Source: Anderseniella sp. | Lineage (GTDB): Bacteria > Pseudomonadota > Alphaproteobacteria > Rhizobiales > Aestuariivirgaceae | Direction: 5' to 3' | DNA length: 48,307 nt | Assembly: GCA_028289645.1 (NCBI GenBank) | Contig: JANQOK010000021.1 | Span: 1-48,307 of the forward strand | Shown: one piece after another, positions 1 through 48,307 of the stretch | Position numbering within the stretch: position 1 is the first letter of the stretch | Layout of the letters: each line of letters starts with the position of its first letter | Position numbers and translations under genes: made by a program | Notes under the pieces: generated by a model | The model's database searches: none | Told to the model about the DNA's origin: nothing | The model's input: only the letters and a program-made list of their open reading frames with translations

Positions 1-1
1 C

Positions 2-238
2 AGCCACATCGTGCCGGTCATGGTCGGCGATGCGGTCAAGTGCAAGTGGATCTCCGACTGGCTGTTAGACAATGCCGGCATCTATGTGCAGCCGATCAAT
101 TATCCGACCGTCCCCAAGGGCACCGAGCGTCTGCGCTTCACGCCCAATCCATGTCACAGCCAGGCCGACATCGACCATCTGGTGACCGCTCTCAACGAGC
201 TGTGGTCGCAATGCGCTCTTGCCCGCGCGGCCGCCTAG
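2..238 (+). CDS. hemA: 5-aminolevulinate synthase, C-terminal fragment
   Basis: This is the last ~78 residues of 5-aminolevulinate synthase, the PLP enzyme that condenses glycine and succinyl-CoA in the C4 route to tetrapyrroles. The frame is open from base 2, so the gene enters from the left edge and the GTG at base 11 is not a real start. The visible part matches the ALAS C-terminus: the segments YVQPINYPTVPKG and RLRFTPNP, then a terminal helix. hemA next to bch genes is normal in purple bacterial PGCs, often just after puhE, so puh genes probably lie to the left (inference). A strong terminator follows about 90 bp downstream. Confidence 0.93.
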   Translation, partial: SHIVPVMVGDAVKCKWISDWLLDNAGIYVQPINYPTVPKGTERLRFTPNPCHSQADIDHLVTALNELWSQCALARAAA

Positions 239-330
239 CCAAATCCCTGGCTTGATTGTTCAGTTTTTGCAGGCTGACGTAGAGGATCCCCTCCTGGACT
301 GAAGGTAACTTGCATCTGCTGGACAATCCA

Positions 331-370
331 GAAACCCTGCTTCGCTCCCGGAGCAGGGTTTCTTCTTTTC
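331..370 (+). terminator. Rho-independent terminator after hemA
   Basis: A perfect 11-bp stem (GAAACCCTGCT at 331-341 pairs with AGCAGGGTTTC at 352-362) with a 10-nt loop is followed by a T-rich run. It separates hemA from the bchE promoter. Confidence 0.85.
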
Positions 371-392
371 CGGCTCGTTCCCAGTTGAATCA

Positions 393-406
393 TTGATCCA
401 TGTCAA
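393..406 (+). promoter_or_regulatory. FNR/FixK-type box upstream of bchE
   Basis: TTGATCCATGTCAA fits the FNR/FnrL/FixK consensus TTGAT-N4-ATCAA with one mismatch. It lies 52 bp before the bchE ATG. bchE encodes the oxygen-sensitive cyclase, and FNR-family control of bchE is known in purple bacteria. The same bases contain a TGTCAA half-site that could be read as half a PpsR box, but its second half is missing. Confidence 0.6.
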
Positions 407-457
407 TCACGTAACTCTTTCAAAATGTTAGATTTTTTCATCACAAGGAGGATTGCC

Positions 458-2179
458 ATGCGTATCGTACTTGTCCACCCCAACTACCACTCAGGCGGCG
501 CTGAAATTGCCGGCAACTGGCCGCCGGCCTGGGCAGCCTACCTGGCCGGATCGCTGAAATCGGCAGGTTACGATGATGTCCATTTCATCGATGCCATGAC
601 CAATAATCTCTCCGACGATGTAGTGCGCAAAAAGCTGGCAGAGCTCGCACCGGATGTGGTCGGCGTAACCGCCATTACACCATCGATCTACATGGCCGAA
701 CGGGTACTGGAGATTGCCAGCGAAGTTGTGCCGGGTGCACTGCGCATGCTGGGTGGCGTCCACGCAACCTTCATGTACCGGCAAGTCCTGTCCGAAGCGC
801 CCTGGATTGATGTCATCGTGCGTGGCGAGGGTGAAGAGATTCTGGTCGACCTGATGAACACTTTTAACACTGGCGGTTGGCCGGACAGAAGATCAAAAGT
901 GCGCGGCATCGCCTACCGTGACGGTGAGGAAATCATCGCCACCCCGGCAGCATCGACCGTAAAAGACCTGGATGGCATCAGGCCAGATTGGTCACTGCTG
1001 GAGTGGGACAAGTACATCTACATTCCCCTCAACCGGAAGGTTGCCATCCCGAACATGGCCCGCGGCTGTCCGTTCACCTGCTCGTTCTGCAGCCAGTGGA
1101 AATTCTGGCGCGATTACCGGGTACGCGATCCGCTGAAGGTTGTCGACGAGATCGAGGACCTAGTGGAAAACCACGGCGTCGGATTTTTCATCCTTGCCGA
1201 CGAGGAACCGACCATAAACCGCAAGAAGTTCATCCAGTTCTGCAACGAGCTGATCGCACGCGGCCTACCGGACAAGATCCAGTGGGGCATCAACACCCGG
1301 GTCACCGATATCATGCGCGACAAGCACCTGCTGGCGCTGTATCGCAAGGCGGGACTGGTGCATGTAAGCCTCGGCACAGAAGCAGCCGCTCAAATGAAGC
1401 TCGACCAGTTCAACAAGGAAACGACGGTCGAAAACAACAAGGAGGCCATCCGCCTACTTCGCGAGGCAGATATATTCGTCGAAGCGCAGTTCATCGTCGG
1501 CCTCGACAACGAGACAGCCGAAACCCTGGAAGAGACCTATCAGATGGCCTGGGACTGGCAACCGGATCTCGCCAACTGGGCTATGTATACGCCGTGGCCG
1601 TTCACGCCACTGTTTCAGGAATTGCGGGATCAGGTCGAGGTGTTCGACTTCTCCAAGTACAATTTCGTGACCCCGATCATGAAGCCAAAAGCGCTTACCC
1701 GCGGCGAACTGCTCGATGGCGTCATGAACAACTATCGCCGCTTCTACATGAAGAAGGCGCTGTTTCACTATCCATGGCGCGGCACCGGCTATCGCCGCCG
1801 CTACCTGCTCGGATGCCTGAAGGCATTCATCAAGGCAGGCGTGGGACGCACGTTCTACGACCTCGGCAAGGCCGGATATTGGGGCCCGCAATCGAAAGAC
1901 AAGGTGGACTTCCACTTCGATGAAACCCGCACCATAGCAGAAGCCCAGATGGCGGACTGGGAAGCGTCAGCCGATCGTTCCCGCAAGGCAAAGGAGCGCA
2001 AGCAGGCATTGCGAGCCCAAGGCAAGGCCCGGGCCAGGGAACGTGCAGGGGTCCGCGAACCAGTAATGGCCTGTGGCGGTGGAACCCGGCAGATGGAAGA
2101 CTCTGTGCAATCCGCGGGTATCACCGTCTATCCGGTCAAAGCGCCCAAGGCCACCAATCTGCCATCGAAGAATGCCTGA
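458..2179 (+). CDS. bchE: anaerobic Mg-protoporphyrin IX monomethyl ester cyclase
   Basis: BchE is a cobalamin-binding radical SAM enzyme that forms the isocyclic ring E of bacteriochlorophyll without O2. The 573-residue product opens with an HPNYHSGG segment and a B12-binding-type domain (about residues 1-140). The radical-SAM CxxxCxxC motif (CPFTCSFC) sits near residues 204-211. The long basic/Ala C-terminal tail is weakly conserved. The start is ATG 458, preceded by AAGGAG at 445-450; an in-frame ATG at 425 has no such site. bchJ overlaps the stop by 8 bases, so the two are probably co-translated. An FNR-like box lies upstream. No acsF is seen here, but one could lie outside the window. 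Confidence 0.97.
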
Positions 2180-2756
2180 CGCACTCATAGGCCCGAATGC
2201 CGTCACTCAGCTTGTAGCTGCGGCCCGCGACCAGTTGGGCCCAGCATATGCCGACAGGATGCTGCGTGATGCCGGGCTTCCGCGTTACATCGTCCAACCG
2301 CCAACGAAAATGGTCCCGGAGCGAGAAGTGGCTGCACTGCACTCAGCGCTGGCCGAAACCAGTCCCCGCAAAGCAGCATTGAAAATTGCCGCCGACGCCG
2401 GTGTCCGAACGGCCGATTACCTGCTCAAGAACCGGATCCCGGTCGCCGCACGGGTTGCGCTGAAATGTCTGCCGGCAGACCTGTCGGCGCGCCTTCTGCT
2501 CAGGGCGATCTCACGCCATGCCTGGACATTTGCAGGCAGCGGCGCATTTCATTTCAACGCTCGACGGCCGGTCAGCATTTCCATATCCGGATCTCCGCTG
2601 TTTGCGGACAGGCAGGCCGCCCCCTTCGTGGACACATACTTTCGCGAAACCTTCCGGCGCCTGTTTCAGGTGCTGGTGCACTGCAACTGCACCTGTCGAG
2701 ATCACGGGAACTCACCTATGGAATCAGGCGGCACCCGTTTCGCGCTGATCTGGTAG
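2172..2756 (+). CDS. bchJ: BchJ, V4R-domain bacteriochlorophyll biosynthesis protein
   Basis: A 194-residue protein directly downstream of and overlapping bchE, with the layout of BchJ: an N-terminal GPNAVTQL helix region and a V4R-type ligand-binding domain. BchJ was first called the 4(8)-vinyl reductase, but later work points to an accessory, substrate-handling role, and a true 8-vinyl reductase gene lies at 33.4 kb here. The start (ATG 2172) is chosen because it fits translational coupling with bchE; longer in-frame starts run far back into bchE. The last ~24 residues ([12 protein letters not shown]...) look unlike the usual V4R end, where cysteines flank a short Gly/Ala loop, so the C-terminus may have diverged. 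The gene is convergent with pufC, with a terminator between them. Confidence 0.85.
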
Positions 2757-2788
2757 CCAGGCTCCGGCAACACCTGCCTGTCGACATC

Positions 2789-2824
2789 AAAAAAAGCCGG
2801 AGAGACACAACATCTCCCCGGCTG
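2789..2824 (-). terminator. puf operon terminator
   Basis: Read on the minus strand, an AGCCGG...CCGGCT hairpin (stem about 11 bp with one mismatch, loop about 7 nt) is followed by seven T residues (A-run at 2789-2795 on the plus strand). It lies just after the pufC stop and before the convergent end of bchJ. Confidence 0.8.
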
Positions 2825-2861
2825 ACAATGACCACTTATGTAAAGACCGACCGAGGGCCGA

Positions 2862-3893
2862 CTACTGGCTTTTCGCCGCGTTCAGCTCGGTCACATAGTC
2901 CTTCAGCATGTTTGCACCGTAGAGCGGCTTGTTTGCACCTGCATGACAGGTGGCACAATTCACCTTCAGCACGTCGCCTTCCGGACCCTTGCGATTGTCC
3001 GGGAACACCGATGCAAGCGGATCAATGTAGGTCTGGTTGATCTGATTGACCATCTTGATGCCGTGCCAGGCCTTGACACGAGTGGCCGGGCTCTGGCTCC
3101 AGTCAGCAAAGTTGCGTGAGTTATGGCAGAAGGTGCAGTTAGCGCCCAGTGACTGGGACATGTGCATCATCAGCGCGTAGGTCTTCTCAGTATCCTGGAT
3201 GGACGACGTCATGGTTCCCTCCGGCAACACGGTCGTTGCCGCAACACGGATCTTGCCGTCCTTGCCGAGCAGTTCGGTGAACGGATCGTACGGCAACGAA
3301 GTCGTGCCGACTTCCTTGCTGGCCAGGTTCTGCCCCATCCTGCTGGCAGCGATCCCACCGTACTCAGGCAGTCCGGGATTGGTCGACCAGACGTTCTGCG
3401 GGACCGGTTGTCCGCGATGACAGGTGTAGCAGGTAACACCGGTTGGCTGTGCGTGCACCTCACCCCACTGGTTGTTGATGGTCTTGGTCATCTGCAGCAT
3501 GCGTCGCGCCACGATCTTGGTGTACTTGGTGTCATCGGCCAGGTTTTCGTCGCTATGGCAATAGCCGCATCCTTCTTCAGGCGACACCCATTCGGTTATC
3601 GCCAGCATCAGACGGTCAAATTCCGCCTGATCGAGATCACCGAGCACCGGGACATTTTCATAGACATCGGATGCCTTGTCGCCGGATTTCTCGGCCGGCT
3701 CCTGTGCTTCAGGAATCTCGACCGCCGCAGCATTTTTGGCAACCAGGCGCGGGTTTGAGATCAGTTCCATGCCCGTACCGCGATATCCCACCTGGGCAGT
3801 ATCCATCGGAGGGGCTTCCCAGGTCATCATCATCGGGACTGTCAGCATGATCGTCACAGCACCAAGAATGTAGCCATATACAGGGATTCTCAT
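2862..3893 (-). CDS. pufC: photosynthetic reaction centre tetraheme cytochrome c subunit
   Basis: PufC is the periplasmic cytochrome that re-reduces the special pair of the reaction centre. The 343-residue product has four CxxCH heme sites: CGYCH (109), CYTCH (155), CTFCH (253) and CATCH (313). The N-terminus is a hydrophobic membrane-anchor helix (residues ~5-24) without a lipobox cysteine, so the subunit is probably held by an uncleaved helix rather than a lipid anchor. An acidic, Pro/Glu-rich linker (60-80) precedes the first heme region. It is the last gene of the puf operon, 12 bp after pufM, and a terminator follows. Confidence 0.97.
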   Translation of the reverse strand: MRIPVYGYILGAVTIMLTVPMMMTWEAPPMDTAQVGYRGTGMELISNPRLVAKNAAAVEIPEAQEPAEKSGDKASDVYENVPVLGDLDQAEFDRLMLAITEWVSPEEGCGYCHSDENLADDTKYTKIVARRMLQMTKTINNQWGEVHAQPTGVTCYTCHRGQPVPQNVWSTNPGLPEYGGIAASRMGQNLASKEVGTTSLPYDPFTELLGKDGKIRVAATTVLPEGTMTSSIQDTEKTYALMMHMSQSLGANCTFCHNSRNFADWSQSPATRVKAWHGIKMVNQINQTYIDPLASVFPDNRKGPEGDVLKVNCATCHAGANKPLYGANMLKDYVTELNAAKSQ

Positions 3894-3905
3894 GGTTTCT
3901 CTCCC

Positions 3906-4871
3906 TTATTGGGCGGCCGGGTCGACAACCCCGGGCCACATGTCTGGATACATTGGGACAAGGCCGTGCTTCTGCCCCCACAGGTACCAATTGTCGACAA
4001 CGGTACCGGTCAACAGAATGCCGATCCCACCGGTCAGCGGCGTGAGAATGGCGAACCACCATGCCCAGCGGTGTACCGACTCCATGGTCGCGTTGAACCC
4101 CATGGTCCAGCGCCAGAACAAGGCGGCCCGTTCGCTGGCTGTACCGCGATCGGTTATCTGCTCCAGTTCGCGATCACCACCCAGGTGGCTGACCGACAGG
4201 ATGGTTGCGGCGTGCATCGCAAACAGCAACACCGAGCCATACAGGAACACGATCGAGAGCATGTGGAACGGGTTGTAGAATAGATTGCCGTAGCGCAGGG
4301 AGAATGCCTGCACCCAGTCCAGATGCGAGAAGATGCCGAACGGGATAGCTTCAGACCAGCTGCCCATCAGCAATGGACGGATGAAGCCAACGACCAGGAA
4401 CAGCCATATGGCAGCAGCAAACGCCCAGCAGACATGCAGTCCCATGCCGAGCTGGCGCGCACGTGAGTACATACGCACCCACCACAGCAGCACCGATGCG
4501 GTCAGGAAACCACCGGCAATCACCCACCAGCCGCCGTCATTCAGCGGTGGCACGATCTTGAAGCCTTGTTCCGGGCTGGGAGGATCCAGCGACAACCAGA
4601 AAAGTTGCCGGATGAACTCAATCGGATCCCAATTGACCGATGCCCACATATTGAGGCCAATGATCTCGAAAGCAATGAATCCGAAGATCAGGGACAGCAA
4701 GCCGGTCCAGCCGAGATAAATCGGTCCGATCTGCGCATTGCCTATCTTGCCAGCAAGATAGCTGAAGAAAGGCGTCCCATCACGCGGCCAGGCATTATTG
4801 TCGGCCGGAACACCGGTTTCCAGTTCGCCTCGAACCTGAACGCGGGTCAGAATGTTTTGATATTCAGCCAT
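3906..4871 (-). CDS. pufM: photosynthetic reaction centre subunit M
   Basis: PufM is one of the two five-helix core subunits holding bacteriochlorophyll, bacteriopheophytin, quinones and the non-heme iron. The 321-residue product begins [15 protein letters not shown], the usual PufM opening. The AMHAATILS segment contains a conserved His. The start is ATG 4871; ATG 4874 directly before it is an equally possible start. A longer reading uses TTG 4892 inside the pufL stop and is unlikely. GGAAAGGG serves as the ribosome binding site. The gene lies 17 bp after pufL in the puf operon. Confidence 0.97.
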
Positions 4872-4888
4872 CATTTTTCCCTTTCCGC

Positions 4889-5713
4889 TCAAATCCAGAT
4901 CGGCAGGTTAAGCCACCAATCCCACCATTCGGGCCAACCGCGAGACCAGAACGGCCCGCTTATGATGATGCACACGGCACTCCAGAAGACGGCGGAGATC
5001 GCCAGGAAAAAACCGAGACGGTGAATGCCGAGCGTGCCGATCGAATAGCCGATGGTGTCCCGGAAAAAAGTGTCTTCATATTCCGGCGTGCGCATCGTCT
5101 TGCCTTTGCCGGGATTGGCGGCAGACAGGATCAGGCCACCATGCAGCGCCAGCGCCAGCACCGTCGTGAAGAACAGCGTGACCGCTATCATGTGTGCCGG
5201 ATTGTAATGGAAGTGAAGGTACTGGTAGCCAACATTGGATACCCAGTCGAGATGAGACATGATTCCATAAGGAAACGCGTGGCCCCATGCGCCCAGCAGA
5301 AGGGGCCGGATGATCTCCAGTGACACATAGGCCAGGATTGCGAAACTGAAGGCAAACGGCACATGGTAGCCAATCCCCAGTTTACGGCAAATCTCAACCT
5401 CCCGCAGCGCCCAGGATACAAATGCACCGGTCGCGCAGATCGTGATAATTTGCCACAATCCCCCCTTCAAGAGAGGCGCAAATGCCAATCCATAACTCAG
5501 GTCCGGCGGCGCAATGCTGATCTGCCAGATGTTCCAGGTCGGTCCCTGGCTGGCCGCAAAAATGATCAAAGCGGTACCAAGGAAAGTAAAGAACACGGTA
5601 GTTACACCGAACAGGCCGACATAGAACGGTCCGACCCAGAAGTCGAACATGTCTCCTCCCAGCAATGTGCCGCCACGGACGCGATATTTTCTTTCAAAAC
5701 TAAGCATTGCCAT
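4889..5713 (-). CDS. pufL: photosynthetic reaction centre subunit L
   Basis: PufL pairs with PufM to form the reaction centre core. The 274-residue product starts [15 protein letters not shown] and continues with the conserved [11 protein letters not shown] segment. The transmembrane helices and the [15 protein letters not shown] region are as expected. The start is ATG 5713; the frame stays open upstream into the pufA-pufL hairpin, but those residues do not resemble PufL. The gene follows pufA after about 114 bp containing a stable stem-loop. Confidence 0.97.
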
Positions 5714-5769
5714 GATCTTGATCTCCGGCAGAAAGCTTGTTACTGCCCAAAAAATTGAGCGTTGATGTA

Positions 5770-5809
5770 GCGGGCGGCCAGCCACAAGCGGCATGAGAGC
5801 GCCGCCCGC
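5770..5809 (-). other. pufA-pufL intercistronic stem-loop
   Basis: A perfect 9-bp GC stem (GCGGGCGGC at 5770-5778 with GCCGCCCGC at 5801-5809) encloses a 22-nt loop that can itself pair. Its position between pufA and pufL matches the hairpin known in Rhodobacter, which protects the pufBA mRNA from 3' decay and gives an excess of LH1 over reaction-centre transcripts. The function here is inferred by position. Confidence 0.75.
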
Positions 5810-5827
5810 CACTGTTGGTGTCCGAAC

Positions 5828-5983
5828 TCAGTTTGAGCTCGTTTCTATTGGAGCATTCAGCCAACTGCCGTAACGAGGAGTGCTGAGCTGAATGAAGTGA
5901 TTCAGCAGCACCATCGAAAAGGCAAATGCGAGAACGCCTATCAGCGCGCGACGTGCGTCGAACAGAAGCCAGATTTTCCACAT
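5828..5983 (-). CDS. pufA: light-harvesting 1 (B875) alpha polypeptide
   Basis: A short gene of 51 residues. The product begins MWKIWLLFDARRAL, the classic LH1-alpha N-terminus, followed by one membrane helix with the bacteriochlorophyll-ligating His at residue 29 (VLLNHFIQLST). The C-terminal YGSWLNAP contains the conserved Trp that tunes the pigment. TAGGAGG lies before ATG 5983. It sits 32 bp after pufB and before the stabilising hairpin. Confidence 0.96.
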   Translation of the reverse strand: MWKIWLLFDARRALIGVLAFAFSMVLLNHFIQLSTPRYGSWLNAPIETSSN

Positions 5984-6015
5984 GATCTTTTCCTCCTAGA
6001 TGTAGGTCCGGTTCA

Positions 6016-6165
6016 TCAGAACCACGGACGCCATAGCCAGATCAGGATGTGAGCAACCAACGTCAGTGCGACGAAGCCCATGAATCCCTGCATAAAGACC
6101 CGGTGGAACTCTTGAGCCTCTGCGTGAGTGAGCCCAGACGGCGTTCCGCTTTGGTTTTCAGGCAT
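6016..6165 (-). CDS. pufB: light-harvesting 1 (B875) beta polypeptide
   Basis: A 49-residue LH1-beta subunit. It shows the expected layout: a polar N-terminus with SGLTHAEAQEFHRVF, one membrane helix with the bacteriochlorophyll-binding His at residue 39 (LVAHILIW), and the terminal WRPWF. His21 is the second conserved histidine. The start ATG 6165 has a GGAGGG site upstream. The gene precedes pufA in the normal B-A order. No second alpha/beta (LH2) pair was seen in the window. Confidence 0.96.
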   Translation of the reverse strand: MPENQSGTPSGLTHAEAQEFHRVFMQGFMGFVALTLVAHILIWLWRPWF

Positions 6166-6307
6166 GATATGCCCTCCACTGGTTGGCCATACGGCCAGTT
6201 ACCACGCGCACCCTGCGTGGCGAGGGTTTGCCTTCCTTCCAGCTCTTAGGCCTTCAGTTGGCATTTCCACCGGCAACACCGGAAGAAATCTGGGAGCCGA
6301 GCCGCGT

Positions 6308-6535
6308 TCACATGAACGCGAACGGAACCGAGTTGCTGGCAGCGATCCGCGCTTCCGCTATCACCGAACTGGCTTGCCCGGTCGGATCGAGGTTCGGCCG
6401 CCACCGTCTTGGAATGATCCGGTGCGCCACCGCCGCCATCAGGAAAAACACAAACGCAACGCCGTAAATGATGTTGAAGTCGACAGCATCACGAACCGAG
6501 CCACTCATTCTTCTTCCTTGAACATCAACGCTCAT
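6308..6535 (-). CDS. pufQ: PufQ-like small membrane protein
   Basis: A 75-residue ORF between bchZ and pufB, the position of pufQ in purple bacteria. PufQ is a small membrane protein that influences bacteriochlorophyll supply during antenna and reaction-centre assembly. The product has one hydrophobic helix (IIYGVAFVFFLMAAVAH), a basic patch after it (RIIPRRWRP) and a C-terminal amphipathic stretch (AEARIAASNSVPFAFM). Two starts are plausible: ATG 6535 (GAGGAG site) and ATG 6508 (AAGGAAG site, giving 66 residues). Identification rests on position and topology because PufQ sequences diverge strongly. About 140 bp of apparently non-coding leader separates it from pufB. Confidence 0.62.
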   Translation of the reverse strand: MSVDVQGRRMSGSVRDAVDFNIIYGVAFVFFLMAAVAHRIIPRRWRPNLDPTGQASSVIAEARIAASNSVPFAFM

Positions 6536-6582
6536 CAGTTCTTCTCCTCAGTTTGGAAAGCCTGACATTTCGAGACATATCG

Positions 6583-8034
6583 TCATGCCGCCCTCCTCAA
6601 ATTCTCTGCCGTGGCCGCAACTAGCTCCGGCGTCACCAGCGCTTTGCCCTTGCGTCGCGCCGCCTGCTCCGCGGCATCGCGAAGACGCTTTGCAGCCGAA
6701 ATCCTCACCAGTACCGGCTGGGCTTCGACCAGCCTGTCGAGTTCAAGCCGGGCCTCGTCGTCCCAGGCCATCTGACCCTCGAGTTTCGTCGGAGTTGCCT
6801 CGACCTTGTCCAGGTCACCGGCCAGCGGCAGGATGTTGAACAGTGCATCAAACAGCGCATTGCAAACCTCCTGCACCAGGTAGGTCGCACCCGAATAGCC
6901 CATGAACGGCGTGCCGGTATGGCGGCGGATCACGGCGCCCGGGAACGAGGCCGGCACATACATGGCGCGGCACCCGGCCTCGGCCATGTACATGCGCTCG
7001 TTGTAGCTGCCGAACATGACCAGCGGCGGGGTGTTCCGGATGGCGTCCTGAACGACGTCGTTGTCCGGCTTCACGCCTGCTCTGCGGGCATAGGCGAAGC
7101 TGCACGGCAGGCCCATTTCCTCCTCGAGGAAATTGCGCACGCCGCGGGTATAGGTTTCGTTGGCGACAATGGCGAAGCTCGCTGTGCCGAAAAAATCCTG
7201 GGTGACCGAGCGCCACAGATCCCACAGCGGCTTAATAGTGGTGTGCTTCTCACGCTCGATGAATGGTTCCGGATCCAGCTCAAGCAACTCGCCCAGCTTA
7301 CGCAGGAACTTGGTCGTTGAATGCAGCCCGATCGGCGCCTGCAGGTACGGCTTGCCAAGCCCTTCGCACAGCGCACGCCCGAACTCACGGTACATGCAGA
7401 TGTTGACATCGGCATCAACCAGCCTCGGCACGTCGGCGAGATGGCTGCCAAGCGGGAACACCAGATTGACCTCGGCCCCGATGCCCTCCACCAGCCGGCG
7501 GATTTCTGCCAGGTCGGACGGCATGTTGAAGGTGCCGTAGCACGGCCCGATGATGTTGACCTTCGGCGGATCGGCTTCCTTGCGCTTCTTCGCCTTTGGC
7601 ATCCTGCCCTTCTTCAGGCCGAACTCCTGCCACAGCCACAGCATGGCCCGGTTGCCGGACTGCCACTGGTCTTCATCGATTGTGCGCGGCAGGAAGCGCT
7701 TGATACTGGTGCCTTCCGGTGTCACCCCGCCGCCGATCATTTCGGCAATGGACCCGGTGACCACAACACTGGGCAAACCGGGATCGAGCGTAGCGTGGGC
7801 CCGCTTCATGGCGCTTTCGGTACCGTGCTGGCCCAGTTCTTCCTCGGCCAGGCCGGTCACGACGATCGGCAGTTCATGCGGCGGTAGCGCGTCGGTGTAG
7901 TGCAATACCGCCGTCACCGGCAGATTTTCGCAACCCACTGGTCCATCAATGATGACTTGCAGTCCCTTGACAGCGGCAAATGCGTAGACCGCACCCCAGT
8001 ATCCGCCTGCCCTGTCGAGATCGGCGATCAGCAT
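6583..8034 (-). CDS. bchZ: chlorophyllide a reductase subunit BchZ
   Basis: BchZ is one half of the catalytic (nitrogenase MoFe-like) BchY-BchZ tetramer, which reduces the C7-C8 bond of chlorophyllide a to bacteriochlorin. The 483-residue product opens [18 protein letters not shown] and keeps the [10 protein letters not shown] cysteine region (~35) and the [11 protein letters not shown] loop. The [20 protein letters not shown] region near the end is typical of the family. It overlaps the bchY stop by 7 bases and leads into pufQ, so the chlorophyllide reductase genes run into the puf genes as in the classical superoperon. Confidence 0.97.
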
Positions 8035-9641
8035 CCGATGGCCCCCTCTACAGCTTTGTCCGGCTTCAACTGGCGCTCATACTTCTTGCGGAACTCGGCC
8101 CGGTCCGTCGGCACGTCTTCCCAGATGCCGGCCGCGTGGTCGGTGCCGACGCCTTCAAAGAACTGGGTGAGCTCGTCGAAACGGTGCTTGTTGGCAAGCG
8201 CGGCGTTGATCACCTGCACAAGCGAGCCTGCACCGGCGGCTCCCATCAGCGGACGCGCAGATATCAGGTTGGTGAAATACAGCGCCGGGATGGCATGCTG
8301 TTTGGCTTCCTGGACCAATGGCGTGGTGCCGATAGCCAAGTCGGGCCGCGCATCGCGCATACCGGCGAGGTCCTGCTCTAGCGATGCGCGGTATTGCACA
8401 TGACAACCACGCGCTTCCAGCCATTCACGGTCTGCTTCCGACCATTGCGAACGCGCGCACGCGGTACCGACATAAGGCACCTTGGCACCGGCCTCGCTGA
8501 GCAGACGTGCAACCAGAAGTTCGGAACCCTCATAGCCGGACACGGTGATAGTGCCGTCAATGGAGACACCGCCAAGGGCGGCCTTGATGCCAGGCAGCGC
8601 TTTCTGCTTGGCCGCTGTAATGTCGGCTTCCGGGATATTGCACACACCACCAATGGCTTCCAGCCAGGCCGCGGTGCCTTCATAGCCCACCGGCGCCGAG
8701 CCCGTAATCGGCCGGCCCGCGGCTTCAAACTCCCGGAACGAAGCGGCATAGAACGGATGGATGGCGGCAACGGCCGCACAGTTGAGCGCCTGGTACAGTT
8801 CGCGCCATTCCCGTGTCGGCACCACCGGGCCGGCCGCCAGCCCAAGCGGTTCGAGCAGCTGGCCGAGCGTGATCGGATCGACCGGGAACATCTCGCCGGT
8901 GAACGTGACTGTTGGCCGGCCGCCGGAACTGTCGGAACGCGGTGCCGCGACCGGGCCCTGCTCGGCTTCCTCGCGGGCATATTTCAGCATCGCGCCGGCC
9001 AGTACGTCCTTGGCTTCCGCATGGGTCGGGATGCCGAACCCCGGCACGTCGATGCCGACAATGCGCACCCCGTTAATCTCTTTCGGCAACAGCCGCAATG
9101 GCACACCCGATGCGCTTGGAACGCACAGATTGGTCACCACCACGGCGTCGTATTTTTCCGGATCCGCCATCTGATGCACCGCATCGCGGATGTCTTCGAA
9201 CAGCTTGCCGGTGACCAGTGTTTCGGAATTGAACGGTACATAGCCGACGGTACGTTTTGCGCCGTAGAAGTGGGATGTGAAAGTCAGGCCGTAGACGCAG
9301 CAGGCAGATCCGGACAGCACGGTTGCGGTGCGCCGCATGCGCAGGCCGACGCGCAGCGACCCGAAGGCAGGACACATACTCTGCGGCTGGTCATGCGGGC
9401 CTGCGGGATAATCTTTTGCATACTGATCGAGAATGTCGGACTGACCAGCCAGTTTGGCTGCCGTCAGCATTTCATCCTTGCCGGCATGACACCCGTCGGC
9501 GCCGGCATCGGTTGGCGGTGCGGAACAACCCAACCCGCCGGGTTCCGCCGCATCACTCAGCGTCGGTGTGGCAGCAACGTCATCGTAGGCCACCTCAGTC
9601 GTGGCGCTTTCGATCTGCCTGCTGTCAATCGCCTTGTTCAT
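8028..9641 (-). CDS. bchY: chlorophyllide a reductase subunit BchY
   Basis: Partner of BchZ in the dark-operative chlorophyllide a oxidoreductase. The 537-residue product has a poorly conserved, Ala/Asp-rich N-terminal ~75 residues and then the conserved core with the cysteines [17 protein letters not shown] and NLCVPSASG, which provide ligands for the subunit-bridging Fe-S cluster. The [13 protein letters not shown] segment lies in the C-terminal half. ATG 9641 lies 8 bp after the bchX stop. The opposite strand is open for 423 codons here, a GC-rich shadow only. Confidence 0.97.
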
Positions 9642-9649
9642 CTACCTGC

Positions 9650-10672
9650 TCATACGTTCTCGTAAACAACTTCCAGGGACGGTTTCTCAATCACCTCACC
9701 GCCGCACATGTCGGCCATCGACGCCGGCTCCAGCACGAAATCACCGCCGGTTTCTTCCGCCGAGAACAGCGACAGGAGACCATCCTGGTCGAGCGGTGTC
9801 GGATGTTTTGGAGGCGCGTCGGCAACCTGGCCCGCAAGCGTTTCGAACAGCGGCCCCCACTGGCTGTCCGGTTTGCCGACGATCTGGTAGTTGGCGCTCT
9901 TGCGCCGGATGTCCTCGTCCGCCGGAATGGCGGCCAGCACCGGGATCTTGACAGCATCTGCAAACGCAGCCGCCTCGCCGGTTCCGTCGTCCTTGTTGAT
10001 CACCATGCCGGCCACACCGACATTGCCACCCAGCTTGCGGAAGTACTCGACGGCGGAGCACACATTGTTCGCCACATACAGCGATTGCAGGTCATTGGAC
10101 CCGACGACGATAACCTTCTGGCACATGTCACGGGCGATCGGCAGGCCGAAGCCGCCACACACCACATCGCCGAGGAAGTCGAGCAGCACATAGTCGAACC
10201 CCCAGCTGTGGAAGCCTAGCTTCTCCAGCAATTCAAACCCATGGATGATGCCGCGTCCGCCGCAGCCGCGGCCGACCTCCGGCCCGCCAAGTTCCATGGC
10301 GAACACGCCGTCGCGCTTGAAGCAAACGTCCGAGATATCGACTTCTTCACCGGCTTCCTTCTTGCGGGCGGAGGTTTCAATGATGGTCGGGCAGGCCTTC
10401 CCGCCGAACAGCAGCGATGTGGTGTCCGACTTCGGATCACAGCCGATCAGCAGCACCCGCTTGCCTTGCTGCGCCATCATGTAGGACAGGTTCGCCAGGG
10501 TGAAACTCTTGCCGATGCCGCCTTTGCCGTAGATGGCGATAATCTGGGTTTCCTTGGCCGCCTCGCCGGTCGGAACCGGATCAGGCTCGATCGCAGCCTC
10601 GTCACGCAGGCGCTGCGCCATGGCTTCGGACGGCGTGATGTGCGGTGCCTGGTATACGTTGGTCTTGCTCAT
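9650..10672 (-). CDS. bchX: chlorophyllide a reductase iron protein BchX
   Basis: BchX is the nitrogenase Fe-protein-like ATPase that delivers electrons to BchYZ. The 340-residue product has the P-loop GKGGIGKS (49-56), a switch region with LLIGCDPKSDTT, and the two 4Fe-4S ligand regions GRGCGGRG and DVVCGGFG. The start is ATG 10672, which overlaps the bchC stop in an ATGA, arguing for translational coupling; the longer open frame upstream is antisense-free bchC sequence read in another frame. Confidence 0.97.
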   Translation of the reverse strand: MSKTNVYQAPHITPSEAMAQRLRDEAAIEPDPVPTGEAAKETQIIAIYGKGGIGKSFTLANLSYMMAQQGKRVLLIGCDPKSDTTSLLFGGKACPTIIETSARKKEAGEEVDISDVCFKRDGVFAMELGGPEVGRGCGGRGIIHGFELLEKLGFHSWGFDYVLLDFLGDVVCGGFGLPIARDMCQKVIVVGSNDLQSLYVANNVCSAVEYFRKLGGNVGVAGMVINKDDGTGEAAAFADAVKIPVLAAIPADEDIRRKSANYQIVGKPDSQWGPLFETLAGQVADAPPKHPTPLDQDGLLSLFSAEETGGDFVLEPASMADMCGGEVIEKPSLEVVYENV

Positions 10673-11619
10673 CGGGCAGATCTCCAGTCCAGGATCATTT
10701 TCAGGCAGTCCGGATCGTTGAATGCGGTGCGGTAGGCGCTTGGCGCGTCGAGCGCGCTCCTGTGATGGGTGATCAGGCCTTTGAGCGACAGCTTGCCGTC
10801 GGCAATCAGGCGCGCGGTGTCGCGCAAGTCCTGCTCTTTCCATTCGGCAGCGACCCGAATGCGGGCTTCGCACATGAAGGCCGGCGGAAACTCAAAACCG
10901 AGCCGGCTTTCGTAAAACCCGGCCAGCGCGATTTCGCCACCCGGCGACAGCCTGCCGATCAGCGCATCGAGAATGTCGGCAGAGCCGCTGGCATCATAAA
11001 TGGATGCATATCCGTTTCGCGTGTCCGCAGCCGGATCGATAACCGTATAGCCCTGGCCACCACCACGGCGGTTCTTGCTGGTTTCCCACACCACCGGCGC
11101 ATCGCCGCCCACCGCCATGGCAACCCGCGCCAGCAACCGGCCGAGCACGCCATGACCGACAATCAAATCGGGCAGGCTGGCTCCGGGTGCTGCCACCGCG
11201 TGGTACGCGGTCGCCGCAAGCGCCAGCAACGTGGCCTCTTCCCCGAGGCTGTCCGCGACAGGCACCACGCGGGCAGCAGGCGTGACGACGCGAGAAGCGG
11301 AGCCGCCGAAGAGACCCTTTATGTCGCCGAAGCAGCGCGCGCCGGGCACGAATACCCGGTCACCCTGCTTCAGGGCGGAAGCTGCATCGTCCCGGGTGAC
11401 CCGGCCGACACATTCATATCCGGGCACCAGTGGATAACCCATGCCCGGAAACTGCGGCATGGTTCCAGTGTACAAGAGACGCTCCGTGCCAGTACTGATG
11501 CCGGACCATTCAACGTCCACCACCACATCGCCATCGTGCGGGGCGGCAAGCGAGACAGGACGCACATCCAGTCTTTCCGGCGCTTCCAGTACAACGGCGA
11601 GCGGTTTCGCTGCAGGCAT
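10669..11619 (-). CDS. bchC: 3-hydroxyethyl bacteriochlorophyllide a dehydrogenase
   Basis: BchC oxidises the C3 hydroxyethyl group of bacteriochlorophyllide to the acetyl group. The 316-residue protein is a medium-chain dehydrogenase/reductase: an N-terminal GroES-like part with SGISTGTERLLY and GYECVGRV, then a Rossmann-like part with VGHGVLGRLLARVA (~155). The gene heads the bchCXYZ-puf section and has its own promoter region with two PpsR-type sites 46-89 bp upstream of ATG 11619. Confidence 0.95.
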   Translation of the reverse strand: MPAAKPLAVVLEAPERLDVRPVSLAAPHDGDVVVDVEWSGISTGTERLLYTGTMPQFPGMGYPLVPGYECVGRVTRDDAASALKQGDRVFVPGARCFGDIKGLFGGSASRVVTPAARVVPVADSLGEEATLLALAATAYHAVAAPGASLPDLIVGHGVLGRLLARVAMAVGGDAPVVWETSKNRRGGGQGYTVIDPAADTRNGYASIYDASGSADILDALIGRLSPGGEIALAGFYESRLGFEFPPAFMCEARIRVAAEWKEQDLRDTARLIADGKLSLKGLITHHRSALDAPSAYRTAFNDPDCLKMILDWRSAR

Positions 11620-11664
11620 TCCTGTCCCCTGTGTTTATCACCTCAATGGTGTCAATTTGTTATG

Positions 11665-11708
11665 TGTAAGTTTATATTGACAGTTATATATGTCAACTGA
11701 AATAACCA
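11665..11708. promoter_or_regulatory. tandem PpsR/CrtJ sites, bchC promoter
   Basis: Site 1 (11665-11682) is TGTAAGTTTATATTGACA, an exact TGT-N12-ACA. Site 2 (11691-11708) is TGTCAACTGAAATAACCA, with a good left half and a degraded right half. The gap is exactly 8 bp, as described for the paired CrtJ sites of bchC in Rhodobacter. A further TGTCAAT half-site lies at 11650. Confidence 0.8.
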
Positions 11709-11733
11709 TTTCACCACACAGGCGGCGGACAAA

Positions 11734-12906
11734 TCAGGCGATCGCCGCAACCATCTGGGTAATGACCGGTGTATTGGTGGCAATAAACCGTGTGCGGGCG
11801 AAGCCGGCCCGGGCCAGCATGCCGCGTATCTCGGTGGGGCTGCGCACCCGGCCCTTACCCATCGCCAGCATGTAAAAAGCGAAATAGATATCGCCGACGG
11901 CAGCAGCATCGCGGATACCCGCCATGGGCTCCGCCACCAGCAAGGTCGTGCCCGGAGCAAGCGACCGGCGAATATTGCATAACAGGGCAAAAGCTTCGCT
12001 GTCGTCGTGGTCGTGCAGCACCCGGACCAGGGTCACCAGATCCGGCCCCGACGGCAGGGCATTTGAGAAGAAGTCACCGCCAAAGGCCTCGAACCTGTCG
12101 CCAAGACCGGCCGCCGCAAGCTGTGTGGTGGCGCGCTCCGCAACAGCGGGAAGGTCGAAAACCGACAGCTTCAGCCCGGCAATGGCCAGTCCGGCCGCGG
12201 TGACGAACGCACCCTGTCCGCCACCCACATCCAGCAACCAGTCATGTTTGCCGAGCGGATAGGCGGAAATTATTTCTTCTGCAACCATGCGTTGTGATTC
12301 CGCCATCAGTGTCGAATACTGACGGACCTCATGTTCATCCAGTTGCGATGCTGCCTCATTGCCAGAATACGCCCAGTAGCGCTGCAGTTCGGTGCCGCTT
12401 GTTTCACCCCTCAACAGGCTGACCGGATCGGCAATGTCACGGTAAAACACCGCATTGTGTTCGATCATCGCAAGGATGCCTGGATCTCCGATCACCGCCG
12501 GCCCAAGTGATCCCAGGCCATAGCGACTGCCTGAACGCATGCTCACCAGCTTCAGCGCTTGGGCTGCGGCCAGCAAACGGTCAAGACTCTCGGCAGGCAG
12601 GCGGGTGGCGGCCATCAGTTCCGGATGGGTCCGTGCGCCACCAGCCATGGCTTCAAGCAGCCCACAACGTACGCAGGCCAACAGGGTCTGGGTTTTCACA
12701 AATCCCGAACAGATGTTGAAAAGTTCAGCCGATTGGCGTCGTGCCACCGGCTTGGTGAACGGGAAACGGGCAGCCCACCTGCGAAATTCGGCGCTCATCA
12801 CCTTCCGGTTGCGCCAGTCCAGGAACCGCTCCAGCACCATCATGATTGCCCTACCCTTGCGCGGCGGATTGACCGGCGGTATCGGGTGGGTCTGATCGGT
12901 CTCCAT
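11734..12906 (-). CDS. crtF: demethylspheroidene/hydroxycarotenoid O-methyltransferase CrtF
   Basis: CrtF methylates the tertiary 1-hydroxyl of acyclic carotenoids using SAM, on the way to spheroidene or spirilloxanthin. The 390-residue product has an N-terminal dimerisation/winged-helix part (RFPFTKPVARRQSAELF, LLEAMAGG) and a Rossmann methyltransferase domain with the SAM motif LLDVGGGQGAFV (~220) and LVRVLHDHDD. ATG 12906 gives the usual CrtF length. ATG 12843 (MMVLERFLDW), preceded by AGGG, is an alternative start. It lies 9 bp after crtE in the same operon. Confidence 0.95.
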   Translation of the reverse strand: METDQTHPIPPVNPPRKGRAIMMVLERFLDWRNRKVMSAEFRRWAARFPFTKPVARRQSAELFNICSGFVKTQTLLACVRCGLLEAMAGGARTHPELMAATRLPAESLDRLLAAAQALKLVSMRSGSRYGLGSLGPAVIGDPGILAMIEHNAVFYRDIADPVSLLRGETSGTELQRYWAYSGNEAASQLDEHEVRQYSTLMAESQRMVAEEIISAYPLGKHDWLLDVGGGQGAFVTAAGLAIAGLKLSVFDLPAVAERATTQLAAAGLGDRFEAFGGDFFSNALPSGPDLVTLVRVLHDHDDSEAFALLCNIRRSLAPGTTLLVAEPMAGIRDAAAVGDIYFAFYMLAMGKGRVRSPTEIRGMLARAGFARTRFIATNTPVITQMVAAIA

Positions 12907-12915
12907 GACTGCGGA

Positions 12916-13791
12916 TCAGGCCGCCGACAGCAACAGCTCTTTGGGCAGGAAGCGCCTGGACTGATGGGCAATTTCTAGCCGCAACTCGTCCTTGCCGGGG
13001 CACTCGGGGATTGATCCCATGGCTTCGTCCACCAGTTTCTTCAACCGCTTCTTGGCACCATCGAGCCCGTGCTGGGCCACCGCGCTCGGCCGGCCCAGAT
13101 CCGCATCGCGACCGATCGGCTTGCCGATTTCTTCCGGTGTCGATGCGACGTCGCGAATATCGTCCGCCACCTGATAAGCTTCACCCAGGCATTCGCCCAG
13201 CGCCCACCATTGCCGGGAATCCATGCCTGCCGCTGCGGCACCCGCCTCGGTTGCAGCAGCAAATAGCGAACCGGTCTTGGCGCGTTGGTAGTCCGCCAGG
13301 CCGATGCTTGGCTCAAGCTCCCATGCTTGACCTGCTGCAATGCCATGCGGCATACCCACGGAGCTGGCAACAATACGAATGATGTCAGCCACTCGCTTGG
13401 GCGCCAGCGCCGTTTCAATCTGCCGTCCGATAAGCTCAAACGCCATCACGATCATGGCGTCACCGGCCAGCACCGCGCACGGCTCGCCATAGGCCACGTG
13501 CACCGATGGCTTGCCACGCCGGATCGGCGCATCATCGAAGCACGGCAGATCATCATGGATCAGAGATGCACAGTGCAAAAGCTCGACGGCGGACGCAGCC
13601 GCATCGGCCAGATCGGGGATATCGTCGCCACATGCCTTTGCCACCGCCAGGCACAGGCGCGGCCGTATTCGGGCGCCACCGGGAAACGTGGCGTGCCGCA
13701 CGGCGCCGGCCAGAAGGGGAGGACAGTCCTGGGCGGTGGCGCGGGCAATTGCCACTTCCAGCGTTTGCTCGATTCTCGGAACCTCATCCAT
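12916..13791 (-). CDS. crtE: geranylgeranyl diphosphate synthase
   Basis: CrtE makes GGPP, the C20 precursor for both carotenoids and the bacteriochlorophyll tail. The 291-residue product is a trans-isoprenyl diphosphate synthase with the first Asp-rich motif DDLPCFDD (80-87) and a second one, YQVADDIRD (~205). It is the first gene of the superoperon crtEF-bchCXYZ-puf and is transcribed divergently from crtC across a promoter with PpsR sites. Confidence 0.95.
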   Translation of the reverse strand: MDEVPRIEQTLEVAIARATAQDCPPLLAGAVRHATFPGGARIRPRLCLAVAKACGDDIPDLADAAASAVELLHCASLIHDDLPCFDDAPIRRGKPSVHVAYGEPCAVLAGDAMIVMAFELIGRQIETALAPKRVADIIRIVASSVGMPHGIAAGQAWELEPSIGLADYQRAKTGSLFAAATEAGAAAAGMDSRQWWALGECLGEAYQVADDIRDVASTPEEIGKPIGRDADLGRPSAVAQHGLDGAKKRLKKLVDEAMGSIPECPGKDELRLEIAHQSRRFLPKELLLSAA

Positions 13792-13837
13792 GCTGCTCTC
13801 CCAAATGCACTACCCAAAAATGGTCACCATTCAATAT

Positions 13838-13881
13838 TGTCACTTTTAATTTGCAACATATTATGTCAATTAATATTGACA
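13838..13881. promoter_or_regulatory. tandem PpsR/CrtJ sites, crtE/crtC divergent promoter
   Basis: The strong site 13864-13881, TGTCAATTAATATTGACA, is a perfect palindrome-like TGT-N12-ACA. A weaker site, TGTCACTTTTAATTTGCA (13838-13855), lies 8 bp away. The region sits between the starts of crtE (13791) and crtC (13959) and can control both directions. Confidence 0.85.
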
Positions 13882-13958
13882 TATGAATCTGCAAACTGCA
13901 ACGGAAATCGGAGGGACCGGCTTCCCGCGCATCGAGATGGAGGGGTTTGATTTTGAGC

Positions 13959-15059
13959 ATGGCAGACACCGCATTGCATCAGCGCACCGGACACAACAGC
14001 AGCGATGACACGGCGGAGGCGGCATCCGGCGGCACCGCACCGGCCCCGGCGCACACAGCGGCCGCGCCGCCCAGCATCACCTGGAAAGTGCTCGGGCGCG
14101 TCGGCGGCGGCATGCCGGGCGTCGGGCCGCGTTTCGACCCGCAGGTGAAGGACAACGGCTATGTCTGGTGGTACGTCGACGGCCTGAGCGATGACGGGAA
14201 CTACGGCTTCACGGTCATTGCCTTCATCGGGTCGGTGTTTTCCCCCTACTACAAATGGGCCCGGCGCGGAAATCCGGCAGATCCGAGAAACTACAGCTGC
14301 ATGCATGTGGTGCTTTACGGCAGGAGCGACCGGCGCTGGGCGATGACCGAGCGCAAGGCTGATGCCCTGTCACAAAGCGAGGACACGCTGGTCATCGGCC
14401 CCAGCTCGCTGCATTGGGACGGCGACAAGCTGACCATAGATCTCGACGAGGTATCCAATCCATTGCCACGACGCGTCCGCGGCCGCATCACGGTTCACAC
14501 CGACGCCGTCTATGACCGCGCATCCTATCTCGACAACGAGAGGGCCCAGCGCTGGTGGCCGATCAACCCGCGCGCCCGTGCCGAGGTCAACCTCGACACG
14601 CCCGGCATCAGATGGTCCGGCAATGCCTATTTCGATTCCAATGACGGCGACAAGCCGCTGGAAGACTCGTTCATTTACTGGAACTGGTCGCGCGGCACGC
14701 TGAAAGACGGCGGCGCGGCGATCCTTTATGACCTGGAACTGAAGGATGGCGGTTTCCGCAAGCTGTCCCTGAGGTACCGCCCGGACGGCACGGTCGAGGA
14801 CTTCACCTCGCCGGACCCCATGGTCACGCTGCCGAAGACCCTATGGCAGGTGGCCCGGCACACCAGGTGCGACCCCGGCGACAACGCCCATATCGAAGAG
14901 CGCCTGGTCGACACGCCGTTCTACAGCCGGTCGGTGCTGAGAACCCATCTTCTGGGCCAGCCGGTGCGCGCCATGCACGAGAGCCTCGACATGCGCCGGT
15001 TTGTATCACCGGCGGTGCAGTTCCTGCTGCCGTTCAAGGTGCCGCGCAGGTTCGTCTAG
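13959..15059 (+). CDS. crtC: acyclic carotenoid 1,2-hydratase (hydroxyneurosporene synthase)
   Basis: CrtC adds water to the psi end group of neurosporene or lycopene to give the 1-hydroxy carotenoid. The ~366-residue product has the AttH/CrtC-type beta-rich fold: GPRFDPQVKDNGYVWWYVDGLSDD near residue 60, FIGSVFSPYY, and later RWWPINPRARAEV. The first ~40 residues are Ala/Thr-rich and poorly conserved. ATG 13959 is used; upstream TTG codons at 13947 and 13953 are in frame but sit too close to the GGAGGGG site. crtD is not adjacent as in Rhodobacter but lies 5 kb away. The 3' end overlaps a convergent small ORF by 54 bp. Confidence 0.94.
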   Translation: MADTALHQRTGHNSSDDTAEAASGGTAPAPAHTAAAPPSITWKVLGRVGGGMPGVGPRFDPQVKDNGYVWWYVDGLSDDGNYGFTVIAFIGSVFSPYYKWARRGNPADPRNYSCMHVVLYGRSDRRWAMTERKADALSQSEDTLVIGPSSLHWDGDKLTIDLDEVSNPLPRRVRGRITVHTDAVYDRASYLDNERAQRWWPINPRARAEVNLDTPGIRWSGNAYFDSNDGDKPLEDSFIYWNWSRGTLKDGGAAILYDLELKDGGFRKLSLRYRPDGTVEDFTSPDPMVTLPKTLWQVARHTRCDPGDNAHIEERLVDTPFYSRSVLRTHLLGQPVRAMHESLDMRRFVSPAVQFLLPFKVPRRFV

Positions 15060-15218
15060 GACAGCTTCGCTTTCACCGGATTGGCGCTCTTCTGGCTCGG
15101 CCTGCTCGCGCTCGCGCCGCAACCTGGCCAGACTGCGCAACTGCCAGAGGCAGAAACCGGCCGCCGCGCCGAACAGCACGACCAGTTCGATGATCTTGTA
15201 AGCACCCGCACCGTTCAT
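15006..15218 (-). CDS. small single-pass membrane protein coupled to tspO
   Basis: A 70-residue ORF whose ATG (15218) overlaps the tspO stop in an ATGA, so it is probably translated by coupling. The N-terminus holds one hydrophobic helix (IIELVVLFGAAAGFCLWQL), followed by a highly charged Arg/Glu tail. No function is recognised. The gene overlaps the convergent crtC 3' end by 54 bp, which limits how freely either sequence can vary. Confidence 0.6.
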   Translation of the reverse strand: MNGAGAYKIIELVVLFGAAAGFCLWQLRSLARLRREREQAEPEERQSGESEAVLDEPARHLERQQELHRR

Positions 15219-15685
15219 GCGGTCGCCCACTGCGGGTTGAGCCGGATCATCGCCCGGTTGAGCATGAACGCAAACGAGACCCAGGCCAGATACGGCACAA
15301 GCAAAAGCGCGGCGGTCTGGCTGACCGGCCAGAACACGATGATCGTTGCCAGTATTGCCAGCCACAAAAACGCCATCTCGAACAGCGCCAGTTTCATGCG
15401 TCGCATGCCGAAGAATATCCCGGACCAGGCCGCATTGAGCGCCATCTGGATGCCGTAAACCGTCATCGGCAGCCATGCCTCACCGGGCTCGGCCGCATGC
15501 CAGGCCATCCAGCCCGAAACCGCGATCATGATGTACAGCACTGTCCATGCCGGGCCGAACAGCCATGCCGGCGGCCGCCAGCTCGGCTTGGCCAGACTGT
15601 CATACCAGTCGCCCGGCTGGAAAATCGCCCCTGACGAGGCAGCCAGCACATTGAGCACGACAAACACTATTAAGGCGCCATCCAT
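15215..15685 (-). CDS. tspO: TspO/MBR family tryptophan-rich sensory protein
   Basis: TspO (CrtK) is a five-helix membrane protein that binds porphyrins and modulates photosynthesis gene expression in Rhodobacter. The 156-residue product has the expected pattern: WYDSLAKPSWRPPAWLFGPAWTVLYI (the Pro/Trp signature), GIQMALNAAWSGIFFG and a C-terminal NRAMIRLNP. It lies between crtB and crtC, as in other PGCs. An ATACGTAT palindrome sits 79-84 bp upstream. Confidence 0.95.
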   Translation of the reverse strand: MDGALIVFVVLNVLAASSGAIFQPGDWYDSLAKPSWRPPAWLFGPAWTVLYIMIAVSGWMAWHAAEPGEAWLPMTVYGIQMALNAAWSGIFFGMRRMKLALFEMAFLWLAILATIIVFWPVSQTAALLLVPYLAWVSFAFMLNRAMIRLNPQWATA

Positions 15686-15762
15686 TGGCCGCTGCTTTCA
15701 TTTGCGTGTTGGGTTGCAACATCTCGGTGAGTCCATAAGACCCAACACTGATTTACGGGAAT

Positions 15763-15770
15763 ATACGTAT
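15763..15770. promoter_or_regulatory. TACGTA palindrome upstream of tspO
   Basis: ATACGTAT lies in the 85-bp gap between the crtB stop and the tspO start. The same TACGTA core recurs in front of the bchI group and between aerR and bchG. It is a candidate site for the FixJ-type regulator at 27.7 kb; this is inference only. Confidence 0.3.
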
Positions 15771-16844
15771 TCAGTCGACCGGCCGGATCTTCTGCCTCTC
15801 GCTGACACGGGACATGATATCGATCATCTCGCCGCCGGAACCGGCGAAATTCCACAGCGGTTTTGGCTCCACCATGACCGGATCGCGGGATGGCAGGCCT
15901 TCAACGGCATCGAGCAGGAAACCGGCCTCGGCCGCCTCTTCAGTTGAGTTCGAACTTTTCAGCAGCGCAGAGTCGACTACGGCGCGGGACAGCAGCACCA
16001 GCTTGCGTGGCGTTGATGTCACCGCACGATGGTCAACGGAATTCAACTGCAACCGCTCCAGTTCACGTCCGATTTCCGCATAGATCAGGCGCGCCGCGTT
16101 GATCGCCGGGCGGCACCTGGCCGGCAGATGCGCAATCCCGGACCGGCAGCGCCTGTAATATCTATCGGCAGCCTGCAGCACGCGCCCGGTAACGTGGTTT
16201 ATCGCTTCATCGTGAACCGGCGCGCGCAACCATTCTTCTGCACCAATGCCCGCATCCGCCAACCAGTCACGAGGCAGGTAGAGTCTGCCCCGGCGGGCGT
16301 CCTCGCCGACATCCCGTGCGATGTTGGTCAATTGCATGGCGATACCAAGATCACAGGCTCGGGCAAGGGTTTGCCGGTTCCGCACCCCCATCACCAGTGT
16401 CATCATCACGCCCACGGTCGATGCCACTCGCACACAATAGGACACCACGTCGGAAAGGCTGTCATACCGCCTGTCCTCGGCGTCCCATTGGAACCCCTGC
16501 ATCAGCGCGTCGGGGATGGATCTGGGCATCTGAAACCGCTCGACAATATCCGCAAAGGCCCGGTCGGCCGGCGCCGGCAGCGGATTGCAATTGTAAATCA
16601 GGTCAAGTCGCTCCTTGAGATCGGACAATGCCGCTGCCGGATTGTCAGCTTCGTCCACTGCATCATCGGCAAATCTGCAGAACGCATACATGGCATGGGC
16701 TGACCAGCGCACGTTTGCAGGTAACAGCATGGAGGCAAGGTGAAACGATCTTGATCCTGTCTTGATGGACGCCCTGCACGCAGCGCCATCCGCCCATGTC
16801 GTGTGACCGGGATCGGTGAAGTTCAATGCAATTCGAGGCGCCAT
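15771..16844 (-). CDS. crtB: phytoene synthase
   Basis: CrtB condenses two GGPP molecules to phytoene, the first committed carotenoid step. The 357-residue product has the squalene/phytoene synthase layout: RSFHLASMLLP (32-42), the first Asp-rich motif YAFCRFADDAVDEAD (53-67) and the second NIARDVGEDARRGRLYLP (~173). The start ATG 16844 is only 17 bp from a PpsR palindrome, implying a very short mRNA leader. Confidence 0.96.
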   Translation of the reverse strand: MAPRIALNFTDPGHTTWADGAACRASIKTGSRSFHLASMLLPANVRWSAHAMYAFCRFADDAVDEADNPAAALSDLKERLDLIYNCNPLPAPADRAFADIVERFQMPRSIPDALMQGFQWDAEDRRYDSLSDVVSYCVRVASTVGVMMTLVMGVRNRQTLARACDLGIAMQLTNIARDVGEDARRGRLYLPRDWLADAGIGAEEWLRAPVHDEAINHVTGRVLQAADRYYRRCRSGIAHLPARCRPAINAARLIYAEIGRELERLQLNSVDHRAVTSTPRKLVLLSRAVVDSALLKSSNSTEEAAEAGFLLDAVEGLPSRDPVMVEPKPLWNFAGSGGEMIDIMSRVSERQKIRPVD

Positions 16845-16860
16845 CTTGCGTCTGCCATTA

Positions 16861-16904
16861 TGTCAATTATTATTGACATTAGACACTGTAAAGTAAAAAC
16901 TGAC
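16861..16904. promoter_or_regulatory. tandem PpsR/CrtJ sites, crtB/ATP-grasp divergent promoter
   Basis: TGTCAATTATTATTGACA (16861-16878) is an exact TGT-N12-ACA. A second TGT half-site begins 8 bp later (16887), with GAC, or ACA at N13, as its right half. The pair lies between crtB (-) and the ATP-grasp gene (+) and so links the latter to photosynthesis control. Confidence 0.8.
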
Positions 16905-16927
16905 AAGCAGTAGTTGAAACAGGAAGC

Positions 16928-18127
16928 ATGACCAAGACAGTCCTTCTCACACTGGGCCGCCTGCCGAAGGCTCTCGAACTGGCACGTGCGCTGAAAGGCG
17001 CCGGTTGCCGGGTGGTGATCGCGGAACCGTTCAGGTGGCATGTGTGCAAGCCGTCTTCTGCCGTCGACCGGTCAGTTCAGGTTGCCGCCCCCAACTCCAA
17101 CACCCAGCAATATCTCGATGACCTCATGCGCATCATTGCCGAGGAGCGCATTGATGTTGTCGTACCTGTTTCCGAAGAAGCCCTGCACGTGGCCCGCCTC
17201 AAGCCGGTGCTTCCGTCCCATGTCCACCTGTTTTCACCGGGACAGGCGAAACTGCTGCAATTGCATGACAAGCTGAGTTTTGCCCACATCGCCAAGAGCT
17301 ATGGGCTTGATGTGCCGGAGACTTTTTCTGCCAGCGATCCCGCTGCCACGGCGCTGGCACTGGTATACAACCATATCATCAAGCCAGTCCATTCATGTTC
17401 CGGCATCGGCGTCGAGCAGCACGTTGAGGGTACGACGCTGAACCTCTCTCGGACCGCACCTGACAGTGTTGTGCAGGCGTTTGTGCCTGGCCGCCACGTC
17501 AGTTCGTTTTCAGTTGCCCATGAGGGCTGCGAGATTGTGACCGTGCTCTATGAAGGAACGGTGTTTTCCGGCACCGTGGCGGTGTGCTTCACGCGCATCG
17601 AGAAACTCAAACCCGTCAATGACTGGATCAGCCGGTTCATCGACAAGTCCGGTCATTCCGGTTTCATTTCGTTTGATTTCATCGTGAGCGATGAAGGCCG
17701 GGCTTGGGCGATCGAATGCAATCCGCGTGCAACAAGTGGCATTCATTTCCTCAACAATGCCGACCTGGCCCTGGCCATACTGAACCCGGCCCGAAGGCAT
17801 CCCGTCCGGTTCAAGAACAAGCGCTCGTTCCAGCAATCCTACACCACACTGACCGAAGCCTACCGCCACATCTTCCGCCCCCGGCAATTTCTTGCGCGCC
17901 TGAAGCATCTGATCTCGGCCAGGGATGCCGTGTGGTCTGCCCGCGACCCGCTGCCGTTTCTGCTGATGACCCCGATGTCATGGGACATACTCAAGCCCTC
18001 GATGTTCTCAGGTATTTCTCTGGGCGAGGCAGCAACCAGGGACATTGCCTGGTTCGGGCCCGGCGCCAAACCGTCCGGCCCCGAAACCGGAAAGGTCAGC
18101 CTGCATGGCGCCTCACATGGCAAATGA
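16928..18127 (+). CDS. ATP-grasp domain enzyme of unknown substrate, embedded in crt genes
   Basis: A 399-residue protein with an N-terminal Rossmann-like pre-ATP-grasp part (LLTLGRLPKALELARAL, then VVVPVSEEALHVARL) and an ATP-grasp core: HDKLSFAHIAKSYGLDVPET, NHIIKPVHSCSGIGV (nucleotide-binding Lys), VQAFVPGRHVSSFSV and the metal-binding end AIECNPRATSGIHFL (~265). This resembles carbamoyl-phosphate-synthase-like ATP-grasp ligases, which join a carboxylate to an amine or thiol; the substrate here is unknown. ATG 16928 has AGGAAG before it. It is divergent from crtB across PpsR sites, and its 3' end overlaps the convergent P450 by 32 bp. Not a gene I know from standard PGCs. Confidence 0.85.
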   Translation: MTKTVLLTLGRLPKALELARALKGAGCRVVIAEPFRWHVCKPSSAVDRSVQVAAPNSNTQQYLDDLMRIIAEERIDVVVPVSEEALHVARLKPVLPSHVHLFSPGQAKLLQLHDKLSFAHIAKSYGLDVPETFSASDPAATALALVYNHIIKPVHSCSGIGVEQHVEGTTLNLSRTAPDSVVQAFVPGRHVSSFSVAHEGCEIVTVLYEGTVFSGTVAVCFTRIEKLKPVNDWISRFIDKSGHSGFISFDFIVSDEGRAWAIECNPRATSGIHFLNNADLALAILNPARRHPVRFKNKRSFQQSYTTLTEAYRHIFRPRQFLARLKHLISARDAVWSARDPLPFLLMTPMSWDILKPSMFSGISLGEAATRDIAWFGPGAKPSGPETGKVSLHGASHGK

Positions 18128-19478
18128 CCTGTTCAGCCGGGCGCGTCGTCAGGCGCGCTGCCGGACGCACCGAGGCCGGTTCGACCGCGGTAATGTCAAA
18201 CTTGCGCGCCAGCCGGGCAATGATCAGTGCGCTTTCCGCCTGGGCAAAGCCGGCGCCAATACAGGTATGCGGGCCCAGTCCAAACGGAATGTAGGCGCCG
18301 GCGACGAGGTCCTTCTCGCGCTGCGGCGAGAAACGGTCTGGGTCAAACACGTGCGGGTCCTGCCAGTAGTCACGATGGCGATGCACCGTCCATGGCGCGA
18401 TCATCACAAGGGCACCCCGTTTCACCCGCCTGCCGCCAATGCGGGTGTGCTTCAGCGCAACCCTCGGCATGAAGGTGATGGGCGGATAGAGCCGCAGCGT
18501 CTCGCGGAACACGCAGCGGGTGAAGCTGAGCTGCTTTGTGTGTTCGAAACTGACATCCCCGCCGCCGGTGACTTGCTCGACTTCTTCACGAATTCGCCTC
18601 AGTACGCCAGATTGCTGCGACAGGATGTAAAACACCCAGGTCAACACGCTGGCTGTGGTCTCATGACCGGCCAGAAAAAACACGCCCAGCTGGTCAATGA
18701 GTTCATCGCGGGTGAACGGTTTGCCGGTCTGCGCGTCACGTGCTGCGATGACCGCGCTGGCGATATCGTTGTACCTGCCCTGTGCGTCACCGAGATGGGT
18801 GTCCACAAGCTGACCCAGGTGCCGGCGGATGCGGGTGCACGCAGCAATCACCTCCGGCGGCTGATGCACTTTCGACCAGGCCGGCTCGGTGATCAGCCGC
18901 CATATTTCCACCTGCGCCACCGAGCGTTCAAAAATGGTGAAGTCCTCAAACACGTCGTGGGCGATCTCGCTCTCAAGCGAGGTGGAAAACACGGTCCGGC
19001 AAATGATATCAGCGGTCAAATGGCTCATCGCCAGGTCGAGCGAGAAGCTGTCACCCGACGCGGCCAGGTCGTCGAGCCGCGCCTCATAATCATTGACGGC
19101 GGCCTGCATGGACGAAAATGCCAGGTTGATGCGCATCATCGAAAACGCCGGATCGATCATCGCGCGCTGGCGCCGCCACTTCTCGCCGTCGGTGACGAAT
19201 ATCGACTGGCCGATCAGGGGTTCAAGCGCCCCCACCATGAGATCGCTCTTGGGAAAAATCTCCCCGTCGTCCATCAGAATCTCGCGTATGTACGCAGGAT
19301 CGTTGAACAGCATGGTGGAGCGCCGCGACATGCCGAGGTGGCCGACCTTCATCTTGTAGGCGGCCGCCGGCAGCAGGCTGAGAAGATCGCCGTCGCCGCG
19401 CCACACAGTGCGTGCCAGCGCAGCAACCGACCACAGCGAATAGGGCTTTGGCGGGATGTAGGCGTCAGTGGCGGACAT
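18096..19478 (-). CDS. cytochrome P450 within the carotenoid gene region
   Basis: A complete, soluble-looking P450 of about 460 residues with all the usual landmarks: GEKWRRQRAMIDPAFS (C-helix), the I-helix oxygen-activation motif AGHETT (~270), the K-helix FRETLRLYPP with ExxR (~325), and the heme loop FGLGPHTCIGAG with Cys406. The layout is close to fatty-acid/carotenoid-type bacterial P450s. The substrate is not evident; a carotenoid or prenyl chain is an inference from its place between crtB and crtD. ATG 19478 is chosen, since the upstream TTG 19493 is less likely; no strong ribosome site is visible. It is divergent from the membrane-protein gene at 19529 and overlaps the ATP-grasp 3' end. 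Confidence 0.9.
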   Translation of the reverse strand: MSATDAYIPPKPYSLWSVAALARTVWRGDGDLLSLLPAAAYKMKVGHLGMSRRSTMLFNDPAYIREILMDDGEIFPKSDLMVGALEPLIGQSIFVTDGEKWRRQRAMIDPAFSMMRINLAFSSMQAAVNDYEARLDDLAASGDSFSLDLAMSHLTADIICRTVFSTSLESEIAHDVFEDFTIFERSVAQVEIWRLITEPAWSKVHQPPEVIAACTRIRRHLGQLVDTHLGDAQGRYNDIASAVIAARDAQTGKPFTRDELIDQLGVFFLAGHETTASVLTWVFYILSQQSGVLRRIREEVEQVTGGGDVSFEHTKQLSFTRCVFRETLRLYPPITFMPRVALKHTRIGGRRVKRGALVMIAPWTVHRHRDYWQDPHVFDPDRFSPQREKDLVAGAYIPFGLGPHTCIGAGFAQAESALIIARLARKFDITAVEPASVRPAARLTTRPAEQVICHVRRHAG

Positions 19479-19528
19479 GGCACAATCGGGCAAGACGTTG
19501 GTTCACTGCCAAAGTATCAGGTGAAAAC

Positions 19529-20299
19529 ATGACCCTGTCGAGCCTAGACATATTCCACCTTCTCGTGGCCATGCATATCGTCACCGGCGCAATCGGACTG
19601 GTCACATTCTGGATCCCCGTACTGGCGGGCAAAGGCAACGAACGCCATAAGTACTGGGGCCGCATTTTTACCGCCATGATGATCATTACCGGCATTGTGG
19701 CGATGGGCATGGCAACCATGACCTTGCTCTATCCCATGGCAACTCATCCCCACCTGGTCACGCATGAGGTGTTCTCAGACCCCGAAAACGTCCGCGTGGT
19801 TTTTGGCTGGATGATGCTTTACCTCGCCATCCTGACGGTCAACCTGGCCTGGTACGGCTGGATGTGCGTTACCAACAAGCGCGTGCATCACCAGTTGAAC
19901 AAGGGGCCCATGAACCTGTTCCTGCAGATCCTGCTAACCGTGGCCGCCGGCAATTGCATCTGGCAGGGCATCAAGCTTGGCCAACCGCTGGTCATGGGCA
20001 TGTCCATTGTCGGGTTTGCGACAGTGGCCACCAATATGTGGTTCATCTTTCATCCACGGCCAGGCCCAGTCTACTGGCTTAAGGAACATATCAAGGCCCA
20101 CGTCGGCACCGGAATCTCTGTCTACACGGCCTTTTTCGCCTTTGGCGCCGTCCGCCTGATGCCTGAACTGGCACTGACCCCGGTGCTATGGGCCATACCG
20201 CTGGTCACGGGCGTGTCTCTGATCCTGTATCACCAGCGCGCGGTGTCGCGCAAAAAACAGGTCCAGCCTGGTTCGCAGACCCAGGTTGCTGCCGAGTGA
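19529..20299 (+). CDS. multi-spanning membrane protein (DUF2306-like) upstream of crtD
   Basis: A 256-residue protein with about seven predicted membrane helices. The opening MHIVTGAIGLVTFW and GNERHKYWGRIF resemble DUF2306-like membrane proteins, in which a His and an [RH]xxGR motif recur; assignment to that family is tentative. Further His residues lie near helices (TNKRVHHQ, KEHIKAHVGTG), so heme or metal binding is possible but not shown. The start ATG 19529 follows CAGGTG. The stop TGA shares a base with the crtD ATG (TGATG), so it is probably co-translated with crtD. It is divergent from the P450 over only 50 bp. Confidence 0.75.
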   Translation: MTLSSLDIFHLLVAMHIVTGAIGLVTFWIPVLAGKGNERHKYWGRIFTAMMIITGIVAMGMATMTLLYPMATHPHLVTHEVFSDPENVRVVFGWMMLYLAILTVNLAWYGWMCVTNKRVHHQLNKGPMNLFLQILLTVAAGNCIWQGIKLGQPLVMGMSIVGFATVATNMWFIFHPRPGPVYWLKEHIKAHVGTGISVYTAFFAFGAVRLMPELALTPVLWAIPLVTGVSLILYHQRAVSRKKQVQPGSQTQVAAE

Positions 20300-21783
20300 T
20301 GGCCGCCGGAAAAGTCATTGTCGTCGGTGCAGGTATCGGAGGATTGAGCGCAGCTCTCGATCTTGCATGTGCCGGCTGCGACGTCACGGTACTGGAACGG
20401 GCGGCAGCACCGGGCGGCAAGATGCGCCGGGTACAGGCAGGTTCGGCCAGCATTGACGCAGGGCCCACCGTGTTCACCATGCGCTGGATTTTCGAGCAGA
20501 TGTTTACTGACGCCGGCGAGACGCTCGAAGACCACCTCAATTTGACTGGGGCCGAACTGCTGGCACGTCATGCCTGGCGCAGCGGCGGCAAACTGGACCT
20601 GTTCGCCGACATCGAGCGTTCCGCAGACGCCATCCGCTTGTTTGCGGGCGCTGAAGACGCGCAGGGCTATCTGGATTTCTGTGCCCGCAGCAAGGACATT
20701 TTCAGGACGCTGAAACACAGCTTCATTGCCGCCCAGCGCCCCTCGCCAGCTGGACTGGTTGGGCGCGTGGGACTGACCAACCTCGCGGCCATGTGGCGGA
20801 CGGCGCCGTTTTCGACCCTGTGGAGGGAACTGGGCAGGCATTTCCGCGATCCGCGGCTGCGGCAGCTGTTCGGCCGTTACGCGACTTATGTCGGTTCATC
20901 GCCGTGGCTGGCCCCGGCAACACTGATGCTGGTGGCACATGTGGAGCAGGACGGCGTATGGCTGGTAGACGGCGGCATGCACGCTGTCGCCAACGCCGTA
21001 AAATCGGTGGCAGAGGCCAAGGGGACAGACTTCCGGTTCAATTCACATGTTGATGAAATCCTCTGCGTTGCAGGTAAGGTTTCCGGCATCCGACTGGCTG
21101 GCGGCGAGCAACTGGCATGCGATGCAATGGTCTTTAACGGTGACGTTTCTGCGCTTGGCACTGGCCTGCTCGGTAAAGGAATGTCCGGTGCTGCCCCGCC
21201 CACTTCAACGCGCGACCGCTCGTTGTCAGCCACCACATGGTGCGAACATACGGTGACCGGCGGTTTTGACCTGGATTATCACAACGTCTTCTTTGCTGAA
21301 GACTACGCCCGGGAGTTCGAGGCTGTTTTCGATCACAGGACTGTCACCGAAACCCCTACCGTGTACATCTGCGCGCAGGACCGCATGAACGGCATTAGAC
21401 CGGAAGGGCCGGAACGCCTGCTGCTGCTGATCAACGCGCCTGCAGACGGTGACACCAAAGAATTCAGCGCGCAGCAGATGACTGATCTCAAGGGCCGAAC
21501 CCATGGCTTGCTGCGCGATTGCGGCCTGCATATCGCCAATACAGATGACGGCGTCGCGACGAACCCCAGTGACTTCAACCAGTTGTTCCCCGCTACAGGT
21601 GGGTCGCTGTACGGCCGCGCCAGCCACGGCATGATGGCGAGTTTTGAGCGCCCCGGCGCGGTCAGCAGAGTGCCCGGACTTTATCTGGCTGGCGGATCCG
21701 TCCACCCCGGCCCCGGCGTGCCCATGGCCGCCATGTCCGGCCGGCTGGCGGCATCCAGGCTGCTTCAGGATTTGTCCCGCTGA
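20299..21783 (+). CDS. crtD: 1-hydroxycarotenoid 3,4-desaturase
   Basis: CrtD introduces the 3,4 double bond in 1-hydroxy (and methoxy) carotenoids. The 494-residue product is a CrtI-type FAD oxidoreductase: the dinucleotide-binding VVGAGIGGLSAALDLA (8-23), the ERAAAPGGKMRR region, and the C-terminal FAD signature LYLAGGSVHPGPGVPMAAMSG. It is told from CrtI by its CrtD-like core (YATYVGSSPWLAPATL) and by the presence of a separate crtI next door. ATG 20299 (or GTG 20296) is used, coupled to the upstream membrane-protein gene. The 3' end overlaps crtI by 19 bp (convergent). Confidence 0.9.
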   Translation: MAAGKVIVVGAGIGGLSAALDLACAGCDVTVLERAAAPGGKMRRVQAGSASIDAGPTVFTMRWIFEQMFTDAGETLEDHLNLTGAELLARHAWRSGGKLDLFADIERSADAIRLFAGAEDAQGYLDFCARSKDIFRTLKHSFIAAQRPSPAGLVGRVGLTNLAAMWRTAPFSTLWRELGRHFRDPRLRQLFGRYATYVGSSPWLAPATLMLVAHVEQDGVWLVDGGMHAVANAVKSVAEAKGTDFRFNSHVDEILCVAGKVSGIRLAGGEQLACDAMVFNGDVSALGTGLLGKGMSGAAPPTSTRDRSLSATTWCEHTVTGGFDLDYHNVFFAEDYAREFEAVFDHRTVTETPTVYICAQDRMNGIRPEGPERLLLLINAPADGDTKEFSAQQMTDLKGRTHGLLRDCGLHIANTDDGVATNPSDFNQLFPATGGSLYGRASHGMMASFERPGAVSRVPGLYLAGGSVHPGPGVPMAAMSGRLAASRLLQDLSR

Positions 21784-23315
21784 ACTGCAACATTTGCGGG
21801 ATCGGGCACCAGGTCAGCGACAATGCTGGCGGATGACGCGACGCCCGGCAAACCGGCTCCCGGGTGAGTGCCGGCTCCGGCCAGGTACAAGCCGTCGACC
21901 TCTTCACTCTTGTTGTGCGGGCGGAACCAGGCGCTTTGAAACAGGTTTGGTTCCATCGCAAAGGCAGCGCCCTTGTACGACAGCAACCTGTCCTGAAAGT
22001 CCTGCGGAGTGAGTATGTGCGAGGTAACGATAACATCGCCGAGGCCCGGCATCAGGGTGTCTTCCAGCCGCTTCTGGACAGCAGCTCGGTAGATCTCCGA
22101 CTGGGCCTTCCAGTCGGTTCCGCTGTCCAGATGCGGCACCGGTGAAAGCACATAGAATGCATCACAACCCTCCGGCGCCAATGACGCATCGCTCGCGGTG
22201 GGACGGTGCAGGTACAGGCTGAAGTCGTCCGTCAACGTGTGCCGCTTGAAGATATCGCGCAGCAGGCCCTTGTAGCGAGGGCCCAGCACCATCGTGTGGT
22301 GATAGACATCATCGAATTTGCGGCTGGTGCCGAAGTACCAGACAAACAGGCTCATCGAATAAGTCGCACGGGCCAGCTTGTGGTCGCTCCAGCGCCTGCG
22401 GCCATGGTGCGCCAGCAACGTGCCGTAGGTGAAGGCGGGATCCGCATTGGATACGACAATGTCCGCCGCCAGTGTCTCACCATTGACCAGTTCCACACCT
22501 GCGGCACGTCCCTGGTCCACGAGAATGCGCGACACTTCCGCATTATAGCGGATAGTGCCGCCATTGCGTTTCACCAGCCCGGCAATGCCGTTGACCAGCG
22601 CACCGGTTCCGCCCTCGGCATAGTGCACACCGTAGCGGCTCTCAAGATGCGCGATCAGGCAGTAATACGAAGTCGTGGTGAACGGGTTGCCGCCGATCAG
22701 CAGCGGATGGAAACTGAAGGCAATACGGAGCCTCTCATCGCGGAAGTAGTCGCACACCTTTGAATGAACCGACCGGTATCCGCCAAGACGCACAAGGTCG
22801 AACATCGTCCGCAACGTAAAAGCCAAGGAATGGAACGGCTTGTCGGCTAGGTCCTGAAACGCCACCTTGAAGATGCGGCCGCTGGCTTCCATGAAGCGTT
22901 CGTAGCCGGCCACGTCCTTCGGCTCAAAGCGGGCAACCTCTGCTTTCATGGCTTCAGGGTCGGCGGAGTAGCTCAACACCGAGCCATCATCAAAACGAAT
23001 CTTGTAAAACGGATCACACGGCCTGAGCGTGACATCGTCAGCCATCTTGTGGCCACAGGCCGTCCACAGGTCTTCGAACACGTAAGGCGCGGTTATGATT
23101 GTGGGACCGGCGTCAAAGGTAAACCCGTCGCGCTTGTATACATAGGCCCGCCCCCCCGGACCGTCGAGTTTTTCCAGCACGGTTACACGGTATCCCTTTG
23201 CGGCGATCCGCGCCGCCGCAGCCAGTCCGCCTACACCGCTGCCGATGACAATGGCATGAGCACGATCATCACGTGCGGCATCCGGGTCGGTCGAGATTTC
23301 CGTTTTTGTCAACAT
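21765..23315 (-). CDS. crtI: phytoene desaturase
   Basis: CrtI performs the successive desaturations of phytoene to neurosporene or lycopene. The 516-residue product has the FAD-binding VIGSGVGGLAAAARIAAKGY (23-42), then KLDGPGGRAYVYKRDGF, DAGPTIIT and the C-terminal LYLAGAGTHPGAGLPG signature. ATG 23315 lies inside a PpsR palindrome and has no ribosome site. No other ATG, GTG or TTG upstream in frame is available because a TAA occurs four codons before it. Leaderless translation is possible. It follows bchO by 43 bp on the same strand, so it may also be read from the bchIDO transcript. Confidence 0.95.
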   Translation of the reverse strand: MLTKTEISTDPDAARDDRAHAIVIGSGVGGLAAAARIAAKGYRVTVLEKLDGPGGRAYVYKRDGFTFDAGPTIITAPYVFEDLWTACGHKMADDVTLRPCDPFYKIRFDDGSVLSYSADPEAMKAEVARFEPKDVAGYERFMEASGRIFKVAFQDLADKPFHSLAFTLRTMFDLVRLGGYRSVHSKVCDYFRDERLRIAFSFHPLLIGGNPFTTTSYYCLIAHLESRYGVHYAEGGTGALVNGIAGLVKRNGGTIRYNAEVSRILVDQGRAAGVELVNGETLAADIVVSNADPAFTYGTLLAHHGRRRWSDHKLARATYSMSLFVWYFGTSRKFDDVYHHTMVLGPRYKGLLRDIFKRHTLTDDFSLYLHRPTASDASLAPEGCDAFYVLSPVPHLDSGTDWKAQSEIYRAAVQKRLEDTLMPGLGDVIVTSHILTPQDFQDRLLSYKGAAFAMEPNLFQSAWFRPHNKSEEVDGLYLAGAGTHPGAGLPGVASSASIVADLVPDPANVAVQRDKS

Positions 23316-23350
23316 TGACTGACATTAAATACTGTCACGCTTCGTCCAGC
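23307..23350. promoter_or_regulatory. tandem PpsR/CrtJ sites over the crtI start
   Basis: TGTCAACATTGACTGACA (23307-23324, plus strand) is an exact TGT-N12-ACA that includes the crtI ATG. A TGTCA half-site starts exactly 8 bp beyond it (23333), with a degraded right half. It lies between bchO and crtI. Confidence 0.7.
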
Positions 23351-23358
23351 AAGGAACT

Positions 23359-24249
23359 TCACCGGGATTGCCATTTCTGCCAGGCACTCCTGATAACATT
23401 CGTCGCGGATTGAGGATCTTCCTCATGCCCGACATGACCCACACCCTGCATCTGGTGCACGTCGGCACCCGCGACTTTCTCAGCGACGAGGTGGGCCTCG
23501 TGCGCCGGTATGGCTTTGTCACCGTCGGCAATGACCAGCAGCAAAGGCAGCGCCAGCTCGCTCATCTCGTCCACGAGGGTTGTCAGATCCCAGTTGGCCA
23601 TCATCTGCAGGGCAGCATCTACGTGAGGACCTGACCGCATCAACCGCTGATAAAGCGCAATGCCTTCAGCATCAAGGCTCGACCCGGTGCCGGCAATCAA
23701 CCGCTCCACCATCGCAGAATCACTTGCCCGGCCGGCAAAAAACCGCGGCACCAGCGGGTTCAGGCTCAATAGCTTGGCAAGCGGAGAAAACAATTGCGCG
23801 GTCTGGCCGCCCATGGGTCTGAACGCGCCGTTGAAACTGACAATTCCTGCCGGATCGATCCGCTGGTCCAGCACCATGCGTACCGCGATGGCCGCACCGG
23901 CAGAATGGCCGACGACCAGATCAACCTTGGCGTCCAGTTCCCGCACGAGCTGGCCCAGCAGTTCGGCATAAGCCGGCAGCGAAACCCGGCCCGCACCGGG
24001 CATGGATGTGAACCCGTGACCAGGCAGGTCAGGGACGACCACGTGAAAATCGTTGGCCAGCAGCGGCATCAGATCACGCCAGGAGTGTGTCGAGGCACCC
24101 GTACCATGAAGCAATAGGAGAACCGGACCGCTGCCCATTGTCTGAACATGAAACCGCACCCTGCCCGCCGAGACAAAACGGCTGCATTCCTGGTGCGGCC
24201 AGTTGGCCCGATCGGTTTCCCAGTCCAGCGGTTTCTGGCTAAAGATCAT
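23359..24249 (-). CDS. bchO: BchO, alpha/beta hydrolase of the Mg-chelatase operon
   Basis: BchO is an alpha/beta-hydrolase-fold protein regularly encoded with bchI and bchD; it is linked to Mg-chelatase function, but its exact reaction is not settled. The 296-residue product shows the oxyanion region LLHGTGASTHSW (~48), the nucleophile elbow VGHSAGAAIAVR (Ser near 117) and a late GVGHVGHEEDP with the catalytic-type His. It starts 3 bp after the bchD stop. Confidence 0.93.
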   Translation of the reverse strand: MIFSQKPLDWETDRANWPHQECSRFVSAGRVRFHVQTMGSGPVLLLLHGTGASTHSWRDLMPLLANDFHVVVPDLPGHGFTSMPGAGRVSLPAYAELLGQLVRELDAKVDLVVGHSAGAAIAVRMVLDQRIDPAGIVSFNGAFRPMGGQTAQLFSPLAKLLSLNPLVPRFFAGRASDSAMVERLIAGTGSSLDAEGIALYQRLMRSGPHVDAALQMMANWDLTTLVDEMSELALPLLLVIADGDKAIPAHEAHLVAEKVAGADVHQMQGVGHVGHEEDPQSATNVIRSAWQKWQSR

Positions 24250-24252
24250 TGC

Positions 24253-26082
24253 TCACACCGTATAGGGCCGATCTGAACTCGCCAGGGTCTCCTGTTTCAC
24301 GATACTGGAAACGGCAGATGAGTCCGCATAAGGCAGCGGCACGAGCCGGGCTCTCATTGCACCGGCAAGATCAACGGCCAGCGGATTGGGCCGGAGCGAG
24401 ATGTCCAGCAGCAGGCTGGTGATGCCGTACTGGCCAATGGCATGCGCAGCATCGAGTGCATCGCGCCCGGCTTGCGAACGTCCTGCACGACCATCGCGCG
24501 CGATGTTGGCCTGGCCATCGGTCAGCACCACGATGACCGGAGTGGCGCCACGGCGGCGTTCAGCCAGGGCCAGCAACAATGCGGTTTCCAGCCCTGCACA
24601 CAACGGCGTGCCGCCGCCACCGGCCATGCCGGTGAGTGCCCGCTTTGCTCTGACGAGCGAGCGCGTCGGCGGCAGCAGCACTTCGGCTCCTTTGCCGCGG
24701 AACGCAACGAGCGCCACCTGATCGCGCCGCACATAACTGTCCGCCAGCAGCAACTCCACCGCACCCTTGGCTTCCGCCAGCCGGTTGAGAGCTGAGGAAC
24801 CCGATGCGTCCACGGCAAAGATTGTGGTGGTACCGCTGCGCTGCTGGTAGCGGTTGACGCGGATGTCCTGCTTGCGAACTTCAATCGGTCGTAAACCGTC
24901 TGACACAGCCGAATGCTTCAGCGCCTCGCGCCGTCGCAATGCCTGCCACGGCGCGGCAGCACGCAACGTCTCTATAACGTTCAGCTTCTGGCCCGGCTTC
25001 AGGTCTCCACGTCGGGTACCTGCAGGGCGACCACGCGCGGCGCCGCGCTGCAGGGCACCTGCCCTGCCAGCTTGTGACGGGCGCGACCGCAGGGTCTGCT
25101 TCCCGGGCGAAGAGATCAGCAGGTTCGCCGGCAACAACGCCTTAGATGCCTCGATCAGCATGTCCGCCAGCTCTTCGGCATCAGGCAACTGCCGGTCATC
25201 ACCGGCCTCATCCGCATCCTGTTCACGACCATCATCCGGGTCCGGATCGGGCGGTGTCTCCTTATCATCGCGGGTTTCGTCCTCGACTTCAGGAAAGCTC
25301 CGCGCGCGCGGCACCAGCACCAGCCGCAGCGCAGCCTCGGCATCTTGCTGAACCGTTGCACTGCGCCCGGCCAGGGCTGCGTGTACCCGAGCGACACCAT
25401 TGGCGAGTATGCAGCCACGCGCCGAGTTAACGCCGAGGGCGAGCGAAGCGGCGCACAAGGCTTCCAGAACCTCGTCCGTAAGTTTGACCCCGGGCAGCCG
25501 CTTGCGCGCCATGCCGATGTCGGCAGCCACCACGTTGGGATTAGACAGCTCGGCTGCACGAAGTCCATCCAGATCGATCCGGAACGCCATGCGCTCCTGC
25601 AGGACTTGCGGCACAGGCGGCTCATCTTCCAGCGCCTCGTCCAGCGCCACTAGCAGGAACCGGGTCGACGATCTCAGCTGCAGACCGTCGCGCTCAGCGA
25701 TCAGTTGTCCGGTTTCCAGCACCGTACCTATCTGGGCTGCCATGGAAGCGGACATCCGTTCGGCCATTGCGGCGATCACGATGCCGCCATTGCTCGTGGA
25801 CAGCAGTCCCGCCTCGGACACCGGGTGACCCGACCTGAGCGTGGCCACCAGGTCAAGGCCGCCGAAAACCCGCTGCGGCGCGGCATCAACCGGCAAACGG
25901 ACAACCGGAGTGTTCTCACCCGCCAGCCGGACGAGCAGATTCAGCCAATGCTGGCGAGCTGGACCGGCCTGAGCCCGGACAATCACGCCGCCGCAAATCT
26001 TCGGAGAAATCAGGGCCAGCGACAGCGCCAGACACGCTTCATCCCATTTGTCGGTTGAAGCTGCCGGCGGCTCGTCCATCAC
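24253..26082 (-). CDS. bchD: magnesium chelatase subunit D
   Basis: BchD is the AAA+/von Willebrand-A subunit of Mg-chelatase, which with BchI and BchH inserts Mg2+ into protoporphyrin IX. The 609-residue product has a degenerate N-terminal AAA+ part (residues ~1-260), an acidic Pro/Asp-rich linker (~270-310: DDKETPPDPDPDDGREQDADEA region), and a C-terminal vWA domain with the metal-site DASGSSALNR (~425) and VVLTDGQANIARDG. The start overlaps the bchI stop by 4 bases. Confidence 0.96.
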   Translation of the reverse strand: MMDEPPAASTDKWDEACLALSLALISPKICGGVIVRAQAGPARQHWLNLLVRLAGENTPVVRLPVDAAPQRVFGGLDLVATLRSGHPVSEAGLLSTSNGGIVIAAMAERMSASMAAQIGTVLETGQLIAERDGLQLRSSTRFLLVALDEALEDEPPVPQVLQERMAFRIDLDGLRAAELSNPNVVAADIGMARKRLPGVKLTDEVLEALCAASLALGVNSARGCILANGVARVHAALAGRSATVQQDAEAALRLVLVPRARSFPEVEDETRDDKETPPDPDPDDGREQDADEAGDDRQLPDAEELADMLIEASKALLPANLLISSPGKQTLRSRPSQAGRAGALQRGAARGRPAGTRRGDLKPGQKLNVIETLRAAAPWQALRRREALKHSAVSDGLRPIEVRKQDIRVNRYQQRSGTTTIFAVDASGSSALNRLAEAKGAVELLLADSYVRRDQVALVAFRGKGAEVLLPPTRSLVRAKRALTGMAGGGGTPLCAGLETALLLALAERRRGATPVIVVLTDGQANIARDGRAGRSQAGRDALDAAHAIGQYGITSLLLDISLRPNPLAVDLAGAMRARLVPLPYADSSAVSSIVKQETLASSDRPYTV

Positions 26083-27110
26083 GCGCCCAGTATCTCGCTG
26101 ACGGCCCGCTCGACCCTGATGCCAGAGTCGGTTTCATCGAGCGGATCACGCCGTAGCCGGTGGCGCAGTGACGGACCGGCGGCCTCCTTAAGATGCTTCA
26201 CCAGCACCGCGGGCTTGCCATCTAGCGCCGCAAATGCCCGAGCCGCGCGCATCAAGGTCAATTCTCCGCGCAAACCGTCAGTGCCCAGTGCCATACAGAT
26301 AAGTGCTGCCTTCTCCAGCATCTCGTCACTTACGCTGACGCTGCCGACCGTTCTGCGGGCCCGGGAAATCTTGCTCCGCAGGGTCTTGTCCTTTTTTGAC
26401 CATTCCAGCGCGAACCCTCCCGGATCACGATCATACGCCTCGCGCCGGCGGACGATCTCGATACGCTGCTTCACGTCATCCGGTGTGGTTATGTCAACCG
26501 ACAGGCCGAACCGGTCGAGAAGCTGTGGCCGCAACTCGCCCTCTTCCGGGTTACCGCTGCCGATCAGAACGAACCGGGCCGGATGCCGGACACTCAAGCC
26601 TTCGCGCTCGATGACGTTTTCGCCAGAAGCGGCGACATCAAGCAGCAGATCGACCAGATGGTCTTCCAGCAGGTTGACTTCATCAATGTATAGGAAACCC
26701 CGATTGGCCCGCGCCAGCAGGCCGACTTCCAGCACCTTCTCGCCACGGGTCAGCGCGCTTTCCAGGTCGAGCGCGCCGACAACGCGATCCTCGGTGGCGC
26801 CCAGCGGCAGGTCCACGACAGGGACTGAAGTGCGCGTCACCTTGGGAGCCTGCAGATCCGCGTGGCAATAGCTGCAGAAACTGCTGCCGTCCGGGTCGCA
26901 ATTGTACACGCAGTTCGCAACCGCCCTGATCTGCGGCAGCAACCCAGCCAAGGCCCGAACCGACGTTGACTTGCCAGTTCCGCGATCACCGAAAATCAGG
27001 ATGCCGCCGATGGCGGGTTCGACCGCGGCCGCCAGCAGCGCACGTCTCACTTCGTCCTGACCAACGATGGCCGAAAACGGAAATACCGGGATGGAAGTCG
27101 ATTTGCTCAT
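26079..27110 (-). CDS. bchI: magnesium chelatase ATPase subunit I
   Basis: BchI is the active AAA+ ATPase of Mg-chelatase. The 343-residue product has Walker A GDRGTGKS (41-48), the YCHADLQAPKVTRTSVPVVDLPLGATEDRVVG insert region, Walker B FLYIDEVNLL (~146), and sensor IGSGNPEEGELRPQLLDRFG. It forms an operon bchI-bchD-bchO, with overlaps or 3-bp gaps, that probably continues into crtI. A small RHH-like ORF lies 133 bp upstream. Confidence 0.97.
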   Translation of the reverse strand: MSKSTSIPVFPFSAIVGQDEVRRALLAAAVEPAIGGILIFGDRGTGKSTSVRALAGLLPQIRAVANCVYNCDPDGSSFCSYCHADLQAPKVTRTSVPVVDLPLGATEDRVVGALDLESALTRGEKVLEVGLLARANRGFLYIDEVNLLEDHLVDLLLDVAASGENVIEREGLSVRHPARFVLIGSGNPEEGELRPQLLDRFGLSVDITTPDDVKQRIEIVRRREAYDRDPGGFALEWSKKDKTLRSKISRARRTVGSVSVSDEMLEKAALICMALGTDGLRGELTLMRAARAFAALDGKPAVLVKHLKEAAGPSLRHRLRRDPLDETDSGIRVERAVSEILGA

Positions 27111-27243
27111 TGTCCGTTCTGCACCCTCTTGCAGGCATGCGAGGCATCAACTCAACAAGCTCAGTGCCACCTCGTCAACCACCAATGACACCGCGGCACA
27201 TTCCCCGTGCCTGGGTCACCAACCAACCCGGAACCTTCCTGAC

Positions 27244-27501
27244 CTAATTGGATGAACCGCCGCAGTCCTCGGTTTTCAGATGCGCGCGAACTTCTTCCAG
27301 CAGCAGCGCCGTATCAGCTAGCTCGTCCATCAGCGCCCGATTCACGAGCTCTGAAATTGCCACTTCAATCGACGTCTTCATGTTGGCGGCGCGCCAGGCT
27401 TCAACCGCAACAAGCTGCTCGGGTTGAAGCATCACTTCAACCACTCTGGCGGTTTTAGGATCACTCAAGGTTGTAGGATCGCGATTTGAATCGCTGGACA
27501 A
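27244..27501 (-). CDS. small ribbon-helix-helix-like protein upstream of bchI
   Basis: An 85-residue ORF starting at TTG 27501 with an AGAGGG ribosome site 8 nt away. Residues ~18-62 (RVVEVMLQPEQLVAVEAW, then SIEVAISELVNRALMDEL) have the strand-helix-helix pattern of RHH/CopG-like DNA-binding proteins; this is a pattern match, not a firm family call. It is on the bchI strand and could lead that operon, possibly as an autoregulator. No ATG start is available that keeps the strand region. Confidence 0.5.
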   Translation of the reverse strand: MSSDSNRDPTTLSDPKTARVVEVMLQPEQLVAVEAWRAANMKTSIEVAISELVNRALMDELADTALLLEEVRAHLKTEDCGGSSN

Positions 27502-27620
27502 TTGCAGAACCCTCTTAGCGGCAGAAATCGCCTCAGCTGTTGCTGTTAGACTTTTCGCCCATTCTTCCCTAGGAGCGACAGACTATTTAATGATGGGCGG
27601 ATTTGCACCTCGGAAAATCC

Positions 27621-27648
27621 CGTACGCAGATAATGCGTACGTACGTAT
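27621..27648. promoter_or_regulatory. inverted repeat and TACGTACGTA motif upstream of the bchI group
   Basis: CGTACGCA (27621-27628) and TGCGTACG (27634-27641) form a perfect 8-bp inverted repeat with a 5-bp spacer, and the right arm runs into TACGTACGTA (27638-27647). It lies between the response-regulator stop and the RHH-like ORF start, the likely promoter region of the bchIDO group. It is a candidate operator for the neighbouring FixJ-type regulator or the RHH-like protein. Confidence 0.5.
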
Positions 27649-27666
27649 CTCGGGCATTTGCGGTAT

Positions 27667-28266
27667 TCAGTTGAAAAGCCGGATCAGATCAGCCAGCCCG
27701 CGCGCTTCCATCTTCTCACGGATGCGGGCACGGTGCACTTCGACGGTTCGTTGGCTGATGCCCAAATCGTCTGCGATCTGCTTGTTGATCTTTCCCTGCA
27801 CCAGGTGATCTAGGACTTCCCGCTCCCGGGTGGTTAGGCGCGCCAGGCGACGCTTCACCTCAGCCTGTGGAATGCGCGCCAGCGGTTTATTGCCCAGCCG
27901 CTCCACGGCCGCCTTGATTGCGGCCAGCAGGACTTTCTGATCCGGCGGTTTCTCCACGAAATCGATGGCACCGTTCTTCATGGCCTGAACCGCCGCAGGG
28001 ACATCTCCGTGCCCGGTCAGCACCACAATCGGTATTGCAACACCTTGATTGTTCAACAGTTCCTGTAACTGCAGGCCGCTAATGCCAGGCATTTTGATAT
28101 CCAGAAGCATGCAGGCAGGCATGTCAGGGTCGTAGCCTTCAAGAAAGTCTTCTGCGGAGGCAAACGGCGACGGATTATAGCCATGCGCGGTCATCAGCGC
28201 GCACAGTGAGCGCCGAACGGAGGAATTGTCCTCAACGACATAAATCCGAAAATCCTTGCTCGCCAT
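27667..28266 (-). CDS. FixJ/NarL-type response regulator
   Basis: A 199-residue two-domain regulator: receiver domain (residues 1-120) with phospho-acceptor Asp56 (LLDIKMPG), acidic pair VEDN and Lys106 (VEKPP), then a LuxR-type HTH (ARLTTREREVLDHLVQG; ISQRTVEVHRARI). The layout and FVEKPPDQ are close to FixJ. It directly follows the bacteriophytochrome on the same strand (18-bp gap), whose kinase core is FixL-like, so the two very likely form a cognate pair. The targets are unknown. Confidence 0.93.
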   Translation of the reverse strand: MASKDFRIYVVEDNSSVRRSLCALMTAHGYNPSPFASAEDFLEGYDPDMPACMLLDIKMPGISGLQLQELLNNQGVAIPIVVLTGHGDVPAAVQAMKNGAIDFVEKPPDQKVLLAAIKAAVERLGNKPLARIPQAEVKRRLARLTTREREVLDHLVQGKINKQIADDLGISQRTVEVHRARIREKMEARGLADLIRLFN

Positions 28267-28284
28267 GCTTGTCGTGCTACGCCC

Positions 28285-30558
28285 CTATGTGGCGGGTAGG
28301 GAAAACCTGACATCTGCGCCAACGGTTCCCGGTTCCAGCCATATTTTTCCATCGTGAGCTTCTACGATGGAACGACACAGCGACAACCCTATACCCATTC
28401 CGCTAGTTGTTGAACTGTGGAATGGTTCAAACAACATTTCGGATTCCTCCGGCGGCACGCCCGGTCCCGTGTCGGCGACCGACACCACGACCATATTGCC
28501 ATCTCTGGAACTGGTAAGGGTGATCGTGCCCTGCTCACCTCTCATCGCCTCCACCGAATTGCGCACCAGGTTCAGAACAACCTGCCCCACTTGCACAGGA
28601 TCGATCAACACCGGCTTCAGGCTGTTATCAAGACGGTTCTCAAGCGCAATGGCACTGCCGCCATCATCTGCCACCACGCCAAACTCCGCAGCCTGAACAA
28701 TGACTAGGTTCAGGTCGGATTGCTCCTTGATCAGTTCGCCGGTGGAAATAAAGTTGCGCAGACGGCGAACCAGATCAGCAGCCCTCGATGCCTCGTCAAC
28801 CGCCAGATTGATCAGCTCATTTATGCTGTCAGGCACATCTACCTGATAATTGTACAATTCCTGCCGGCACGCATTCACGTAATTCGTCACCGCGGCCAGT
28901 GGCTGGTTGACCTCGTGCGCCAGAGCACCAGCCAGTTCCCCCATCGAACTCTTTCGCGCTGCTTCCATCAATGTCATGCGGAGCCGGGCCTGGCTCGCCT
29001 CAGCCTGCTTTTGCGCCTGTACCGCAGCACGCTCTCGATTGAGACTGTTCAGGGCAAACAGCGCGCGCCGCATGATGCGCAGCACTTCCCGGTCGATGGG
29101 GCTGAACGGTTTGCTTCTGCCCAGGCGCTCCTGGCGCCATAGCGCAAACGATCCCCTCGGGCTCAGGCGTTCCACCCCGTCCTCGCCGATCACCTCCACC
29201 TTCTCAGGTTTGCCGGCCCACGAAATTGCATGCTCATACTGCTCGCGCAGGAAGACGAGGTAGTCTTCACCGTCTTCGGACAACTCAAGGTAAGCTGCAC
29301 CGGAGGCAAATTTGACCTGTTCGGAAGTCAAATTCGTCAGGGAAGACAAGTGGCTGGTGACTGCAACACCATCCTGTAAAACTGAGGACAGAGCGTTGAA
29401 ATCCAGACCTCCGCCGGGAACCGTACCAAACCTGAGCCGCTTGCCGGCAACATTGAAGATCATGCCGCTGGCATCCACCATTTTCATCAGGTTTTCGGCA
29501 TACCCGGTTACAACTTCATGAAGGTCCGGATTGGCCCGTGCCGTCATTTCCAGGTCGAAGGCTGTGCGCTCAGCCATGATACTGTGCCGCAACAACTCGG
29601 TATTCTGCAGGTTTTGCAGCAGAGTGGACACGGTTCCACCCAGCATCTCACAAAATCGCAAAACGCTCGATGACAAGTGGTGCGGGGAGTAGTGATGACA
29701 GGCAACCAGCCCCCAGAGTTCATCGTTAGATACGAGTGAGATCGACATGCTCGCCCCGACACCCATATTGTTCAGATATTCAATATGCACCGGCGCAACG
29801 GCTCGCAGCTTTGAGTAGGTCAGATCAAGCGGCTGGCCGGATGTGGTATCGGCCTTCTCACCGTCACGTGTCAGGATGGGTGACGGCACGGCGTTGATGT
29901 CGGAAATCGCCCTGATCAGGTTCAGCGTGAAATGGCGTCTGGCAGGCTCAGGTATATCTGACGCCGGATAGTGCAGACCCATGAAGCTGTCTGCCCTGTC
30001 CGTCGCCTCTGCAATGACCTCGCCATGGCCATCTTCGGCAAACCGGTAGATCATCACCCGGTCAAAACCGGTTACTTCCCTGATCAGGCTTGCCGAGACT
30101 GTCGACAGGCCGGCCAGGCTGTCTGTATTCATCAACTGCGAAATGATGTTCTGGCGCAGCAGGTCCTGTTGCCAGACATCGGCATGGCCTTCGTCCATCT
30201 GCAACATTTCAATGATGATCTTGCCGCCATGCTTGTGCGGCAGGCATTCAATACGCTGAAGGTTGCCTGACCCCGACGGCGGGCTGAAAAACCACGGCCT
30301 CAGCAAGTGAGGAGCCCTGGGTTCAAGCTGGCACTGCAGCAGATCCTGGCAGGCAGCTTCGCCTATGATGTCTGCCAGAGGTTGACCAAGGGCTTCTGTT
30401 GTTTCCAGATCGAGATACTTGCCAAGGTTTTCGCTGGCGTGGGAAACAACAAGGCTGCTTGCGTCCACGGCCAGCAGTGCGCCATACGGCTGTACCGACC
30501 CGATTTCATGTATCGGTTCGGTATCGCACGATGTCAGGTCGGGCTTGCCAGGCGTCAT
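28285..30558 (-). CDS. bphP: bacteriophytochrome histidine kinase with FixL-like transmitter
   Basis: A red/far-red photoreceptor of 757 residues. The N-terminal PAS part has the biliverdin-attaching Cys11 in LTSCDTEPIHEIGSVQPYG. The GAF part has the PASDIPEPAR motif (~200), a PHY region follows, and then HisKA with ALAHEVNQPLAAVTNYV (His near 547) and an HATPase with NLVRNSVEAM and DTGPGVPP. The HEVNQPL type is that of FixL rather than of most phytochrome kinases. ATG 30558 is chosen because it overlaps the heme oxygenase stop in an ATGA. It is encoded with the chromophore-making heme oxygenase and a FixJ-type regulator. Confidence 0.95.
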   Translation of the reverse strand: MTPGKPDLTSCDTEPIHEIGSVQPYGALLAVDASSLVVSHASENLGKYLDLETTEALGQPLADIIGEAACQDLLQCQLEPRAPHLLRPWFFSPPSGSGNLQRIECLPHKHGGKIIIEMLQMDEGHADVWQQDLLRQNIISQLMNTDSLAGLSTVSASLIREVTGFDRVMIYRFAEDGHGEVIAEATDRADSFMGLHYPASDIPEPARRHFTLNLIRAISDINAVPSPILTRDGEKADTTSGQPLDLTYSKLRAVAPVHIEYLNNMGVGASMSISLVSNDELWGLVACHHYSPHHLSSSVLRFCEMLGGTVSTLLQNLQNTELLRHSIMAERTAFDLEMTARANPDLHEVVTGYAENLMKMVDASGMIFNVAGKRLRFGTVPGGGLDFNALSSVLQDGVAVTSHLSSLTNLTSEQVKFASGAAYLELSEDGEDYLVFLREQYEHAISWAGKPEKVEVIGEDGVERLSPRGSFALWRQERLGRSKPFSPIDREVLRIMRRALFALNSLNRERAAVQAQKQAEASQARLRMTLMEAARKSSMGELAGALAHEVNQPLAAVTNYVNACRQELYNYQVDVPDSINELINLAVDEASRAADLVRRLRNFISTGELIKEQSDLNLVIVQAAEFGVVADDGGSAIALENRLDNSLKPVLIDPVQVGQVVLNLVRNSVEAMRGEQGTITLTSSRDGNMVVVSVADTGPGVPPEESEMLFEPFHSSTTSGMGIGLSLCRSIVEAHDGKIWLEPGTVGADVRFSLPAT

Positions 30559-31199
30559 GAGGCGGTCACACCGGCATTTTCGCTGTCTGCGGAATGCCAC
30601 ACATTCAGGGCCTCAAACGTCCGCAAGGCCGCGTTGGTCATAGCGGTGCGGCTTTTCGCATCTGTCCAGCGACTGTCAACCAGTGCCAGCGCAGAGTGCC
30701 ATTGGCGCAGCCCGTTCTTTCGGCACCAGTTCCAGTAGCTCCTGCCGCTGGTCACGCCCTCTCCAAGCAGCGCCATCGCAGACTTGTTCATGGTGATACC
30801 GCCGAGCACCGAACCATCAATCACATAGGCTACGCCTGCCAGGCTGGCGGCGCTGTCCATGTCCGGCCAAGGACAACTGTCGTGAACGGCAGCGTGACTG
30901 TCGCCACCCAGCGCGCGGACGTCGGCAGCAAACATTGGTTGCCTGGGTTGATAGTGATAGAGGGTATCCGGAATGTTGCAGTCGCTGCATGCCTGCAGCA
31001 TCTGCTCATCCATCAGGGCATAAAAATCCCGGAACCGTCTCAAGATCGCAACGTAGCCCGGCACATCGAGACTGTTGTCCATCAGCTTCACAAAGGGAGG
31101 CAGCGCATGCAGTTGCTCATGCAAGTCATTGGTGCTTGACCGAAGATGCTGCCGCGCAGTCACTCTCGCAGGCGGAACAAAACTTGTTTCAGGATCCAT
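30555..31199 (-). CDS. bphO: biliverdin-producing heme oxygenase
   Basis: A heme oxygenase of the bacterial BphO type, which cleaves heme to biliverdin for the adjacent bacteriophytochrome. The ~214-residue product begins shortly before the conserved LRSSTNDLHEQLHAL helix that carries the proximal His; GVAYVIDGSVLGG (distal-helix Gly region) is at about residue 135. ATG 31199 is preferred because it places the His helix at a typical distance; ATG 31292 is in frame and would add 31 residues. Overlap with bphP (ATGA) indicates co-translation. Confidence 0.9.
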   Translation of the reverse strand: MDPETSFVPPARVTARQHLRSSTNDLHEQLHALPPFVKLMDNSLDVPGYVAILRRFRDFYALMDEQMLQACSDCNIPDTLYHYQPRQPMFAADVRALGGDSHAAVHDSCPWPDMDSAASLAGVAYVIDGSVLGGITMNKSAMALLGEGVTSGRSYWNWCRKNGLRQWHSALALVDSRWTDAKSRTAMTNAALRTFEALNVWHSADSENAGVTAS

Positions 31200-31327
31200 T
31201 TCCGACGTTTTCGACCTTCGACCAAAATTGCCCTGCCGCAGCAGGGTCCATGGCAGCGAGGCACCTGCATCGCGCCATGCGAAATCAACCATTCTTGAAG
31301 ACAGTACACTAAAATCCGGCTAAGCGA

Positions 31328-32212
31328 CTATTTCTTGTCCGCCATCCGCCAAGCTTTCCTCAGCGCTTCGTCGGCATCGTCTGCTACATCATCTGCGCCA
31401 ATGGAATCAGAGATTTCAGGGTGTTCGGAAAACCCGTGCCCGCCGACCAGCACGGATATACTCGGATTTGAAGACGCCTCCCGGATACTCTTGATGGCGT
31501 CTTCCAGGTCAAAAGCGCGCTCCTCGGTACTGGCTGACAGGCCGACGACATCAAACCAGGTATCATGGATGATCCGGTTGAGATCGTCTCCGACAATCAG
31601 GCTGGGACCTCCAGTAACCTGCCAGCCCTCCATCCGGAACACCTCAGAGACCAGCAGCAGGCCGAACGCGTGCTGTTCCAGCGGTGCGTTGGCGAATATG
31701 ATCCTGCCGCCGCCGGCGTTCTCATTTCCTTGCCGTCCGGGTTCGGCAAACTCATGCACCAGCGCATGCAGTTTACCGAGACCCCGAGTCACATCAACGA
31801 AACTGATCTCGTCGGCCACCCATCTTTCTCCGAGAATGCGGGCGACGGAGGTGAACAGCCCCAGACAGATCGACTTGAACGAGACGTCGCCAGCCAGCTT
31901 TGCCCGCACGAAGTCAACGCTGTCCGCATAGCGCCCGGTCAGGATAATCTCCTCGAAATTGAGATTGTCCTTGATGCGCTGGCCGATATTCTCTGTTCTT
32001 GCCTCGCCTGAGGCGTTTCTGCGGCCGAGCAGCCTCTGTTCTGCGAGCTGAGGCACCACCTCGCTCTCCAAAACGCTTCTTATGACCTTGTCAAAATGGG
32101 TCTGATGTATCTTGACCCGCAGGTCTTCCTCGTCATGCCTGTCCGCACCTGACTGTCCGAGACAGCTGCCATCATGCGCCGGGAACGACTGACCTTCCGA
32201 TCCGTCGGACAT
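31328..32212 (-). CDS. aerR: AerR/PpaA-type cobalamin-binding photosynthesis regulator
   Basis: AerR/PpaA proteins bind B12 and act as antirepressors of PpsR/CrtJ in purple bacteria. The 294-residue product has a variable charged N-terminus, an IGERWVADEISFVDVTRGLGKLH region (helical cap), NAPLEQHAFGLLLVSEVFRMEGW (the B12-facing His segment of the family, ~180) and a C-terminal Rossmann-like part with VVGLSASTEE and ISVLVGGHGF. Usually it adjoins ppsR; no ppsR is in this window. Here it heads a light-sensing block with bphO, bphP and the regulator gene. Confidence 0.88.
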   Translation of the reverse strand: MSDGSEGQSFPAHDGSCLGQSGADRHDEEDLRVKIHQTHFDKVIRSVLESEVVPQLAEQRLLGRRNASGEARTENIGQRIKDNLNFEEIILTGRYADSVDFVRAKLAGDVSFKSICLGLFTSVARILGERWVADEISFVDVTRGLGKLHALVHEFAEPGRQGNENAGGGRIIFANAPLEQHAFGLLLVSEVFRMEGWQVTGGPSLIVGDDLNRIIHDTWFDVVGLSASTEERAFDLEDAIKSIREASSNPSISVLVGGHGFSEHPEISDSIGADDVADDADEALRKAWRMADKK

Positions 32213-32412
32213 TGATACCTCCCCTGTAGCATTCGTGACTTCTAGCCATCTTGTGATGATATTTTAGGCAAAGGCCTGTCATGCAGTCCATGACGGATTC
32301 TTACGTATACGCCTGAATGACCATCCGACGGCCCTGCCATCACCGTCATCTGCGCATCGTTTCTACGTAACCTGTTGTTGCGCAAGGCCTGTTGAATGAG
32401 GATCGCATCGCT
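32213..32412. promoter_or_regulatory. intergenic region aerR-bchG with two TACGTA motifs
   Basis: Two hundred bases hold the aerR promoter. TACGTA occurs at 32302-32307 (TTACGTATAC) and 32364-32369 (CTACGTAA). An inverted repeat GTCAT-N7-ATGAC (about 32278-32294) also lies here. These fit a FixJ/LuxR-type operator and suggest that aerR may be under the phytochrome-linked regulator. No gene is seen. Confidence 0.4.
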
Positions 32413-33336
32413 CTAGGTGGCAGGTAACACACGTACAGCAAATGCGCTCACCATCATCCCGAGCACAAACAAAGGCACTCCGAACCCACTGTACCAGATC
32501 GCTTCGCTGACCGGCGCACGCAGCAGACGGCGCATCATCAACATCTGGGCCAGCAGCAATCCGGCCACGACAGCGGCATGTATCAACTGCCCCCATGATG
32601 CCAACAGACCGATAACCATGACTTGCGGCACGGCCATGATGACGCATGCGGTCTGCGCGGCACGGTCTGTCCCCAACAGAACCGGAAGCGAGTTGATACC
32701 CATTTCACGATCGCCCTTGATCGCCTTGAAATCATTCAGCGTCATGATGCCGTGGGCACCGATACTGTAAAGTCCGGCCAGAAGCAGGATCTGCACTGGC
32801 GGCAGGCTGCCGCCAAGCATGGCCGCCGCACCAGTCACCCAGGCAAGCCCCTCATAGGAAAACCCGCAGGCGGCATTTCCCCACCAGCCATTCTGCTTCA
32901 ACCGCAAAGGAGGCGCACTGTAGGCCCATGCGAGGACCAGACCGACCATGGCGGAGACCAACACCCACGTCCCGAGCGCTGCCGCGACCGCCAATGACAG
33001 GACGCTCCAGATACCCGCGATGTACAGCCCCCACCGTCCCGGAACCCGGCCAGACGGAATCGGCCTGTGCGGTTCGTTGATGGCATCCACATCACGGTCG
33101 TACCAGTCATTGATCGCCTGGCTCATGGCACAGACAAGCGGTCCTGCCAGGATGATCCCCACAACGGCGATGTGCCAGTTGGGCATGATGGGAACACCGG
33201 ACGACACAACGCCACAGGCAAACGCCCACATGGGGGGAAACCAGGTAACAGGCTTCAGCAGTTCAAGTATTGCGGCAGGCGACGGGTAAGGCGAAGCTGG
33301 TCGAGGCTGGGCTTGAGTGTCAGGTTTTATGGACAT
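32413..33336 (-). CDS. bchG: bacteriochlorophyll synthase (geranylgeranyl/phytyl transferase)
   Basis: BchG attaches the isoprenoid tail to bacteriochlorophyllide a. The 307-residue UbiA-family membrane protein carries the prenyl-diphosphate-binding motif NDWYDRDVDAINEPHRPIPSGR (split by its family name as NDxxDRxxDxxxxP; ~85-106), a second Asp-rich loop LNDFKAIKGDREMG (~200) and about eight helices. It stands alone here; pucC and bchP, often its neighbours, are absent from the window. A TGT-N12-ACA element overlaps its start codon. Confidence 0.95.
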   Translation of the reverse strand: MSIKPDTQAQPRPASPYPSPAAILELLKPVTWFPPMWAFACGVVSSGVPIMPNWHIAVVGIILAGPLVCAMSQAINDWYDRDVDAINEPHRPIPSGRVPGRWGLYIAGIWSVLSLAVAAALGTWVLVSAMVGLVLAWAYSAPPLRLKQNGWWGNAACGFSYEGLAWVTGAAAMLGGSLPPVQILLLAGLYSIGAHGIMTLNDFKAIKGDREMGINSLPVLLGTDRAAQTACVIMAVPQVMVIGLLASWGQLIHAAVVAGLLLAQMLMMRRLLRAPVSEAIWYSGFGVPLFVLGMMVSAFAVRVLPAT

Positions 33337-33360
33337 ACAGAGTGTTTAACACACTTTGCA
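33318..33360. promoter_or_regulatory. possible PpsR-type sites at the bchG start
   Basis: TGTCAGGTTTTATGGACA (33318-33335) fits TGT-N12-ACA and overlaps the bchG ATG. TGTTTAACACACTTTGCA begins 7 bp later, and GTGTTTAACAC inside it is nearly palindromic. The spacing (7 instead of 8) and weaker symmetry make it less certain than the other sites. Confidence 0.35.
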
Positions 33361-33373
33361 TGATCGAAGGACA

Positions 33374-34483
33374 CTAGAAAACTGAATGAGCTCCGCGATC
33401 GTTGGAAATCTCTCCCTTGATCACCTTTGAGTAGTGCTCAAACAGTGTTTCGGAACCAAACGAAGGGGTTGCGGACTGGTCAAACTGGCCAGTCTTCGGA
33501 TCGAACACGAGCATTGATTCCGTAGCGTAATAAAGTCCGATCCTGGCCAGCGCGGCTTTTTTTGCCATGGCAGGGATCACCATGCCAAGACCACCTAGAC
33601 CTTCAGCAATCACCCTGAGCAAAGCCACAGGCACATGCCTGAAGCGCGGCTCTCGTCCCAGCAGTGAAAACAGGTACTCGCCTTGCTGTTTCGGCGTGAT
33701 GGCATCGCCGGGCCCGCCGATCGGCAGCACTTTGTTATGAAGCCGGGGATCTTCCAGGCACTCGGCAATATAACAAGCCAGATCACGGTCACTGATGGGC
33801 TTGCAGGACGTCAACTTGCCATCACCGAACACCACAAACGGCTTGCCACGCTTGAGACGGTCGATTTGCCCTGACAGCGATTTGAAGAAGGCTGTCGGCC
33901 TGACGATGGAATATGTAAGATCTGAATCAATCAGCAGTTTTTCAAATGCAAGCTTGGCGTGTTGAAAGGGCAGTTGCGGTCTCTGCACGCAAATCGCCGA
34001 CAGCAGTACCATTTGGGAAACGCCGGCATCTTTTGCGACCGCCAGCGCATCTGCATGTGCCTTATAGTCAATGGCCCAGGCGTCTTCTGGCTCACCGGTT
34101 CGGGATGCCATACATGAGACCAGTGCATCAAAAGGCCCGCTGCCGGAACATGCCTGCGCCAGCCACTGAGGGTCTGTTACATCGCCGGTTCGCACCTCAG
34201 CCCCCTGCAGCAACTCCACAGCATTTCGTCTCGCAACGATCCCACCGCCTCGCACGAAGCAGACGACCTCATGACGACGCTTTAGCAACTCTCGCACTGT
34301 TGCGGCGCCTATCGTGCCCGTGGCACCCAGAACCAGAACACGCCTGGGAGAAGGCAGATTTGCGGACGCCGTCTGTCTGGAGGTGTAGGTCAAGTGCAGG
34401 TCTGTCTGTGCAACGGTTTCAACCAACCGGAAATGTACGAATCCGGACCACTCCTCGTTTGGTCCGACCATAACGTATCTCAT
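33374..34483 (-). CDS. bciA: divinyl (proto)chlorophyllide a 8-vinyl reductase, BciA type
   Basis: An NAD(P)H-dependent SDR-family reductase of the BciA/DVR type, which reduces the C8 vinyl group in chlorophyll synthesis. The ~369-residue product has the Rossmann motif VLVLGATGTIGAATVRELLKR and FVRGGG after ~45 residues, then QMVLLSAICVQRPQLPFQ (active-site region), YSIVRPTAFFKSLSGQ and LPIGGPGDAITPKQQGE, all typical of DVR. ATG 34483 is used; ATG 34471 and a far-upstream GTG 34624 are alternatives. It is the last PGC gene before a gene-free stretch. Its presence explains why BchJ need not be the vinyl reductase. Confidence 0.9.
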   Translation of the reverse strand: MRYVMVGPNEEWSGFVHFRLVETVAQTDLHLTYTSRQTASANLPSPRRVLVLGATGTIGAATVRELLKRRHEVVCFVRGGGIVARRNAVELLQGAEVRTGDVTDPQWLAQACSGSGPFDALVSCMASRTGEPEDAWAIDYKAHADALAVAKDAGVSQMVLLSAICVQRPQLPFQHAKLAFEKLLIDSDLTYSIVRPTAFFKSLSGQIDRLKRGKPFVVFGDGKLTSCKPISDRDLACYIAECLEDPRLHNKVLPIGGPGDAITPKQQGEYLFSLLGREPRFRHVPVALLRVIAEGLGGLGMVIPAMAKKAALARIGLYYATESMLVFDPKTGQFDQSATPSFGSETLFEHYSKVIKGEISNDRGAHSVF

Positions 34484-35177
34484 GCAATGTCCCGTTGAAC
34501 AGCTATTCCGGTGTGCAAGTTGAATGTCTGTTGTATGAGGCCAACAAGGTTCTCGCGCGCTATGATTGCCGGCTGAATCCGGCCGGTCACCCTTGCCGCC
34601 TGAAAACAGCGATACCTGTTGCACGAAACCGGTAGAACACCTGAGCGATCTTGAGCGTTGTCAGAACATCTGGCGTTAAAAGGATAAGGGTGGTGGTGGA
34701 GCCAGTCGCGTGCGAACTCGTCTCTGGCGTCTTTTCCTTGTTCTACCGGGAAAGTACAGGGAATTATTGCAAAATACGACCCTAAAGACGGTTCTTCATG
34801 CGAAAGATCACCGCAATTACAGCTAGTTACAAGCCGAATTCCCTAAAAACTGGAACAGCGAATTCTATCACGCGAACAGGGAACGGTTTTGAGATAACAA
34901 GGAAAATTCAGAGACAGTAACAAGCGTCCCTTTCCTGCACACTTGGCATTGTTGGCAAATTCACGATTCCCTCGGCTTTGCGGCCTCGAAACGAGAGGAC
35001 ATCGAGCGTGTCAGATCAGTCTTTGCCAAGGGCGCGCTATGGCGAAGCATGATGGCTGGCACATGATTAGGCCCCGACGAGCAGCGACATGTGGATCAGT
35101 TGAAGCATCCCTGCACCATCGCTCAGTGGCGCTCAGTTTGGCTTTTCTGCCTGCATTAGAAACGCGCCGCAGCGGCT
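34484..35177. other. gene-free boundary region with degenerate short repeats
   Basis: About 700 bp between the last PGC gene and the accessory genes. No ORF here has plausible codon use or neighbours. From about 34740 to 34910, GGGAA/TTCCC-like words recur at short intervals (tacAGGGAAttattg, GAATTCCCT, GCGAATTC, AACAGGGAA, AAGGAAAATTC), a pattern that resembles decayed repeats scattered in rhizobial genomes. I see no tRNA and no complete transposase. Confidence 0.4.
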
Positions 35178-35546
35178 TTAAGGAACGTCCACAAAACGGA
35201 CGGCTTTTTCGTAAATCAGCAGCACGATGCAGCCGCCTTTGCTGCCGGGGGAATGACGCGTCCCCGGAGGATTGATGACAAAGCTGCCCTCCGGATAACT
35301 GCCGTGCTCGTCAAACTGGTCGCCTGTCAGGACGTAGATGTGCTCGTAGCCGACATGTTCGTGCAGGGCGACACGCGCCCCCGGTTCGTAGCGAAGAAGC
35401 ACTGAAGCCGGACCGCCGTCATCTTCCCGGTAGAACCAGTGCGCCGTGACACCGTCACGAAACTGTTTCCAGTCGTCCGGTCCCGTGAGGCTGTCGGCAT
35501 ACTTGTTGAGGTCCTGCAGATTGAGCATGGTGGTCATATTGGACAT
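35178..35546 (-). CDS. ChrR-like cupin protein
   Basis: A 122-residue single-domain cupin. The metal-ligand pattern is clear: ALHEHVGYEHIYVL (two His plus Glu) and NPPGTRHSPGS with the last His. The closest general type is the ChrR-like (anti-sigma-associated) cupin domain, but without the zinc-binding N-terminal domain of ChrR, so regulation is not implied. ATG 35537 is an alternative start. It follows the urea transporter by 24 bp and may be in its operon; its substrate is unknown. Confidence 0.8.
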   Translation of the reverse strand: MSNMTTMLNLQDLNKYADSLTGPDDWKQFRDGVTAHWFYREDDGGPASVLLRYEPGARVALHEHVGYEHIYVLTGDQFDEHGSYPEGSFVINPPGTRHSPGSKGGCIVLLIYEKAVRFVDVP

Positions 35547-35570
35547 GTCACTAGATCCTTTGTCGGTCCA

Positions 35571-36530
35571 TCAGGTGTTAGAAGAAGGTACGTTGGCGTT
35601 GTCGCGATCTGCTTCCCGGCTCTTGGGGCGAAACCCCCGATCGTCGATCCAGCCAAGCGCCACCAGCAGCAATACCGAAAAGACAAATGGCGCGGACAGG
35701 AATTGAAGTCCCAGAAGCGAGAAAAGCGGCGTCAGAACCGTGGCAAGAAGCGCGGCCAACAGGGCGAGCTGGAGCCGCTCTCCGCAGATGACGTAAACCG
35801 CGACGGCGGCAAGCACGCCATTGAAGCCGTAGAGACCGTTATCAGCGCTGGCAGCGCCAGCGCCGCCATAATAGTAGGAAACAAGCGTTCCTATCGTGGC
35901 TCCGAGAAAAGCGATGACAGCGTGACGCCAGTTGCTGACTAACAGCCCTAAGAGGAATAGGGAGCCAGAGATCAGCGACGGCGAGAACAAGGCCTCCCCG
36001 AAGCTCAGCATCACTGCCGTCAAAGGATGGAAGTTCGCCGTTGGCATGGCCTCGAAACCAACTGGCTGCAGTACGTCCAGATTGGGTGCAATTGCCGACA
36101 TGACCCAAAAAATCAACACAAACGGCAGAGCCGTGATGGGAAAAGGCAGCATAACCACGAGGATGCGAACCAGTACAATAGCAACGGCGACGCAGATCAG
36201 GAGCACACCCCACATGCCGAAATTGTCCCATCTGGTCTGATAGAATGTGGGAAGGGAAATCGCGATAAGACAGGGGTTGATACCAGGCAATCCGGTTTCA
36301 AGCGTTTGCTTTTGCCCGAGCAGCATACGGCCGCCGGGGGCGAGAACGGCCGCGACAAGCATATAGGCCGCAGCGATCGGTGAAGTCAGGAAAACAGCCG
36401 CAAGAAACAGCAGCCCCGTCAGTTCATTGGTCTGGAAACAGAGCTGCGAGCAGCCTCTGAGAACAAGTCGCCAATAGGGCAGCTTCCCGGGAACGACCGT
36501 AGGCAGGATCATTTCTACCAGTTGTCTCAT
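35571..36530 (-). CDS. UT-family urea transporter
   Basis: A membrane channel for passive urea uptake or release. The ~319-residue product has about ten helices in two repeated halves, with the family signatures FQTNELTGLLFLAAVF and GLPGINPCLIAISLP in the first half and GLYGFNGVLAAVAV in the second. ATG 36530 is preferred; GTG 36548 would add six residues. It sits between an isochorismatase-fold amidohydrolase and a cupin, which suggests handling of urea or urea-releasing compounds. Confidence 0.88.
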   Translation of the reverse strand: MRQLVEMILPTVVPGKLPYWRLVLRGCSQLCFQTNELTGLLFLAAVFLTSPIAAAYMLVAAVLAPGGRMLLGQKQTLETGLPGINPCLIAISLPTFYQTRWDNFGMWGVLLICVAVAIVLVRILVVMLPFPITALPFVLIFWVMSAIAPNLDVLQPVGFEAMPTANFHPLTAVMLSFGEALFSPSLISGSLFLLGLLVSNWRHAVIAFLGATIGTLVSYYYGGAGAASADNGLYGFNGVLAAVAVYVICGERLQLALLAALLATVLTPLFSLLGLQFLSAPFVFSVLLLVALGWIDDRGFRPKSREADRDNANVPSSNT

Positions 36531-36598
36531 GAAGCCAAAGCCTTTCACTTCAGCGCCGGCAGTCGGGTAGTCACCGGTGCTTTCTCACCGCCTTTCCG

Positions 36599-37267
36599 TT
36601 AGAGAGCAGCAAGCAAGTCCAGAACTCTTTTTGACGGCGCGGTCCAGCCGACGATACCACCTTGTGCGGTTAGAGCACGCAACGTGACTTCCTTGAACTC
36701 AGGGAAGAAGCTGTCTGTGCCATCCTCGACAAGAAGGCAATCATATCCTCTGTCATTGGCGCAGCGCATGGTCGTCTGCACGCAAACCTCCGTTGTAACG
36801 CCTGTGATCACCAGGTTGGAGATGTTCCGCTTCATCAGATACTCGTGCAGGATGGTGTCGTAGAATGCATCCTTGCCCGGCTTGGAAATAACCAGCTCGC
36901 CCTCCAGCGGGGCGTTATCAAGGATGAAATCAGAACCCTCTTCGCCATCAATGAGAATTCGACCCATCGGTCCCATATCGCCGATTTTGATTTTCGGATT
37001 GCCACGATTTCTTTTCGCGGTCGGCAGGTCCGAGAGATCAGGTTTGTGGCACTCCTTGGTATGAATGATTGGAAGCCCTGCCTTTCGGAAGGCCGCCTGC
37101 AAATCGGCGATGACCTTGATGCAGGGCTGAATGTTGCTGAGATCATTGCCGAGAGATTCAGCGAAGCCGCCAGGCAAACAGAAGTCCCGCTGCATGTCGA
37201 TGCAGATCAAGGCTATGTGGTCAATATCGAATTCATACGGAAACGGCGTTGCTTCCAGTGTTGGCAT
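36599..37267 (-). CDS. isochorismatase-family cysteine hydrolase, biuret/carbamoyl amidase-like
   Basis: A 222-residue cysteine hydrolase with the Asp-Lys-Cys triad of the family: Asp24 (ICIDMQRDF), Lys132 (KPGKDAF) and Cys162 (GVTTEVCVQTT). The long PGKDAFYDTILHEYL and ANDRGYDCLLVEDG stretches resemble biuret hydrolases and ureidoacrylate/N-carbamoyl amidohydrolases rather than true isochorismatases. The adjoining urea transporter supports a substrate that releases or resembles urea (inference). ATG 37267 has AAAGGAGA upstream and is clearly better than the open frame's earlier start at 37312. Confidence 0.87.
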   Translation of the reverse strand: MPTLEATPFPYEFDIDHIALICIDMQRDFCLPGGFAESLGNDLSNIQPCIKVIADLQAAFRKAGLPIIHTKECHKPDLSDLPTAKRNRGNPKIKIGDMGPMGRILIDGEEGSDFILDNAPLEGELVISKPGKDAFYDTILHEYLMKRNISNLVITGVTTEVCVQTTMRCANDRGYDCLLVEDGTDSFFPEFKEVTLRALTAQGGIVGWTAPSKRVLDLLAAL

Positions 37268-37378
37268 TCGGATTGTCTCCTTTTCTGTGCGGCCGGAAAA
37301 TTTTTCTTTCAATATAATAACTTGCTTGTCTAAACACGGTCATCAAACTGACTCTTCCCTACAACTGGCACACTGTCA

Positions 37379-37840
37379 TCATCTTGGCGGTGATTTCCCG
37401 TGTTCGCTGCCAGTATCCTGTTCAAGCATTTTTTGCTTCCGCAAGAGTTCCAATTCCAGTTTTTCAGCATCTCTGCAATCCAGCCGCCTGAGAGCACGCA
37501 CCGACATGGCGGATTTGTCGACGCAGTACTCCAGTTCGAGCGGATAGGTTGCGAAGTTGGCGACCAGTTCATAGTCAGATTTCACCGGAACCAGCGGTTC
37601 GCCTTCGAGTGCCTCTTTGCTATTAGTCTCCTGCGCCAGTTACATGCCAGGCACGGCACAATACGCAGTGCTTCCGGCTAGGCCTGAAAGAAGTACGCTT
37701 CTGGAGATTCCGTTATTGAGCGCCGAGCGTTCGCCGCCGAGGCGTTCGGGTGAAGCACCGCTGGTCTTGGCCATGAACTGGATCTCCTTTGGACTGTAGG
37801 CGGAAATGCCCCCGGCACCTCCTGAGCAGCTATCATTCAA
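37379..37840 (-). pseudogene. small exported protein gene with an in-frame TAA in the signal peptide
   Basis: Two open segments in one frame, 37840-37643 and 37639-37379, are split only by TAA at 37640-37642. The first ends ...RSVLLSGLAGSTAYCAVPGM and the second begins LAQETNSKEALEG. Joined, they read as an RS-hydrophobic-core signal peptide with a cleavage site (xLA|QE) exactly at the stop, followed by an ~85-residue mature protein (SDYELVANFATYPLELEYC; Glu/Leu/Lys-rich tail). It may begin at TTG 37840, overlapping the cytochrome stop, or at ATG 37774. The mature part is not recognised. It most likely encodes a partner of the Mo-hydroxylase operon lost by a nonsense mutation; a sequencing error is the alternative. 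Confidence 0.6.
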
Positions 37841-38943
37841 TCGGCGGCCGTTTCACCGGCGTTTTTGTCGGCCAGCCAGTCCTTCAGCGACTGGATCGGC
37901 GTGACGATGCAACCGGACGCTTCGGGATTGTCGCAACAGTGCTGGAGGTCATCCACATCCTGTTGGTAAACCGTGTTCCACTCCGCCAGCGGTAGTGCAT
38001 TGCCCGGCGGCATCCAGTAAGAGTGCGGATACGACGACGCCCAATGGCTGTAAGGAACCAGCGTATCCTCGTTGTGCGTGCCAACACGGGCACCAAGCCG
38101 GCCGTGGGGGGCCTGTCCGATCGATTGCAGCATCTTTGCCGGCTGCTCGCCGAAGGTCGGAACATTCATAGTTCCGCAGGTGTTGAGTGAGCCTATCCGG
38201 TGACAGCCCGTGCAAGTGTTTCCGCGTGTCGAGATGCTCTTCGGCTTGGGCCACTTCCTAAACGGACCGCCGGCATCGACCGAATAGAATCCCCACGGAT
38301 TGGCTGGAAGTTGGCCGTTCTGCGCAGACCACGGTGTATGCATCCAGGGATCGCTGTCATGGCAGTAAATGCAGCCATGGTCGGCAACTTCCTGTGGTGT
38401 CGCCCAGAGTTTTTCCGCAGACACCTTACCTTGCGGAGGAGAAGCCTCCGAAGGCGGCGGCACGCGGCTACCATCGTCACCTTCAGGCTTTCCGCCGAAG
38501 TTCTTCGAAATGAAGAAACAGGTGCTGCCCGATTTGACATTGTGCATGATGATTTCGATGGAATCGAAATTCGGATCATCCTTCGGCCGGATAAACATCC
38601 GGCGGCACAACAATACCGTCTGCACGTCGCCGTCGCGATAAGCCGACATTCGGCTGAAGGGAGTGCACTGACCATCCGTATTCGCCGGATAAGGCAACAT
38701 TGCTGGACGGTCGCATGTCATTCCAGGCGTGTAGGTCTGCGGGATTTTGCCGTTGACCGTAACCGGAACGAGATCTAGATCCTGACAATTGAATACTGGG
38801 ACTTCGGCAATCTGGCTGGTGCATTGTTTCGCATAATCTTTCAGCGTGTAGCTGCTGTCTGCAAGAGCGGTGCCTGCGAAACAGGTCATCAGTAATGCAA
38901 AGACCGTCCCGCCAGGACTTTCCTTCAATCGCCGCTCCATCAT
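37837..38943 (-). CDS. exported diheme c-type cytochrome of the Mo-hydroxylase operon
   Basis: A 368-residue periplasmic protein. It has a Sec signal peptide (VFALLMTCFAGTALADS, cleaved near 29) and two heme sites, CIYCH (~190) and CTGCH (~245), plus many extra cysteines (FNCQDLDL, TPGMTCDRP, CCDNP) likely to form disulfides. It lies directly after the 2Fe-2S subunit gene, whose start region overlaps by 4 bases, so it is probably the electron acceptor of the periplasmic Mo-enzyme. It is not a standard cytochrome family that I can name. Confidence 0.8.
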   Translation of the reverse strand: MMERRLKESPGGTVFALLMTCFAGTALADSSYTLKDYAKQCTSQIAEVPVFNCQDLDLVPVTVNGKIPQTYTPGMTCDRPAMLPYPANTDGQCTPFSRMSAYRDGDVQTVLLCRRMFIRPKDDPNFDSIEIIMHNVKSGSTCFFISKNFGGKPEGDDGSRVPPPSEASPPQGKVSAEKLWATPQEVADHGCIYCHDSDPWMHTPWSAQNGQLPANPWGFYSVDAGGPFRKWPKPKSISTRGNTCTGCHRIGSLNTCGTMNVPTFGEQPAKMLQSIGQAPHGRLGARVGTHNEDTLVPYSHWASSYPHSYWMPPGNALPLAEWNTVYQQDVDDLQHCCDNPEASGCIVTPIQSLKDWLADKNAGETAAD

Positions 38944-39461
38944 GTCACCAATCCTGGTGTTTCCTCAATCACCTGCCGTATCGCTTTATGGTAACGGACA
39001 TAACCGGTACAGCGGCAGACATGCTGCCCGACCGCATCTTCTATGGCCTCGTCCACCTTTTCAGCCGGGATAGGCTGTCGTTTGAGGCTGTCCAAAAGCG
39101 CATACGACGCCATCAGGAATCCCGGACAGCAATAGCCGCACTGAAAAGAGAAGTTCTCCAGAAAAGCCTGTTGCAGGGGATGAAGCACGCCATTCCCCTC
39201 AAGTCCTTCAACGGTCGTCACATAGTGCCCATTGATGTCGCCAACCGGCGTCGTGCAGGATCGGACTGCTTCCTCGTGAGCTCCCTCCACGCGCGCCACG
39301 CTCACCGTGCAAACCCGGCAGACCGCGATGCCGCAACAGAACTTGGTGCCCGTCAGACCGAGCTCTTCTCGCAGGAAGTCAACCAGCATCATGTTGCCTG
39401 GGATACCTTCCCGGCTGACCCTTTTGCCGTTGAGCGCAAAATCAAGATTGATCGTTTCCAT
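38940..39461 (-). CDS. 2Fe-2S subunit of a xanthine-dehydrogenase-family Mo-hydroxylase
   Basis: A 173-residue small subunit with two [2Fe-2S] domains: a plant-ferredoxin-type one with FCCGIAVCRVC and RSCTTPVG, and an all-helical one with QCGYCCPGF and VCRCTGYVRY. It passes electrons from the Mo site to the adjacent cytochrome. The start ATG 39461 is preceded by GGAGGGGG and shares a base with the stop of the large subunit (TAATG); the longer frame to 39473 is less likely. It has no signal peptide of its own and would be co-exported with the Tat-tagged large subunit. Confidence 0.92.
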   Translation of the reverse strand: METINLDFALNGKRVSREGIPGNMMLVDFLREELGLTGTKFCCGIAVCRVCTVSVARVEGAHEEAVRSCTTPVGDINGHYVTTVEGLEGNGVLHPLQQAFLENFSFQCGYCCPGFLMASYALLDSLKRQPIPAEKVDEAIEDAVGQHVCRCTGYVRYHKAIRQVIEETPGLVT

Positions 39462-42172
39462 TACCCCCTCCACGCGGCCCGGACATGTTCCGGCAGGATC
39501 GGCAACTTGCGGAAGCGTATGCCGGTTGCATGAGCGACCGCGTTGCCGATGGCAGGCGCAATGGCGATCATGGCGACTTCCGCGATCCCGCGCGCCGGAG
39601 CGTCGGGCGCCTCCGGCGGCAATATGACCTTCTCGACCTTGCCGAGGCCCACGTCAGAGGACAGCGCGACGTGGTACCGGTTGAGGTTCCAGCGGCCATC
39701 TCCTGCTCCGCCGCCATCCGCCGGCGTAACTTCAAGGAGTGCTTGACCGACGCCCATGGCAAAACTTCCGTCAAGCTGGCCCTCCAGCAAGTCTTGCTGA
39801 AGCACGGTACCCGGACCGATGAAATGGACGGCTTCATCGAGACCAACCTCTCCGGTCCTGCGATTGACGCGAACCGCCGCCAGGCATGCAGAAGCGCCAA
39901 AGGACTGCCCGTTACCCTCCCAGATACTTTCAACCGTGTAGAGCCTCGGGTTTTTGCGGTCGATCAGTTCCCGGTCCTGTTGTCCGCCGCGGCGGACGGC
40001 CAAGGCGTCGATCTGCCAGCGGAACGTGTCGCTTCCGACCGTGTAATCGGCTTCCACCCACCGGCCGCTATAAAAGGCGTGTATCATCGCGGAAACAACA
40101 AAGCCCTGTTCGTGAGCTGCCTTTGCCAGGACGGAAAGCGGAATCGGGTTGCGACCATGGCTGGCAAGCTTGCCATCCTCCCATCGCACGTCCTTGACGG
40201 TCAGCCCTTCGGCACCCCACAGCATACGGGCGGCCGGAAGCAGCCCGGTCGCCAGCAGTACCGCACAGGCCTGCTCGACACCGTGCACCCACTTGGATGA
40301 GGTCGACGCGGCCTTGGTGGATTCAAAGATGAGCGGTGTCCAGCGCGGATTGTCCGGCTGCATCCTGAAGCCTTCCTCAAGACGCAGTTCCTCAAAGGGC
40401 GCAAGGAAGCCGGTATTTATCCTTGTTGCGTTTGCACCAAGATGTTTCGCTGTGGAAATCGCGAGCGTTGTAGCAGTGCCGGTTCCCATATCAATGACGT
40501 TGGTGGTCACGGTGATGGAGCCGTCCGGTTCTATTGCAACCTCATCAAGGGCTGCATCCGCGCCGGTACCGTAGTTCTTGATCGCCAAGGCAAAGCCGAC
40601 CCCATAGGCCTCGCCGCTGCCGGCGGCTTCCATCTGTCTGCGGCCACGGTCCTGCCAGAGACGGTGCGCGGCAGCCTGTTCGCACATTTGGTCCAGTCCC
40701 GGAGGCGCGACCGGGGCGCCCGTACCAATGATCTCACCGGGTGACAAAATGTTGATCCGCCGCAGTTCAATGGGGTCCCTGCCGGTTTCGGCCGCCAGTT
40801 CATCCACCATCGTTTCAATGGCAAACTGGCTTTGTACGGCCCCAAAGCCGCGCACGGAGCCAGACGTGATTGACCGGGTCTTGGTGGCCCGTGACCAGAT
40901 GTCGACGAGCGGTATCGAATAGGCGCCTGTTCCGTTGATGCCAGACACCTGAGCGACATAACCGCTGACATTCCGCCGGCCACCTCCGTTCAGATAGATA
41001 TAGCTACGGAGCGCCTGGATTTTTCCACGGTCGCCGACCGCCATGGTCACTTCGCAGCGCGATGAATGGCGCTTGATGCCTGCCTGAAATTGCTGGAAGC
41101 GATCATATACGATCCGGACCGGCTTTTCGGAATAGACGGCCGCGATCGCGAGGAAGAGGCAGAGGATTGAGGTGTCGCGCCCGCCGAAGCCGCCACCAGG
41201 GTAAGCGGCGATCAGATTCACGCGCCGAATGCCGAGCGTCGACAAGGTGCCGGAAAAGATCTGAAGGGCCGCAGTCGCGTCATAGCTTGGTGACTGGGTG
41301 CCGATCAGCAGATTTAGCGTGCCCTGCGCCCTGTCCAGCCAGGCAACGCCCGACTCAGGCTCCATGAACATAGGGTCGACCATCTGGGTTTCATAGGTTT
41401 GGCTAAGAGCCGTCCAGCCCTGAGCTTGCGGATCCTCCAGCTGGGCACTGATCTTATCCACCCAGCCAAGCGCCTCGATATTCCTTTTCGTCTTGCCTTG
41501 CTGCGGCCTGACCGGGCCGCCTCCAATTTGGGAAAAGACGTCTTTTCCCTGCGGGGTCACGACATGGATGATGCTTGTTTCGGGCTCGTAGAAACGCGTC
41601 GGATCGGGCGGCACGACGTCGCCGAAGATCAGTCCGGATGTCATGTCGGACCGGATTGCCCTTCGTGCCGCATCCATGGTGTGGTAGTCATTGAAGTAGA
41701 GCAGTCCAACAGCCTGTCCGAGATAATCCGGAACCTTGCCAGCGGGCAACAGATAATCCCCATCAGGATAATCCGTTTTGGCCACGCCAACCCTGTCAGC
41801 GGCCAGGTTTGCAGCCGTAATTACGCGTGCAGGTGTCAGTTCCGTCGGCAGCCGGCTCAGGTCCAAGCCCTGAAACACCCTATCCGCCAAAGGCGTGCGG
41901 GCGACCAGCACGACTTCTTCATCATCCGGCCACCCTTCCAGGTCACGGGGACGAAAATCCCGTGCATAAATTTTTCGGCCTGTCACCTTGTCCAGACCGT
42001 CGATGCGGAACCGCGCCTTGCCTGCGCCGCCAGACCAGCTCGGCGTCGGTGCCATCGTCGCGGCTTCCGCAACCGGTATACCGGTACCATGCCCTCCTCC
42101 CGGCAAGGACAGCACCGTCAGCGCAACGCCTCCAACGGTAGTCTTGAGGAAGTTTCGGCGTGTCGTTTGCAA
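39461..42172 (-). CDS. Tat-exported molybdopterin-binding subunit of an aldehyde/xanthine-type oxidoreductase
   Basis: A 903-residue large subunit of the xanthine-dehydrogenase family (isoquinoline/aldehyde oxidoreductase branch). The N-terminus has a twin-arginine signal (TTRRNFLKTTVGG), so the enzyme works in the periplasm. Core segments include GGGFGGRDTSILCLFLAIAA, GSVRGFGAVQSQFA and the C-terminal GIAEVAMIAIAPAIGNAVAHATG with the likely catalytic Glu. It is followed by the Fe-S subunit and a cytochrome c, an arrangement known from cytochrome-linked aldehyde, alcohol and nicotinate-type dehydrogenases. The substrate cannot be read from the sequence. No FAD subunit or XdhC-type chaperone gene is next to it. 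Confidence 0.92.
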   Translation of the reverse strand: MQTTRRNFLKTTVGGVALTVLSLPGGGHGTGIPVAEAATMAPTPSWSGGAGKARFRIDGLDKVTGRKIYARDFRPRDLEGWPDDEEVVLVARTPLADRVFQGLDLSRLPTELTPARVITAANLAADRVGVAKTDYPDGDYLLPAGKVPDYLGQAVGLLYFNDYHTMDAARRAIRSDMTSGLIFGDVVPPDPTRFYEPETSIIHVVTPQGKDVFSQIGGGPVRPQQGKTKRNIEALGWVDKISAQLEDPQAQGWTALSQTYETQMVDPMFMEPESGVAWLDRAQGTLNLLIGTQSPSYDATAALQIFSGTLSTLGIRRVNLIAAYPGGGFGGRDTSILCLFLAIAAVYSEKPVRIVYDRFQQFQAGIKRHSSRCEVTMAVGDRGKIQALRSYIYLNGGGRRNVSGYVAQVSGINGTGAYSIPLVDIWSRATKTRSITSGSVRGFGAVQSQFAIETMVDELAAETGRDPIELRRINILSPGEIIGTGAPVAPPGLDQMCEQAAAHRLWQDRGRRQMEAAGSGEAYGVGFALAIKNYGTGADAALDEVAIEPDGSITVTTNVIDMGTGTATTLAISTAKHLGANATRINTGFLAPFEELRLEEGFRMQPDNPRWTPLIFESTKAASTSSKWVHGVEQACAVLLATGLLPAARMLWGAEGLTVKDVRWEDGKLASHGRNPIPLSVLAKAAHEQGFVVSAMIHAFYSGRWVEADYTVGSDTFRWQIDALAVRRGGQQDRELIDRKNPRLYTVESIWEGNGQSFGASACLAAVRVNRRTGEVGLDEAVHFIGPGTVLQQDLLEGQLDGSFAMGVGQALLEVTPADGGGAGDGRWNLNRYHVALSSDVGLGKVEKVILPPEAPDAPARGIAEVAMIAIAPAIGNAVAHATGIRFRKLPILPEHVRAAWRG

Positions 42173-42401
42173 TTGCGCTCAAACTCCATGACTGACCAAG
42201 TTTGCAGACAAATGAAATGCCTGTGTATATTCAGTCTTTACTGATTGTTTGAGATACCTTGAGGTAGAATTCTAAAACTTTTACAAAGTTTAGCCCGCCG
42301 GCAACGCCTCACGCACATAGCCTAATCTGTATTGAAACAAAGATATGCCGATTCGTCGATTGTAAACATTCCGGATTTCGGATCTGGATTTGAGGCGGGC
42401 G
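42173..42401. other. intergenic stretch upstream of the Mo-hydroxylase operon
   Basis: About 230 bp, lower in GC than its neighbours, that must hold the promoter of the Mo-hydroxylase operon. I recognise no operator or RNA in it. It borders a transposase remnant. Confidence 0.4.
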
Positions 42402-42536
42402 CATGCGGCGGAATAAGGTCTTCAGCCACGTGTGGATCAAGGAGAAGTTGTAGCCGTCAGCCGCAAGGACTATGACACGCTCTCGCAATATTGCGTCACA
42501 AACTCGTCCACTGCCGTTGGTTCGGCAGTGTTTCAC
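42402..42536 (-). pseudogene. IS5-type transposase C-terminal remnant
   Basis: On the minus strand the frame reads DAILRERVIVLAADGYNFSL followed by IHTWLKTLFRRM, which resembles the C-terminal end of IS5-family transposases (typically D-x-INAVLAAAGYNFxLLLRWxxxLLR). There is no upstream catalytic domain and no clear terminal repeats, so this is a decayed fragment. It separates the Mo-hydroxylase operon from the caspase-like gene. Confidence 0.45.
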
Positions 42537-42560
42537 AATATGGGCGGGTTGGCATGAGAT

Positions 42561-43622
42561 TTATTGAGAAGTGGCCCTGATTTCAGGCAGCGTAAAACGG
42601 ATCTTGCCATCTTTAGACTTCGCCCAGGCGAACGGATCTGCCTGTTTGTTATCTTGTCTGGACCATTCGGCGACAATCTCGTGCCAGCGCGAATCCATGC
42701 TCTTACCACCTATAGCAATGTCATCAAGCAGACCATAGGGATCATAAGCCTCAGGCATCTGGGTACACACTTCAAGGTATGTCGAAGGTTGTTCGAAATA
42801 GGTTTGCAGATTGTCTTTCTTCAAGCAGGTTGCGCGGCGCGAGCGGTGAGTCTTAATCCGTGCCTTGTCGAATGTATCGCGCAGGTTGCCGCCGGTGGCA
42901 CCGGACATGGCTTTCGAGAAGGTTTCCGTAAATAGCCCCAATGTATTGTCTTCGTTATATGCGGCATCTTCGAGATCGCGAGAACTGAAGATCACGGCTT
43001 CGCGCCCCTTCCAACCATTGGAATAGCGTTTGATCAGGTCGTATTTCAGATCTTTCATGCCCGCCGCTGACTGGCAAGCCTCAACGATCAAGATAATTTC
43101 TTCGGCTTGGATTGTATCGATCATGTCGCGCAGCTGCTTAACGGTAATCCATGAGCCACTCCGAATTGCAGCTATGGGATTTTCCGGCCGCTTCTCGCTA
43201 TACAGCGCCAAGACTTCGTCAACAACCGGCTGGCCACGATAGATGGCATGCCGCTTGTCACCATGCAGGTTGATATAGATGACGACGCGATCCTCAGGTT
43301 CGGCCCGCATCGAAAGTGTCTTGAAGGCATTGGTTAGACCGGAAAGATCGAGATCCTTGTTGAGCTTTGTGATTGTATCTGCCTGACCGACGGTAAGCGC
43401 CTTGCTCAATGCGGGAACGATTGCGTTGACATCGCGCTCACATGACTGCGCCATTTTTCTGGTAGTATCAGGATCGCCGTCAATTTTCTTCCAGGTGGGA
43501 CATGCCGCAAGGGCCAGAAAGTGCGTATGTTTCGCTGTTGCCGGGACGGCCAGTGCGATCATGAAAGCAAGCGCTAGACCGATAGCCTTTACCGAATGCG
43601 CAACGGTCCTGGACATGTTCAT
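42561..43622 (-). CDS. secreted caspase-like (clan CD) protein
   Basis: A 353-residue exported protein with signal peptide (residues ~8-31, LALAFMIALAVPATA|K). The core has the two landmarks of clan CD cysteine proteases: a His in VVIYINLHGDKRH (His120) and a Cys in EIILIVEACQSAAGM (Cys183), with hydrophobic strands before each, then AVIFSSRDLEDAAYNEDNTLGLFTETF, which matches the segment after the catalytic Cys in caspase/metacaspase and legumain-like proteins. The substrate is unknown. The start is ATG 43622 or 43616; GTG 43658 falls in a terminator hairpin. It lies next to a secreted repeat protein gene on the same strand. Confidence 0.75.
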   Translation of the reverse strand: MNMSRTVAHSVKAIGLALAFMIALAVPATAKHTHFLALAACPTWKKIDGDPDTTRKMAQSCERDVNAIVPALSKALTVGQADTITKLNKDLDLSGLTNAFKTLSMRAEPEDRVVIYINLHGDKRHAIYRGQPVVDEVLALYSEKRPENPIAAIRSGSWITVKQLRDMIDTIQAEEIILIVEACQSAAGMKDLKYDLIKRYSNGWKGREAVIFSSRDLEDAAYNEDNTLGLFTETFSKAMSGATGGNLRDTFDKARIKTHRSRRATCLKKDNLQTYFEQPSTYLEVCTQMPEAYDPYGLLDDIAIGGKSMDSRWHEIVAEWSRQDNKQADPFAWAKSKDGKIRFTLPEIRATSQ

Positions 43623-43657
43623 CGAATTGCTATCCCACCACCATGTATAAAATTGCA

Positions 43658-43683
43658 CGGGGGCGGTCCCATGACCGCCCCCG
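43658..43683 (-). terminator. strong hairpin between the repeat protein and caspase-like genes
   Basis: A perfect 10-bp stem (GGGGGCGGTC at 43659-43668 with GACCGCCCCC at 43673-43682), extendable by one pair, with a 4-nt loop. On the minus strand it is followed by a short T-rich run (CAATTTTAT). It lies 8 bp after the repeat-protein stop and probably ends or attenuates that transcript before the caspase-like gene. Confidence 0.75.
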
Positions 43684-43691
43684 TTGTCTTG

Positions 43692-44549
43692 TCAGTTGGA
43701 CGATGTCACGCTACCGCCAGCCTTTTCGCAGTCGTCGACATTGCTGGTTAACGCGGCAACGGAATTGATCATGCACTGAACCGGCTCTCCGCTTGGCGCC
43801 ACCTGGGCTGTTTCATCCGACTTGGGCGCAACTGCCTGAACCTGCGGAATGGCAGCAGCTACCGGAATCGTAACCGGAACCAGGACATTAATGTATCCGC
43901 CGGTTGGCACCTGTGACCCAACGACAGGATAACTCGGATTGATCACATAACGAGAGCCGCGGCCGATACCATTGCTGAATTGAGCAGTAGACTGACCTAG
44001 ACTCTCCGTCATACCGTTTACATGGACGCGGTACCCGTTAAGGCTCAAAACGGGTTGTATTGTGACCTGACCACTTTGGGGGGTCATGGTACCCAAGGTG
44101 TTATAGGCCGGAGCGGTACCACTGGCGAGATCGATGATGTTGTACACCGGGGTGAGTTCTAGACCGAGGCTCGGGCTCTTTTTAACACCGACGCTGATGG
44201 TGTTGTACAACGGGCTGCCTTTTGTACCGAGGCCGATCGTCGTCCCGTTGACATGAACGCGGTGCCCGTCGAGGCTGATGGTGTTGTACAACGGGCTGCC
44301 TTCTGTACCGAGACCGATCGTCGTCCCGTTGACATGGACGTGGTGCCCGTCGAGGCCGATGGTATTGTGCAGCGGGCTACCCTTTTTGCCGAGACCGATG
44401 GTGTTGTACAGCGGGCTGCCTTTTTCACCGAGACCCCAAACAGGGACTCCATGGATTGACCTTGGTTCGGCTGTCGCGGCGGAAATCGCCGACGTGGCTA
44501 TAGCCATTCCCATCAAAGACGCCTTACCGAGTTTGAATAGATTCTTCAT
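43692..44549 (-). CDS. secreted tandem-repeat protein of unknown function
   Basis: A 285-residue exported protein (signal peptide to about residue 27, AISAATA|EP). Residues 39-118 are built from two alternating modules: A, 13 residues, GLGxxGSPLYNTI, and B, 14 residues, [GS]LDGHxVHVNGTTI, in the order A-A-B-A-B-A. A degenerate module B recurs near 170 (LSLNGYRVHVNGMTESLG). The C-terminal third is Val/Pro-rich and ends with two Cys (QCMINSV...VDDCEKAGG) that could pair. It is not a family I can name. GAGGGT precedes ATG 44549. It lies just upstream of the caspase-like gene on the same strand, with a hairpin between. Confidence 0.75.
   Translation of the reverse strand: MKNLFKLGKASLMGMAIATSAISAATAEPRSIHGVPVWGLGEKGSPLYNTIGLGKKGSPLHNTIGLDGHHVHVNGTTIGLGTEGSPLYNTISLDGHRVHVNGTTIGLGTKGSPLYNTISVGVKKSPSLGLELTPVYNIIDLASGTAPAYNTLGTMTPQSGQVTIQPVLSLNGYRVHVNGMTESLGQSTAQFSNGIGRGSRYVINPSYPVVGSQVPTGGYINVLVPVTIPVAAAIPQVQAVAPKSDETAQVAPSGEPVQCMINSVAALTSNVDDCEKAGGSVTSSN
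44196..44435 (-). repeat. coding tandem repeats, 81-bp and 39-bp units
   Basis: Two adjacent 81-bp units (44277-44357 and 44196-44276), each coding one B+A module pair of 27 residues and nearly identical at DNA level, are preceded by two 39-bp A-module units (44358-44435). High DNA identity indicates recent duplication and possible length variation between strains. Confidence 0.85.
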
Positions 44550-44951
44550 GATACCCTCGCTTTACTCTTTTACTGACCAGCAGAAATTTCAGTAAAATTA
44601 AGAATTTCCCACTCGGACTGTGTATATCTGGCAAGCAATTAAGATATCATGAAAAAATACAGCGTCATTTTGTTAAATACAATTTGAATTGTAGCCTTTT
44701 GACAAGATTCGAAGTGACAAAAAAGATAGGTACTTTCACATCATCAACACGATGGCCGGTACCGGAATTCCTCGGTCTTCGCGATACCAAACGTGACAAG
44801 TATCGCTGAGAGCCGCTTCGTGTAATTCTTTCACAGGTCAGTGTGGCAACCGTCACTATGGCCCATGAAACAGGTTGCGACAGTGAAATTCCCAGTGGCC
44901 TCGATTGTCGGCATCCTGTGCGAATGTCCGACCGAACACAAACGTATGAGG
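44550..44951. other. AT-rich intergenic region
   Basis: About 400 bp between the repeat-protein start and the cupin remnant, clearly lower in GC than the surrounding genes. It must contain the repeat-protein promoter. No gene, RNA or named operator is recognised. Confidence 0.4.
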
Positions 44952-45246
44952 TTACCGGCTTCCGGGCGCTTTTTTTTTGGCGTTTTCGGCTCCGGCTGCA
45001 CCAAAAACAACACGCAGGCTGTGCATCGGGATGGTCCGGGTAGTTTTCACACTGTGCTGTGTGCCCACAATTTCAATCAGGCTGTCGCCTGCCTTGAACT
45101 TGCGGACACAATATTTGCCTCAATCAACGGTCACCTCTCCCTGCAGAATAGAATGGCAACTCGGCAAAAGATCGACACGAAACGGCAGTCTTGCCCCCGG
45201 TGTGGGCCACAACCCCTGGTCGTGCACATGGTGCAAGTCTTGACAG
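44952..45246 (-). pseudogene. broken cupin-2 gene
   Basis: In one minus-strand frame, HVHDQGLWPTPGARLPF and SILQGEVTVD are followed by an in-frame TGA (45120-45122) and then GKYCVRKFKAGDSLIEIVG, TQHSVKT and RVVFGAAGAEN, ending at TAA (44952-44954). Joined, this has the cupin-2 layout (PGxRxPxHxH, GEVTVD, KAGDS, HxxxN). The metal-ligand pattern has decayed (PFRVD in place of PFHVH), and the 5' end is lost against the YHYH gene. It is therefore a remnant, not a working gene. Confidence 0.6.
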
Positions 45247-46344
45247 TTACTGAGGCTGTTTTGGCACTTTGCCTGGCGGCGGCGGCATGAAGTGGCCATG
45301 ACTGTGCGGTCGTGCTCCTCGCGCGCCCGGCGGCGGTCCTCCCGGTCCGCCCCCTGAATGCGCCGACCCTGCGCCGAATGCGGCGTTGGTGCGAAACGGA
45401 ATCTCGGATGTCGCACCGGTCAGGCAGGGCGGCAGATTATGCGGTTTATCACTGGCATGATAGTGATAGACTCCGTCGGGATACTCGACCGTTGGGCCGA
45501 AATGGCCATTGCAGGCATCAAGATCTTTTGGTTTTTCGCCATCGGATTCAGTAGTGCCATAGATGGGGTAACCGTCATAGGCAAAGCCGAATATCGCGGA
45601 TGCCGATTGAGGCAGGTGACAGTGGCCATCAATATCGTGAGTTTCCAACAGGCTTTTCATGTCGCTCGAGACCTGGTGCCAATGGAAATAGCCCGAAGGA
45701 TCAAAATGCCCGCCACAGTTGTCGATAGCCGGAAGATTACCGGTAGCCGGCACCGTCGGCGCGTCGGAAAAAATCGGAACTCCATCGAGCGCTAGGCCGA
45801 CAAAGCCGACCGTACCGAGTTCGGTCGGCGACTTGAGTTTCGCTGGCACGACTGGAATCTGGACGCTTGCATGAACGCCTGGGTCGGGCCTGGCTTCAAG
45901 ACAATAGTTGGCTGATTGCTTTTGTGGTACTCCGGTCGGCGGTCCTGCGGCAACGGGGTCTTCAACATTGACCGATCCGTCCGGTTTCGTAAACGAATAC
46001 CCGAGCGTATCAAGCATTGACCAGAACGCCCCATTTAGCCGGTATAGACCGGAATTTTCCCCGCTCCATACCCACAACCCACCGGCTTCATTCACAGTTC
46101 TCGGGCAGAACGGACCGGTTTCCAACCCATCGGGAAGGTATTTGATCTCAAACTGGTAGCATCGGGCAGTTTCGCCGTTCGTCAACTTGCACTCGACAAT
46201 CCGGTGAGGAGCGCGCATGGCCTCGGCGGCAAAGAGATCGGGTTTGATCACCGGTTCTGCTGCCCATCCGGCGGTTGAATGCACGCTTGCAGTTGCAGCA
46301 ATTAGCGCAGCGCATCCAAACAGTCGGGAATTGAATAGGGTCAT
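45247..46344 (-). CDS. secreted YHYH-domain protein
   Basis: A ~365-residue exported protein named for its YHYH motif (DGVYHYHASD near the C-terminus). Other conserved features are GYFHWHQVS, HCHLPQSASAIFGFAYDGYPIYG and the final His/Gly/Pro-rich tail (PHSHGHFMPPPPG). YHYH proteins are predicted metal-rich, periplasmic or surface proteins; their function is unknown. ATG 46344 has GGAGAGCAG upstream; an earlier in-frame start at 46383 is less likely. The tail abuts the cupin remnant. It is divergent from the porin gene at 46814. Confidence 0.85.
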   Translation of the reverse strand: MTLFNSRLFGCAALIAATASVHSTAGWAAEPVIKPDLFAAEAMRAPHRIVECKLTNGETARCYQFEIKYLPDGLETGPFCPRTVNEAGGLWVWSGENSGLYRLNGAFWSMLDTLGYSFTKPDGSVNVEDPVAAGPPTGVPQKQSANYCLEARPDPGVHASVQIPVVPAKLKSPTELGTVGFVGLALDGVPIFSDAPTVPATGNLPAIDNCGGHFDPSGYFHWHQVSSDMKSLLETHDIDGHCHLPQSASAIFGFAYDGYPIYGTTESDGEKPKDLDACNGHFGPTVEYPDGVYHYHASDKPHNLPPCLTGATSEIPFRTNAAFGAGSAHSGGGPGGPPPGARGARPHSHGHFMPPPPGKVPKQPQ

Positions 46345-46813
46345 GGAATATCTGCTCTCCGCTGCCATTGTTCTGCCAAACATCCGCCCGTAAAACCATC
46401 AGCCGCAATGGCCCGGGCAGTATTGGCACCCATGTGCCGGCATTTGGCCCCGATCAATTTCCGATTTGCAATGATGGAGCGCTGCGCAGACACCGGAATT
46501 ACTCTCAAGTCATGTCCGCAAATCGCAAACCATCAGCAGACTGACCCGGCTACACTTACACTGATTCTTATGATTGAAATGTTACAGATCAGAATATTCA
46601 AAAAGCAAACAAAAGCACTTTTCTTATGTGTATTATGACTTTTCTGTTCACGTCGGTTGAACTGACCAACTTTCCCGCAGGCAGGATTGGCCGCGAGCAA
46701 GACCTCCAGCCAGCATTATTCAGTGATCTATCGGCATGGCCGAAGCTAGTCTACACTCGGCGCGTATGCTATCGATCTGTCTTGGCAGCAAACGATTCGG
46801 GGGCCTGACCACA
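46345..46813. other. divergent intergenic region YHYH/porin
   Basis: About 470 bp holding the two divergent promoters. No ORF with convincing features, RNA gene or repeat is visible. AT content rises around 46550-46640. Confidence 0.4.
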
Positions 46814-47938
46814 ATGCAGAATCGTCTTCGCCCAACTGCTTGGGTGGCGTCAATAATGGCTATGATCGCCACATCCACCATGGATGCCGATATCGCTCTT
46901 GCGGAGAAAGCTGCAACCAAGAAAAGCCCGCTTTCAGGAACGATTGAGTTTATTCTGGAGGACGGCTTCGAATATGGATCAGATACGGCAATAAACGATC
47001 TGGTTTTTGAAACCGAAGCGCTTCTCAAATACACAATCGCAGACCACCTCAACATAACGACGGCAATTGTTCTTGAGCAGATCGATTCAGGTGAAAACAA
47101 TAAGGCTTACTTTTTTTACAAGGAAGGTATCGCTCTTGATTACCTGTTGTTGAACTATACCGGGGACAATTTTGGTTTCTATGGGGGGCGGTTCCAGCCA
47201 AATGTTTACAGTTTCACCTACCTGCCGGATCTGGAAGCAACGGATCTTGTCGAGGACGAGGTTGAGATCACCGACAAGTTGGGGTTTGGCGGCTATGTGG
47301 ATATCAAGAGCAAGGAGTACGGAACTCACCGGATTGAAGCAAGTCTGTTTACTGCGGACACGACCGTTCTCAGTGAAACACTGATTACAAACAGCGGCGG
47401 CGTGAGCCGCAGCGACGGCGGTGTCGGCAATACCGAGGGGCTGGAATCGTTTGCGGTTGCCATCCACGGCGGGAACATTCCCAGTCTTGACGGCGTTGTC
47501 TACCATATCGGATTTTTCCGCCAGAAGGCCGATTTGATATTCGACAGTGACGATGTGGAAGTCACAGATATCGCTGACGAATACACTGTCAGGATTGCGC
47601 TTCAGAAAGAGCAGAAGGTCTCCAAGGACACGAAAATGACCTATCTTGCGGACTATATCCATGTCTGGAACTCAAACGGATTTGATGGCGCAACCCGGGA
47701 TTATCTGTCCGGCTCACTTAGCGTAACCAAAGGTAAATGGACGGGGGCGGTGGCCGCGACTTATCTCTGGGTCGACAACGAGGACACCGTTGCCGCAAAC
47801 AACTACCAGGTGGAGACCTCTGTTGGCTACAATTTCGACTCTGAACTCACCCTTACGGCAGGATGGACAATTGACAGATTCGATGGTTCCACCACAAGAG
47901 AGTTCTTCGCCGAGCTTAGCAAAACACTTGAGTTCTAA
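46814..47938 (+). CDS. outer-membrane beta-barrel (porin-like) protein
   Basis: A ~374-residue protein with an N-terminal signal-like segment (AWVASIMAMIATSTMDADIALA) and then many alternating hydrophobic/polar stretches of 8-12 residues with aromatic girdles (FGFYGGRFQPNVYSF, YHIGFFRQKADL, WTGAVAATYLWVD). It ends in ELSKTLEF, with the C-terminal Phe typical of outer-membrane barrels. ATG 46814 is preferred because it gives a signal peptide at the very N-terminus; ATG 46766 and 46736 are also in frame. The transported substrate is unknown. Confidence 0.72.
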   Translation: MQNRLRPTAWVASIMAMIATSTMDADIALAEKAATKKSPLSGTIEFILEDGFEYGSDTAINDLVFETEALLKYTIADHLNITTAIVLEQIDSGENNKAYFFYKEGIALDYLLLNYTGDNFGFYGGRFQPNVYSFTYLPDLEATDLVEDEVEITDKLGFGGYVDIKSKEYGTHRIEASLFTADTTVLSETLITNSGGVSRSDGGVGNTEGLESFAVAIHGGNIPSLDGVVYHIGFFRQKADLIFDSDDVEVTDIADEYTVRIALQKEQKVSKDTKMTYLADYIHVWNSNGFDGATRDYLSGSLSVTKGKWTGAVAATYLWVDNEDTVAANNYQVETSVGYNFDSELTLTAGWTIDRFDGSTTREFFAELSKTLEF

Positions 47939-48121
47939 GAATGTTCAGTACCGTAGAGTTATGAAACCAATTTGGCTTTGAATTCATCATCTGCGGAGGA
48001 ATTCTGGGACGGCTTCAGCGCGGCGGCACCACGACAACTGACACTTTCGGAGCGGCAAGGGCTCTGTTGGGCCAGCGAATTCTGGTGGACACCAAGGCGG
48101 TATGACGCAACTAGGCCGGAG

Positions 48122-48307
48122 CTACGCAGCGGCTGATGGCGATCTGGTTTTCTGCATTTGCAGGTATTTCAATCTTCGATTTCTGCCTGGCGGTCCGTTT
48201 CGCCAGTTCTCTCCAAAGGTGTGTGCGATCTGATAAACGATGGGTTTCGTCAGATAGGCAAGAACGGTTCTGATCGCTGTCGTTACAAAGGCTTCAACCG
48301 GCATCCC
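48122..48307 (-). CDS. C-terminus of an HlyD-family type I secretion adaptor, partial
   Basis: About 61 residues entering from the right edge on the minus strand. The start of the visible part, GMPVEAFVTTAIRTVLAYL, followed by TKPIVYQIAHTFGE, resembles the conserved C-terminal end of HlyD-type membrane fusion proteins (GMPxExxIxTGxRTxxxYLxxPL). The last ~20 residues are basic and unlike the family. ATG 48302-48304 is internal, not a start. The ABC transporter partner, if any, would lie beyond the window. Confidence 0.6.
   Translation of the reverse strand, partial: GMPVEAFVTTAIRTVLAYLTKPIVYQIAHTFGENWRNGPPGRNRRLKYLQMQKTRSPSAAA

Follow-up and report, generated by a model that had tools for sequence, protein, structure and literature searches.

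A cytochrome P450 gene and a membrane-protein (MP) gene, with an ATP-grasp ligase gene as a dispensable partner, form a module that recurs in three bacterial classes, mostly near photosynthesis genes; among the genomes sampled, the P450 clade occurs almost only in phototrophs. On balance, we favor the view that the module is a tailoring system of anoxygenic phototrophs acting on a carotenoid, most likely at the end group of the spirilloxanthin series, in which P450 and MP would oxidize and the ATP-grasp enzyme would perform an optional ligation. No description of such a module was found in the available portions of the open-access literature searched, including those of PMC11888242, PMC8342508, PMC10604819, PMC12817894, PMC3338782, PMC2654016, PMC3679898, PMC3176799, PMC8262859, PMC12895699, PMC4391266 and PMC12654162; the legend of a cluster figure for Citromicrobium labels a P450 (PMC3338782).

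Organization of the locus

The window (the whole stretch of Anderseniella sp. DNA analyzed, 48,307 nucleotides) contains the following features.

15771-16844, minus strand: crtB, phytoene synthase (Pfam SQS_PSY, 238 bits; cut-off 26)
16861-16878, no strand: PpsR/CrtJ-type palindrome, TGTCAATTATTATTGACA, in the divergent promoter of crtB and the ATP-grasp gene
16928-18127, plus strand: ATP-grasp ligase gene, 399 amino acids, optional partner of the module
18096-19478 (or to 19493), minus strand: cytochrome P450 gene, about 460 amino acids, module core
19529-20299, plus strand: MP gene, predicted seven-helix membrane protein, 256 amino acids, module core
20299-21783, plus strand: crtD (NCBIfam NF045637, 681 bits; cut-off 580)
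21765-23315, minus strand: crtI (TIGR02734, 606 bits; cut-off 238)

Coordinates and family matches confirmed the layout described in the sequence-only reading: the three genes lie between crtB and crtD, the 3' ends of the ATP-grasp and P450 genes overlap by 32 bp, the ATG codons of the divergent P450 and MP genes are separated by 50 bp, and MP is coupled to crtD by a TGATG overlap at 20299 (translational coupling). The open reading frame of the P450 begins with TTG at 19493, and the ATG at 19478 is the better fit to a close relative. crtB and the ATP-grasp gene diverge with 83 bp between them; NCBIfam CrtB was the best match of the former (393.5 bits), yet below its cut-off of 500. Genes of the acyclic carotenoid pathway in the window are crtC, crtD and a crtF-like gene (Pfam Methyltransf_2).

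The strict PpsR-type pattern TGTNAN8TNACA, which was picked only after the looser TGTN12ACA had proved not above chance (12 in the window versus 8.9 expected), occurred 4 times in the window versus 0.43 expected, and none of 100 shuffled sequences reached 4. Genome G005, from the same genus, has the palindrome at the corresponding place. Of 15 loci checked, 2 (those of the window and G005) carried the strict pattern in the 200 bp preceding the ATP-grasp gene, and the 13 others had none in that interval; upstream of the P450 gene it was found at 1 of 18 loci (L017). The proposal that crtB and the ATP-grasp gene share a PpsR-controlled promoter is consistent with this operator-like palindrome in the present genus but does not extend to the other lineages checked.

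Recurrence of the module and its linkage to phototrophy

Comparison of related phototrophs showed that the trio recurs across alpha-, beta- and gammaproteobacteria, mostly beside crt or bch genes and with its order differing between loci; because it recurs in other families and classes, the neighborhood is not a product of chance. P450 and MP were neighbors at 43 of the 47 loci examined, MP and crtD stood in tandem at 33 of the 34 of these in which both were found, and the ATP-grasp gene lay within 150 bp of the P450 gene at 31 of the 35 loci with both. Variants included convergent genes, a P450-ATP-grasp arrangement with a 4-bp overlap and an MP-ATP-grasp tandem. Variation in order while the neighborhood stays suggests that the linkage is selected. 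Patristic distances, with shared species history not removed, were correlated between P450 and MP (r = 0.88) and between P450 and ATP-grasp (r = 0.83). Apparently, the module has been passed between lineages.

Because each genome search scored few candidates (up to 4, Alphaproteobacteria included, and up to 13 in Halieaceae), misses are possible in the following counts. Among 120 Halieaceae genomes, 37 of the 41 with the P450 possessed reaction-centre genes (PF00124; Fisher p = 5e-21), and 37 of the 42 with PF00124 genes possessed the P450. The exceptions were 4 P450-positive genomes without a PF00124 match and 5 PF00124-positive genomes without the P450; 11 of the 41 P450 matches had no locus, most of these neighborhoods being outside the survey. 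Of 385 Alphaproteobacteria, 26 were phototrophs; 4 of these had the P450, against none of the remaining 359 (p = 1.7e-5). In the family of Methyloversatilis the P450 was present in 2 of 5 phototrophs versus 0 of 116 others (p = 1.4e-3). When 15 genomes carrying the ATP-grasp gene were checked (the L013 genome left out), 14 had PF00124 genes. The sequence-only reading would have been refuted if the genes had lain chiefly away from photosynthesis clusters, among unrelated partners; instead, the P450 clade was near-exclusive to phototrophs in the genomes sampled and lay mostly beside crt or bch genes.

The three proteins

The P450 matched Pfam p450 (PF00067) with 235 bits (cut-off 22.8). In an alignment of 14 rows, including 13 relatives at 57-92% identity, the heme ligand Cys405, E325xxR328 and the AGHET motif (A4 numbering) were kept in all rows. 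Its closest PDB sequence was LUTEIN DEFICIENT 5 (6j94, 170 bits), with a small lead of 10 bits over 7wzl, a 'putative cytochrome P450' (160 bits). The two best NCBIfam matches were terpene oxygenases (171 and 170 bits), far under their cut-offs.

MP had no Pfam match at E <= 0.001. Of 14 MP sequences, 6 matched DUF2306 (PF10067) at E <= 5, the lowest value being 5e-4, and the window MP scored 15.3 bits, below the family cut-off of 31.6; MP thus weakly resembles DUF2306 proteins, perhaps as a distant relative. Histidines H16, H40, H73 and H187 were invariant in 14 rows, and AF2, applied to MP and the ATP-grasp enzyme, predicted seven long helices for MP (pLDDT 85). MP may be an oxidative component itself.

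The ATP-grasp enzyme belongs to Pfam ATP-grasp_3 (PF02655; 35.8 bits, cut-off 23.2), with fold and motif intact, and is homologous to NCBIfam PRK06849 (NF005315) without being a member (255.4 bits; curated cut-off 406). Homology to the ATP-grasp enzyme of a mycosporine-type cluster was detectable, and the module enzyme is probably a distant relative of MysC. Its assignment as the MysC of a mycosporine cluster was rejected: a Pfam scan of ten neighboring genes recognized no DHQ_synthase and no Methyltransf_3, hence neither a DHQS-like cyclase nor a mysB-type methyltransferase. In 13 of 13 P450-positive genomes searched for the ATP-grasp gene there was no match at E <= 1e-15 (12 of them already known to have none beside the P450; the other, G539, was covered by the genome search alone). 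The idea of a three-gene module therefore holds for P450 and MP, which are the constant core, but not for the ATP-grasp gene, which is optional.

Possible function of the module

In two Alphaproteobacteria (G176 and G167), the P450 gene directly follows crtA (CrtA, 308 and 292 bits; cut-off 300); neither MP nor ATP-grasp was recognized beside these pairs. crtA was present in 2 of the 18 genomes with the P450 or the module. The source genome (G000) showed no crtA match at E <= 1e-8, and the CrtA spheroidene monooxygenase branch was rejected for it.

We favor carotenoid tailoring because of the MP-crtD coupling at many loci, the two crtA-P450 pairs and the best PDB match, LUTEIN DEFICIENT 5. The linkage of the three genes, the phototrophy counts, the patristic correlation, the terpene-oxygenase matches, the ATP-grasp fold, motif and mycosporine homology, and the fungal protein PraC (see below) also argue for it. 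Against it stand the small lead of 6j94 over 7wzl, the MP score under the DUF2306 cut-off, the lack of crtA in 16 of the 18 genomes, the 4 and 5 exceptions in Halieaceae, the pigment reports for that family, and four loci in which no crt or bch genes were recognized (L009, L015 and L021, 13-21 kb; L064, 3.8 kb). The tailoring step on a carotenoid or another product that had been suggested stands in part: the system is genuine and more widespread than a single sequence could show, and a carotenoid-tailoring role is its best reading, with P450 oxidation followed by ATP-grasp ligation as the putative chemistry.

In such a pathway, P450 and the membrane-embedded MP would act as the constant oxidizing pair, and their product would be an acid (carboxylate or vinylogous acid) on a carotenoid end group. 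As an optional later step, the ATP-grasp enzyme would activate the acid with ATP and attach an amine or a comparable nucleophile to it. For cultured Halieaceae, compared here at the family level, the available parts of the reports, which rely on UV-vis and HPLC-PDA, name no pigments other than spirilloxanthin and BChl a (PMC2654016, PMC3679898); a new pigment must therefore share that chromophore or be minor. More speculatively, the module could be the first pathway by which photosynthetic bacteria conjugate a carotenoid with an amine or amino acid, with P450 and a DUF2306-type oxidase producing an acid on a spirilloxanthin-type end and a MysC-like ATP-grasp enzyme coupling the amine; the change would lie outside the chromophore, so that UV-vis would read spirilloxanthin.

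The most credible alternative, though we think it rather doubtful, is that the module alters another hydrophobic molecule of the photosynthetic membrane (quinone, BChl tail, hopanoid or acyl-amine lipid) and adjoins crt genes only through co-regulation. bchI adjoins the ATP-grasp gene in L006, L011-L013 and L018 and the P450 gene in L051, the module of L017 lies near bchG-like and ppsR-like genes, and named Halieaceae showed no unusual carotenoid by UV-vis in the available parts of PMC3679898. However, the MP-crtD coupling, the adjacency of crtA to the P450 gene and the carotenoid hydroxylase as the closest solved P450 sequence point away from it. It is unlikely that the module degrades carotenoids or draws them off to make a small apocarotenoid or amide for release, whether as a signal or for defence. 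Distant ATP-grasp homologues do occur in secondary-metabolite-like operons (L054, L055, L056), and in L009 and L014 the module has RND-type pump genes as neighbors, with a gene of equal size in L021; the L009 and L014 pumps, however, are only 22% identical and so are no conserved part of the module. Still less probable is that P450 and MP chiefly detoxify or repair photo-oxidized lipids and pigments and yield no defined pigment of their own: linkage to phototrophy in Halieaceae, described as strictly aerobic (PMC3679898), would fit, but coupling with crtD or crtA and the palindrome common with crtB point to biosynthesis. Block transfer can hold unrelated genes together, but that the genes are mere passengers with no functional tie to photosynthesis is highly improbable and already contradicted by repeated rearrangement with the neighborhood kept, by P450 identities of 57-72% between classes and by the presence of the P450 in 37 of the 42 Halieaceae genomes with PF00124 genes.

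The P450 of the module is common in phototrophs of Halieaceae, a mainly marine gammaproteobacterial family, and scattered in alpha- and betaproteobacteria. If the module does tailor a light-harvesting carotenoid, the pigment assignment of much-studied aerobic phototrophs is incomplete. The module also provides candidate genes for oxidations of the kind seen in rhodopinal and gemmatoxanthin, for which reports name no enzyme, and a bacterial system for learning the role of DUF2306-like membrane proteins.

Comparison with known systems

The plant CYP97 carotenoid hydroxylases include the closest solved sequence to the P450, LUTEIN DEFICIENT 5 (CYP97A3). The similarity is remote; assignment to the CYP97 family would take about 40% identity to one of its members. 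CYP97A3 acts on ring end groups, whereas the genes in the window are those of an acyclic pathway. MysC-type ATP-grasp enzymes share with the module enzyme a broad family (the PRK06849 model), the IECNPR segment and the LPFL tail, but identity is 24%.

PraC was the only DUF2306 protein with an assigned function found in the available parts of the literature searched, and is needed for epoxidation in pramanicin synthesis (PMC12895699). Both are membrane proteins encoded beside other oxidative tailoring genes; the comparison runs via the DUF2306 model, which matches MP weakly and under whose cut-off MP falls. PraC differs in being fungal, with 393 amino acids, five predicted helices and a polyketide-peptide substrate (PMC12895699).

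The CrtA branch, like the proposed module, adds an O2-dependent end-group oxidation to the crt pathway, and the P450 clade adjoins crtA in G176 and G167; CrtA, however, does not belong to the P450 enzymes (PMC10604819). Two oxidized linear carotenoids of phototrophs, gemmatoxanthin (PMC8342508) and rhodopinal (PMC10604819), have oxidizing genes that are given as unknown in the available parts of these reports. The C16 carboxyl of gemmatoxanthin (PMC8342508) is the kind of group that an ATP-grasp enzyme could use.

The module within the photosynthesis gene cluster

Family-model matches identified the window as a portion of a photosynthesis gene cluster. Such models support bchE, bchI, bchG, pufL and pufM; crtD, a crtI-family gene and bchO scored above NCBIfam cut-offs, and tspO and crtB have Pfam support. 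crtC reached 285 bits with its NCBIfam model, under the cut-off of 400, and the crtF-like gene encodes a Methyltransf_2 protein. By their position and sequence, we take further genes to be bchC, bchX, bchY, bchZ, pufC, crtE and bchD. Strict PpsR-type palindromes also lie at 11665 (upstream of bchC), 13864 (between crtE and crtC) and 23307 (across the crtI start). The trio layout proposed in the sequence-only reading was confirmed in positions and strands:

16928-18127, + strand, ATP-grasp
18096-19478, - strand, P450
19529-20299, + strand, membrane protein (MP), seven-helix and weakly DUF2306-like

The congeneric genome G005 (locus L008) showed the same gene order, with identities of 83% (ATP-grasp), 92% (P450) and 86% (MP). 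In G056, from another family, the order was divergent P450/MP, an unknown gene, crtI, ATP-grasp, bchI and bchD; the gene between MP and crtI (L006:12990-14081, 363 aa) had no Pfam match.

Distribution and gene order

ATP-grasp was surveyed in the genome of the window plus 59 relatives; of these 60 genomes three had it: the own genome, G005 and G056. A profile built from these three sequences and searched against genome contigs returned 14 loci, the majority from metagenome-assembled genomes and one being the G005 contig again (L019, JABDRA010000577, Anderseniella sp.). They came from Halieaceae, Luminiphilus, an unnamed gammaproteobacterium, Granulosicoccaceae, Methyloversatilis (three), Nitrosomonadaceae, Rhodospirillales, the Rhizobiaceae group and Cohaesibacteraceae. 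Apart from L022, whose contig stops within ATP-grasp, P450 lay nearby in 13 of 13 loci (a contig end cuts one gene in L018 and L020), and MP was present in 12, being absent from L011. In that Methyloversatilis bin, P450 and ATP-grasp are retained with no MP between crtD and P450 (L011:8193-8592). Of 15 ATP-grasp genomes, a count that does not include the genome of L013, 14 had reaction-centre genes (PF00124); the sole miss was the metagenome-assembled G060 (L009). Beside the module of the Granulosicoccaceae locus (L015:5792-10005) are a sulfotransferase-family gene and an IS66 transposase fragment, an arrangement in keeping with mobility.

Gene order was compared in 47 loci: 18 from the window and earlier searches, 27 from Halieaceae, and L093 and L098. 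The 41 Halieaceae P450 matches had returned 30 loci, of which L062, L063 and L065 were left out as duplicates of the L021-type, L009-type and L093 genomes. P450 and MP were neighbours in 43 loci (42 divergent, 1 convergent); the exceptions were L011 without MP, L052 and L053 with crtA in its place, and L076 at a contig end. ATP-grasp and P450 occurred together in 35 loci, at most 150 bp apart in 31; 27 were convergent and 5 were P450-ATP-grasp tandems, four of these with a 4-bp overlap. In L017, ATP-grasp directly followed MP. Where both were present, MP and crtD stood in tandem in 33 of 34 loci (32 within 150 bp). That the order was reshuffled yet the company kept argues for a shared function.

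Association of P450 with phototrophy

Among 385 genomes of the class, taken as Alphaproteobacteria, P450 (E <= 1e-110) was found in four, one being the window's own, and all four were within the 26 having PF00124. G199 carried bchI, P450 and MP; G176 carried bchI, then crtA with P450 directly after; G167 carried crtA and P450, and no bch gene was recognised within the 20 kb read. In the two crtA-bearing alphaproteobacterial phototrophs, P450 of the same clade directly follows crtA (L053:8757-10866 and L052:8901-11110), and neither MP nor ATP-grasp was recognised within the 20 kb read around these pairs.

The Halieaceae and the Methyloversatilis family were sampled because both hold the module. 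In 120 genomes of the family of G064, taken as Halieaceae, P450 occurred in 41, PF00124 in 42 and both in 37; G060, G459, G550 and G566 had P450 only, and G468, G490, G554, G568 and G571 had PF00124 only. The Methyloversatilis family (121 genomes) had P450 in two, both within the five having PF00124. Fisher tests, which ignore shared ancestry, gave p values of 5e-21 (Halieaceae), 1.7e-5 (class) and 1.4e-3 (Methyloversatilis family). The nearest P450 in a plasmid collection was 39.1% identical, versus at least 52% for matches in the three genome samples.

Identity to the window peaked in some Halieaceae at 70-72% for P450 and 51-57% for ATP-grasp, compared with 62% and 45% in G056, a member of the window's own order. 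For crtD it was 65% (G458) and 50% (G061) in Halieaceae and 51% in G056. The gap was smaller for pufL (76-77% versus 74%) and pufM (73-75% versus 70%), and reversed for crtI (57% versus 65%). This pattern of identities suggests that the module may have been transferred as one unit.

ATP-grasp is an optional partner

ATP-grasp is optional in the module. A search of 20 genomes (E <= 1e-15) recovered it in both controls (G489 and G537) and in G568, despite the lack of a P450 match there, but not in G199, G167, G176, ten P450-positive Halieaceae, or G468, G490, G554 and G571. Nine of the ten were known to lack ATP-grasp beside P450; the neighbourhood of the tenth, G539, was not read. The Halieaceae genome G568 has ATP-grasp (G568:C104:8857-9987) with PF00124 genes, and its missing P450 perhaps reflects a contig break.

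In two Halieaceae loci without ATP-grasp (L092:9516-10911 and L096:9476-10766), other genes occupy its usual site: one for a 131-aa protein that no Pfam family matches and, in L092, a fatty-acid-hydroxylase-superfamily gene (PF04116), with similar-looking ORFs in L096. In the class sample, the profile (E <= 1e-25) found three distant homologues, in G175, G381 and the phototroph G396. Distant relatives at L054 and L055 have a weakly AMP-ligase-like and a Rieske oxygenase neighbour, respectively, with metallo-hydrolase-like genes, judged by eye, also near; these neighbourhoods possibly represent a separate metabolite cluster.

Proposed role and comparison with known systems

The P450-MP(-ATP-grasp) module is real and closely tied to phototrophy, and its role is most likely carotenoid tailoring. 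The constant pairing of P450 with MP or CrtA suggests that P450 and a second oxygenating protein (MP, or CrtA in two genomes) would act side by side on one carotenoid end. ATP-grasp, being optional, may catalyse a final step that not all lineages carry out; an amine-conjugate is a bold candidate chemistry.

Reported spectra of cultured Halieaceae fit spirilloxanthin (PMC2654016, PMC3679898), so any modification that these strains make would be expected away from the conjugated chain, or on a minor pigment. Congregibacter litoralis KT71 is reported to have crtD apart from the main cluster (PMC3176799). In G489, a single 4.35-Mb contig, crtD lies with MP, P450 and ATP-grasp about 2.6 Mb from pufLM, and no further crt or bch gene was recognised within the 20 kb read around the module. 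Another, unidentified pigment of KT71, polar and yellow-orange, is formed for instance in the dark; that it is a carotenoid is considered unlikely by the authors (PMC2654016).

No published description of the module was found in the portions of the literature searched. An 11-fold higher abundance of P450 genes is reported for one set of marine gammaproteobacterial K-strategists, where they were tied to degradation (PMC4391266). The genes for rhodopinal were reported as unknown (PMC10604819). Gemmatoxanthin bears a carboxyl group at C16 and an aldehyde at C19'; its genes were described as still to be established, and a cruH-like gene was proposed as a candidate for the carboxyl (PMC8342508).
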